Part shown: positions 1-39,828 of the stretch, one piece after another
Layout of the letters: each line of letters starts with the position of its first letter
Position numbering within the stretch: the stretch's first letter is position 1
NCBI GenBank assembly: GCA_017463365.1
Contig: JAFTPH010000062.1
Location: 1-39,828, forward strand
DNA length: 39,828 nt
Reading direction: 5' to 3'
Source of the DNA: Bacilli bacterium
GTDB lineage: Bacteria > Bacillota_I > Bacilli_A > ML615J-28 > CAG-313
Made by a program: the position numbers and the translations under genes
The notes under the pieces: model-generated
Databases searched by the model: none
The model's input: only the letters and a program-made list of their open reading frames with translations
What the model was told of the DNA's origin: nothing

Positions 1-138
1 AATATAAGCTTTTATCATTTTTTCTAAAAAAAGACAGTCATTTAATCATTTTGAGAGTGACATCCTTTTTTATACTCTTTTTACATTTTCTTTAAAATTT
101 TTTAATCATTTTACTTGATTATTAATAGTTAGTCTCCT
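1..138. other. AT-rich intergenic region, no gene seen
   Basis: This is the 3' flank of the minus-strand dipeptidase gene. An AAAGGAG ribosome-binding-like sequence lies right after the dipeptidase stop (minus strand, about 127-138), but the frames that follow close within a few codons. A weak GTCA/TGAC pair near 35-62, followed on the minus strand by a run of T, may act as a poor terminator. I see no convincing gene or RNA here. Confidence 0.5.
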
Positions 139-1140
139 TTATTTATTAAAATTAGCTTTAAATACTCTTAATACATTTTTATAACAAATTTTATCTATAT
201 CTTCTTCACTAAATCCTTGGTTTCTTAATTCATCTAATAATAATCCCATAAGGGATGCATCTTTTAATTCAATGTCACTATTTCCTATTCCATCAAAATC
301 AGAACCAAGACCAATATAATCAATACCAATTAAATTTTTAATGTAAACAATATGTTTTACAACGTCTTTAACTGTTGAAAAAGAATTATCTTCTTTAATA
401 AAATCATGACAATAATTTATACCTACAACTCCACCATTCATTTTAAGTTTTAATAGCATATCATCGGTCATATTTCGTACATGATTACAAATAGTTCTAG
501 AACAAGAGTGTGAACATACAATTGGTTTAGTGGAATACTTAATTACATCATAAAAACCTTTATCGCCTAAATGTGAACAATCAATTACCATCCCTAAACG
601 ATTCATTTCTTTAACTACTTCTATTCCGAATTCAGTTAAACCATCTGTTGTATTAGGTTTAAATCCTTCTTCTTTAATTTTTTCCCAAGATACAGAAAAA
701 TAATCAATGTTAGGCGTAGCAATCTCATTTTTAAAGTTCCAAGTTAGAGTCATCATTCTAACCCCCAATCGATAAAAATTACGTAAAAATTCAATATTAC
801 CTAAACATACTCCGCCTTCTTCAATTGTTAACAAAGCTGTTATCTTTCCACTTGCTATATTCTTCTCAATATCTTCATAGGTATATGCTGCAGCAATTAA
901 ATCTTGATTTTTTTCTAGTTCTTGATAATATTTATCAATCATTTTGTGACAATACTCAAATGGTGAATAATTTTCATCTTCTTTTCTTGAAACATAAGGT
1001 ACGAACATCGCAAAGCATTGAAGTAGATAATCACCTTTTTTTAGTTTTTCTAAATCTATCATATTATTACTTTTACGTAGCTCTTCATTGCTATTCATTA
1101 ATGCCATAATCGTATCACAATGCATATCTATAATTTTCAT
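139..1140 (-). CDS. Membrane dipeptidase (renal dipeptidase-like, peptidase M19)
   Basis: Predicted zinc-dependent dipeptidase of the M19 amidohydrolase family, which cleaves dipeptides, including D-amino-acid-containing ones in some members. The sequence shows the DMHCD start motif (H7, D9), a TIEEGG bridging-glutamate motif near residue 108, CSH (H190) and CSHS (H211) zinc-ligand motifs, and GLGSDFDG at about 277-284. At 333 aa it has the usual bacterial length. No signal peptide is visible, so it is probably cytoplasmic despite the family name. The ATG follows a good AGGAGG site and a consensus promoter (1171-1199), and the gene appears to be monocistronic. The family call is strong; the substrate is not known from sequence. 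Confidence 0.92.
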   Translation of the reverse strand: MKIIDMHCDTIMALMNSNEELRKSNNMIDLEKLKKGDYLLQCFAMFVPYVSRKEDENYSPFEYCHKMIDKYYQELEKNQDLIAAAYTYEDIEKNIASGKITALLTIEEGGVCLGNIEFLRNFYRLGVRMMTLTWNFKNEIATPNIDYFSVSWEKIKEEGFKPNTTDGLTEFGIEVVKEMNRLGMVIDCSHLGDKGFYDVIKYSTKPIVCSHSCSRTICNHVRNMTDDMLLKLKMNGGVVGINYCHDFIKEDNSFSTVKDVVKHIVYIKNLIGIDYIGLGSDFDGIGNSDIELKDASLMGLLLDELRNQGFSEEDIDKICYKNVLRVFKANFNK

Positions 1141-1170
1141 CTTAAACCTCCTGTCTTATTACATAAAATA

Positions 1171-1199
1171 ATTATATTTCATTTATGACTAAATAGCAA
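1171..1199 (-). promoter_or_regulatory. Promoter of the M19 dipeptidase gene
   Basis: Read on the minus strand, TTGCTA (1194-1199) and TATAAT (1171-1176) are separated by 17 bases, about 30 bases upstream of the dipeptidase ATG. The spacing and a perfect -10 box support a sigma-A promoter. Confidence 0.65.
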
Positions 1200-1220
1200 C
1201 CAATAAACATTTTTAATCAA

Positions 1221-1247
1221 ATAAAAACTATAAGCAAAGCTTATAGT
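1221..1247 (-). terminator. Rho-independent terminator after the 1259-1585 gene
   Basis: ACTATAAGC (1227-1235) and GCTTATAGT (1239-1247) form a perfect 9-bp stem with a 3-base loop. On the minus strand it is followed by a T-rich tail. It lies 12 bases after the stop of the small membrane protein gene. Confidence 0.85.
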
Positions 1248-1258
1248 CCTCATTTTAA

Positions 1259-1585
1259 TTACACAACAATCAAAATCATAATAAATAAAATGATACTTAA
1301 TAAACCACTAACAATATTACTTATCATTAAAAATTTATTCTGTTCACTTTTTTGTTTTTTACGATCAATATAACATAAAATATATCCGATAACACTTAAT
1401 AATAAACTTATTCCATCCGCATATAAATTAAATATTATACTTAAAGCAATCGATAGTCCATTACCTAAATTAGATTCTTGATTTGTATAGTAAATTGTCG
1501 CTCCAAACCAAATAATTCCAAATATTAACGTAATAATTGCTAGAACAGTTATAATCCATTCAAAAATTCTTAACGTTTTATTCAT
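1259..1585 (-). CDS. Small membrane protein, unknown function
   Basis: A 108-residue protein that I do not recognise. It has three hydrophobic stretches, at about residues 9-32, 43-70 and 84-108, separated by a short basic loop (YIDRKKQKSEQNK) expected on the cytoplasmic side. It starts 7 bases after the stop of the upstream gene (1593-2042), so the two are probably co-transcribed. The start codon lacks a clear Shine-Dalgarno sequence, which suggests translational coupling to that gene. A clear terminator follows. No catalytic motif is visible. Confidence 0.7.
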   Translation of the reverse strand: MNKTLRIFEWIITVLAIITLIFGIIWFGATIYYTNQESNLGNGLSIALSIIFNLYADGISLLLSVIGYILCYIDRKKQKSEQNKFLMISNIVSGLLSIILFIMILIVV

Positions 1586-1592
1586 ATATTAA

Positions 1593-2042
1593 TTAACAAC
1601 AACCAATATTCATAAAAATATAATTTAGCCATTTTTCTTGAATATTTTGATAATCTTTAATAACATCTTGAATTAATGTTTTAGTTTTATCAGGCAGTTC
1701 TTGGTTATCATTTAAAAACTTGATTGCTGAAATTAGTCCCATATTAGTTGATTTTAGCGCACTAATACAAATATCAAAAGGTTCTTCAAAGATTTTTAAT
1801 CTTTCTTTATATACTCCCATAATTCCTGCTGCTGTTAAACTATTAGTAGCAGTTTCACCCAATTCATTAATAATCCTTGTGGTTTTTTCTTCATGAGTTT
1901 TAAATATTTCTTCTATTTCAACAATTAATTTAATTAATTCATTATCATTAAACCTTTCTGATTGTTCATAATAAATTCGATAAATACTCATTCCCATATG
2001 TATGTAAGATAAAAACTTATTTAATTCATTTGATTTTTCCAT
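1593..2042 (-). CDS. All-helical protein, possibly ferritin-like (DUF2383-like)
   Basis: The start chosen is the ATG at 2042 (149 aa, beginning MEKSNELNKF), which has a good AAGAGGTG site. A longer frame up to 2123 would run through the terminator hairpin of the preceding gene and overlap its end, so it is rejected. The protein is rich in predicted amphipathic helices, with an EEIFKTHEEKTTRIINELGE segment. It resembles four-helix-bundle families such as DUF2383, but this is a weak impression from pattern alone. It ends in Cys-Cys. It probably forms an operon with the membrane protein that starts 7 bases downstream. Confidence 0.65.
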   Translation of the reverse strand: MEKSNELNKFLSYIHMGMSIYRIYYEQSERFNDNELIKLIVEIEEIFKTHEEKTTRIINELGETATNSLTAAGIMGVYKERLKIFEEPFDICISALKSTNMGLISAIKFLNDNQELPDKTKTLIQDVIKDYQNIQEKWLNYIFMNIGCC

Positions 2043-2075
2043 AAAACACCTCTTACAATTAATATTTCCCAAAAA

Positions 2076-2104
2076 TAAAAAAATATGTTCAAATGAACAT
2101 ATTT
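2076..2104 (-). terminator. Rho-independent terminator after the 2116-2616 lipoprotein gene
   Basis: AAATATGTTC (2081-2090) and GAACATATTT (2095-2104) form a perfect 10-bp stem with a 4-base loop. On the minus strand it is followed by a T run. It starts 11 bases after the lipoprotein stop and separates two transcription units. Confidence 0.88.
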
Positions 2105-2115
2105 TATTTAATTTT

Positions 2116-2616
2116 TTATCCAAAATAATCGTTTATTTTAAATAACTTATAAATATTATGAATAATAACTTTATTTTCACTTTTATATAACCAGACTAGA
2201 TAAACATCATGATTATCTTGAATCAATACATAACATGTTAGTTTTTTGCCAGTATCAACATACCAAGCACGATTATTATTTTTTCTAAGATCTTTAATCA
2301 ATATTTCATGATTAGCCCATCCAAGTTCTTCATCTTTATTATCAAACCCATTATCAAAATTTTCTTTTGTAAGCTCAAATTCAACCAAATATCCTTCAAT
2401 TTTTTCCTCACTATTTTCTTTAAAATATCCTTGTTCAGAAAAAGTAATTAAATTAATATTAGGAACATAAGAAATGGCCGGATGATGATAAGTTAACAGC
2501 ATTACTTCATATGCGCCAGCATATAAAGTTAATTTTTCTTTTTCTTTTTTACATGAAGTTAAACTAAAAAATAAAATCAAACTAATGAATAGCATTAATA
2601 ATTTTTTAATTTTCAT
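2116..2616 (-). CDS. Small lipoprotein, unknown function
   Basis: A 166-residue protein with an N-terminal signal peptide (KKLLMLFISLILFF) and a lipobox, SLTSC, so it is predicted to be acylated and anchored outside the membrane. The mature part is basic near the anchor, then mixed, with no motif I recognise. The gene overlaps the end of the kinase-like gene (2606-3475) by 11 bases, so the two are translationally coupled. A perfect terminator follows. Lipoprotein is certain enough to state; function is unknown. Confidence 0.8.
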   Translation of the reverse strand: MKIKKLLMLFISLILFFSLTSCKKEKEKLTLYAGAYEVMLLTYHHPAISYVPNINLITFSEQGYFKENSEEKIEGYLVEFELTKENFDNGFDNKDEELGWANHEILIKDLRKNNNRAWYVDTGKKLTCYVLIQDNHDVYLVWLYKSENKVIIHNIYKLFKINDYFG

Positions 2617-3475
2617 ATTGTAATTCCTTTACTAATTGTTTAGCTTTTTTAAAATATTCTTGATAACGAAGTGATTCTTTATTATCGTATTTTACTCCTA
2701 ACATAATCCATTCTGCATATTCATATAAAATAAAATATTTTAATGCAAGTTGATATTCTTGATATGTTATTCCTTTTTCTTTCGCTAAATGTTCATAATA
2801 ATAGTCAATAATATATTTTTTGTCAGCATCTTTCATATAAAAGAAAGCATCTTCTTTTTCTTCACTATGAGCAATTAATCTTGTAAATGATGTTAAATAC
2901 GGCATTATTCCCGCATACTCCCAGTCAATAATCCAAGCTTTATCATTTATTAAAACATTAAATGGTAGTAAATCATCATGACATAGAGTTCGAGGTAATT
3001 TTTCATAATATTCTAAAAACTTAGAATAAGCTTTTGCTAATTCGCTATCATTTAAATAAGTTCCACGTTTTTTTCTACTTTCAAAAGTTTTATCAAAAGA
3101 ATACATAAAATTATCTGGTTCACTTACCTTCCAAAACTTCTTTTGAATCTTAATTAATGCATCTACTACTTTAATAAGTGAATCTAAATCACATTTACTC
3201 ATCGTATGACCTTCAATATACTCCATTAACACATATTCGTCATTTTCTATTTTAATAGTCTTATAAAGATGAGGTACTGAAGATGTTAATTGTTTTAAGA
3301 ATATGTTATAAATACTTAATTCATAGTTTTTGGCTTTTTTCAAAACAAAAGTATGTTTATCAGTTATTATTTTCCATACTTCATAATTTGAACCATCTTC
3401 TTCACTTTTAAAAGGTTCAATTTGATAATTATCTGTTTCTAAATTAAGTTTTTGTATAATTAAATTAATATCCAT
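2606..3475 (-). CDS. Choline/aminoglycoside kinase-like phosphotransferase (APH fold)
   Basis: Predicted small-molecule kinase of the APH/choline kinase superfamily, transferring ATP phosphate to a hydroxyl such as choline, an amino sugar or a thiamine precursor. The Brenner motif is visible as CHDDLLPFN (H166, D168, N173), followed by the metal-binding IDWEYAG (D184). An ATP-binding lysine pair (VLKKAK, about 44-49) and the hinge MEYIEGHTM lie upstream. At 289 aa it has the normal family length. The context (a lipoprotein overlapping its 3' end) does not identify a substrate. Choline/ethanolamine kinase for surface decoration and a LicA-like role are both possible. Confidence 0.8.
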   Translation of the reverse strand: MDINLIIQKLNLETDNYQIEPFKSEEDGSNYEVWKIITDKHTFVLKKAKNYELSIYNIFLKQLTSSVPHLYKTIKIENDEYVLMEYIEGHTMSKCDLDSLIKVVDALIKIQKKFWKVSEPDNFMYSFDKTFESRKKRGTYLNDSELAKAYSKFLEYYEKLPRTLCHDDLLPFNVLINDKAWIIDWEYAGIMPYLTSFTRLIAHSEEKEDAFFYMKDADKKYIIDYYYEHLAKEKGITYQEYQLALKYFILYEYAEWIMLGVKYDNKESLRYQEYFKKAKQLVKELQYEN

Positions 3476-3491
3476 AATATCACCTATTTAA

Positions 3492-3520
3492 TTTATACCA
3501 TATCTATGAAAAAAATGCAA
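3492..3520 (-). promoter_or_regulatory. Promoter of the kinase-lipoprotein operon
   Basis: On the minus strand, TTGCAT (3515-3520) and TATAAA (3492-3497) are 17 bases apart, with an extended TGG just before the -10. The -35 box lies inside the terminator arm of the neighbouring M3 peptidase gene, a compact arrangement. Confidence 0.55.
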
Positions 3521-3534
3521 TCAAATGATTGCAT
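3509..3534 (-). terminator. Rho-independent terminator after the M3 peptidase gene
   Basis: ATGCAATCA (3515-3523) and TGATTGCAT (3526-3534) form a 9-bp stem, followed on the minus strand by seven T. The stem begins inside the stop codon of the peptidase gene. Confidence 0.85.
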
Positions 3535-5234
3535 TAATTAAATTTTGAAGTATCAAAAGTTGATAAATATTTCTTTAAAGGCTTAACAACCTTTTTAACT
3601 GTACCTTCAACAAATGGATTATTTAATTTAGCTTTAGCAAGTAATTCTGTAAATGAATATTTTCCACCCATCTTACATAATTTAACATATTTCTTCCAAG
3701 TTTTTTCATGATTTTTTCTTGTTTCATTAAAGAATTGGAAAGCTACAACTTGGGCTAAAGTATAATCTATATAATAGAATGGAGAACCAAAAATATGTGA
3801 TTGTCTCATCCAATATCCACCTTTTTCTAAGAAAGGAGCTTCTTTATAATTAAGGTGTGGTAAATATTTTTTCTCAATTTCTCGCCATTTTGCACAACGG
3901 TCTGCGTGTGTTGCTTCTGGATTTTCATATACCCAATGTTGGAATTCATCAACTGTTACTCCATATGGAATAAAAGTTAATCCATCACAAACGTGAGCAT
4001 AACGATACTTATCAGCCTCTTCATTAAAGAAGTATTCCATCCAAGGATAAGTAATAAATTCCATACTCATTGAATGAATTTCACATGCTTCTAATGTTGG
4101 AGAACGATAATCAGGACAACCAATATTACGTGACATATATCCTTGAAAAGCATGACCGAATTCATGTGTAAGAACGTCGACATCCCCGCTTGTTCCATTA
4201 AAATTAGAGAAAATAAATGGAGCTTTATAATCTGGGAAATATGTCATATATCCACCACCAGCTTTACCACTTCTTGCTTCTAGATCTAATAATTCATATT
4301 CTTTCATAAATTCAAAGAACTCATATGTTTCTTTTGATAACTCTTTATATAATTTAGTAGCTTGATCAACTAAATATTCTTTATCACCTTTCGGTGTCGC
4401 ATTACCACTTAAAAACATAATATTATAATCATAATATTGTGGTTTTTTAATTTCTAAACGTTTAGCTTGTTCTTTAAATAATTTATTAGTAAGTGGAACT
4501 AAATCATTATAAATTTGTTCGCGATATCCCTTAACTAAAACACTATTATAATCAGTTCTGCCTAAAGATTTATATCCTAAATCAACAAAGTTTTCATAAC
4601 CAAGTTTTAAAGCCATTGCGTGTCTTGTTTTTACTAATTTATCATAGATTTCGCCAATCAAATCATTGTTTTCTTCAAAAAACTTAACACTTAATAATGA
4701 AGCTTCTTTTCTTGTTGCGGGATCAACACTTCTAGCAAATTTACCAAGTTGTGATAAATTGTAAACTTCTCCTCTAAATTCTAGTTTAGCTGAAGCAATT
4801 AGCTTTGTATATTCACTAGATAACTTATTAATTTCTTGAAGTTCTGGAACGATTTTTTCATCAAAAACTTCTAAAGAATTTTGAACAATATCAAATAAAT
4901 GTTTTCCCCATTTCTTTTCTAATTCTGGTCGAAATTTTGCGTTTACCAAAGCTTTATTAAAACGATTATAATAAACACCAATTAATGGTTCAATTTCATC
5001 TACTAATTCTTGATTTTTAATATTTTCTTCAGATGTTGTATCACACGTATACTTTACATAAGCAATAGAAAAGTTAGTATTTAGGCTATCTGAATATTTA
5101 TTCATTTTTCTTAATGCTTTATCTTGTTCTAGAAAACAAGTAGCATTTGTAAATTCATCAATTATTTTATTGAACTTCTTTTCAATTTGTTTTAAATTTG
5201 GTTTAACAAATTTCATTTCTGAAAATTTAATCAT
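3534..5234 (-). CDS. M3 family oligoendopeptidase (PepF/thimet-like)
   Basis: Predicted zinc metallopeptidase that degrades oligopeptides in the cytoplasm. The HExxH motif is clear as THEFGHAFQGYM (H357, E358, H361), with the third zinc ligand in LEACEIHSMSME (E385). The protein is 566 aa, typical for the M3B oligoendopeptidase branch, with a long helical N-terminal half and no signal peptide. The ATG follows a GGAGG site and starts only 15 bases after the decarboxylase-like gene, so the two share a transcript. A strong terminator overlaps the stop codon. Confidence 0.95.
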   Translation of the reverse strand: MIKFSEMKFVKPNLKQIEKKFNKIIDEFTNATCFLEQDKALRKMNKYSDSLNTNFSIAYVKYTCDTTSEENIKNQELVDEIEPLIGVYYNRFNKALVNAKFRPELEKKWGKHLFDIVQNSLEVFDEKIVPELQEINKLSSEYTKLIASAKLEFRGEVYNLSQLGKFARSVDPATRKEASLLSVKFFEENNDLIGEIYDKLVKTRHAMALKLGYENFVDLGYKSLGRTDYNSVLVKGYREQIYNDLVPLTNKLFKEQAKRLEIKKPQYYDYNIMFLSGNATPKGDKEYLVDQATKLYKELSKETYEFFEFMKEYELLDLEARSGKAGGGYMTYFPDYKAPFIFSNFNGTSGDVDVLTHEFGHAFQGYMSRNIGCPDYRSPTLEACEIHSMSMEFITYPWMEYFFNEEADKYRYAHVCDGLTFIPYGVTVDEFQHWVYENPEATHADRCAKWREIEKKYLPHLNYKEAPFLEKGGYWMRQSHIFGSPFYYIDYTLAQVVAFQFFNETRKNHEKTWKKYVKLCKMGGKYSFTELLAKAKLNNPFVEGTVKKVVKPLKKYLSTFDTSKFN

Positions 5235-5249
5235 CTTGTACCTCCAGCA

Positions 5250-6611
5250 TTATTTAGTCTCTTTTATGTCGTTAATTAATTCATTAATAATTTCTTCTTT
5301 ATGAAATGGGAAAATAATTATATGAGCACAATCAATACCTTCTTCAGTTGTGAAAGAAGCAAGTTGATATTTCAAACATATTTCATCATTTGGTTTTTTA
5401 ATAACAAATATATTTGAGTTTTTAAATTTCTCATAATAAATATTATTTTCTTTTAGTTTTTCTTCAAAATAATCTACATTTTTTGTGAAATGAGTTGCAG
5501 GTCTACGCAGTAATACTTCTTTTGCTCTTTGATAAGTTGAGAAAGGTAATAAATCTCGAGAACCAAGTAAAGTTGAATCTTCTTGACCAATATATTCAAT
5601 AACACTACGATTTTTACGAGATAAGGCTAATAACACCCCATTTACTCTAGCTGTTCCCATAAACTTATGCATACTTACCGCAATTGAATCAATCCCTAAA
5701 TCAGAAATATTAGAAACAAAAGGCGCTTTAATTTGATTTTTAGGAATTCCACCAAATAAAGCGGCATCTAAATGACAATAATAAGGAATACCTTTTTCGG
5801 TTAATTTTTCGGTTATTTCATTAACATCATCAACTGCCCCACGTACTGTGGTTCCCCAGGTTAATACTAAGATTGCGCCAACAAAACCTGCTTTTTGGTC
5901 ATTTTCAATTGTTTTTAACAATTCATCGACCTTTATACGACCATATTTATCAGATTTAATCTTTTCATAAGGATAACGAGTATTGTTTTCTCCATCATAA
6001 ACGTATTTTTCAACACTATAGTGGGTATCATCAGAAAAATATAATTTTCCCTGTGGATAAGCATTAAAACCTTCTCTTATTCCCCAAAAATTACTTTCTG
6101 TTCCTCCAGAAGTAATGTAACCCCAATATTCATTGTGTTTTAGACCAAAATTTGTCGCCATCATTGAAATAATATTCTTTTCGATAGCTTTGCTATCCAT
6201 TCGGTAATTACCTCTTTGATATGGATCACCACAATTATTCATTAAATACATTTTACTTTCTAGATGTCTTAAATATTGGGTAGTATAGGAATAATCTTCC
6301 ATATTAGCCGGATATCCAAACATATATTCACGTCGTTTCAAATTTTTCCAATAGTATTCATCAATTTTTTCGATATATTCACTATCTTCAAAAATAAAAT
6401 TATTTATTTCTTCATCCGTAAAACCTTGTTTTTTAAGCATATAATAATCATACTTACGACCATATTCCATTTTTAAACATTCAAGTTTGTTAATGTAATC
6501 ATCTAGCTCTTGTAATACATCATGGTATTCAGCGATTTTATCAAGATTATTATCAAATTCATTCTTTAATTCATCTAAAGATTTAGATGTGATAGTTTCT
6601 AATTTTTTCAT
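5250..6611 (-). CDS. Group II PLP-dependent decarboxylase (histidine decarboxylase-like)
   Basis: Predicted pyridoxal-phosphate decarboxylase. In the 453-aa form used here, the motifs are TSGGTESN (about 167-174, phosphate cup), HYSVEK (H197, ring stacking), HLDAA (D282, pyridine nitrogen) and SMHKFMG (K316, Schiff base lysine). This is the architecture of bacterial PLP-type histidine decarboxylases and related amino acid decarboxylases. The ATG at 6611 is preferred to an upstream ATG at 6668 because the latter lies inside the -35 box of a good promoter. Substrate (His, or an aromatic or acidic amino acid) cannot be fixed by eye. It is followed in the same operon by the M3 oligopeptidase. Confidence 0.85.
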   Translation of the reverse strand: MKKLETITSKSLDELKNEFDNNLDKIAEYHDVLQELDDYINKLECLKMEYGRKYDYYMLKKQGFTDEEINNFIFEDSEYIEKIDEYYWKNLKRREYMFGYPANMEDYSYTTQYLRHLESKMYLMNNCGDPYQRGNYRMDSKAIEKNIISMMATNFGLKHNEYWGYITSGGTESNFWGIREGFNAYPQGKLYFSDDTHYSVEKYVYDGENNTRYPYEKIKSDKYGRIKVDELLKTIENDQKAGFVGAILVLTWGTTVRGAVDDVNEITEKLTEKGIPYYCHLDAALFGGIPKNQIKAPFVSNISDLGIDSIAVSMHKFMGTARVNGVLLALSRKNRSVIEYIGQEDSTLLGSRDLLPFSTYQRAKEVLLRRPATHFTKNVDYFEEKLKENNIYYEKFKNSNIFVIKKPNDEICLKYQLASFTTEEGIDCAHIIIFPFHKEEIINELINDIKETK

Positions 6612-6639
6612 AAAATCAACTCTTTTCTTATACCTAACT

Positions 6640-6668
6640 ATTTTATCATAAAAGTTATTCTTTATCAA
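6640..6668 (-). promoter_or_regulatory. Promoter of the decarboxylase-oligopeptidase operon
   Basis: On the minus strand, TTGATA (6663-6668) and TAAAAT (6640-6645) are 17 bases apart, with the start codon about 29 bases downstream of the -10. This promoter decides the start codon of the decarboxylase. Confidence 0.6.
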
Positions 6669-6672
6669 AATA

Positions 6673-6703
6673 ATTATAAAAAAATAGTCACTTAGTGACT
6701 ATT
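6673..6703 (-). terminator. Rho-independent terminator after the acyltransferase gene
   Basis: AATAGTCAC (6683-6691) and GTGACTATT (6695-6703) form a 9-bp stem with a TTA loop, followed on the minus strand by seven T. The stem overlaps the last codons of the acyltransferase gene. Confidence 0.87.
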
Positions 6704-7969
6704 CTTTCTAGTTAAATGTAATTTATACAATTCTTCAACCGCAAAGCTTAACTTCGTTATTACATTAGATTTTGTTGGATAACAAAAATAACAATCATCT
6801 TCGATACTTATATTGAAACAATCAAATGGTTTTAAGCGACTAAAATTAAACTCTATATGTAAACCATTCGATTCTAATGGTTTACGTAAAATACGATAAG
6901 GTTTTCCATTATAAAATCCTTCTAAAGTGAATCCATCTTCAATTGAATGTTTTACCTTGGCAGAACCAAGTTTAATAAAACGCCAACAACGAGGAAAAGA
7001 ATATACTTCAACATCATCAGTAAAACTATAAGTACCATCTTCAATTTGTTTTCTTACTTCACTTCTTTCCCACTCATACCATTCGGTTACAATCTCAAAT
7101 TCTGTATTTCCATCTAAAGCTTCAATTAACCCATTTTCCATTAATCTCCATCTTTTACCACATTCTGTACAGTAAATTTCGTCATTACTAGAATTCATTT
7201 TACTCTCTGTATGACAATGAGGGCAATGATATAAAATTTTATGTAACCCTTCAGCTCGATATTTTTCCTTAATCAAAATATTATTAGCTCTTTGATAAGC
7301 ATATTCATCATACTGCATTTCATTTATAATAGTTTCATAAATTTCTGAAACAGATTTTTCTTTAATTTCTTCAGTAGTTAAAACTTTTTTAATTTTAGTA
7401 TGTAGGGGAACTTTTCGTTTTCTTTTATAATCCCAAAAAGGCGTATGTAAATGATTACCTTGATGTTTTACTACTACTACTGGTACTTTCGCAAGTTTAA
7501 CAAGTTTTGCGACAGACTCTGGAATGTAAGCTAAAGTACCATTCGCAGAATAACGAGCCTCAGGATATAATCCTACCACATCACCTTTTTTAACTACATG
7601 CATAATTGATTTTATTAAGTGTAAATCGTTGGTGAATTTTCTAGTCGCAATCCCTCCAATCAATTCCATTAACCATGGGCGACGATGATATCCATCAATG
7701 TTGATAACATTATTCATTCGATGTGGAAATAATCCAACCGCTGTTAATTCAAAATCGATAAAATACATATGATTACTAAGCATAATATATGGTGGTTTTA
7801 ATCCATCCATATTTATTTTCTCAATCTTATACTTTTTTCCTTTTAAAGCAATTTTAGATAAAAGCCAAATCAACCATGTTAAAAATAAAGGTTGTCTAAT
7901 GGGCAATTTATCAGTTCTATATCTTTTTTTATTTTTATAATTAACTTCTATTTTCTCTAATTTATTCAC
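6692..7969 (-). CDS. PlsC-like acyltransferase with a C-terminal zinc ribbon
   Basis: Predicted 1-acylglycerol-3-phosphate acyltransferase-family enzyme, acting at the inner face of the membrane in phospholipid or glycolipid synthesis. The catalytic NHMYFID motif (N66, H67, D72) matches H(X)4D, and YPEARYS (about 135-141) takes the place of the substrate-binding EGTR block. Unusually, a rubredoxin-like zinc ribbon follows (C249, C252, C267, C270), then about 150 residues I do not recognise, so the 425-aa protein is much longer than a simple PlsC. The start is GTG after GGGAGAA. TATAAT-like boxes at 8000-8005 and 7981-7986 could be its -10. It is divergent from the hydrolase at 8078. Confidence 0.82.
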   Translation of the reverse strand: MNKLEKIEVNYKNKKRYRTDKLPIRQPLFLTWLIWLLSKIALKGKKYKIEKINMDGLKPPYIMLSNHMYFIDFELTAVGLFPHRMNNVINIDGYHRRPWLMELIGGIATRKFTNDLHLIKSIMHVVKKGDVVGLYPEARYSANGTLAYIPESVAKLVKLAKVPVVVVKHQGNHLHTPFWDYKRKRKVPLHTKIKKVLTTEEIKEKSVSEIYETIINEMQYDEYAYQRANNILIKEKYRAEGLHKILYHCPHCHTESKMNSSNDEIYCTECGKRWRLMENGLIEALDGNTEFEIVTEWYEWERSEVRKQIEDGTYSFTDDVEVYSFPRCWRFIKLGSAKVKHSIEDGFTLEGFYNGKPYRILRKPLESNGLHIEFNFSRLKPFDCFNISIEDDCYFCYPTKSNVITKLSFAVEELYKLHLTRKNSH

Positions 7970-8033
7970 TATTTTCTCCCATTATATAAATTCTTTACAA
8001 TTATACACTATTTTTATAAAAAAGGTGCGAAAA

Positions 8034-8062
8034 TTGAAAAAAAAGATATTTTATGGTATAAT
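8034..8062 (+). promoter_or_regulatory. Promoter of the alpha/beta hydrolase gene
   Basis: TTGAAA (8034-8039) and a perfect TATAAT (8057-8062) are 17 bases apart. The expected start of transcription is only about 9 bases before the ATG at 8078, leaving a short leader with a GTGGTG ribosome site. Confidence 0.8.
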
Positions 8063-8077
8063 CATCGTGGTGATATT

Positions 8078-9016
8078 ATGAAATGGTATTTTATATTATT
8101 AATTGTTATTGGTTCAACTTGTTTATTTCTATTTATGTTTACTTATTTTTGTTTTTATCTAGCTTTTTATGTAAAACGTAAGAAAAAAGTTGATAAAGAA
8201 AAAATTGAAACACCAAAAGGAAAAATTTATGAACCATATAAAGAAAAAATGATCAAATGGATTAAAGAAATGAGAACATATCCTCATACTCATCATTACA
8301 TAACTTCTTTTGATGGATTAAAATTACATGCTAGTTATTATGAAAAACAAAAAGGTGGTATTATTGAAATTATGTTTCCGGGATATCGAGGAAGTGCAGA
8401 ACGTGATTTAGCCGGAGGTATTGCCAGAGCATTTAAAATAAACCATAACGTTTTAATGGTTGATCAACGTACAAGTTGTGATAGCGAAGGAAATGTCGTA
8501 ACCTTCGGAATTAAAGAACGGTTTGATTGTGTAAAATGGGCTAAATATGTAGTTGAAAATATTGATCCAGATGCTAAAATTATTTTAACTGGGGTTTCAA
8601 TGGGTGCCGCAACCGTAATACTTGCATCTGAACTTGATTTACCCAAAAATGTTATAGGTATATTAGCCGATTGTGGATTTTCTTCTCAAAAAGCAATTAT
8701 TAGTAAAGTTATTAAACAAATTCATTTGCCCGCCAAAATATTTTATCCTTTTGTTAAACTGGGGGCAAAAATATTTGGTAAATTCAATATAGAAGAAAGA
8801 GCTCCAATTGATGCAGCAAAAAATACAAATCTACCAATTATTTTCTTTCATGGAGATGAAGATAACTTTGTACCTCATCATATGAGTATTGATATGTATA
8901 ATTCGAAAAAAGATAAAAAAGAAATTTTAATTGTTCCTAAAGCTGGTCATGGTTTAGCATATATTTTAAATCCACCAGTATATCTAGAAAAATTAATAAA
9001 TTTCTTCGAAAAATAA
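8078..9016 (+). CDS. Membrane-anchored alpha/beta hydrolase
   Basis: Predicted serine hydrolase of the alpha/beta fold. One N-terminal transmembrane helix (about residues 3-31) is followed by a basic stretch, so the domain is membrane tethered. The nucleophile elbow is GVSMG (S174), the acid is probably D262 in HGDEDNFVP, and the histidine is H291 in KAGHG. The oxyanion region PGYRGS (about 101-106) is visible. The length (312 aa) matches Bacillus-type membrane-tethered hydrolases of the YqkD kind. It is one of the few plus-strand genes and is transcribed alone from a consensus promoter to a bidirectional terminator. The substrate (ester, acyl group) is unknown. Confidence 0.88.
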   Translation: MKWYFILLIVIGSTCLFLFMFTYFCFYLAFYVKRKKKVDKEKIETPKGKIYEPYKEKMIKWIKEMRTYPHTHHYITSFDGLKLHASYYEKQKGGIIEIMFPGYRGSAERDLAGGIARAFKINHNVLMVDQRTSCDSEGNVVTFGIKERFDCVKWAKYVVENIDPDAKIILTGVSMGAATVILASELDLPKNVIGILADCGFSSQKAIISKVIKQIHLPAKIFYPFVKLGAKIFGKFNIEERAPIDAAKNTNLPIIFFHGDEDNFVPHHMSIDMYNSKKDKKEILIVPKAGHGLAYILNPPVYLEKLINFFEK

Positions 9017-9046
9017 AAGCCTTAATTTGAAATTAAGGCTTTTTTC
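9011..9046. terminator. Bidirectional rho-independent terminator
   Basis: AAGCCTTAATT (9017-9027) and AATTAAGGCTT (9031-9041) form an 11-bp stem with a 3-base loop, flanked by A-rich and T-rich tails. It sits between the convergent hydrolase gene and the 9051-9674 gene and can serve both. Confidence 0.9.
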
Positions 9047-9050
9047 ATTC

Positions 9051-9674
9051 TTAAAATTCTGGTAAATATCTTTGTTTACGTTTTTCCCATTCTATTTTTC
9101 TAACTACTAAATCTGATATTTTTAAACAAGTACAATAAGGTGATATTCCAACATATCCTCCAATTAGCGGAAAATTGTCTTTATATTCACAAACCAAAAC
9201 ATCATTTACTAACATAAAACAGTGACCATTAATTGACCCACAAGTTATTTCAACTTCTTCTCCCGGTTGATAGTTGTATAAAGTAGTCCCTGAGTAAAAT
9301 TCATTTTCCCCAGAACGTTCTATTCCAGCTTTACCTTCATACCACCCGTTTAAACCACAAACGTAAGTATTTCCTAAATAATTTTCTCCATCATCCCATT
9401 CACTACACCATACCGCATTCAAATCTCTAGTAGCCGGTAAAACTGTTGAAACTTTAAAAGTCATCATAACATCGTAATCAAACTTTTTATTAGCATAAAT
9501 TATTCCCCCACGATTTTCAAGTTCTTTCCCAATTAAACAACCATCTTGATATGTCCATTCCCCTAGTTTAACATCAAAATAATCTTTAAAATTTTCTACA
9601 CCATGATATTCAAATACAATTTCTGACTTATCTACTAAAATCTTTTTTCCCAATAATAAAATTTCTTTTAACAT
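9051..9674 (-). CDS. Concanavalin A-like (jelly-roll) protein, unknown substrate
   Basis: A 207-residue protein whose beta-rich pattern resembles laminin-G/GH16-like jelly-roll proteins (DUF1961 or DUF1080 type). It has an aromatic strand region (WTYQDGCLIG, GGIIYANKKFDYDVMMTFKV), then WCSEWDDGENYLGNTYVCG and a C-terminal GGYVGISPYCTCLKISDLVV. This is a fold-level guess and no catalytic pair is certain. There is no signal peptide, so it is probably intracellular. It starts 13 bases after the Crp/Fnr-type regulator gene and its ribosome site lies at that gene's end, so the two are co-transcribed, an odd pairing. Confidence 0.55.
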   Translation of the reverse strand: MLKEILLLGKKILVDKSEIVFEYHGVENFKDYFDVKLGEWTYQDGCLIGKELENRGGIIYANKKFDYDVMMTFKVSTVLPATRDLNAVWCSEWDDGENYLGNTYVCGLNGWYEGKAGIERSGENEFYSGTTLYNYQPGEEVEITCGSINGHCFMLVNDVLVCEYKDNFPLIGGYVGISPYCTCLKISDLVVRKIEWEKRKQRYLPEF

Positions 9675-9687
9675 TTTTTATCTCCTA

Positions 9688-10362
9688 TTAAATATAAATA
9701 TTACGTTTTAAAATAAAATGATTCTTTTGATTATCAATTATTCCTTCTTTACATAATTTACTAATTTCTACTGATAATCCACTTCGATCAACTTCTAAGT
9801 AATCAGCTAAAGACTGACGATCATATTCAATTGTAAACTGTTTTTTTCCTTCTTCTTTGGCTTTTAAAAATAAATATGTTAATAATTTTTCTCTTGTTGT
9901 TCTTTTAGATGTTATTTCAATTTTCTTATTTAAAACAATATTTTTATTTGCTACTGCGGTTAATAGGTTAGAAATCATTTTATTATGAAAACTACAAGCA
10001 TTACTACATGTTTTTAAAATTCTTTCAACATTAACAAACAAGATTTCAGAATCCTCAATTGATATAATATCAACTGGTATTTTCTTTATTTCACTACATG
10101 CGTATGATTCACCAAACATTTGAGGGGCTTCAAGGGTTACAATAATACTTTTATTTCCATTATATCCATATTTAGATAATTCTACTTTACCTTTTAAAAC
10201 TATTCCAATTTCGTTTATCAAATCACCTTCACTAAATATAATTTGCCCTTTTTCATAACTTTTCTTATATCCAGCAATACAACCTAACATTGGAATTACA
10301 TTAAAATCTTCGATATTATGAAATAAAGGACTTTTTTTAATTACGTCTAAATAGTTTTTCAT
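9688..10362 (-). CDS. Crp/Fnr-family transcriptional regulator
   Basis: A 224-residue regulator with an N-terminal cyclic-nucleotide-binding-type beta roll (about 20-130) and a C-terminal winged helix. The recognition helix is likely VDRSGLSVEISKL (about 191-203). It lacks the N-terminal cysteine cluster of FNR; cysteines at 28, 89, 119 and 123 are the only ones in the sensor half, so the signal (redox, NO, heme) is open. It is divergent from a ferredoxin-like gene and a perfect palindrome lies between them. Such regulator-ferredoxin pairs commonly accompany hybrid cluster protein genes in anaerobes (established pattern). hcp itself is absent here. Confidence 0.88.
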   Translation of the reverse strand: MKNYLDVIKKSPLFHNIEDFNVIPMLGCIAGYKKSYEKGQIIFSEGDLINEIGIVLKGKVELSKYGYNGNKSIIVTLEAPQMFGESYACSEIKKIPVDIISIEDSEILFVNVERILKTCSNACSFHNKMISNLLTAVANKNIVLNKKIEITSKRTTREKLLTYLFLKAKEEGKKQFTIEYDRQSLADYLEVDRSGLSVEISKLCKEGIIDNQKNHFILKRNIYI

Positions 10363-10378
10363 AATAAATTACTCCTTT

Positions 10379-10394
10379 TGTTGAAAATTCAACA
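10379..10394. promoter_or_regulatory. Palindromic operator, probable Crp/Fnr-type binding site
   Basis: TGTTGAA (10379-10385) and TTCAACA (10388-10394) form a perfect inverted repeat with a 2-base centre, a 16-bp site. Relative to the plus-strand -10 (10416-10421, start expected near 10428) its centre is at about -41.5, the class II activator position. Relative to the minus-strand promoter it lies just downstream of the start, where binding would repress. This suggests activation of the ferredoxin gene and autorepression by the regulator. Confidence 0.6.
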
Positions 10395-10408
10395 TACATT
10401 GTATTAAA

Positions 10409-10437
10409 ATTATAGTATAATTTATATAAAAATACAA
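10409..10437 (-). promoter_or_regulatory. Promoter of the Crp/Fnr-type regulator gene
   Basis: On the minus strand, TTGTAT (10432-10437) and TATAAT (10409-10414) are 17 bases apart. The predicted start near 10402 is upstream of the palindrome at 10379-10394. Confidence 0.65.
10416..10421 (+). promoter_or_regulatory. -10 box of the ferredoxin operon, weak -35
   Basis: A perfect TATAAT has no good -35 hexamer at 17 bases; the expected place is taken by the edge of the operator palindrome. This is the usual look of an activator-dependent promoter. It overlaps the divergent promoter of the regulator gene. Confidence 0.55.
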
Positions 10438-10453
10438 GAAAAGGAGTAAAAAA

Positions 10454-11146
10454 ATGATCCGTAAAATAATTAAAATTGATGATAAGAAATGTAATGGTTG
10501 TGGAGCATGTGCAAAAGCATGTCATGAAGGAGCCATTAAAATGATAAATGGTAAAGCTAAATTAATAAGAGATGACTATTGTGATGGTCTAGGTGATTGC
10601 CTACCTGTTTGTCCAACAAATGCTATTAGTTTTGAAATGCGGGAAGCTTTAGCTTATAATGAGCAAGCAGTCTTAGACGCCAAAAAAGATACCGAAACAT
10701 TACCATGTGGTTGTCCAGGTACTAATGCGAAAAAAATTGATCATGAATGCTCTTGTAATTCAAATACTTCTTCTGATATTTCAAGTAAACTAAATCAATG
10801 GCCAGTCCAAATTAAACTTGTAAATCCCTACGCATCTTATTTTGATAACGCTAATTTGTTGATTGCTGCAGACTGTACCGCATATGCCTATGGTAATTTT
10901 CATAATGACTTTATCAAAAATAAAATTACTTTAATTGGTTGTCCAAAATTAGATAATGAAAATTATGCGGTAAAACTAACTGAAATTATTAAAAACAATA
11001 ATATAAAAAGTGTAACAGTTGTTAGAATGGAAGTACCATGTTGTGGTGGTATTGAAATGGCAGTTAAGAAAGCTTTAATGGATAGTGGTAAATTCATTCC
11101 ATGGCAAGTTATAACAATCTCTACAGATGGGAAAATAGTTGAATAA
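10454..11146 (+). CDS. 2[4Fe-4S] ferredoxin-like iron-sulfur protein with extra C-terminal domain
   Basis: A 230-residue electron-transfer protein. The first cluster motif is C13xxC16xxC19xxxC23. The second is a variant, C43-x5-C49-x3-C53P, in which a Gly-Leu-Gly segment replaces one cysteine spacing. After about residue 80 comes a second conserved region with LPCGCPG, ADCTAYAYG and EVPCCGGIE motifs, which may bind another metal or partner. This combination is known next to Crp/Fnr regulators and hybrid cluster proteins in anaerobic Firmicutes. An AAAGGAG site precedes the ATG. Its stop overlaps the next start by one base (TAATG). Confidence 0.85.
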   Translation: MIRKIIKIDDKKCNGCGACAKACHEGAIKMINGKAKLIRDDYCDGLGDCLPVCPTNAISFEMREALAYNEQAVLDAKKDTETLPCGCPGTNAKKIDHECSCNSNTSSDISSKLNQWPVQIKLVNPYASYFDNANLLIAADCTAYAYGNFHNDFIKNKITLIGCPKLDNENYAVKLTEIIKNNNIKSVTVVRMEVPCCGGIEMAVKKALMDSGKFIPWQVITISTDGKIVE

Positions 11147-11556
11147 TGAATGAAATAATAATAAGTAAGTTGATTGGTTTATCAAGATGTATTGTAGGAA
11201 ATGAAGATTTAATCACTTCATCAACTATTGACTTAATAATAAAAGGTCTAACAATAGAAAACTCTAAAGAAGACAAGATAATCCAATCTTATATTAAAGA
11301 ACTTGAAAAGGAAAAAATGCGTCTAGTTCCTAATTGTTATAATTGTATGTCATCTTGTGGAAAAACAAATGATTTTGACTTTTTAGAACTTGAATTATTA
11401 CCTAGTGAAATTAAAGAATTAAAAATAGAAATTCTTAATAATTTATATAAATTTAATAATCATAGTTTTAAATTTATATATGAAAGTCTATTTATAATAG
11501 GTTTATCTTCTACTGATAAAGATACTTTACAAAATATTCTAAATAAAATTAAATAA
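11146..11556 (+). CDS. Small cysteine-motif protein in the ferredoxin operon
   Basis: A 136-residue, mostly helical protein with one conspicuous motif, VPNCYNCMSSCGKTNDFD (C64, C67, C71), which could hold an iron-sulfur cluster with a partner or bind zinc. The spacing recalls short proteins found in hybrid cluster protein (hydroxylamine reductase) operons, but I cannot confirm homology by eye. It is translationally coupled to the ferredoxin-like gene by the TAATG overlap, so the two products probably work together in a redox or nitrosative stress response. Confidence 0.7.
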   Translation: MNEIIISKLIGLSRCIVGNEDLITSSTIDLIIKGLTIENSKEDKIIQSYIKELEKEKMRLVPNCYNCMSSCGKTNDFDFLELELLPSEIKELKIEILNNLYKFNNHSFKFIYESLFIIGLSSTDKDTLQNILNKIK

Positions 11557-11592
11557 ATAAAAAACTTTTGTGTTACCACAAAAGTTTTTTTC
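11553..11592. terminator. Bidirectional rho-independent terminator
   Basis: AAAACTTTTGTG (11561-11572) and CACAAAAGTTTT (11577-11588) form a 12-bp stem with a 4-base loop, with T runs on both strands. It serves the convergent ferredoxin operon and the amidase gene. Confidence 0.92.
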
Positions 11593-11596
11593 ATTT

Positions 11597-14500
11597 TTAA
11601 GCAACTAGTCCAGGAATAATTGAAGAAAGCGTAACTGTCTTTGTTGTATTTCCTGTTTTATAAGTAATTGTATATGTTACACATTCAGAATATGTTGGTA
11701 AACTAGAAATTCGACCATTATCTTTTAAATATGCGCTATCAGATGAGAATGTTAATGTGTAATTATTATAATTTTTATATAATTCCATTTCTTGTCTTAC
11801 TAGTTCAACAAATTCCCACCAAATTTCAAGATCATATTCTAACATCGGTTGTGGACACCATTTACCTGAGAAGAAATGATGACCAACAAGTCTATTAAGT
11901 GGTAAATTATATTTAATTAATAATTTAGCACAAAGTTGAGCAGAATATTGCCATGTTAACCATAAATCTGAACCTTTGGCACAAGATGATTCAATACCAA
12001 TTGAGTTATTATTTCCTCCGGTAGATGAAATGTATTTATAAGTTGAATTATAATAATGACCACCTAAATAATAATAACCATTTCTAGCTTCACACGCAAG
12101 ACCCATATCATTTAATCTAGTTCCACTAGTTGTATTTTTCACATTAGTCTTTAATCCATTAATATAGAAATAATTGTCACTTCCTAAAGTTACTTTAGGG
12201 AATTCTGGATCAGTCGCATTATATTTAATATTTGTTTTTGTCCAAGTCATTCTTTTTGATGCTCCAGCATGCCATGCTCCATATGATTCTGTTTGACATG
12301 CCCAAATTCCATCATTACCAGTACCATAGTGCCAAGAGGCTTGTCTACTACCAGTATTACATGATTTATTAAAGGTTGCTAAATTTTTACCTCCATTAGC
12401 AGCACTACCATGCATATCTGCTGCATAGTGGAACGTAATAAAGTCAATTCCATTAATTCCATCACCATTTAGAGTTGATTTATTACTTGGATTTGATAAA
12501 TAATAATCATCATGTACAACATAATCTTCAAATAATAATTTAGACACACTTCCAACAATATCAGCATAGAAATATCCAGCTTCTGTAATAATACCAATAA
12601 TTAAATCTTCTCTTTTGTAAATTGATTCGTTATTACTATCAACTAATAATTTTAAGATTCCTGTTGGATCTTCTTGTAAAACCGTAACATAGAAAGTGAA
12701 AATAATATCTGGATAATTAGTATCACTAACCACAATTGTAGCAAGACCTTCTTTTATACCATTTACAAATCCATATTCATCAACACTCGCAATATCAGGA
12801 GTTTTAGATTCCCATTTTAGTGTTCCTTTACTTCCACTTACATATTCAGCGATTAATTGAATTTCATCTCCTACAACAACCCAGCTATTATCTTTAAATG
12901 AACCAATAAGGTAATCTTCATATTTCCACTTAGCATAAACGGTAATATTTCCTACACCAGTAAAATCAATATTTTCTTCATATTTTTTACCATTAGCATC
13001 ATACCAACCTAAGAACTTATGACCTACTCTTTTAGGTTCTGGAATAACAAAATTAAGATCAACTTTTTCTTCCAGTTCTTCTTTGTTTAAATTTTCACTA
13101 CAGAAGTAAACATTGGCTGGAGTAGAGGAGATATTTTCAATTGGTTTATCAAAAACAACAATATCACCTACATTAATATTTGAAACATTAAAATTATCAT
13201 CATATGCACCATTATATGATCCAGAAATTGTAATTACATATTCCGCAACATCTGGCCATACACTAGTTGTTCCACTTGTTAAGATTGAAACAATTTCGTA
13301 TAAATCAGTAAACATATTTTTCTTAATATAAATACGAGTTGAGAATTTCGCAGTTGGATCATTAGCTGGAGTAGAAACAAAAATATCACTTGCATAATTT
13401 GTACCTGTCCAGAATGCTCCGTTATAACTGCTTACAATTAACGAAGTAAGTTTATTACCATATTTTAAATATAATTCTTCTGTTACTCCACCTTCATAAT
13501 CAAAAATAATTGTATCACTGTTTGGAGCAACAAATTTTGGATAAACGGTTACACTAGCAGATAAAACAGTATTTTCAGTTATTTTTGAGTAATCTTTGAA
13601 ATCTTTTGTTGTATACCAACCAGCAAATAAATATTCATCTTTAGAAGCATTTGGTAGGAAATCTAAAGCTAAAGTTCCTTTTTCAAATGTATTATTATTT
13701 AATATTACATTATGTAATGCTTTAATATAACCATTTTTATTACTTTCTTTACTATAATCTGATGAACTATATGATGAATATGAATATTGTTTTCCACAAA
13801 TCAACGCAATCATTTCAACATTTATTGTAGCTGCATCAGCCGATAAATATCCATTCTTAATAAAATCATCATATTGAGCTACATCAAGTCCAGCTTCACT
13901 TCTTAGTGATTTCATATATTCTAATAACCAAGTCCACTTAGTACGCATTGCATCATCTGAGAAGAAAGTTTTGTTACCTTGAGTATTAGCGAAAATACCA
14001 TATCCACTACTTGTATGTGATTCAAAATAACTTAATGTATATCCAACACCTTTTACACTTTGAATATCAGCAATTAATTCAGTAATTAATTCACTACGTG
14101 AAGCATATTTTGTTAAATAAACATCTTCTTCTAAAACATAATTAACTTTTGGAGTACCTTCTTCAATTATTTCCCACTTAGCTACTAAATCATAATTACG
14201 ATTAGAAATTTCTTCAATCAATACATCATTTTCATACCAACCTAAGAATTTATATCCTTCTTTTGTTGGCGTAGGTAGTACAATCTCATCACCAATAAAG
14301 AATTCATAAATTAAATCGTCAGCAACAATACCACCATCTAACTCATAAGTTATCTTATAAGGAGCTTTTTCGTAAATTGGAATTAGATATAAATCCCCAT
14401 TTACCACTATATCTGAAACATTTGCTTCCGTAAAGTTTTCTAAACTACTTGAATATTTTACTTTACCATCCCATTTGTAACCAGCTGGTATATATTTAGA

Positions 14501-14914
14501 TAAACTAATATTCATATCAAGACTAGTACCTGCTTTTCTCTTAAAAAATAGGCACTCATTCAATTCTTCATTTAATACTTTTATTTGATAATAAGTTGCG
14601 TTTAGATCAATTAATGGATATGATGCTTCACCAAACATTACATGATATAGTAGATAAACTACATCATTACTGTCAACAACCCCATTATAGTCATAATCTG
14701 AATCTTGAGAAACCGAATAAGAATCACCAAACATCACGTGATATAGTAAATAAATGACATCTGAAGTGTCAACTTTACCACTATTATCTAAATCACCAAT
14801 TATCGATGAAGTTTCTGTTATCACAGTGTTTTCAGCTTTAGTTTGTACAATACCACTAGAAAATAAGGAAATGGTAAATACTAATAAATAAAAAATTGTT
14901 ACTATTTTTTTCAT
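11597..14914 (-). CDS. Secreted N-acetylmuramoyl-L-alanine amidase with dockerin and InlB-type repeats
   Basis: A 1105-residue modular exported protein. Order: signal peptide (about 1-27); dockerin type I pair with two calcium loops, DLDNSGKVDTSD (41-52) and DYDYNGVVDSND (73-84), each followed by the same VIYLLYHVMFG-like helix; an InlB/Listeria-Bacteroides repeat (about 186-248); an unassigned region; two further InlB-like repeats (about 410-463 and 615-665); a Big_2-like domain (about 670-745); and a C-terminal Amidase_2 domain (about 815-1045). Amidase zinc ligands are likely H829 (TFHYAAD), H1012 or H1013, and C1020 (GHHFFSGKWCP). It cleaves the lactyl-peptide bond of peptidoglycan by family knowledge. 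Dockerin on a wall hydrolase is unusual. No LPXTG or lipobox is seen. Confidence 0.87.
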   Translation of the reverse strand: MKKIVTIFYLLVFTISLFSSGIVQTKAENTVITETSSIIGDLDNSGKVDTSDVIYLLYHVMFGDSYSVSQDSDYDYNGVVDSNDVVYLLYHVMFGEASYPLIDLNATYYQIKVLNEELNECLFFKRKAGTSLDMNISLSKYIPAGYKWDGKVKYSSSLENFTEANVSDIVVNGDLYLIPIYEKAPYKITYELDGGIVADDLIYEFFIGDEIVLPTPTKEGYKFLGWYENDVLIEEISNRNYDLVAKWEIIEEGTPKVNYVLEEDVYLTKYASRSELITELIADIQSVKGVGYTLSYFESHTSSGYGIFANTQGNKTFFSDDAMRTKWTWLLEYMKSLRSEAGLDVAQYDDFIKNGYLSADAATINVEMIALICGKQYSYSSYSSSDYSKESNKNGYIKALHNVILNNNTFEKGTLALDFLPNASKDEYLFAGWYTTKDFKDYSKITENTVLSASVTVYPKFVAPNSDTIIFDYEGGVTEELYLKYGNKLTSLIVSSYNGAFWTGTNYASDIFVSTPANDPTAKFSTRIYIKKNMFTDLYEIVSILTSGTTSVWPDVAEYVITISGSYNGAYDDNFNVSNINVGDIVVFDKPIENISSTPANVYFCSENLNKEELEEKVDLNFVIPEPKRVGHKFLGWYDANGKKYEENIDFTGVGNITVYAKWKYEDYLIGSFKDNSWVVVGDEIQLIAEYVSGSKGTLKWESKTPDIASVDEYGFVNGIKEGLATIVVSDTNYPDIIFTFYVTVLQEDPTGILKLLVDSNNESIYKREDLIIGIITEAGYFYADIVGSVSKLLFEDYVVHDDYYLSNPSNKSTLNGDGINGIDFITFHYAADMHGSAANGGKNLATFNKSCNTGSRQASWHYGTGNDGIWACQTESYGAWHAGASKRMTWTKTNIKYNATDPEFPKVTLGSDNYFYINGLKTNVKNTTSGTRLNDMGLACEARNGYYYLGGHYYNSTYKYISSTGGNNNSIGIESSCAKGSDLWLTWQYSAQLCAKLLIKYNLPLNRLVGHHFFSGKWCPQPMLEYDLEIWWEFVELVRQEMELYKNYNNYTLTFSSDSAYLKDNGRISSLPTYSECVTYTITYKTGNTTKTVTLSSIIPGLVA

Positions 14915-14945
14915 ATAAACTCCTATTTTTATGCATTATGTTTTT

Positions 14946-14974
14946 ATTTTACCATATTATATTATTTTTTGCAA
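14946..14974 (-). promoter_or_regulatory. Promoter of the amidase gene
   Basis: On the minus strand, TTGCAA (14969-14974) and TAAAAT (14946-14951) are 17 bases apart. The start codon lies 32 bases downstream of the -10 behind an AGGAG site. Confidence 0.6.
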
Positions 14975-14992
14975 TTAGACAAATACAAAGGA

Positions 14993-15778
14993 TTATTTAA
15001 GAATTAGCTTAATCACAAAACATTGTAATCTAATTGGCAAAATACTAAGAAATACTAATAAAATATTATGATGTATTTTATAAATAAATTTAGGATTTTT
15101 CTTAACTGTAGCTTTATAAATAAGTTTAGCTACTTTTTTTGGTTTTATAGGTTTTCCCATAAACTTTTTAGTAATATCTAAAAACTTATGAGCTTGTTTT
15201 TTAAATAAAACCGTGTCTTGAGCTAATTTCTCCGTATCATCAAGCGATCCTATGCTTAATGGCGTTTCAATTGCTCCTGGTCTAATTGTTATTACTTTTT
15301 GTCCTAATAAATTTAATTCTTGTCTTAAAGCTTGGGCATAAGTATCTAAAGCTGATTTAGAAATATTATATAACCCATTAAATGGCATTGGTTCAAGTTT
15401 TGCGACTTCACTTGTGACAATAATAATTCGACCATTTTTACTTAACAATGGATAAAAAATATTATTAACCAGCATTGTTCCTAGTAAATTAATATCAATA
15501 AGTTTCTTTAAACTATCAAAGTCATTTTCTACTAAAGATGCCATCTTATGGATTCCAGCAACGTTAATTATTGTGGATAACTCCATTTCTTTTAAAGATT
15601 CTTTTATCATATTTAATTGTTCTTTATCTGTAATATCTACAACATAACTTAACAAATTATTTTCTTTATCCATCTTAACTTTGTCTAAAGCAATAACTGT
15701 ATAACCATTATTTATAAAATAATCCTTAACTGCTTTCCCAATTCCTGATGCTGCACCAGTAATTAATACGTTCTTCAT
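14993..15778 (-). CDS. Short-chain dehydrogenase/reductase (SDR)
   Basis: Classical SDR of 261 aa. The NAD(P)-binding motif is ITGAASGIG (about 6-14), NVAG is at 72-75, and the catalytic set is S123, Y137 and K141 (YNISK). A hydrophobic C-terminal segment (ILLVFLSILPIRL) may attach it to the membrane. The ATG at 15778 is chosen because it follows AAAGGA and begins at the Rossmann strand; the earlier ATG at 15808 coincides with a TATAAT box that looks like the promoter -10. Substrate unknown. It is probably monocistronic. Confidence 0.88.
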   Translation of the reverse strand: MKNVLITGAASGIGKAVKDYFINNGYTVIALDKVKMDKENNLLSYVVDITDKEQLNMIKESLKEMELSTIINVAGIHKMASLVENDFDSLKKLIDINLLGTMLVNNIFYPLLSKNGRIIIVTSEVAKLEPMPFNGLYNISKSALDTYAQALRQELNLLGQKVITIRPGAIETPLSIGSLDDTEKLAQDTVLFKKQAHKFLDITKKFMGKPIKPKKVAKLIYKATVKKNPKFIYKIHHNILLVFLSILPIRLQCFVIKLILK

Positions 15779-15824
15779 ATAATTAAATCCTTTGTTGTTT
15801 TTTTTCATTATAACACATTTTAAT

Positions 15825-15862
15825 CTAAAATAAAAGCCAGTAAGTATTAAACTTGCTGACTT
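15825..15862 (-). terminator. Rho-independent terminator after the 15881-16651 gene
   Basis: AAGCCAGTAAGT (15834-15845) and ACTTGCTGACTT (15851-15862) pair over 12 positions with one G-U and one mismatch in the minus-strand RNA, followed by a T-rich tail. Confidence 0.75.
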
Positions 15863-15880
15863 TTAACAACTCATTCTTTG

Positions 15881-16651
15881 TTAATCTAATCTTTCATCAT
15901 TTATTAAATCAATAACTTCTAATACTTCCTCTTTGGCTTGTGTTAAATCATCATATGTATTCACCGGATATTCTTTATTAATAAACCAATGAGGAACACA
16001 TTTAGTAAGTGCTTCATCTAGGTTTTTAATAGGTGGAAATATTGAATAAACATAATAAATAGTTTTATAACATTCATCAACTTTTCTTATCACAACAGCA
16101 TCTAATTTTCGATCAGCATAAATAACATTTTCTTCATCTAAATCTGGAATTTTCTTCATATTAATAAAAGATTCAACATTCATTTTATGATCTTCAACTA
16201 ATACATCATATAAACTATTTTTATAATCAGTTTTATAATTAGCTTTTTCAAAAATAATTAATGTTTTTATCTTATCAAGCTTTACTAAACCAATTTTTTG
16301 CGTAACATATTCATTATCAATCAGTCTATATTCAATTTTTTTAACACTTGATATTTTTAATAATGCTTTATCTTTTAATTCTTCTTCGGCTATATTCTTT
16401 GAATCATCTAAAATATTTTGGCCATAGTAATAATAAACATTATTAAAACCTATCGCGTAATACTTACCATCTTCTTTTGTTAACATTTTAAACCAAATTA
16501 CCCATAATACAAAAGTTAAGCCATAACATATGAATCTAATAAGTTGAGCTTTTTCTTTACCATCAAGGTAACGGGTTAAACTAATCACAAAGTTAAAAAA
16601 TAATACTAAACTACCTATAAATACAATAATTTTAAGTCTACTTTTTTTCAT
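15881..16651 (-). CDS. Membrane-anchored protein, unknown function
   Basis: A 256-residue protein that I do not recognise. Two N-terminal transmembrane helices (about 7-25 and 38-57) are followed by a soluble domain of roughly 190 residues, charged and of mixed helix and strand, with no catalytic motif I can identify. The ATG follows AAGGAG, with a TATAAT box a short way upstream. Terminators on both sides make it a single-gene unit. The topology suggests a membrane-bound cytoplasmic domain. Confidence 0.7.
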   Translation of the reverse strand: MKKSRLKIIVFIGSLVLFFNFVISLTRYLDGKEKAQLIRFICYGLTFVLWVIWFKMLTKEDGKYYAIGFNNVYYYYGQNILDDSKNIAEEELKDKALLKISSVKKIEYRLIDNEYVTQKIGLVKLDKIKTLIIFEKANYKTDYKNSLYDVLVEDHKMNVESFINMKKIPDLDEENVIYADRKLDAVVIRKVDECYKTIYYVYSIFPPIKNLDEALTKCVPHWFINKEYPVNTYDDLTQAKEEVLEVIDLINDERLD

Positions 16652-16702
16652 ATAAAACTCCTTTATTTAATTATATCATAAATTAAAATTTAATTAAAAT
16701 AT

Positions 16703-16730
16703 AAAATAAAAACCTTCTTATGAAGGTTTT
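16703..16730 (-). terminator. Rho-independent terminator after the XRE-transmembrane gene
   Basis: AAAACCTTC (16709-16717) and GAAGGTTTT (16722-16730) form a 9-bp stem with a 4-base loop, followed on the minus strand by a T-rich stretch. It overlaps the stop codon. Confidence 0.85.
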
Positions 16731-17766
16731 ATATATAAAGATCTATTATCTTCTTTTGTTCAATACATGTAGAAGTAGTATTCATTATTGTATCTATTTC
16801 AAATTTAACAACCTGGTTAGGTTTTGCTTCAATTAAATACGATGAAATAATCGAAAACGATTGTTCCATAGATTGTTCATTTAACATTTCATATTCCCAA
16901 CTTGAATTATAATAGTTATTATTAATGATACATTTTCTTAAAATATTATTGTATTCATAATCAAATAACCAATTAGTTATTGAACATTCGTATATAAATT
17001 TTAATTTATCATCAAATTTTTCAATCCGAGCTCCATCAAGTAAATTTTTCGTATCATCAAGTAAAATATCTTCAGATAAACCAAATTGCGTATTAAATGT
17101 TAAACTACTTGAGTGTTTTTGATGCCAAGAAGTTATTGGTCTAATATTGTTATTATTCGAAGGAAAATTTATTCCCATATAAACTTTTTTTGTGTATTCA
17201 TCGACACTAAAACCTTTTTGATTATTAATATGAGCCATATATCCATTAGTATACTCATTACATACTCTAATCAAATACAAATTGGATTCACTTGTAAATG
17301 CAATTTTTTCTATTTCAATTTTTTGATGTACATATCCGCCATAAAATTCAAATAATAATTGTTGTTTTTGGTAAAAGTTATTATCTTCTAACATAATTGT
17401 TTCATTAAGATCTTCTAGTTTATAACTTTTATCAATATCTTTTCTAAGCATAAAACCAAAAATAATTAATATTAGAATAATAAATAATAAACTAATTGTA
17501 ATAATATATTTACTTATTTTTTGCTTGTTTATTATTATATTCTTCTCCATTATTAACTGTTCAAAATCTTCTTTAGGAAATAGATAATCTCGATCAACAC
17601 TAAAGTATTTACATAGTGCTTCAATAACTTCTTCACTAGGTAATCCTAAACCATTTTCATATTTTGCTATTGCACTTCTTGAAACATGAACAATACTACC
17701 TAGGGCTTCTTGAGAAAGCCCTTCTTTATTTCTTAGTTCTCTTAATACATGACTAAATTCTTTCAT
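16729..17766 (-). CDS. XRE-family regulator with a transmembrane helix and exported domain
   Basis: A 345-residue protein. An N-terminal HTH_XRE domain (about 5-62; SQEALGSIVHVSRSAIAKYENG) is followed by a basic linker, one strong transmembrane helix (about 86-107) and roughly 235 residues predicted outside the cell. The exported part has no motif I recognise. One-protein signalling across the membrane is plausible: an external sensor tied to a DNA-binding domain. The ATG at 17766 follows GAAGGTGATATT and is preferred over a TTG at 17799, which lies next to the TATAAT box. Direct repeats upstream may be its operator. Confidence 0.8.
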   Translation of the reverse strand: MKEFSHVLRELRNKEGLSQEALGSIVHVSRSAIAKYENGLGLPSEEVIEALCKYFSVDRDYLFPKEDFEQLIMEKNIIINKQKISKYIITISLLFIILILIIFGFMLRKDIDKSYKLEDLNETIMLEDNNFYQKQQLLFEFYGGYVHQKIEIEKIAFTSESNLYLIRVCNEYTNGYMAHINNQKGFSVDEYTKKVYMGINFPSNNNNIRPITSWHQKHSSSLTFNTQFGLSEDILLDDTKNLLDGARIEKFDDKLKFIYECSITNWLFDYEYNNILRKCIINNNYYNSSWEYEMLNEQSMEQSFSIISSYLIEAKPNQVVKFEIDTIMNTTSTCIEQKKIIDLYI

Positions 17767-17790
17767 AATATCACCTTCACTTACAGATAT

Positions 17791-17834
17791 ATTATACAAT
17801 ATTTGATGTAAAAAGTGTTGTTACCCTCTGTTAC
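17791..17834 (-). promoter_or_regulatory. -10 box and direct repeats upstream of the XRE-transmembrane gene
   Basis: On the minus strand a TATAAT (17791-17796) precedes the gene but has no good -35 hexamer. Two TGTTAC copies (plus strand 17819-17824 and 17829-17834) are exactly 10 bases apart, one helical turn, and cover the -35 to -50 area. This is a possible autoregulatory site. Confidence 0.35.
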
Positions 17835-17897
17835 TTTTAAAAAAATCATCTAAAAGAAACTATCTTTAATAGAGAAAAATGATTAATATCTAAAATT

Positions 17898-17963
17898 TTA
17901 AATTAATTTATCTATTTTGTCATAATCAATAGATCCATGTGTATCGCCCGTAATTAATATCAT
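17898..17963 (-). pseudogene. Truncated metallophosphoesterase remnant
   Basis: After an AAGAAGGGG ribosome site, an ATG at 17963 opens a 21-codon frame starting MILITGDTHGSIDYDKID that ends in TAA at 17898. The GDTHG signature after a hydrophobic beta strand is the first metal-binding motif of calcineurin-like phosphoesterases, which are normally well over 150 residues. Nothing of the other motifs follows in any frame I read. It looks like the 5' stump of a gene whose remainder was lost. It lies 28 bases downstream of the P-loop kinase gene. Confidence 0.6.
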
Positions 17964-17991
17964 ACTTAAAATCCCCTTCTTATTAACATTC

Positions 17992-18414
17992 TTATTTAAT
18001 TTTATCAATTACCTCTTCAATATTGTAATTTTCATTTAATTTTAAATTACATTCTAAATTATCATACATTCCGTGTTTAGCTTCTAACATTTTTTCTAAA
18101 GGTAAAGGCAAATTACCATGCATACGTTCTTTAAATCTTCCTTTAATTACCGTAATATCAGCTGTTAAAACAATTTTAAATGTTCCAGCAGGTAATAAAT
18201 TTAAATGTTCTTTTTCTGTAATTATGTAAATTATATTATCTTTTAAAACTGATTCTTTTAATATATTTTTAAATGTTTCTAAAGCAACACTTGGATTTTT
18301 TTCTAATCGCAAATAATCTTTTCCAGAATAAATCTTAGCTTTAAATTTTTCATTTATTTTATTAGCAAGTGTAGATTTTCCTACACAATTTTCTCCTATA
18401 ATAGCAATTAACAT
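17992..18414 (-). CDS. P-loop nucleotide kinase-like protein
   Basis: A 140-residue protein with a Walker A motif, GENCVGKST (7-15), right at the N-terminus. A likely lid region with arginines follows (GRFKERMHGNLPLPLEKML, about 96-114). Size and layout fit small kinases of the adenylate/shikimate kinase type (AAA_18/AAA_33-like). No Walker B is certain. The substrate is unknown. The ATG follows AAAGAGG, and an extended -10 promoter sits about 33 bases upstream. The phosphoesterase stump follows in the same direction. Confidence 0.78.
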   Translation of the reverse strand: MLIAIIGENCVGKSTLANKINEKFKAKIYSGKDYLRLEKNPSVALETFKNILKESVLKDNIIYIITEKEHLNLLPAGTFKIVLTADITVIKGRFKERMHGNLPLPLEKMLEAKHGMYDNLECNLKLNENYNIEEVIDKIK

Positions 18415-18446
18415 TTTATACCTCTTTCTTAAATTTTATACTCTTC

Positions 18447-18477
18447 ATTATAGCATACATTACAAATAATTTCTACT
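18447..18477 (-). promoter_or_regulatory. Promoter of the P-loop kinase gene
   Basis: On the minus strand, TGCTATAAT gives an extended -10 (TATAAT at 18447-18452). A weak TAGAAA lies near the -35 distance. Confidence 0.5.
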
Positions 18478-18485
18478 CTAAATTC

Positions 18486-18522
18486 AAAAATTAATAAAAC
18501 GTCATTAAAATAATGACGTTTT
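18486..18522 (-). terminator. Rho-independent terminator after the GNAT gene
   Basis: AAAACGTCATTA (18496-18507) and TAATGACGTTTT (18511-18522) form a perfect 12-bp stem with an AAA loop, followed on the minus strand by a T-rich tail. It closes the attenuator-controlled operon. Confidence 0.88.
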
Positions 18523-18529
18523 AAATAAT

Positions 18530-19534
18530 TTATTCAACATTTTTAATAAATAATGCGTTATCTTTTTGAATGAATCCTAATTCTAACAAACACTCTTTAT
18601 AAAAATCATAGCGTTCCATCAATATTGAATATTTATCTAAATTTACTTTAATACACTCAATATTATTATTTTGTTTGTGTGATTTAAAAAATTCGATTGC
18701 TTCTTCAACCATCACTTTTACTGCACTTCTATACAAATAAACCTCATCTAAGTAAAATGCTAAATGTACCGAATGATCACTTTGTCCATATTCTGTATCA
18801 AAATCATGATAATACATATGAGCATAACCGGCTGCTATTTTATTACATCTTACTATCTTAACACTTGCATTATCAAAACTTTCATTATTCATTAATGAAC
18901 AACGATACATTGGTCCATTTGGCAATAAAATAAATGGTAAATTTTCAGTGTTTTTAAAATGCTTGTGAAACTCTCTCATCATAGAGGCTGATACAAAGTT
19001 TAAATCATCTTTATTAATTGGTACCATATAGAAATTACTCTCTAAATTTAATTCATAATAAACATCACTATCATCACCTGGTATAGTACTACCAAATGAT
19101 TTTCGTTTTTCATCTTTTATAAAACCAAAATTTTCAAATAATTTTCTACTATTCTCACAACCAAAAGCAGCAATTTTAATAGCATTCTCTTCTTTTAGAA
19201 TTTTTATGATTGAATCCATAAACTTTGTACCATAACCCATTCGCTGATAGTCTTTATCCACAATTAATGACGAAAGTAAAAATTCATCAAAAAGTTCAAT
19301 ATATTTTTCATTTATATAGTCTTCAAATGTTGATACAAAGCAACTTGCGATTACTTGTTCATCTAAAACCCCTAAAATGTAAAAATGATGTTTAGGATCA
19401 TAATTCATATTAACAACATTGTAATACATATAAGTACCTTTTGTGGTATTATGTTCTTTATGATGCATTGATGTAATTTGTTTTGCCCATTCTTCTGAGA
19501 AATGTACAGTTTTAAATACTTTGAAATTGTTCAT
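18530..19534 (-). CDS. Double-length GNAT acetyltransferase
   Basis: A 334-residue protein. The N-terminal half (about 1-165) is a GNAT domain, with acetyl-CoA motif A visible as SSLIVDKDYQRMGYG (the Q/RxxGxG loop) and a C-terminal FGFI element. The second half (about 170-334) has a similar strand-helix rhythm (AAGYAHMYYHD, YLYRSAVKVMVEEAIEFF) and may be a degenerate second GNAT domain. Twin-GNAT proteins are known among antibiotic and small-molecule acetyltransferases, but the substrate cannot be read here. Its ribosome site (GAAGGTG) abuts the stop of the XRE gene, 15 bases apart, so the two are coupled and share the upstream leader. Confidence 0.82.
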   Translation of the reverse strand: MNNFKVFKTVHFSEEWAKQITSMHHKEHNTTKGTYMYYNVVNMNYDPKHHFYILGVLDEQVIASCFVSTFEDYINEKYIELFDEFLLSSLIVDKDYQRMGYGTKFMDSIIKILKEENAIKIAAFGCENSRKLFENFGFIKDEKRKSFGSTIPGDDSDVYYELNLESNFYMVPINKDDLNFVSASMMREFHKHFKNTENLPFILLPNGPMYRCSLMNNESFDNASVKIVRCNKIAAGYAHMYYHDFDTEYGQSDHSVHLAFYLDEVYLYRSAVKVMVEEAIEFFKSHKQNNNIECIKVNLDKYSILMERYDFYKECLLELGFIQKDNALFIKNVE

Positions 19535-19549
19535 ATTAACACCTTCTTT

Positions 19550-19750
19550 CTAATTTAATTTTTTTAATAAATCTTCCAATGTACAATCTAATACTTCAGT
19601 AAGGGGAATAAGATATAAGATACTGGGATAACTTATACCTTGTTCCCACTTTGATATAGACTGTCTAGAAATGTTTAAGAATCTTGCTAGATCTTTTTGA
19701 GTAAGTTTTTTCTTTTCTCTTAAAGTCTTTAAACTTTCTCCAAAGCTAAT
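19550..19750 (-). CDS. Small XRE-family HTH protein with a non-ATG (ATT) start
   Basis: A 66-residue single-domain HTH_XRE protein. The helix-turn-helix is clear: LTQKDLARFLNISRQSISKWEQG, then YPSILYLIPLTEVLDCTLEDLL. The frame has a TAG two codons before the natural start and no ATG, GTG or TTG at the N-terminus. The family start position is occupied by ATT at 19748-19750, with AAAGAGG nine bases upstream. ATT can initiate weakly, as in infC (established), so this may be a low-level or regulated start, or a start-codon loss. The GNAT gene follows after 15 bases. The upstream leader has an intrinsic terminator and antiterminator. Confidence 0.7.
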   Translation of the reverse strand: MSFGESLKTLREKKKLTQKDLARFLNISRQSISKWEQGISYPSILYLIPLTEVLDCTLEDLLKKLN

Positions 19751-19790
19751 AGTCTAATACCTCTTTTCTTTGTAAAATAATCTTTTTCAA
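19746..19790 (-). CDS. Possible 14-codon upstream ORF coupled to the XRE gene
   Basis: A GGAGG at 19801-19805 is followed after 10 bases by TTG (19790). The frame reads about 14 codons (LKKIILQRKEVLDY) and stops at TAG (19746-19748), which overlaps the ATT start of the XRE gene by one base. Ribosomes ending here could restart at ATT. The evidence is positional only and the peptide itself has no recognisable family. Confidence 0.25.
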   Translation of the reverse strand: MKKIILQRKEVLDY

Positions 19791-19820
19791 ATTTATCAAT
19801 CCTCCTTTTCCAGCAGCATC

Positions 19821-19851
19821 AAAAAAAGCACCTCTAATAAATTAGAAGTGC
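19821..19851 (-). terminator. Intrinsic terminator within the leader (attenuator)
   Basis: GCACCTCTAAT (19828-19838) and ATTAGAAGTGC (19841-19851) form an 11-bp stem with one mismatch. On the minus strand seven T follow. It lies between the 27-codon leader ORF and the XRE gene. The segment 19835-19849 (5' arm plus loop in the minus-strand RNA) is perfectly complementary over 15 bases to 19946-19960 inside the leader ORF, so an alternative antiterminator pairing is possible. Confidence 0.8.
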
Positions 19852-19960
19852 CTATACTTTATATACGCGTGTTACCTAGATATTATTTATCTATTACCTG
19901 AAAGGTTTGGAACCTGAAAGGTTTGGAACCTGAAAGGTTTTGATTACTTCTAATTTATTA
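19835..19960 (-). promoter_or_regulatory. Candidate antiterminator pairing
   Basis: The 15-base segments 19835-19849 and 19946-19960 are exact inverted copies. In the minus-strand RNA, codons 6-11 of the leader ORF could pair with the ascending arm and loop of the terminator, so the two structures exclude each other. Ribosome position on the leader ORF would then decide read-through into the XRE and GNAT genes. Confidence 0.5.
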
Positions 19961-19977
19961 TAAAACTTTTTATTCAT
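19894..19977 (-). CDS. 27-codon leader ORF with internal tandem repeats
   Basis: A small ORF starting MNKKFYNKLEVIKTF, with an excellent GAAAGGAG site at normal distance and its own consensus promoter. The second half is built of three 16-bp repeats. Since 16 is not a multiple of three, each copy is read in a different frame (TFQVP, NLSGS, KPFR), so the RNA repeats but the peptide does not. It ends 43 bases before an intrinsic terminator and contains one arm of a possible antiterminator. The most likely role is a regulatory leader peptide for the downstream XRE-GNAT operon. An independent small protein or toxin is possible. Confidence 0.6.
   Translation of the reverse strand: MNKKFYNKLEVIKTFQVPNLSGSKPFR
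19896..19943. repeat. Three tandem copies of a 16-bp repeat
   Basis: Copies at 19896-19911, 19912-19927 and 19928-19943; the first two are identical and the third differs at one base. Each contains ACCTGAAAGGT, a dyad with a 3-base centre, so each could form a small RNA hairpin or a protein site. The array lies inside the leader ORF. Confidence 0.9.
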
Positions 19978-20020
19978 AGTAATCAACTCCTTTCTAAGTT
20001 TAAGGTCTTTTTATACAAAC

Positions 20021-20049
20021 ATTATATATTATTTTTAATTATTTTTCAA
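20021..20049 (-). promoter_or_regulatory. Strong promoter of the leader-XRE-GNAT transcript
   Basis: On the minus strand, TTGAAA (20044-20049) and a perfect TATAAT (20021-20026) are 17 bases apart. The leader ORF starts about 44 bases further on. Confidence 0.8.
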
Positions 20050-20050
20050 T

Positions 20051-20098
20051 AGTTTAATCTTCAACTTACGCACCAGTTAGTTGCGTATAAAATTATTC
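20051..20098 (-). repeat. 48-bp repeat, copy 1 (after gene 20093-20845)
   Basis: Forty-five of 48 bases match the copy at 20917-20964. In gene orientation the repeat begins at the final Glu codon and stop codon and runs into the 3' flank. It contains an ACGCA/TGCGT inverted pair and a CAACT/AGTTG pair that overlap. It ends just before the leader promoter. Confidence 0.9.
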
Positions 20099-20845
20099 TT
20101 TATTATTTGTAATCATCTTCCATTTTAAACTACGAGCCCTAAAATAAGTATGATATTCTTTTATATCTGAAATATTCTGTATGCAATCTCCTGTATCTCC
20201 TATCCAATACACATAGCCATTTTCAAAAACAATATTAGCACCTAAAAAGCAATCTATTGTTTTATCATCAGATACAAAATGAACTAAAACATCACGTTCA
20301 AATTCTAGTAAAATACTACAATTCCAACATCCTGCAAATAATATTTGAATTATCGTAGGAGCAAGAGGAAATTCTACTTCTTTTTCATATTTAATATCTA
20401 TTATATATGAATCATGAAATCCCCAAGCAGCAGTTAATAAATCACTTATATCTTTTGGTGTTTTAATATAATGCCATTCATTTATTTCTATCGCATCATT
20501 TAACTTTTTAGCTTTTAATTTAATTTCTTCTGCTACTTCTTTATCATTTTTAATAGCATTAATTAACTCTTCATTATTAATAAGCCAATCATAACCATCA
20601 CATTCTTTATATTTATTCACAAGAGATAGTTTAATTACATCTTTGTGTATCCAATCACTAGTATCTGTATCAATTATAAATACTTTTCGAATAATTGATG
20701 GAAAAGTTGTATAAACATTTAATAATTCAAATTTATTGTTGTAATCATCAAATACGATAACTACCTCATCCCAACCAGAATTAAATTTAGCAAATATGCA
20801 TGAATAATATTCTCTATCATCTTTTGATATTATTTTAGCAAACAT
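20093..20845 (-). CDS. Protein of unknown function, immunity-protein-like pattern
   Basis: A 250-residue acidic, soluble protein without signal peptide or membrane helix. I do not recognise a family with confidence. A central segment, DLLTAAWGFHDSYIIDIKYEKE (about residues 136-157), carries a GFHDSYI motif seen in several uncharacterised families, including some linked to contact-dependent toxin immunity; that link is weak. Tryptophans are unusually frequent. The ATG follows AAGGAGATGG. It shares a 48-bp 3' module with the neighbouring lipoprotein gene although the proteins are unrelated. Confidence 0.7.
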   Translation of the reverse strand: MFAKIISKDDREYYSCIFAKFNSGWDEVVIVFDDYNNKFELLNVYTTFPSIIRKVFIIDTDTSDWIHKDVIKLSLVNKYKECDGYDWLINNEELINAIKNDKEVAEEIKLKAKKLNDAIEINEWHYIKTPKDISDLLTAAWGFHDSYIIDIKYEKEVEFPLAPTIIQILFAGCWNCSILLEFERDVLVHFVSDDKTIDCFLGANIVFENGYVYWIGDTGDCIQNISDIKEYHTYFRARSLKWKMITNNKE

Positions 20846-20916
20846 CTAATACCATCTCCTTAAATACCTAATATTGTAAAATATTTATATTTATTAAAAA
20901 CCACTTTCTTTTTATA

Positions 20917-20964
20917 AGTTCAATCTTCAACGTACACACCAGTTAGTTGCGTATAAAATTATTC
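20917..20964 (-). repeat. 48-bp repeat, copy 2 (after gene 20959-21516)
   Basis: Second copy of the 3' module, 866 bp from the first, with three mismatches. It also begins at the last Glu codon and stop of its gene. Beyond the repeat the flanks are unrelated on both sides. Confidence 0.9.
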
Positions 20965-21516
20965 ATTGTTAACTACATTATAATTTGAAGAATTCTTTTG
21001 AACAACTGAAATAATTAGATTATATCCACTTAAATATATAGTATCCTTCTCTGTATAAGATGTAATAGTAAAAATAAACATTGAGTCTTCCTTTGTTTCA
21101 TCAGATAAATAATAATATATCTCATATGAATTAAACGTAACACTATCTTTAGAATAATTATTAGTATTAATCTGATAATCATTAATATCTTTTGATAAGT
21201 ATATGTTTCTTACTTCTTTATACATATCATCATTTTTGGTATACCCATACATTTTATACATATCATCATTTTCTAACATATCAAGAACGTTTAATACAAA
21301 ATCACGAACATCATCATCTTTTGTAACTGTCATATAACAAAACAACATCGTTTTACTACTTTTATTATAATAATTAGTAGCATTATTAGGAGTTTGTAAA
21401 TTATTTAAACCAAATTTTTCTAATTCACTATCAGTAAAATAATCTCTTCTTTTTGAACAACTTGTTATACAAAAAACAAAAATTAATATGAATATACTTA
21501 CTAATATTTTTTTCAT
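20959..21516 (-). CDS. Lipoprotein, unknown function
   Basis: A 185-residue protein with a signal peptide (KKILVSIFILIFVF) and lipobox CITSC, so surface anchored. The mature part is polar, rich in Asn, Tyr and Asp, with no motif I recognise. The ATG follows AGGAGATAACAATT. It begins 39 bases after the ABC-F gene and no terminator is visible between them, so it may be expressed partly by read-through. Its 3' end carries copy 2 of the 48-bp repeat. Confidence 0.78.
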   Translation of the reverse strand: MKKILVSIFILIFVFCITSCSKRRDYFTDSELEKFGLNNLQTPNNATNYYNKSSKTMLFCYMTVTKDDDVRDFVLNVLDMLENDDMYKMYGYTKNDDMYKEVRNIYLSKDINDYQINTNNYSKDSVTFNSYEIYYYLSDETKEDSMFIFTITSYTEKDTIYLSGYNLIISVVQKNSSNYNVVNNE

Positions 21517-21555
21517 AATTGTTATCTCCTAAAATAATAAAATAAACTTAAAAAT

Positions 21556-23100
21556 TTATAAAGCAAAATCTTCTAGATTGATAATTCTACTAGCAATATT
21601 TTGATAGAAATCAGCCTCATGGCATACTAAAAGAATAGTGCCTTTATAATTATTAATGGCTTCTTGTAATGCTTCCTTTGCCAGAACATCTAAATGGTTG
21701 GTCGGTTCATCTAGAACTAAGCAGTTATATTCACCAATAGTTAGTTTACATAAACGTACCTTTGCTGCTTCACCACCAGATAAAGTAATAATTTGTGATT
21801 CAATATGTTCTGAAGTTAAGCCACATGCTGCAAGAGCGGCATGAACTTCTCCTTGTGATAACATTGGGAATTTATCCCATATTTCATCACGAGGAGTGTT
21901 TTTATTTCCTTCTACTTCTTGTTCGAAATATCCTAAAGTTATCGTCGAACTTCTTTCAACAACTCCTGAATATGGTTTAATAATTCCAAGTAATGTTTTA
22001 ATTAAAGTTGATTTACCTACCCCGTTAATTCCTTTTATAACTAAGTGTTCGCCTTTAACTATTTCTAAATCAAATGGTTTTGTTAATGGTTTATCATATC
22101 CAAGTACTAAACTAGAACCATTAAATAACACTTTTCCTGAAGGTCGTCCTTCTTTAAACACAAAATTAGGTTTAATATGAACACGACCTTTATCAAGTCG
22201 TTCCATTTTATCTAATTTCTTTTGTCTACTGTTGGCCATACCACGAGTTGCGACACGCGCTTTGTTTCTCGCAATAAAATCTTCCATTTGCTTAATTTCG
22301 CGTTGTTGAGCTTCATATGCTGAATCAGCTTGACGTTTTTTCATTTCATAAGCCGATATAAACTGATCGTAGTTACCACTATATCTCGTTAATTCACAAT
22401 TATCAATATGATAAACAACATTAATTACTGAATTTAAGAAAGAAATATCATGAGATACCAAAATAAAGGCATTTTCAAATTCATTTAAATAATTTTTAAG
22501 CCAATTAATATGATTTTCATCAAGATAGTTAGTAGGTTCATCTAAAATTAAAATCCCAGGATTTTGAAGTAAAACTTTTGTTAATAATACTTTCGCACGT
22601 TCCCCACCAGATAGTTCTGATACATCTTTATCAAGTCCAATAGCATTTATACCTAGTCCATTAGATATTTCTTCGATTTTCGCATCAATCATATAGAAAC
22701 CACTTTGTTCTAGCATTGACTGCATTTCTCCAATATCATCAAGTAGTTCTTGCATTCTTTCTTCCGTACAATCAGCCATTTCTTCATAGTTTTTATATAT
22801 TTGTTGTTCTAAATCAAACATAAAACTAAATGCTTCTTTTAAGAAATCACGAATGGTTTTTCCCTTTGTAAGGGTTGAATATTGGTCTAAATATCCAATA
22901 TCTAAATGTTTAGCCCACTCAATTTTACCTTCACTAGGTAATTCGTTACCCAATATAATATTTATAAATGTTGATTTCCCTTCACCATTTGCTCCAACAA
23001 TACCAACGTGTTCTCCTTTTAGAAGACGAAAGTTAGCATTTTTTAGAATTTCTCTTCCCCCAAAATAATGGGAAACATTTACTACATTTAATAAACTCAT
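21556..23100 (-). CDS. ABC-F family ATPase
   Basis: A 514-residue protein with two ABC domains and no membrane segment, the ABC-F layout. Members act on the ribosome, in translation factor or antibiotic-protection roles. Domain 1 has Walker A GANGEGKST (36-44), signature LSGGERAKV and Walker B ILILDEPTNYLD. Domain 2 has GINGVGKST, LSGGEAAKV and CLVLDEPTNHLD. The linker between them is charged and helical (YEAQQREIKQMEDFIARNK). A long leader of about 40 bases follows an extended -10 promoter. Whether it gives drug resistance cannot be told from sequence alone. Confidence 0.95.
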   Translation of the reverse strand: MSLLNVVNVSHYFGGREILKNANFRLLKGEHVGIVGANGEGKSTFINIILGNELPSEGKIEWAKHLDIGYLDQYSTLTKGKTIRDFLKEAFSFMFDLEQQIYKNYEEMADCTEERMQELLDDIGEMQSMLEQSGFYMIDAKIEEISNGLGINAIGLDKDVSELSGGERAKVLLTKVLLQNPGILILDEPTNYLDENHINWLKNYLNEFENAFILVSHDISFLNSVINVVYHIDNCELTRYSGNYDQFISAYEMKKRQADSAYEAQQREIKQMEDFIARNKARVATRGMANSRQKKLDKMERLDKGRVHIKPNFVFKEGRPSGKVLFNGSSLVLGYDKPLTKPFDLEIVKGEHLVIKGINGVGKSTLIKTLLGIIKPYSGVVERSSTITLGYFEQEVEGNKNTPRDEIWDKFPMLSQGEVHAALAACGLTSEHIESQIITLSGGEAAKVRLCKLTIGEYNCLVLDEPTNHLDVLAKEALQEAINNYKGTILLVCHEADFYQNIASRIINLEDFAL

Positions 23101-23148
23101 TACACACCTCGTATAATATCATCAATATCTATCTATTTTTACTTTCTT

Positions 23149-23177
23149 ATTATATCACATTTCTTAAGTTTTTTCTA
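23149..23177 (-). promoter_or_regulatory. Promoter of the ABC-F gene
   Basis: On the minus strand, TGATATAAT is an extended -10 (TATAAT at 23149-23154), with TAGAAA at the 17-base -35 position. The same TAGAAA-N17-TATAAT form precedes the gene at 38568. Confidence 0.5.
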
Positions 23178-23187
23178 CCATTTAAAA

Positions 23188-23215
23188 AAGAACTAGCTAT
23201 GATTAGCTAGTTCAA
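23188..23215 (-). terminator. Rho-independent terminator at the end of the starch operon
   Basis: GAACTAGCTA (23190-23199) and TAGCTAGTTC (23204-23213) form a perfect 10-bp stem with a 4-base loop, followed on the minus strand by six T. Confidence 0.92.
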
Positions 23216-23232
23216 AAATCTATTTATATTAA

Positions 23233-24507
23233 TTATTTAGCAGCTTCAATTGTTAATGCACGTGAATCTTTAGTTACATCAGTAATTGTAAATGTATATT
23301 TTCCAGCTGCAACACATTTAATATTTCCACTTGCATCAGCGAATTCATCAGCTGAATATGTAGCTGTACCAGCATTGAATTCAATTGACCATTCTGGACC
23401 AACAGTTACTTTAAATTCAACGTCTGCTTCAATGTCAATAGTAATTGTAGCTGTATCAGTAGCTGCATCATATACGAATTGATATTCAGCAACTGCAGAC
23501 CATCCATTCATACCACCTTTAACATAGCAATCAGTTGGAACATCTACTTTAACTTCGATTGATTTAAATTCGCCATTTTCATAATTAGCAGCTTGGAAAG
23601 TTAAATCATCATTAACAATATAAGCGTTTCCTGCATGTAAACCATTCATTGAAGTAATATCAGCAGTTTGTCCTAAACCATCACAGTTGAAAATTAAACC
23701 AGATGCAACAGTTGTTAAATCAAATGTCCATACATTACCTTCAACATTGATTAATGCATTTCCAGGCCAACCTTGTGATCCTTTTCCACCCCACCAATAA
23801 GCGTTTGGAGCAGTCCAAGTTTCTGGTAATTTAACATATACTGAATAAGTTTCTTCTTCAGCGATTTCACTTGGATATTTATTTAATTCAGGTTGATCTC
23901 CAGCAGGTGTATATAAATCGTAATCAGCGATAAATTTACCATCAGAACCATCTTTTAAGATATAGTAGTTTAATTCAGTAGCAAATAATAAGTCAGCAGT
24001 TTGAACTGTACCATTATTGAAGATTACATAACCAGTTCCAGCAGGAACAACGAATCCCCAAATATTTTCTTCAGCATTAACACAAGTCATTTCAGCACCT
24101 GGCCAACTTACTGTATTTTCAAGAGCATTTTTATCTTCACCAAAATAGTAACAGTTAACACTTGTCCAATCAGCAGGAACTTTTGCGTAAACAGCAAAGT
24201 CACCTTCAGCAACACCAGTATTAACAACTATTGCTGGAACAGTTTGACGATCAACATAATTACAATCAGCACATTTTCTAACTTTAGTTCCTTCAATACC
24301 TACTGCAGGTTGAGCAATAACTTCAAATTCTCCAAATGTGTGAGCAGCTTTTTCAACTTGTTCGTTACATAATCCACAAGTTTTCCAGTGTTCTTCAGCA
24401 TTTGCTGCCCATGAACCAGTTTCATGTTTACATGCTCCACAACTTGCTAAAATTCCTAGTGCAAGTACTGTTAAGCAGATTACTAATAAATTTTTAATTT
24501 TTCTCAT
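23233..24507 (-). CDS. Surface starch-binding lipoprotein with zinc-knuckle and CBM26-like modules
   Basis: A 424-residue lipoprotein (lipobox LASC, C23). After the anchor comes a Cys/His-rich segment (about 26-92; CKHETGSW, HWKTCGLC, KCADC), typical of small zinc or disulfide modules in gut Firmicutes surface proteins. Then two starch-binding modules of CBM26 type (about 100-195 and 210-315), both with the VYAKVP or VYVKLP strand, a W..YY/YWWG aromatic platform and a WPG motif. A third beta domain (about 318-424; YVKGGMNGWSAVAEY) recalls SusE/SusF-type binding domains. It probably holds starch at the cell surface for the pullulanase encoded 46 bases upstream. No catalytic residues. Confidence 0.82.
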   Translation of the reverse strand: MRKIKNLLVICLTVLALGILASCGACKHETGSWAANAEEHWKTCGLCNEQVEKAAHTFGEFEVIAQPAVGIEGTKVRKCADCNYVDRQTVPAIVVNTGVAEGDFAVYAKVPADWTSVNCYYFGEDKNALENTVSWPGAEMTCVNAEENIWGFVVPAGTGYVIFNNGTVQTADLLFATELNYYILKDGSDGKFIADYDLYTPAGDQPELNKYPSEIAEEETYSVYVKLPETWTAPNAYWWGGKGSQGWPGNALINVEGNVWTFDLTTVASGLIFNCDGLGQTADITSMNGLHAGNAYIVNDDLTFQAANYENGEFKSIEVKVDVPTDCYVKGGMNGWSAVAEYQFVYDAATDTATITIDIEADVEFKVTVGPEWSIEFNAGTATYSADEFADASGNIKCVAAGKYTFTITDVTKDSRALTIEAAK

Positions 24508-24553
24508 TTTATTTTCTCCTTCTTCTTTTTTTATTTCCTATATTAAATGTCTA

Positions 24554-27247
24554 CTATTGAATCTTTTTTGTAGCAATAATTGTTTGGTATGCTGAAACAG
24601 TTGTTTCATAAGTTAGTTTTAAATTACTTTGATTTAAAGTATCTAAATATAAAGTGTAACCTTCTAAATTAACAACTTTTGTTCCACTAACACCATTACT
24701 ATGACATATAATATATTCAACCTTATTTAGTGTATCTTTGATTCTAATGATAATTAAACTTCCATTATCATTTTGTTCAATAGTTACATCTTCCGCAATT
24801 TCGCTTGCGTTTTTACCAAATACATTGGCATTTTGTTTTAAAGCAATTAATGCTTGATAATTTTTAAACATATCTAAATGTTTAACTTTTAAAGTGTAAT
24901 CTATGGCATTTACAGCATATGAAGATTCATATGAGTTAGAATCGCCACCTTTTGTTCTAAGCATTTCTTCACCGGCTAACATAAATGTAATACCTTGTGA
25001 AGTAAATACACATGAATTTGCTAACATCGCCATACGTTTAACTAATACTTCATTAGTAGTACCACTTGCTCTAATACGGTCAAATAAAGTATAGTTATCA
25101 TGACATGTTACATAGTTTATAGATTTGGCTGGATCTGTTTCTTTTGATAAAGTAATACCTTTAAACCCGTTAATTAACCCAGTTAAATCTGTTTTATTAA
25201 TAGTTGTATTATTAGTTACCCAACCCTTAGCTGTAGCACTGTTTAAACCACCTTTGATTAAAGCATCTCTCATTTTATCATTAAACTGTCCATATCCTTG
25301 GAAGCGATGAACATTTGCTTGAGAAGCAGATGTACCAGATAATGCAATAGTACCTCCAGTCCATGGTTCACCATAAACTGTAATCGCAGGATTTACATTT
25401 TCATGTAAGTTTGCAGCAAGTTCATTCATTGTTGTAACATCATGAACTCCCATTAAGTCAAATCTGAATCCGCCAAGTTTATATTCTTTAGCCCAGAATT
25501 CAGTTGAATCAATCATAAATTTGCGGTACATCGGCATTTCTGATGCAGTTTCATTACCACAACCTGATCCATTTGATGCAACCCCTGCACTATAGCGGAA
25601 ATAATATTTTGGCATTAAAACATCAAAATTACTTCCTTCTAGTCCTGAAACGTGGTTATAAACTACGTCCATAATAATATTAATTCCTGCTTCATTATAA
25701 GCCATAACTAATTCTTTAAATTCAATAATTTTTGCGTAACCATCATATGGATTTGTTGAATAAATTCCATCTAATGCATTATAGTTAAGTGGATTATATC
25801 CCCAGTTAAAGGTACGTACAGAACCATCTTTTCTACTTGGATCATCATCAGGTCTTTCATCATTAGCTTGGTCATAAATTGGAATTAATTGAACTGCATT
25901 TACCCCAAGTTCTTTAATATGATCAAAACCAGTTGTAACAGTAACACCACCTGATGTATAAGATGTTCCTGTTTCATATAAACCTTTAAATAATTTAGCA
26001 TATGCACTAGTTCCACCCCATGAAGCATGGCTAGTAACATCTGCAACATGAGTTTCATAAACTGTTAAACTAGTTGAAGGAATATTGTGTAATTCAACAT
26101 TTTCCCATCCTTCAGGATTAGTCTTGCTGAAATCAACAATCATTCCACGATAACCATTAATACCTGTTGATTTTGCATAAGGGTCAACAACTTCACGGTT
26201 TTTGTAACTTGAGTTAGTTACAACGTATGTATAATATTTACCTTCATGGTCTCCTTCATATACATATTCCCAAGCTCCATTTTCAATTCTATTCATTGCA
26301 AATTCAACATATTGATCTGAACCATCAGCAAAGTTTACTTTCTTACCACCGATTGTAACACTTTCAGGCGTACCTGTTTCATATATTCTGACCTTTATTT
26401 CACTTGATACTGGTGACCAAACTCTAAATGTTGTTTTATCCGCTTGATAAATCGCTCCTAGTTCTCCTGTATATGTATATGCTTCAGCAAAAGCAGAGGA
26501 TTTATATAATGTTGACTTATCAGCGTAAACCGTTTGCTCTTTTCCAGAATCTTTAAACTTAACAACTAATTTAAACTCTTTAGTAATATCAGGTATTTGT
26601 GGTCCCAAATTATATTGTAGTTTTAAATCTGTTGAAATTAATGTATTAACATCGGTATCTTGTGTTGCACTTGAAACTAACACTTCATTATCTAAATAAA
26701 TAGTATATGATTCATATTGTTTATTTAATTGGAACCATATCAAGAAATTATTAACTGGTTTAGATAATTCAAAATGTTCGACAATATCTGCAACTTCTCC
26801 CAAAGCATTAGTGTACATTGTTTTATCTCCTGACTTTAAATATATATCATAGTAACCAGAAGGGTTTACAGTAAATTTAGAAAATTCAATGAAACGATCA
26901 GATTCATAGTCTTTTGTCCAACTATCAAGTTTACGAACAATAAAACCTAATCTAGATTCTTCTAAACCTTCGCTCCATTCAGTAAAATCATATGTTACAT
27001 ATGCACCATATGAATCTGTACCTTCAAATTCATATAGTCCACCGTCTTTTCCATCTTCCCATAACCATAATCCCCAATTAGTATAATTATTATCTTTACG
27101 ATTAAAATGAATAGTGAATCCTACAGCTTCATATACTTGTGTTCCCCCATCATCAGGGTTATTATCTCCACTACTTTCGTCTCCACAAGCAGTAAGGGTA
27201 AAGATTCCCATAAAGAATACTAAAATAATTAGTAGTATTTTTTTCAT
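24554..27247 (-). CDS. pulA: Type I pullulanase lipoprotein (GH13)
   Basis: An 897-residue enzyme that hydrolyses alpha-1,6 branch points in pullulan, amylopectin and limit dextrins. Lipobox LTAC (C21) anchors it outside the cell. An N-terminal CBM41-like domain (about 42-140; WGLWLWEDG), a second beta domain, and a CBM48-like domain (TTFRVWSPVSSEIKVRIY) precede the GH13 barrel. The type I marker is present as FNWGYNPLNYN. Catalytic residues: nucleophile Asp in GFRFDLMGVHD (about 597), acid Glu in VYGEPWTGG (about 627), and Asp in TCHDN (about 715). The gene sits 9 bases after a lipoprotein gene in the starch operon. Confidence 0.95.
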   Translation of the reverse strand: MKKILLIILVFFMGIFTLTACGDESSGDNNPDDGGTQVYEAVGFTIHFNRKDNNYTNWGLWLWEDGKDGGLYEFEGTDSYGAYVTYDFTEWSEGLEESRLGFIVRKLDSWTKDYESDRFIEFSKFTVNPSGYYDIYLKSGDKTMYTNALGEVADIVEHFELSKPVNNFLIWFQLNKQYESYTIYLDNEVLVSSATQDTDVNTLISTDLKLQYNLGPQIPDITKEFKLVVKFKDSGKEQTVYADKSTLYKSSAFAEAYTYTGELGAIYQADKTTFRVWSPVSSEIKVRIYETGTPESVTIGGKKVNFADGSDQYVEFAMNRIENGAWEYVYEGDHEGKYYTYVVTNSSYKNREVVDPYAKSTGINGYRGMIVDFSKTNPEGWENVELHNIPSTSLTVYETHVADVTSHASWGGTSAYAKLFKGLYETGTSYTSGGVTVTTGFDHIKELGVNAVQLIPIYDQANDERPDDDPSRKDGSVRTFNWGYNPLNYNALDGIYSTNPYDGYAKIIEFKELVMAYNEAGINIIMDVVYNHVSGLEGSNFDVLMPKYYFRYSAGVASNGSGCGNETASEMPMYRKFMIDSTEFWAKEYKLGGFRFDLMGVHDVTTMNELAANLHENVNPAITVYGEPWTGGTIALSGTSASQANVHRFQGYGQFNDKMRDALIKGGLNSATAKGWVTNNTTINKTDLTGLINGFKGITLSKETDPAKSINYVTCHDNYTLFDRIRASGTTNEVLVKRMAMLANSCVFTSQGITFMLAGEEMLRTKGGDSNSYESSYAVNAIDYTLKVKHLDMFKNYQALIALKQNANVFGKNASEIAEDVTIEQNDNGSLIIIRIKDTLNKVEYIICHSNGVSGTKVVNLEGYTLYLDTLNQSNLKLTYETTVSAYQTIIATKKIQ

Positions 27248-27256
27248 ATTTTCCTC

Positions 27257-28027
27257 TTAATTAAAATTATAAATTTTCTCAAATTGTGATTGATAATCAC
27301 ATTCAAGTTTAGTTTCTGTATAAGTATCTGTATCAAGGCGATACATTGATTTAGTTGATAAATTAAGCATCATCCCTAGCTCATTAACAGTATACTTATG
27401 CATTGTAATAACTTCTTGTTTATTTTCATCTTTTGAACTTGTATTAATTTGATATTGTAAGGTTACCTCATCAATAAGACTAAAGCATTCATAATACTTA
27501 CCACAATTTGCAGATATGTAATCACCATAATACATACCACCTTGATGATAACCTGCTTCTAATTTTGTATAGAAAAATGAATTAATTAAATATTCAATAT
27601 CACTAGGTGAATAAGTTAATTCTTCGATTTTTCCATCAGTTTTTTCATATGCAATCGCATTACCATTCTCATCGATATAACTAATTGTTTCTTTAAGATA
27701 ATAATCAAACTGATCTAAACCGGTTCCATAATAACTTCCTGAAACAACAGTCTTTGAATAATGATATAATGATTCACTATGATCAATGTATGTATAAGTT
27801 GTAATTGTACCTTCTAATACACCATCTTTATAGATTGATGAAACCATTAGCGATTCTGCAACTTTCGTTTCTTCAAAACTTTTATCATAATCAAAACCTA
27901 AAACAAAATCTTTAATTTCTCCTTCTGGAATTTCCATACTGCAGCAGCTTAAAAATAGCAGTGATACAATAATTAATCCCAATAATCCTAGTTTTTTAAT
28001 TACCATAAGTATATTTTGCAGATCCAT
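27257..28027 (-). CDS. Lipoprotein of the starch operon, unknown function
   Basis: A 256-residue lipoprotein (lipobox LFLSC, C28) that I do not recognise. The mature part is Tyr-rich and acidic with a strand-rich rhythm, consistent with an outer-surface beta fold. It overlaps the preceding lipoprotein gene by 32 bases, with a GAGG ribosome site just before the ATG at 28027. A second ATG seven codons on would remove most of the overlap but has a poorer site. Its place between the ATPase and pullulanase genes suggests a role in starch binding or in assembly of the surface complex. Confidence 0.72.
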   Translation of the reverse strand: MDLQNILMVIKKLGLLGLIIVSLLFLSCCSMEIPEGEIKDFVLGFDYDKSFEETKVAESLMVSSIYKDGVLEGTITTYTYIDHSESLYHYSKTVVSGSYYGTGLDQFDYYLKETISYIDENGNAIAYEKTDGKIEELTYSPSDIEYLINSFFYTKLEAGYHQGGMYYGDYISANCGKYYECFSLIDEVTLQYQINTSSKDENKQEVITMHKYTVNELGMMLNLSTKSMYRLDTDTYTETKLECDYQSQFEKIYNFN

Positions 28028-28745
28028 ATACTGCCTCAGTATCAGGAGATTTGAAAGAATTTATTGTAGCAAATGTTTCACTTACTAAATAACCATTTTC
28101 ATCATACTCAACAGTTATATTCCATTTAGCATGACATACAACATCACTTGGATTAACAACTCTTAATGCTTTATTAACCCCAAATGCTTTTAGAATAAAT
28201 CCTCCTTCTGGTCTTTCATAATAATACACATATTCTGGATATCCAGAGTTTGGAGCATGAATTCTACCTTCCAATACATAATTTAGCGAATACGTAGTAT
28301 CTACTTTTCCTTCAGCAGTTAATACATTCCAACTATCTTTGGTAATATGTAATGGTAAATTTAAATAATATGAACAAGTAAATTTAATGTTACCTCTTGA
28401 TCCAATACAAGGATCAGGATTAGTACAATTTTTTTGTTCAAAATCATTGACTGTACCACATACACTACAAACCCAATCTTGAATTAATAGATCATTTAAT
28501 GTTTGATTAGCTCTATTTACAGTTTGAGGAACTAAATCATCACTATATGCGTAATAATTAAAGTTACCTGTAACTGAATATTTTGTATATAATGCTTGAT
28601 TTTCAAAATTTGAAACAATATCAGATGTTACTTCTTCTTTGGAAATATATCCACTTTCAGGTTTTTTCCCATCACAACCAACTATGAATACTAAAAATAA
28701 AAGTAAAACAAGAATATATAATTTCTTTATTAATATGTTTCTCAC
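27996..28745 (-). CDS. Lipoprotein with a four-cysteine motif, starch operon, unknown function
   Basis: A 249-residue lipoprotein (lipobox IVGC, C24). A zinc-ribbon-like element is visible in the middle (WVCSVCGTVNDFEQKNC, then CIGS and TC), unusual for an exported protein; it may be a disulfide or metal site. The rest looks beta-rich. It starts 19 bases after the ATPase gene and overlaps the next lipoprotein gene by 32 bases, so these two are translationally coupled and probably partner proteins. No family assigned. Confidence 0.72.
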   Translation of the reverse strand: MRNILIKKLYILVLLLFLVFIVGCDGKKPESGYISKEEVTSDIVSNFENQALYTKYSVTGNFNYYAYSDDLVPQTVNRANQTLNDLLIQDWVCSVCGTVNDFEQKNCTNPDPCIGSRGNIKFTCSYYLNLPLHITKDSWNVLTAEGKVDTTYSLNYVLEGRIHAPNSGYPEYVYYYERPEGGFILKAFGVNKALRVVNPSDVVCHAKWNITVEYDENGYLVSETFATINSFKSPDTEAVYGSAKYTYGN

Positions 28746-28764
28746 TTTTACACCTCTATTTTAA

Positions 28765-31299
28765 TTAGTAAATCTTAATATCCATTGCTTTTTCAGTAAT
28801 ATGAATTCTTGAAATATCATATTTAACGCATAATTCACTACCAATATTTTCATCTTCTATTTGAATATAAATATTAGTTTCATAGTGATGATCTTTATAT
28901 AGACATTTAGCATACTTAACTTTACCATAATCAAGTATTTCTAATACTTGAACTTTAAATCCTTCATCAGATAGTTGATATGCATCATGAGGGATTTCGA
29001 CTAAGTATTGTTTACTAAATACTTTAATACCTAAACTTTGAATCATTTTATTCGAAATTTCATCATTACATAAAGTTGCAAGATTACCAGTCTTAAAGAA
29101 GAAAATAATTTTAGCATGCATTAAAGCTTCTCCATATTCTTTTCTTAAAGCTAAAACTGTATTCTTATATTCTTTATCAAGCATCTTAACTGGATAAGCT
29201 TCATTATAACAATCATTTTTAAATTTCTTTAATTCATTAAGTGCATTTTCTTTTTCACGTTTAAAGTTACCTTTTAACGCATTAACTTCTGTTTCATAAT
29301 TAATAGCTTCAGCATTAAGACGTTTATTAAGTTCATTTTCTTTTTCTAATTTATGATTAGCTTTAAATTGTTTTAATTCTTGAACTCGTTTACTATAAGC
29401 ATCTCGATCTTTATTAATTTGTTTAAATGTATTAAATGATTCAATTTCATCATTATATACTGAATCATAAGCTTCATTAACTTCTTTAGCAATACTTAAA
29501 ACATTAACTTTATGAGCATCTTCTAATGATTTTAAAGCTTCTTTTAGTTTGTTCTTTTCTTCACTAATAAAGTTATTAGTTGAAGCAGTCTTTTCTTTAA
29601 TTAATGGTTTATTCTTTTCTATAACAGCTTTTGAATCAACATTCTTAACTTCTTCTAAAGCTTTAGCATAATTTTCATCGACTTCTTTAAATAAACCTTG
29701 ATATTTAGTTTCAACTTCTTCAACTCTAGCAGTTACAACTGGATCATATTTGTCTCCAACATATTCTTTCGCTGTAATATGGTTCAAGAACATTGCGTTA
29801 ACACTATCATAATCGGCAATTGCTTTGTGTACTAATTTACTACCAATATAAAATTCTAATTTAGTATAATCTAATTCAATATAACATTCTTCATCTAGAT
29901 TTACATCATCTTTAGCAAATGCGAATAATAAATTATCTCCTAATTTAATAGAAACAATCTTATGATTTTCAACTTCTTCTACTTTATCTATAGTAACTTT
30001 AACTCCATTTGAATTATTTAGTTTAATCGCCTCAACTGGGATAATTACACTATAATCATTATCTACTAATTTAATAGCTGCAGGTAAATCAATATTTAAA
30101 TCATGTAATTGTAAACTATTATTTACAACTTTACCATATGCAAGGTTAGTTGTTGGAATACGAGGATTGATTGTTTGTTCAGTAACACTATCAAAGAAAT
30201 GAGCTTTATTTAAATTAAGTGCTGCTTTTACAATATCTCCACGTTTTAAACCATATGTTGAAGTACCTTTTATAATAACATTTGTAGGTTTAGCTTTTGT
30301 TTCATTGTTTAATAATTCAGCATAAATTAATGTTTCATTACCAAGTTCTTCAAAGTGAGAAATCTTAACATCAATTAAATGTTCACTTGATTCAACGACA
30401 TCTTTTTCTAAAGAAATATGTTCACATCTAAATCCTAATGTAACTTCGTTATCGCTATCAAAGTATTTAGGTTTAATTCTTGATAAATATGAATGTTGAA
30501 CTTCTAAAGTAGATGATGCATTTAATAATTTAATTTTATCTGTTTCACCATTTCGACTTAAATAAGCCTTAAAGAAGTTCATTTGTGGTGTTCCAATAAA
30601 TCCTGCTACGAATAAATTATCTGGATAATCGTATAAATTTTTTGGAGTATCCACTTGCATGATTTTACCTAACTTCATTACTACTACACGTGTACCAAGA
30701 GTCATAGCTTCAACTTGGTCATGTGTAACATAAATAAATGTTGTTTGTAAATCTTCATGTAATTTCGCAATTTCACTACGCATTTGAGCACGTAGTTTTG
30801 CGTCTAAGTTTGATAAAGGTTCGTCAAGTAACATTACTTTAGGATTACGGATGATTGCACGACCTAAAGAAACTCTTTGACGTTGACCACCTGACATCGC
30901 ACGTGGTTTACGGTCCAAGTATTCTGTTAAATCTAATACTTGGGCAGCCCATAATACTTTCTTATGAATTTCTTCATTAGGTAAATGTCTTAATTTTAAC
31001 CCAAATGCGATATTTTCATATACCGTCATATGTGGATATAACGCATAGTTTTGGAAAACCATTGCTATATCACGATCCTTCGGTTCTACATCGTTAACTA
31101 TATGATTATCAATGTATAACTCCCCAGCACTAATTTCTTCTAACCCGGCAATCATTCTAAGAGTAGTAGATTTACCACAACCAGATGGACCAACAAAAAC
31201 AATAAATTCTTTGTCTTTGATATCCATAGTAAAGTCAGAAACAGCTTTAGTACCATTAGGATATACTTTATAAATATGTTCTAATCTTAAACCGGCCAT
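28765..31299 (-). CDS. MsmK/MalK-like sugar ABC transporter ATPase with large coiled-coil extension
   Basis: An 844-residue protein. Residues 1-372 are a complete MalK/UgpC-type ATPase: Walker A GPSGCGKST (37-45), Q83, signature MSGGQRQRV (135-143), Walker B VMLLDE (155-160), H193, then a TOBE domain ending KAHFFD. A normal family member stops there at about 370 residues. This one continues with a second OB/TOBE-like module (about 385-495; ending KLEFYIGSKLV), a charged alpha-helical coiled coil (about 520-730, rich in Lys and Glu), and a third TOBE-like module at the end (about 765-844; RIHITEKAMD). The reading frame is continuous. It should energise the MalF/MalG-type permease encoded just upstream. 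The extension may bind a regulator or organise complexes. Confidence 0.9.
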   Translation of the reverse strand: MAGLRLEHIYKVYPNGTKAVSDFTMDIKDKEFIVFVGPSGCGKSTTLRMIAGLEEISAGELYIDNHIVNDVEPKDRDIAMVFQNYALYPHMTVYENIAFGLKLRHLPNEEIHKKVLWAAQVLDLTEYLDRKPRAMSGGQRQRVSLGRAIIRNPKVMLLDEPLSNLDAKLRAQMRSEIAKLHEDLQTTFIYVTHDQVEAMTLGTRVVVMKLGKIMQVDTPKNLYDYPDNLFVAGFIGTPQMNFFKAYLSRNGETDKIKLLNASSTLEVQHSYLSRIKPKYFDSDNEVTLGFRCEHISLEKDVVESSEHLIDVKISHFEELGNETLIYAELLNNETKAKPTNVIIKGTSTYGLKRGDIVKAALNLNKAHFFDSVTEQTINPRIPTTNLAYGKVVNNSLQLHDLNIDLPAAIKLVDNDYSVIIPVEAIKLNNSNGVKVTIDKVEEVENHKIVSIKLGDNLLFAFAKDDVNLDEECYIELDYTKLEFYIGSKLVHKAIADYDSVNAMFLNHITAKEYVGDKYDPVVTARVEEVETKYQGLFKEVDENYAKALEEVKNVDSKAVIEKNKPLIKEKTASTNNFISEEKNKLKEALKSLEDAHKVNVLSIAKEVNEAYDSVYNDEIESFNTFKQINKDRDAYSKRVQELKQFKANHKLEKENELNKRLNAEAINYETEVNALKGNFKREKENALNELKKFKNDCYNEAYPVKMLDKEYKNTVLALRKEYGEALMHAKIIFFFKTGNLATLCNDEISNKMIQSLGIKVFSKQYLVEIPHDAYQLSDEGFKVQVLEILDYGKVKYAKCLYKDHHYETNIYIQIEDENIGSELCVKYDISRIHITEKAMDIKIY

Positions 31300-31316
31300 A
31301 TTTATTTCTCCTTTTA

Positions 31317-32966
31317 CTATTTTAAAATTACAATGCTATATGGAGGTATGATAATACTTCCATCAATTTGTTCTCCAACATAATATGAACTGTTAATTAC
31401 GGCTTGGCCAACAACTTGGGAATAACCATAAGATTTATAATCAATAACTAAATTTTCATATTCTGAGAAATTAAATATTATTCCAATTTCACTATTATTA
31501 TAAGTTTTGGAAATAAATAGCATCTTATTATCTTTATTATCTTTTTTAATAAGTTCAATTGAACCTCTTGCAATTTCAGGATTTTGATTTCTTAACAACA
31601 ATACTTTTTTATAATAATTAAGAATCGAATTAGTATCCTGAAGTTGTTCTTTTACGGTAGGATATGGATAAGTCATATTCGTAACACCATTAATTACAGA
31701 ACAATCAAGATTGGAAAAATCTCCCCATTTAATAGGAATTCTTACATTTTGATCGACATTATTATTACCTTTATTTGTTCCATATAATCCTACTTCATCT
31801 CCATAATAAGAGAATAATGTACCATTCATCATTGCAAGTAAACCAAATGTAAATTTGTTTTTTTCTAAATTATATTGATAAGTGTATCTTGGCATATCAT
31901 GATTATCAATAAACGGAGCAGGAATACCTTTTCCATTACCAATATTATAATTTGAAATAAGTGAATTATAATAAGCGGTAATACCTCTACCTTCAGGATT
32001 TGTTCCATTAATAACTCCACTTTGTGATGCATACGCCACACTAGTTGCAAAATTAAAATGTGAATCAATACCACTTTCATAATATTGATTAATTAATTCA
32101 TAACCATCAAAACATTCGCCAACAATATAAGCATCAGGTTTGATTTCTTTAACAGTTGAATTAATCCAACTTAAAAATTCAACATTTTTTGAATTATTAT
32201 TGAAATAAAAATATTTTACAGCATCAAGTCTAAATCCATCAATACCTAAATCTAAATAAAATTTCATGATGTTTTTAAACTCTTCTTTTACATATGGACT
32301 ATCACAATTAAATTCAGGCATATTACTAGAGAAATTACCTTCGTAATAGAAATTATAATTTGTTCCAGCTTTATACGCGGTAACATTTGATGGTACATCT
32401 GATAATGTTGGATAGAAAACATAAAAATCTTTATATTTTTCTTCTTCAGATGTCAATTTTTCACCTTTTAAATATTTATCATAAGCCTTACAAGCTTTTG
32501 AAAAATAAGGATTAGCTTTACCTGAGTGATTAAGTACTAAATCAATAATTAGTTTGATATTTCGTTTATGACATTCATCAATTAAATTTTTTAAGTCATC
32601 AATGGTACCATAACTTTTATCAATACTATAATAATCATTAACATCGTATTTATGATAAGAATCTGATGGATTAATAGGCATCAACCAAATTCCATTATAT
32701 CCTAAATCTTTAATATAATCTAATTTATTTATTACACCATTTAAATCACCGATTAAATCCATATTTGAATCATTAAAACTTCTAACAAATATTTCATAAT
32801 AATTACGGTAATTGTCTTCAATAATATTAGTTGTTGTTAAATCTTCTTCGATTCTTTTTCCAAATGCTCCGGCATATGGGTCTTCTTGACTACTTAAATT
32901 ACAACTTGTAAGTAGAGACAAAGCCACTAAAAATAACATAATAAATAATTTTACTCTTACTTTCAT
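31317..32966 (-). CDS. GH13 alpha-amylase-family lipoprotein
   Basis: A 549-residue surface glycoside hydrolase that cuts alpha-1,4 (or alpha-1,6) glucosidic bonds. Lipobox LTSC (C22) follows the signal peptide. The barrel starts at about residue 56 (YYEIFVRSFNDSN), with a DLVLNH block (142-147), nucleophile D248 in GFRLDAVKY, acid E284 in IVGECFDG and D357 in IDNHDMPR. A C-terminal beta domain ends the protein. The pattern fits alpha-amylase or neopullulanase-like enzymes. Its start lies 3 bases after the permease stop, inside the maltodextrin operon. Confidence 0.92.
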   Translation of the reverse strand: MKVRVKLFIMLFLVALSLLTSCNLSSQEDPYAGAFGKRIEEDLTTTNIIEDNYRNYYEIFVRSFNDSNMDLIGDLNGVINKLDYIKDLGYNGIWLMPINPSDSYHKYDVNDYYSIDKSYGTIDDLKNLIDECHKRNIKLIIDLVLNHSGKANPYFSKACKAYDKYLKGEKLTSEEEKYKDFYVFYPTLSDVPSNVTAYKAGTNYNFYYEGNFSSNMPEFNCDSPYVKEEFKNIMKFYLDLGIDGFRLDAVKYFYFNNNSKNVEFLSWINSTVKEIKPDAYIVGECFDGYELINQYYESGIDSHFNFATSVAYASQSGVINGTNPEGRGITAYYNSLISNYNIGNGKGIPAPFIDNHDMPRYTYQYNLEKNKFTFGLLAMMNGTLFSYYGDEVGLYGTNKGNNNVDQNVRIPIKWGDFSNLDCSVINGVTNMTYPYPTVKEQLQDTNSILNYYKKVLLLRNQNPEIARGSIELIKKDNKDNKMLFISKTYNNSEIGIIFNFSEYENLVIDYKSYGYSQVVGQAVINSSYYVGEQIDGSIIIPPYSIVILK

Positions 32967-32969
32967 ATT

Positions 32970-33926
32970 CTATCCTTTAACTGCCCCACCAGTAACTCCT
33001 TCTACATAATAACCTTGTAGGAAGAAGAATAGTGTCATAATTGGGATAGAAACAATAACCCCTGCAGCACAGAAAATTGGGAATCCACTTACACCTGATT
33101 CTTTTGTTAATAATTGTTGTAATCCAACTGCTACATTAAACAAACTAGAATCTCCTGCAGCAATAACTGAGGCAAACATATAATCACCCCAAGGAGCAGT
33201 AAATGCAAGTAAAATTGTATAAACAACGATTGGTTTAGATAATGGCATAATAACACGCCAGAAAATAGTATTTTTATTTGCGCCATCAATCATTGCGGCT
33301 TCATCTAATGATTTAGAGATAGTATCAAAGAATCCTTTTGATACATAATAATTCATTACTGAACCACTTATATAAACTAAAACTAATCCAAATAATCCAG
33401 GAACACCAGTTGATAAATTAACTTGTTTTAAAATGTAGAATGTAATAATCATTCCTAAGAATCCAGGAAACATCCCAATAATTAAGATTAATTTCATATA
33501 TTTTTTTCTGAATCCAAAATTTAATCTTGAAAATGCATAAGCTGACATTAATGTAAGAACGGTTTGTAAGACTGACACAACAAGAGCAATCATTACAGTA
33601 TTAAGTAACCATCTACCAAATGGATAAACCTGAGCAAATACCATCGGTTGATTATTAAATATCATTTCAAAATTAGGATCAAATAAAGCACGATAATTGT
33701 CTAATGTCCATTCTGTAGGAATTAAAACTTGTGGTGAATAAGTTTTCGCAAAAGACTGTAATACTAAATAAATGAATGGTAAAATCCAAATTAAGGAAAT
33801 TACTGTTAAAATAGTATAGACTAATAAATTAGACGTTTTTTGTTTAAATCTCATCCCTCTAGAGTTCTTCTCATTATAGAACATATCTTTCGACTTAATG
33901 GGTTTTAAATATTTAAATCTTTTCAT
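32970..33926 (-). CDS. malG: MalG-type sugar ABC transporter permease
   Basis: A 318-residue inner-membrane subunit with about six transmembrane helices. The EAA loop that docks on the ATPase is clear: EAAMIDGANKNTIFWRVIMPLSKP (about 207-230). The C-terminus ends EGVTGGAVKG, as in other CUT1 family permeases. Its ATG overlaps the malF stop by one base (TAATG), with a GGAG site. It forms the channel with the MalF-like partner for maltose or maltodextrin. The symbol is given by family and context. Confidence 0.92.
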   Translation of the reverse strand: MKRFKYLKPIKSKDMFYNEKNSRGMRFKQKTSNLLVYTILTVISLIWILPFIYLVLQSFAKTYSPQVLIPTEWTLDNYRALFDPNFEMIFNNQPMVFAQVYPFGRWLLNTVMIALVVSVLQTVLTLMSAYAFSRLNFGFRKKYMKLILIIGMFPGFLGMIITFYILKQVNLSTGVPGLFGLVLVYISGSVMNYYVSKGFFDTISKSLDEAAMIDGANKNTIFWRVIMPLSKPIVVYTILLAFTAPWGDYMFASVIAAGDSSLFNVAVGLQQLLTKESGVSGFPIFCAAGVIVSIPIMTLFFFLQGYYVEGVTGGAVKG

Positions 33927-35470
33927 TATTGGAAGTCTCCTTCATTTTTAACAGCATTTGAACGGCTATATGTAATTAGTGAGAATGTAGCAACTACAAT
34001 AAACACAAAGATACCAATAACAGATGCAACACCATAGTCTTTTTCTACTTGGGTCATACACATCTTATAAAGCCATGTAATAAGTAAGTCTGTTTGTCCA
34101 GCACCAAATAATTGAGATTGAATCATTTGTCCTTTAACATTAGTAAATTGTGGATTACCACCCGACAACAAGTATATAACGTTAAAGTTGTTAATGTTAC
34201 CAACAAAATTAGAAATTAGGTATGGACCAGTTACAAATAACATATATGGAAGAGTAATTTTAGCATACATCTTAAATGGACTAGCACCATCAATTCTTGC
34301 AGATTCATATAAATCAGCAGGAATATTCATTAAGATACCAGAACACATTAACATTGTATATGGAATACCAATCCACATATTTACAACAATAACTGTAATT
34401 TTGGTAATAATTCCATCTTCTAAGAATTTAATATTTTGACTTATTAATCCAAGATCAAGTAAGACTTGATTAAGAGCCCCATCATTTGTACTTAAGAATC
34501 TTGACATAAATAATAATGAAATAAATTGTGGAACGGCAATTGTCGTAATTAAAATTGTTCGCCATAATTTCTTAAAACGAATACCTTTTTTATTAATTAA
34601 CATAGCAACAATCATTCCTAAGAAATAGTTAGTAAATGTTGCGAAAACCGCCCAAATTAATGTCCATATTAATATTTGACCAAATACATAAGCAAACTCA
34701 TGAGATGCAGCTCCACCAGCAAGACCAAATAACTTCTTAAAGTTATAACTTCCTACCCAGTCAAACAATTCTTTAGGTTGTTGGAATTGTGATGAGTAGT
34801 TTGTAAATGCCACCAAAATCATGAAAATGAGAGGAATAATTGTAAAAATAATTAGTCCTAAAGTCGGAATTGAAAGCATTACATAGTGATAATTCTTCCC
34901 TACTAAACTTTTAACAATTTCTTTATCTTTTATTGTTTTACCAATTCGATGTAAGTTTTGTAACTCAATACTATCTTTTAATTGACTATACCATAAGAAT
35001 AGATAAACAATCGCTAAGATAGCAAAGATAATTGTATTCAATAACAACATAAAACTATCATCTTGATAAGTATAAATTTCTATCCCAACAATTGGATCGA
35101 CATAACTAGATTGTGCAATATGTCCAAAAGTACCAATCTTCATTAATGAATTAATACCAATTGTAAGGGCAAAATAAATAAATGCAACTTGGAATAAAAA
35201 GTATAATATACCTCTTAATAGTGATTTTCTAGTTAATAAACCAAATCCCATAAATATAAATGACAATTTAGTTTTTAAATCACCATCAACAAAGAATAAA
35301 TAAATATTAAAGAATATTTGCGATATTTTACGATAAATTCCTACAAAAAATTGAGGAATTTTTTTCACAAATATTTTTACAAAAAACATTGGTATTGACG
35401 TAAAAAATGAAATAATCTTATGTAAAATTCTTTTATGTAAAGGAAGAGATAAATATTCAATTGTTGTCAT
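33926..35470 (-). CDS. malF: MalF-type sugar ABC transporter permease
   Basis: A 514-residue membrane protein with about eight transmembrane helices. The EAA loop reads ESARIDGASPFKMYAKITLPYM. Compared with minimal CUT1 permeases of about 290 residues, it has an N-terminal extension of some 190 residues with a basic amphipathic stretch and two extra helices, similar in plan to MalF of enteric bacteria. It starts after a strong AAGGAG site just behind the hairpin that follows the binding-protein gene. Partner of the MalG-like permease. Confidence 0.92.
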   Translation of the reverse strand: MTTIEYLSLPLHKRILHKIISFFTSIPMFFVKIFVKKIPQFFVGIYRKISQIFFNIYLFFVDGDLKTKLSFIFMGFGLLTRKSLLRGILYFLFQVAFIYFALTIGINSLMKIGTFGHIAQSSYVDPIVGIEIYTYQDDSFMLLLNTIIFAILAIVYLFLWYSQLKDSIELQNLHRIGKTIKDKEIVKSLVGKNYHYVMLSIPTLGLIIFTIIPLIFMILVAFTNYSSQFQQPKELFDWVGSYNFKKLFGLAGGAASHEFAYVFGQILIWTLIWAVFATFTNYFLGMIVAMLINKKGIRFKKLWRTILITTIAVPQFISLLFMSRFLSTNDGALNQVLLDLGLISQNIKFLEDGIITKITVIVVNMWIGIPYTMLMCSGILMNIPADLYESARIDGASPFKMYAKITLPYMLFVTGPYLISNFVGNINNFNVIYLLSGGNPQFTNVKGQMIQSQLFGAGQTDLLITWLYKMCMTQVEKDYGVASVIGIFVFIVVATFSLITYSRSNAVKNEGDFQ

Positions 35471-35490
35471 AAATTCTCCTTTCTATAAAA

Positions 35491-35522
35491 AATGTGACGA
35501 TATTTTATAGTATCGTCACATT
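35491..35522 (-). terminator. Intercistronic hairpin between binding protein and permease genes
   Basis: AATGTGACGATA (35491-35502) and TATCGTCACATT (35511-35522) form a perfect 12-bp stem with an 8-base loop, followed on the minus strand by six T. It probably acts as a partial terminator and 3' stabiliser, so that the binding protein is made in excess over the permease, a known pattern for such operons. Confidence 0.8.
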
Positions 35523-35539
35523 CACTTTTATTCGATTAA

Positions 35540-36793
35540 TTATTCAGCAGGTGCTCCAATAATAGAATTATTTAGAGTATCAATAGCTTGTTGAATGTTT
35601 TCAAGTGTAACAGTACCGTCTTTGATTCCACCAACAAATGTGCTTGGAGCTGACCAGAATGCAGCAGGAACAGCATCTTGAGGGTGTCCAAATAATGCTT
35701 GTTCATTTAATACGATCATATTAGGGTCATTAGCCATATTTGGATGTTTTTTAGCTTCTGAATGACATGGAGCAATTCCAAAGTTTTCATATCTCTTAGT
35801 TTGAGCTTCTTTACCTGATAAATACATTGCTAATTCATGAGCAGCAACTAAACGATCAGCATCACCTTTAGAAACTTGAGGGTTAACTCCTAAGAATTTA
35901 CCACCAACGAAGCATCCTAAATGTTGAGTATCACCATCAACAGTAACAGTTGGCATTACTGCACAACCATAGTTTTCACCATAACGGTTTTTGAAGTTAG
36001 CGATATCCCAAGTACCACCGATTGTAGCTCTTACATCAGATTCAGCAGATGGAACACCAGAGTCATTAACCCATGCAGGGTGTTGCATGATTTTATAAAT
36101 AGCTTTTGCAGCTTTTAATCCAGCTTCACCATTGAAGTTAGCTTTGATTTCAATAACGTTACCATCTTCATCATAAGATGTTGAATAATCAGCACCAAAT
36201 GTAAATAATGCAGCAGCTCCCCAGAATGCAGTTTCTAGGTTATAAGCAACTTTATATCCTTCAGCTTGAGCTTTATCTAATAATGTTTCAATTGATTTAA
36301 CATCTTCTTCGCTGAATACTGATTTATCATATTGTAAATAATAAGTATTATCACCAGTATATGGATAAGCATAATAAGCATCGTTCATTGTAACTAATGT
36401 AGCACCAAAACCAGCCATATATGAATCAATGAATTCAGCATATTTTCCACCTAATTTTGCTAAAGCACCTTTTTGATATAAAATACCAATTTTATCAGAA
36501 GCAGCTTCGTAAACGTCTGGAGCGTTTGGAGCAGTCCAGTCAAGAACAGTTGAGTCAACTACGTCTGGTCCAATTTCTAGGTATTCAATAACATATGTAT
36601 TTTTGTCACCAGCAGCAGCTCTTGCAGCTTTAAAGTCTTCAAATAAACTTTCGTTGAAAGCTTTGTCAGAAGCTGTACCAGCATAATTTAAGTAAATAGT
36701 TTTTCCTTCACTTTGTGATCCTTGTTGTCCACCACAACCAAATAGAGCAACACCAAGTAATCCTACCATTAGGAAAACGAATAATTTTTTCAT
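35540..36793 (-). CDS. malE: Maltodextrin-type solute-binding lipoprotein
   Basis: A 417-residue extracellular solute-binding protein of family 1 (CUT1 transporters), anchored by lipobox LFGC (C20). The mature N-terminus carries the first beta strand (KTIYLNYAGTASD), then aromatic-rich segments (YYAYPYTGDNTYYLQYDK) and a C-terminal FWSAPSTFVGG region. By context it delivers maltodextrins or other alpha-glucans to the MalF/MalG permease. It is the first gene of the operon, with a consensus promoter, a cre-like site and a GGAGG ribosome site. Codon composition is richer in Ala and Gly than its neighbours, as expected for a highly expressed gene. Confidence 0.92.
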   Translation of the reverse strand: MKKLFVFLMVGLLGVALFGCGGQQGSQSEGKTIYLNYAGTASDKAFNESLFEDFKAARAAAGDKNTYVIEYLEIGPDVVDSTVLDWTAPNAPDVYEAASDKIGILYQKGALAKLGGKYAEFIDSYMAGFGATLVTMNDAYYAYPYTGDNTYYLQYDKSVFSEEDVKSIETLLDKAQAEGYKVAYNLETAFWGAAALFTFGADYSTSYDEDGNVIEIKANFNGEAGLKAAKAIYKIMQHPAWVNDSGVPSAESDVRATIGGTWDIANFKNRYGENYGCAVMPTVTVDGDTQHLGCFVGGKFLGVNPQVSKGDADRLVAAHELAMYLSGKEAQTKRYENFGIAPCHSEAKKHPNMANDPNMIVLNEQALFGHPQDAVPAAFWSAPSTFVGGIKDGTVTLENIQQAIDTLNNSIIGAPAE

Positions 36794-36858
36794 ACTACTT
36801 TTTATCCTCCTTAATTAATTTGTATGAATTGATGTATAACATCTCACATATACATAAA

Positions 36859-36872
36859 TGTATACGTTTTCA
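36859..36872 (-). promoter_or_regulatory. cre-like/LacI-family operator at the starch operon start site
   Basis: TGTATACGTTTTCA (plus strand) matches the CcpA cre consensus TGWAANCGNTNWCA with one mismatch in either orientation. It covers about +1 to +13 of the predicted transcript, a position for repression. A local MalR/LacI-type regulator could use the same site; none is encoded in the window. Confidence 0.6.
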
Positions 36873-36877
36873 TAAAT

Positions 36878-36906
36878 ATTGTACTCTATTTTGCTTTTAT
36901 TTTCAA
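36878..36906 (-). promoter_or_regulatory. Promoter of the starch/maltodextrin operon
   Basis: On the minus strand, TTGAAA (36901-36906) and TACAAT (36878-36883) are 17 bases apart, with the start expected near 36871. The leader to the malE ATG is about 78 bases. Confidence 0.7.
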
Positions 36907-37110
36907 ATAATTAACTAATAAAAAAATTTTTCTATTTAAATTTAAATACAAATTAAATAATCTGAATTACATTAAATACTTCTATTTAATTATTTTTTAT
37001 AAAACAAATACAATATCATCACCACTTATTTAATCTAGGCTTTAATATTATTTTTTTAAGCTGATAATTTTATACATTTATTATTTGAATTTAAAATAAT
37101 AATATAATAA
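36907..37110. other. AT-rich intergenic stretch without a visible gene
   Basis: Between the starch operon promoter and the terminator of the next operon. It is nearly pure A and T with no ORF, no strong hairpin and no repeat that I can support. It may contain upstream promoter elements for the malE promoter. Confidence 0.5.
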
Positions 37111-37148
37111 AAAGATAAAAACTAGTTCCATTCTAAGAACTAGTTTTT
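37111..37148. terminator. Rho-independent terminator after the 37161-37661 gene
   Basis: AAAACTAGTTC (37118-37128) and GAACTAGTTTT (37137-37147) form an 11-bp stem with an 8-base loop. T runs on both strands make it bidirectional in principle; only the minus-strand gene needs it. Confidence 0.9.
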
Positions 37149-37160
37149 TTTCTTCTTATA

Positions 37161-37661
37161 TTATAAATCTAATTCATAATATAAGAATTCATTATCATCA
37201 GTTTTACCAACCAACTTAAATCCTAAACTTTCAAATAGATGTTTACATCTTGAATTACAAACATCAATTCCAGCATATATTCTATCCGGTACCATTCCAA
37301 ATATTCTACCCTTGCATTCAGTTAAATGCTTAACTATTCTTTTACCATATCCTCTATTAATATATTCAGGATTAATTAATATTGGATTAATACCAAATAC
37401 TTTTTTATTATCTTTTTCTGATTCAAAATAATTAACAACAATTAAAGCAATCTTTAAATCATCTTCTTCTACAACAATTAATTTATCGAATATACTACCC
37501 ATTTGATCTGGATTATCTACATATGATTGAAACAACTGTGAAATACTCTCATTAAACAATGCATACTTATGGACATCATTATAATATTCAGAATAGTTAT
37601 CTTTAGACCATTCTTCTAAATCAATATCTAATTCTTTATCATACAATCTAAAATTAAGCAT
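37161..37661 (-). CDS. GNAT family acetyltransferase
   Basis: A 166-residue N-acetyltransferase. Acetyl-CoA motif A is NPEYINRGYGKRIVKHL (the RGYGKR loop), preceded by the strand GINPILI. A C-terminal LFESLGFKLVG element is typical. The substrate is unknown. It begins 16 bases after the helical protein gene (37678-38568) with an AAAGGATGG site, so the two form an operon. Confident at family level only. Confidence 0.85.
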   Translation of the reverse strand: MLNFRLYDKELDIDLEEWSKDNYSEYYNDVHKYALFNESISQLFQSYVDNPDQMGSIFDKLIVVEEDDLKIALIVVNYFESEKDNKKVFGINPILINPEYINRGYGKRIVKHLTECKGRIFGMVPDRIYAGIDVCNSRCKHLFESLGFKLVGKTDDNEFLYYELDL

Positions 37662-37677
37662 ATTGTTAATCCATCCT

Positions 37678-38568
37678 TTATGATATTATACATCTAACTT
37701 TAGTTTTAAAGTATTTGCTTTCAAATTCATTTGATCCGATTAGTTCATATGCAGCTTTAGCATAGTTATAATACTCACAATCAATATATTGAATAATCAA
37801 ATTTTGAATAAATCTTGCTTGCCTATATTCATCTATTTCTTTATTCCAATCTTCATATGAACCCATTAGTACACTTGTATTATGATAATCTTTTAATCTT
37901 TCTTCTTTGTTATTAACTTTTAATATTTTTTCATAAATTTTAAATAAATTAAAACTTTCTTCTATTAATTCTTTATTATTTATATTATGATTTAAATTAT
38001 ATGGTATTAAAGAACAATAGTAACCTAACTTAAACCAATTAATCATAGGTGAATTATCAAACATATTAATTATCAACTTCATTTTATCTAAAGCATCTTT
38101 TTTTAATGATTCATTGGTATTTAATTGATGATTATATGTTGCAGTTCTTAAAACATTGAAAACTATATTAACGTTAAATTCATCAATTACTATTTTATTC
38201 ATAATATTAAAATACAAATTATCCCAATATTCTCCATAACCCCCATTAATTAATGTTAATCTTTGAGTACTATCTACTAGTAACAATAATTTATATTTTA
38301 ATTCTTTATCTTTTAAATAGTCTTCAAACTTTTTATGATTATTATATGTCTCATTTGCTTTTCTTTGAAGTGCATAATTATCTGATATATTCCAATATGC
38401 CCACATTGTTAATTCATCATTCAAATCATTTCTAGTTAGAAAATTTTCTAGCAACTCGCATACTTGTTGTTGACGTTCGTTTGATTTATTTAAATTGTTA
38501 TAAGGATTCTTATAATCAGTTAATTTATAATATTCATCTATAACTTTTTTGATATCTTCAGAATACAT
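37678..38568 (-). CDS. Alpha-helical protein of unknown function
   Basis: A 296-residue soluble protein with no signal peptide, rich in Asn, Tyr, Leu and Lys. The pattern of paired amphipathic helices (for example ELTMWAYWNISDNYALQRKANETYNNHKKF and YCSLIPYNLNHNINNKELIEES, each only partly conserved in spacing) suggests a TPR-like solenoid. I cannot assign a family. It heads a two-gene operon with a GNAT, from an extended -10 promoter. Confidence 0.68.
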   Translation of the reverse strand: MYSEDIKKVIDEYYKLTDYKNPYNNLNKSNERQQQVCELLENFLTRNDLNDELTMWAYWNISDNYALQRKANETYNNHKKFEDYLKDKELKYKLLLLVDSTQRLTLINGGYGEYWDNLYFNIMNKIVIDEFNVNIVFNVLRTATYNHQLNTNESLKKDALDKMKLIINMFDNSPMINWFKLGYYCSLIPYNLNHNINNKELIEESFNLFKIYEKILKVNNKEERLKDYHNTSVLMGSYEDWNKEIDEYRQARFIQNLIIQYIDCEYYNYAKAAYELIGSNEFESKYFKTKVRCIIS

Positions 38569-38591
38569 AGAAATCTCCTTTAGCTACTCCA

Positions 38592-38620
38592 ATTATACCA
38601 CATTTCCCCATTTATTTCTA
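38592..38620 (-). promoter_or_regulatory. Promoter of the helical protein-GNAT operon
   Basis: On the minus strand, TAGAAA (38615-38620) and TATAAT (38592-38597) are 17 bases apart, with a TGG extension before the -10. Confidence 0.6.
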
Positions 38621-38659
38621 CTATTTAAAAAGTATTGCTTGGAGAATTGGTTGTATAGT

Positions 38660-38698
38660 AAAAAAACTAGCTGACCTTTTTTGTTGTTGATCAACTAG
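38660..38698 (-). terminator. Rho-independent terminator after the 38706-38981 gene
   Basis: CTAGCTGACC (38667-38676) and GATCAACTAG (38689-38698) pair over 10 positions with two G-U pairs in the minus-strand RNA and a 12-base loop. Six or seven T follow on the minus strand. Confidence 0.75.
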
Positions 38699-38705
38699 CT
38701 TAAAA

Positions 38706-38981
38706 TTACTTAAAAATCCAGGCTAATATAGTAGCAACTACAGTTATTACACTAAAAACAATCATTCCAATAGTTTGCTTTTTACTCCAATTACTTTTAA
38801 AGTAGAATTTGTCTACAACAGCACTAATAATTACACATAAAGTAAATAAAGTAACTAAAATTGGAAATTCATATAATTGTGATATTACTTCATATTTAAC
38901 AAGATATGATGTAATTATAGCAAGAATACCACCTATGACTCCTGTAATTATAATAAACGATTTTTCTGACATTTTCTTCAT
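38706..38981 (-). CDS. Small membrane protein, unknown function
   Basis: A 91-residue protein with three predicted transmembrane helices (about 8-26, 38-57 and 70-89) and a basic loop (KFYFKSNWSKKQ) between the last two. No family recognised. It starts 29 bases after the RimL-like acetyltransferase gene and shares its transcript. The start could also be the Met three codons further on; the ribosome site is weak for either. Confidence 0.65.
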   Translation of the reverse strand: MKKMSEKSFIIITGVIGGILAIITSYLVKYEVISQLYEFPILVTLFTLCVIISAVVDKFYFKSNWSKKQTIGMIVFSVITVVATILAWIFK

Positions 38982-39010
38982 TGTTTTATCTTCTTTAAAA
39001 TATCAATAAT

Positions 39011-39496
39011 CTATTTAATAAGAATATATTCACACTTATTTGTAATTCTTCCATGTAGTTCAACATTCTTTTGAAGTATTTTTAATTTAAAGCCTAATCG
39101 TTCAACAAGTTTTCTACTATTAGCATTTGCTTCATCAATTTGTGCTGTTATATATTTTAGTTTTATTTGTTCAAAAGCATAATTTATAACAGCCTTACAA
39201 GCTTCATAAGCATAACCTTTTTTCCAATATAAAGGATTAAAATAATAAGCTATTTCTCCAGTATCATTTGGTTTAATACTTGTTATTGATACATCTCCTA
39301 TAAAAGTACCATCTTTTAACGTTACCGAAAATGAAGCTATACCTATAATTTTTAATATAAAATTTTTAAGGTCTTCTTCTTTATGAGGCATATAGGGTGA
39401 GGCAAATTCTAGAATTTTCTCATCAAGATAATAACTAATATTTTTATAATCATCCTCATTTAACTTTCTTAAAATTAATCTATCAGTCTCAATCAT
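39011..39496 (-). CDS. RimJ/RimL-type GNAT acetyltransferase
   Basis: A 161-residue acetyltransferase. The N-terminus MIETDRLILRKLNEDDY is the typical RimL-family opening, followed by GDVSITSIKPNDTGEIAYYFNPLYWKKGYAYEAC segments (the KKGYAYEA loop binds acetyl-CoA) and a C-terminal NANSRKLVERLGFK helix. Such enzymes acetylate protein N-termini or small molecules; the substrate here is open. An AGGAATT site precedes the ATG. A long inverted repeat covers its promoter area. Confidence 0.88.
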   Translation of the reverse strand: MIETDRLILRKLNEDDYKNISYYLDEKILEFASPYMPHKEEDLKNFILKIIGIASFSVTLKDGTFIGDVSITSIKPNDTGEIAYYFNPLYWKKGYAYEACKAVINYAFEQIKLKYITAQIDEANANSRKLVERLGFKLKILQKNVELHGRITNKCEYILIK

Positions 39497-39509
39497 TATT
39501 TGAATTCCT

Positions 39510-39552
39510 GGTATATTATAAATGACTCATTTAATTGTCATTATAATATACC
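39510..39552. repeat. Long inverted repeat in the GNAT promoter region
   Basis: GGTATATTATAAATGAC (39510-39526) and GTCATTATAATATACC (39537-39552) pair over 16 positions with one bulged base and a 10-base loop. Both arms contain TATAAT-like boxes. On the plus strand a run of seven T follows, giving it a terminator shape, but no plus-strand gene lies upstream. It may be an operator, or a barrier to transcription. Confidence 0.75.
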
Positions 39553-39566
39553 TTTTTTTCCTTTCT

Positions 39567-39582
39567 TTCAACATAAGTTGAA
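39567..39582. repeat. Small palindrome near the insertion-sequence boundary
   Basis: TTCAAC (39567-39572) and GTTGAA (39577-39582) form an inverted repeat with a 4-base centre. On the minus strand the TTGAA half may be part of a -35 box for the GNAT gene (TTGAAA, 17 bases, TATTAT). Confidence 0.45.
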
Positions 39583-39610
39583 TATTTTTTAAAAAATTGT
39601 TATATTAAAA

Positions 39611-39790
39611 ATGTGAATGTGGATTTGTACTCATCCTTGTGGCTTTGACTACTTTAGAAAGGTTCTCACCACACCTTACACCAAAACAATGATTAGTTAG
39701 ATGAGTCTTGAATTCGAATATTGTACCAGGTTTTGTGGTTTAAGGATCGTGGATAACACATCACAAACAAATTATGAAAGGAAGTATTAT
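39611..39790 (+). ncRNA. Candidate IS110 bridge RNA
   Basis: About 180 bases between the presumed left end and the transposase start, the place and size of the bridge RNA in IS110-group elements (established for IS621). Foldable elements: ACTCATC (39629-39635) pairs with GATGAGT (39700-39706) and encloses TGTGG (39638-39642) with CCACA (39669-39673) plus CTTT (39643-39646) with AAAG (39658-39661). A second domain pairs GTTTTGTG (39730-39737) with CACAAAC (39762-39768), one base bulged. Large internal loops remain, as needed for target and donor guides. Confidence 0.55.
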
Positions 39791-39791
39791 T

Positions 39792-39828
39792 ATGATCTTA
39801 ATTGGAATTGATATTGGTAAATCAAGCC
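39792..39828 (+). CDS. IS110-family transposase, N-terminal fragment
   Basis: The ATG at 39792 follows GAAAGGAAG (39776-39784). Twelve codons are present: MILIGIDIGKSS, then the window ends. The hydrophobic strand with GIDxxK is the first block of the RuvC-like DEDD domain of IS110 transposases (Asp7 would be the first acidic catalytic residue). Sugar kinases and ROK proteins also start with GIDIG but then have GT or GG, not GK. The structured non-coding stretch upstream supports the transposase reading. Confidence 0.7.
   Translation, partial: MILIGIDIGKSS

What the first reader, a model, noticed from the sequence alone, without database searches (positions are those of the whole stretch)
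39605..39828. IS110-type element with a visible candidate bridge RNA
A structured, composition-shifted stretch of about 180 bases precedes a transposase start with the GIDIGK block. Two nested stems with large internal loops and a second hairpin can be drawn (39629-39706 and 39730-39768). Position, size and two-domain layout match bridge RNAs of IS110-group elements, which guide programmable recombination. The fold and guides in this lineage may be undescribed.
Basis: partly seen in the sequence, partly recalled or inferred. Interest (0 to 1): 0.8.

Follow-up and report, generated by a model that had tools for sequence, protein, structure and literature searches.

The report
IS110 transposon aimed at ribosome-binding sites
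The end of this contig is the left end of an RNA-guided jumping gene (IS110 type) whose guide RNA is set to the ribosome-binding sequences just before bacterial genes, and which seems to carry a spare ribosome-binding sequence to replace the one it breaks.

Summary
It starts at 39508, not 39605. It consists of core CT, an AT-rich hairpin, an antisense Shine-Dalgarno (SD) motif, a bridge RNA (39611-39765) and the transposase start at 39792, where the contig ends inside the repeat. A covariance model built from 30 foreign copies finds the window RNA blind (66.9 bits, E 1e-11); Rfam has no such family. Close relatives (83% DNA identity) encode a complete 394-aa IS110 transposase beginning MKLVGIDIGK.

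New here: the target guides spell the host SD. Reconstructed empty sites are textbook ribosome-binding sites (ggAGgataaaATG), 48 of 60 copies sit 3-12 nt from the start codon of an opposite-strand gene, and right target guides match their own flank (7.0 nt versus 3.7 for other copies). In this genome one copy splits the PBP-murE operon exactly at the murE SD. Insertion destroys the SD (duplex -10.4 to -4.1 kcal/mol), but the left end carries an SD of equal strength behind a hairpin that would bring it near the start codon.

IS900 is a precedent for the target. The guide-encoded SD target across Bacilli and the portable SD look new. Nothing was tested experimentally.

The parts
39508..39828 (+). 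Left end of IS110 element A (copy A1); contig ends inside the element
   Evidence: LE boundary from relatives with different flanks and from the C45/C31 copies
39508..39509 (+). Core dinucleotide CT
   Evidence: CT at both ends of A-type copies in this genome and in relatives
39494..39507 (-). Left target: start codon (CAT = ATG of the GNAT gene 39011-39496) plus spacer; AGGAATTCAAATAATG in gene direction
   Evidence: GNAT by Pfam
39510..39552 (.). AT-rich hairpin of the left end; its left arm holds the -10 (TATATT) of the circle-junction promoter
   Evidence: Folds at -16.3 kcal/mol in antisense RNA, z -6.4; arms match their own partner better than other copies'; junction promoter
39560..39566 (-). 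Antisense Shine-Dalgarno motif AGAAAGG carried by the left end
   Evidence: Conserved next to the hairpin in nearly all copies; anti-SD duplex -10.7 kcal/mol in the window
39578..39606 (+). Candidate internal sigma-70 promoter TTGAAT-17-TATATT before the bridge RNA
   Evidence: Consensus match only, 4 found against 2.5 expected in the region
39611..39765 (+). Bridge RNA (model limits)
   Evidence: R1: 66.9 bits, E 9.7e-12
39618..39673 (+). Target-binding domain closed by TGTGG(39618-39622)/CCACA(39669-39673)
   Evidence: R1 alignment; stem kept in all 36 aligned homologues
39629..39637 (+). Left target guide ACTCATCCT (includes core CT)
   Evidence: Only 4 of 9 match this copy's left flank; sister copies C45/C31 carry ATGCCTCCT, 8/9 and 7/9
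39654..39662 (+). Right target guide TTAGAAAGG
   Evidence: Reverse complement CCTTTCTAA fits right flanks CTTTCTAA (C45 end) and CTTTCTTA (C38) of the A1-type right ends
39692..39700 (+). Left donor guide, ATTAGTTAG; TAGTTAG equals right end ATATAGTTAG
   Evidence: family statistic
39724..39730 (+). Right donor guide TACCAGG = reverse complement of left-end CCTGGTA (39507-39513)
39792..39828 (+). Start of IS110 transposase, MILIGIDIGKSS..., cut by the contig end
   Evidence: relatives L158/L160
1..132 (+). Right end of a second IS110 (element B) at the other end of the window, followed by TCTCCT (antisense SD)

Best explanation
This is the left end of an IS110-family insertion sequence. Its bridge RNA lies between the left end and the transposase and holds a target loop and a donor loop. 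The target loop is complementary to the host translation-initiation region: the SD on the right side and spacer or start codon on the left. The excised circle therefore recombines into ribosome-binding sites, always with the transposase pointing away from the gene hit. Shown by sequence: element limits, core CT/CA/TT shared by both ends, guide-flank and guide-end covariation, a promoter with 17-bp spacer across the circle junction, and an exactly reconstructed empty RBS. Inferred: transcription, excision as a circle, and recombination by the IS621 mechanism.
For: Blind model hit. Transposase relatives with PF01548 + PF02371 and NF033542 'IS110 family RNA-guided transposase', nearest solved structures ISCro4 and IS621. 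RTG versus own right flank 6.98 nt contiguous, others 3.69, n=54, p<5e-5, also within groups; LTG 8.67 versus 7.81 of 12, n=61, p<5e-5. 48/60 copies have an ATG-started ORF of at least 50 aa at 3-12 nt on the opposite strand, against 12.1% of control positions, p 3e-33. Empty sites listed. Element B: all four left ends sit 9-10 nt from a CAT and all right flanks read TCTCCT. C47(PBP)-A2-C31(MurE): joined flanks give ACAAATTAGGAGGGAAAATGTGCG, and five relatives have PBP directly before MurE. Junction promoter, 17-bp spacer in 53/57. Donor guides.
Against: The window holds only 12 codons of transposase. The right flank of the window copy lies on another contig (C38 or C45). The window's left target guide fits its own left flank in only 4 of 9 positions. 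In about a quarter of the 80 fetched loci my pattern did not extract ends or guides. Control positions come from the same flanks, and the binomial p treats related copies as independent. No transcript or transposition was observed.
Confidence: 0.94

Rival explanations
1. Extension rather than rival: the left end is a portable ribosome-binding site. Insertion separates the gene from its SD; the antisense strand of the left end supplies AGAAAGGAG plus a hairpin that loops out about 40 nt, so read-through mRNA still initiates at the old start codon (a split RBS as in T4 genes 25 and 38). This makes hits in operons of essential genes tolerable.
For: Duplex with the anti-SD: empty site -10.4, occupied -4.1, random 20-mers -3.1, left-end segment -11.0 kcal/mol. 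Fixed segment LE+28..68: -10.6 antisense, shuffled -6.0, sense strand -2.1, antisense transposase 40-mers -4.4. Hairpin cuts SD-to-ATG distance from 50.7 +/- 5.9 to 13.7 +/- 3.1 nt in 48 copies. Hairpin z mean -2.8 and arms match their own partner, p<5e-5. An insertion is seen directly before murE, a cell-wall gene that is essential in most bacteria (essentiality from general knowledge). T4 gene 25: 27 to 11 nt (PMC3014915).
Against: 13.7 nt is longer than the optimum and the window copy needs 20. A-type and CT-core copies keep part of the SD (AGGAGG before murE), so rescue may be unneeded there. No conserved promoter toward the gene, so read-through of 1.4 kb is assumed. Copies share ancestry, so the arm test is not independent of phylogeny. 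Not measured.
Confidence: 0.5
2. The conserved hairpin plus CCTTTCT serves DNA or transcription needs of the element (junction -10, terminator against inflowing transcription, recombinase site), and the SD likeness is incidental.
For: The left arm overlaps the junction -10, so part of the palindrome could arise from that; some copies have a T-run after the stem.
Against: No terminator-like site in the window; T-run not conserved while AGAAAGG is; placement relative to the start codon is nearly constant after hairpin removal.
Confidence: 0.4
3. SD-proximal copies are survivors: insertion is less specific and selection removed harmful ones.
For: Insertions in coding sequence would be lost (general expectation; no tool result).
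Against: Selection would not make each copy's right target guide match its own flank by 7 nt on average, nor place copies at a fixed 5-6 nt from ATG.
Confidence: 0.03
4. The palindrome 39510-39552 is a host promoter or operator repeat and the element starts near 39577, where the genome's own copies become identical.
For: C45/C31 differ from the window left of 39577 but not from 39577 to 39630; a solo palindrome without bridge RNA exists in G011.
Against: The palindrome position is part of the left end in relatives with unrelated flanks; the donor guide TACCAGG pairs with 39507-39513; the pattern occurs in this genome only at the element.
Confidence: 0.02
5. The ORF is a sugar kinase or other ASKHA protein.
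For: GIDIG also starts such proteins (general knowledge).
Against: Relatives at 83% DNA identity across bridge RNA and start codon continue as IS110 transposase.
Confidence: 0.01

Closest known systems
IS621 (E. coli) and bridge RNA IS110 group, Durrant et al. 2024 (PMC11208160)
   Same: DEDD + Tnp_20 transposase, bridge RNA in the left end, LTG/RTG/LDG/RDG with the same strand rules, CT core, promoter across the RE-LE junction
   Different: IS621 targets REP-type repeats; here the SD/start region. No separate 5' stem-loop was found; a helix joins the 5' and 3' ends instead. Cores CA and TT also occur. Left end carries a hairpin and antisense SD
IS900 of Mycobacterium avium subsp. paratuberculosis (IS110 family; Doran 1997 title, motif CATGNNNNNNTCTCCTT in PMC8141618)
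   Same: Same target and orientation: start codon on the left, antisense SD on the right
   Different: Different lineage; no bridge-RNA account of its target found in the held library; no antisense hed-like ORF of 60 aa or more in element B
seekRNA elements ISEc11, ISEc21 (PMC11187229)
   Same: RNA-selected target sites in the IS1111/IS110 group
   Different: Other targets; shorter RNAs (58-82 nt tested)
Split ribosome-binding sites of phage T4 genes 25 and 38 (PMC3014915)
   Same: Hairpin between SD and AUG shortens the working distance
   Different: There fixed in one gene; here (inferred) carried by a mobile element

Membership tests
[quoted passage not shown]
   Window has 12 codons only (GIDIGK). 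Met in close relatives L158/L160 and in element B
IS110 family | C-terminal Transposase_20 domain (PF02371) | tested here: inconclusive
   Outside the window; met in relatives
IS110 family | Scarless insertion at a core dinucleotide, no target duplication | tested here: met
   Core equal at both ends (CT/CA/TT); PBP-murE site rejoins as an intact RBS
Bridge RNA IS110 | Structured RNA in the left end with target and donor loops | tested here: met
   R1 hit; consensus structure with changes on both sides kept at 9 of 18 pairs
Bridge RNA IS110 | Target guides match insertion-site flanks | tested here: met
   for the family; window RTG fits A1 right flanks, window LTG weak (4/9)
Bridge RNA IS110 | Donor guides match element ends | tested here: met
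   TACCAGG / CCTGGTA in the window
Bridge RNA IS110 | Promoter formed across the circle junction | tested here: met
   Sequence only: 17-bp spacer in 53/57, mean 10.4/12
Bridge RNA IS110 | RNA is expressed and bound by the recombinase | not testable with these tools
   Needs RNA and protein
IS621-type bridge RNA | Separate 5' stem-loop before the two loops | tested here: not met
   Consensus shows a 5'-3' closing helix instead
IS900-like targeting | Inserts between start codon and SD, fixed orientation | tested here: met
   IS900 motif from PMC8141618
IS900 | hed antisense ORF | tested here: not met
   No antisense ORF of 60 aa or more inside element B; not readable for element A

The most novel reading that the evidence does not exclude
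A widespread IS110 lineage uses bridge RNAs programmed with the Shine-Dalgarno consensus to enter ribosome-binding sites, and pays for the damage by carrying a portable split ribosome-binding site (antisense SD plus bridging hairpin) in its left end, so that it can sit inside operons of essential genes without silencing them.
Probability: 0.5. Interest if true: 0.78.

Novelty: new variant of a known kind. Interest (0 to 1): 0.62.

Why it matters
It shows what a guide-RNA transposon can choose as a target: not a rare repeat but the ribosome-binding site found before most genes. The left end suggests how such an element avoids killing its host. It would also explain in molecular terms the old IS900 rule (inserts at translation starts), and it offers natural CT, CA and TT core systems with many guide-target pairs for testing bridge-RNA rules.

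Tried and rejected
Element starting at 39577 with the palindrome as host operator: rejected by relatives. Sugar kinase: rejected. Single-sequence folding of the RNA: uninformative (z 0.31). Rfam: nothing, only a sub-threshold chance hit. First fixed-register test of the left guide mixed subfamilies and was replaced by a best-register permutation. First pattern for A's right end failed because its spacing differs; solved with relatives. Plasmid and viral searches found nothing. A host-directed promoter in the left end common to all copies: not found by reading the left ends; the window scan finds about chance level.

Full report
What is there. The window is contig C53 of a 1.74-Mb low-GC genome in 65 contigs. 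One member of its GTDB family in the held set (G008) carries a locus on a contig of the same length (103,666 b) as 'Bacilli bacterium RGIG2093', so the host is an uncultured bacterium of the Bacilli. The contig stops 37 bases into an ORF that opens MILIGIDIGKSS. Two other contigs, C45 and C31, begin inside the same element and share exactly 141 bases before diverging, which looks like an assembly-graph branch at k=141 (inference). The element is thus a collapsed repeat.

Limits. With 80 homologous loci fetched by transposase, plus closer relatives found by DNA, the element has a uniform layout. It runs core, then [CTG]GTATAAT-like -10, AT-rich hairpin, CCTTTCT, bridge RNA, transposase, and right end TTGACT...ATAGTTAG, core. 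In the window the core CT is 39508-39509. Close relatives L158/L167 are 83% identical over the bridge RNA and transposase start, and continue as a 394-aa protein MKLVGIDIGKNRHFF... with PF01548 and PF02371, above the NCBIfam cut-off for 'IS110 family RNA-guided transposase'; the nearest solved chains are ISCro4 and IS621 transposases.

The RNA. A model from 30 bridge RNAs, none from the window's family, hits the window at 39611-39765 with 66.9 bits. Across 43 genomes of the order the model finds seven places in six genomes, nearly all with an IS110 transposase beside them. The consensus has a 5'-3' closing helix (GCAC/GUGC, with changes on both sides), the TGTGG/CCACA stem of the target domain, an apical CAG/CUG hairpin and an AACG/CGUU donor hairpin.

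Guides and target. The right target guide matches the copy's own right flank over 6.98 contiguous nt on average, other copies' flanks over 3.69 (n=54, p<5e-5; also within flank classes); the left guide scores 8.67 against 7.81 of 12 (n=61, p<5e-5). Flanks are not inherited with the element, so this test is robust to relatedness. Donor guides and hairpin arms also match their own partners, but there both partners are inherited together, so those p values overstate the evidence. Joined flanks give ribosome-binding sites: ggAGgataaaATG for CT cores, gagaTGatataATG for CA cores, gagaAA for TT cores. In 48 of 60 copies an ATG-started ORF lies 3-12 nt away on the opposite strand (control 12.1%).

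In this genome. Element A occurs in two versions. A1 (window) carries right guide TTAGAAAGG; the right ends of one sequence variant (C38, C45 end) are followed by CTTTCT. A2 (C45 start, C31) has a different left guide, ATGCCTCCT, matching its left targets in 8/9 and 7/9; the other right-end variant (C47, C48) is followed by CTAATTT. Assigning the right-end variants to A1 and A2 is an inference from guide fit. C47 ends in a penicillin-binding-protein gene and C31 starts with murE; in five relatives these genes are adjacent, and the rejoined site reads ACAAATTAGGAGGGAAAATGTGCG: PBP stop codon, SD, murE start. Element B has four left ends, all 9-10 nt from a CAT, and five right ends, all followed by TCTCCT or ending in it, one of them the first 132 bases of the window.

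Expression. A sigma-70-like promoter with 17-bp spacer forms across the circle junction in 53 of 57 copies, as reported for IS621 (PMC11208160). This is sequence evidence only.

A portable ribosome-binding site? Pairing with the anti-SD falls from -10.4 kcal/mol at the empty site to -4.1 at the occupied one; random 20-mers give -3.1. A fixed segment of the left end, read in the host gene's direction, gives -10.6 to -11.0, against -6.0 shuffled, -2.1 on the other strand and -4.4 in antisense transposase. Between it and the start codon lies a hairpin that would reduce the distance from 50.7 +/- 5.9 to 13.7 +/- 3.1 nt. Phage T4 genes 25 and 38 use this arrangement (27 to 11 and 22 to 5 nt; PMC3014915). 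I put this at about 0.5: the geometry and conservation are striking, the distance is long, some copies keep a partial SD, and nothing was measured.

Known or new. IS900, also IS110 family, inserts at CATGNNNNNNTCTCCTT and was described in 1997 as targeting translation initiation signals (PMC8141618), so the target class is not new. I found no paper in the held library that links bridge RNA to the SD or to IS900; the library misses most subscription papers and preprints. The RNA fold differs from IS621's published description in lacking a separate 5' stem-loop.

Noticed in passing
window 1-138: Right end of a second IS110 (element B) followed by TCTCCT; the gene before it (membrane-dipeptidase-like by eye, 139-1140 minus) stops just before AAGGAGA. 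The window is thus bounded by two different SD-seeking IS110s.
   Followed up: yes
L155 1300-1720 (G013:C4): Left end plus bridge RNA with no transposase, apparently joined near a right flank TCACTCC: a possible non-autonomous, MITE-like derivative that keeps its bridge RNA.
   Followed up: partly
L007 1500-1590 (G011:C9): Solo left-end-like palindrome with AAGAAAGG before a lipoprotein-like gene, no bridge RNA; possible remnant left serving as leader of that gene.
   Followed up: no
L006 (G000:C45 25.6 kb), L026: A second, more distant IS110-type transposase group in the same order; model R1 does not match near it.
   Followed up: no
L024/L033: Copy with an in-frame stop in the transposase, sitting between two CutA-like genes (by eye).
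   Followed up: no
L158-L169 (families f14, f19): Close relatives of element A occur in distant families of the class with conserved left ends, suggesting horizontal spread.
   Followed up: partly
L158 1693-2874: Middle of the transposase weakly resembles the Nop domain of C/D-box RNP proteins (Pfam E 7e-4, below cut-off; NCBIfam aNOP56 E 7e-6, below cut-off).
   Followed up: no
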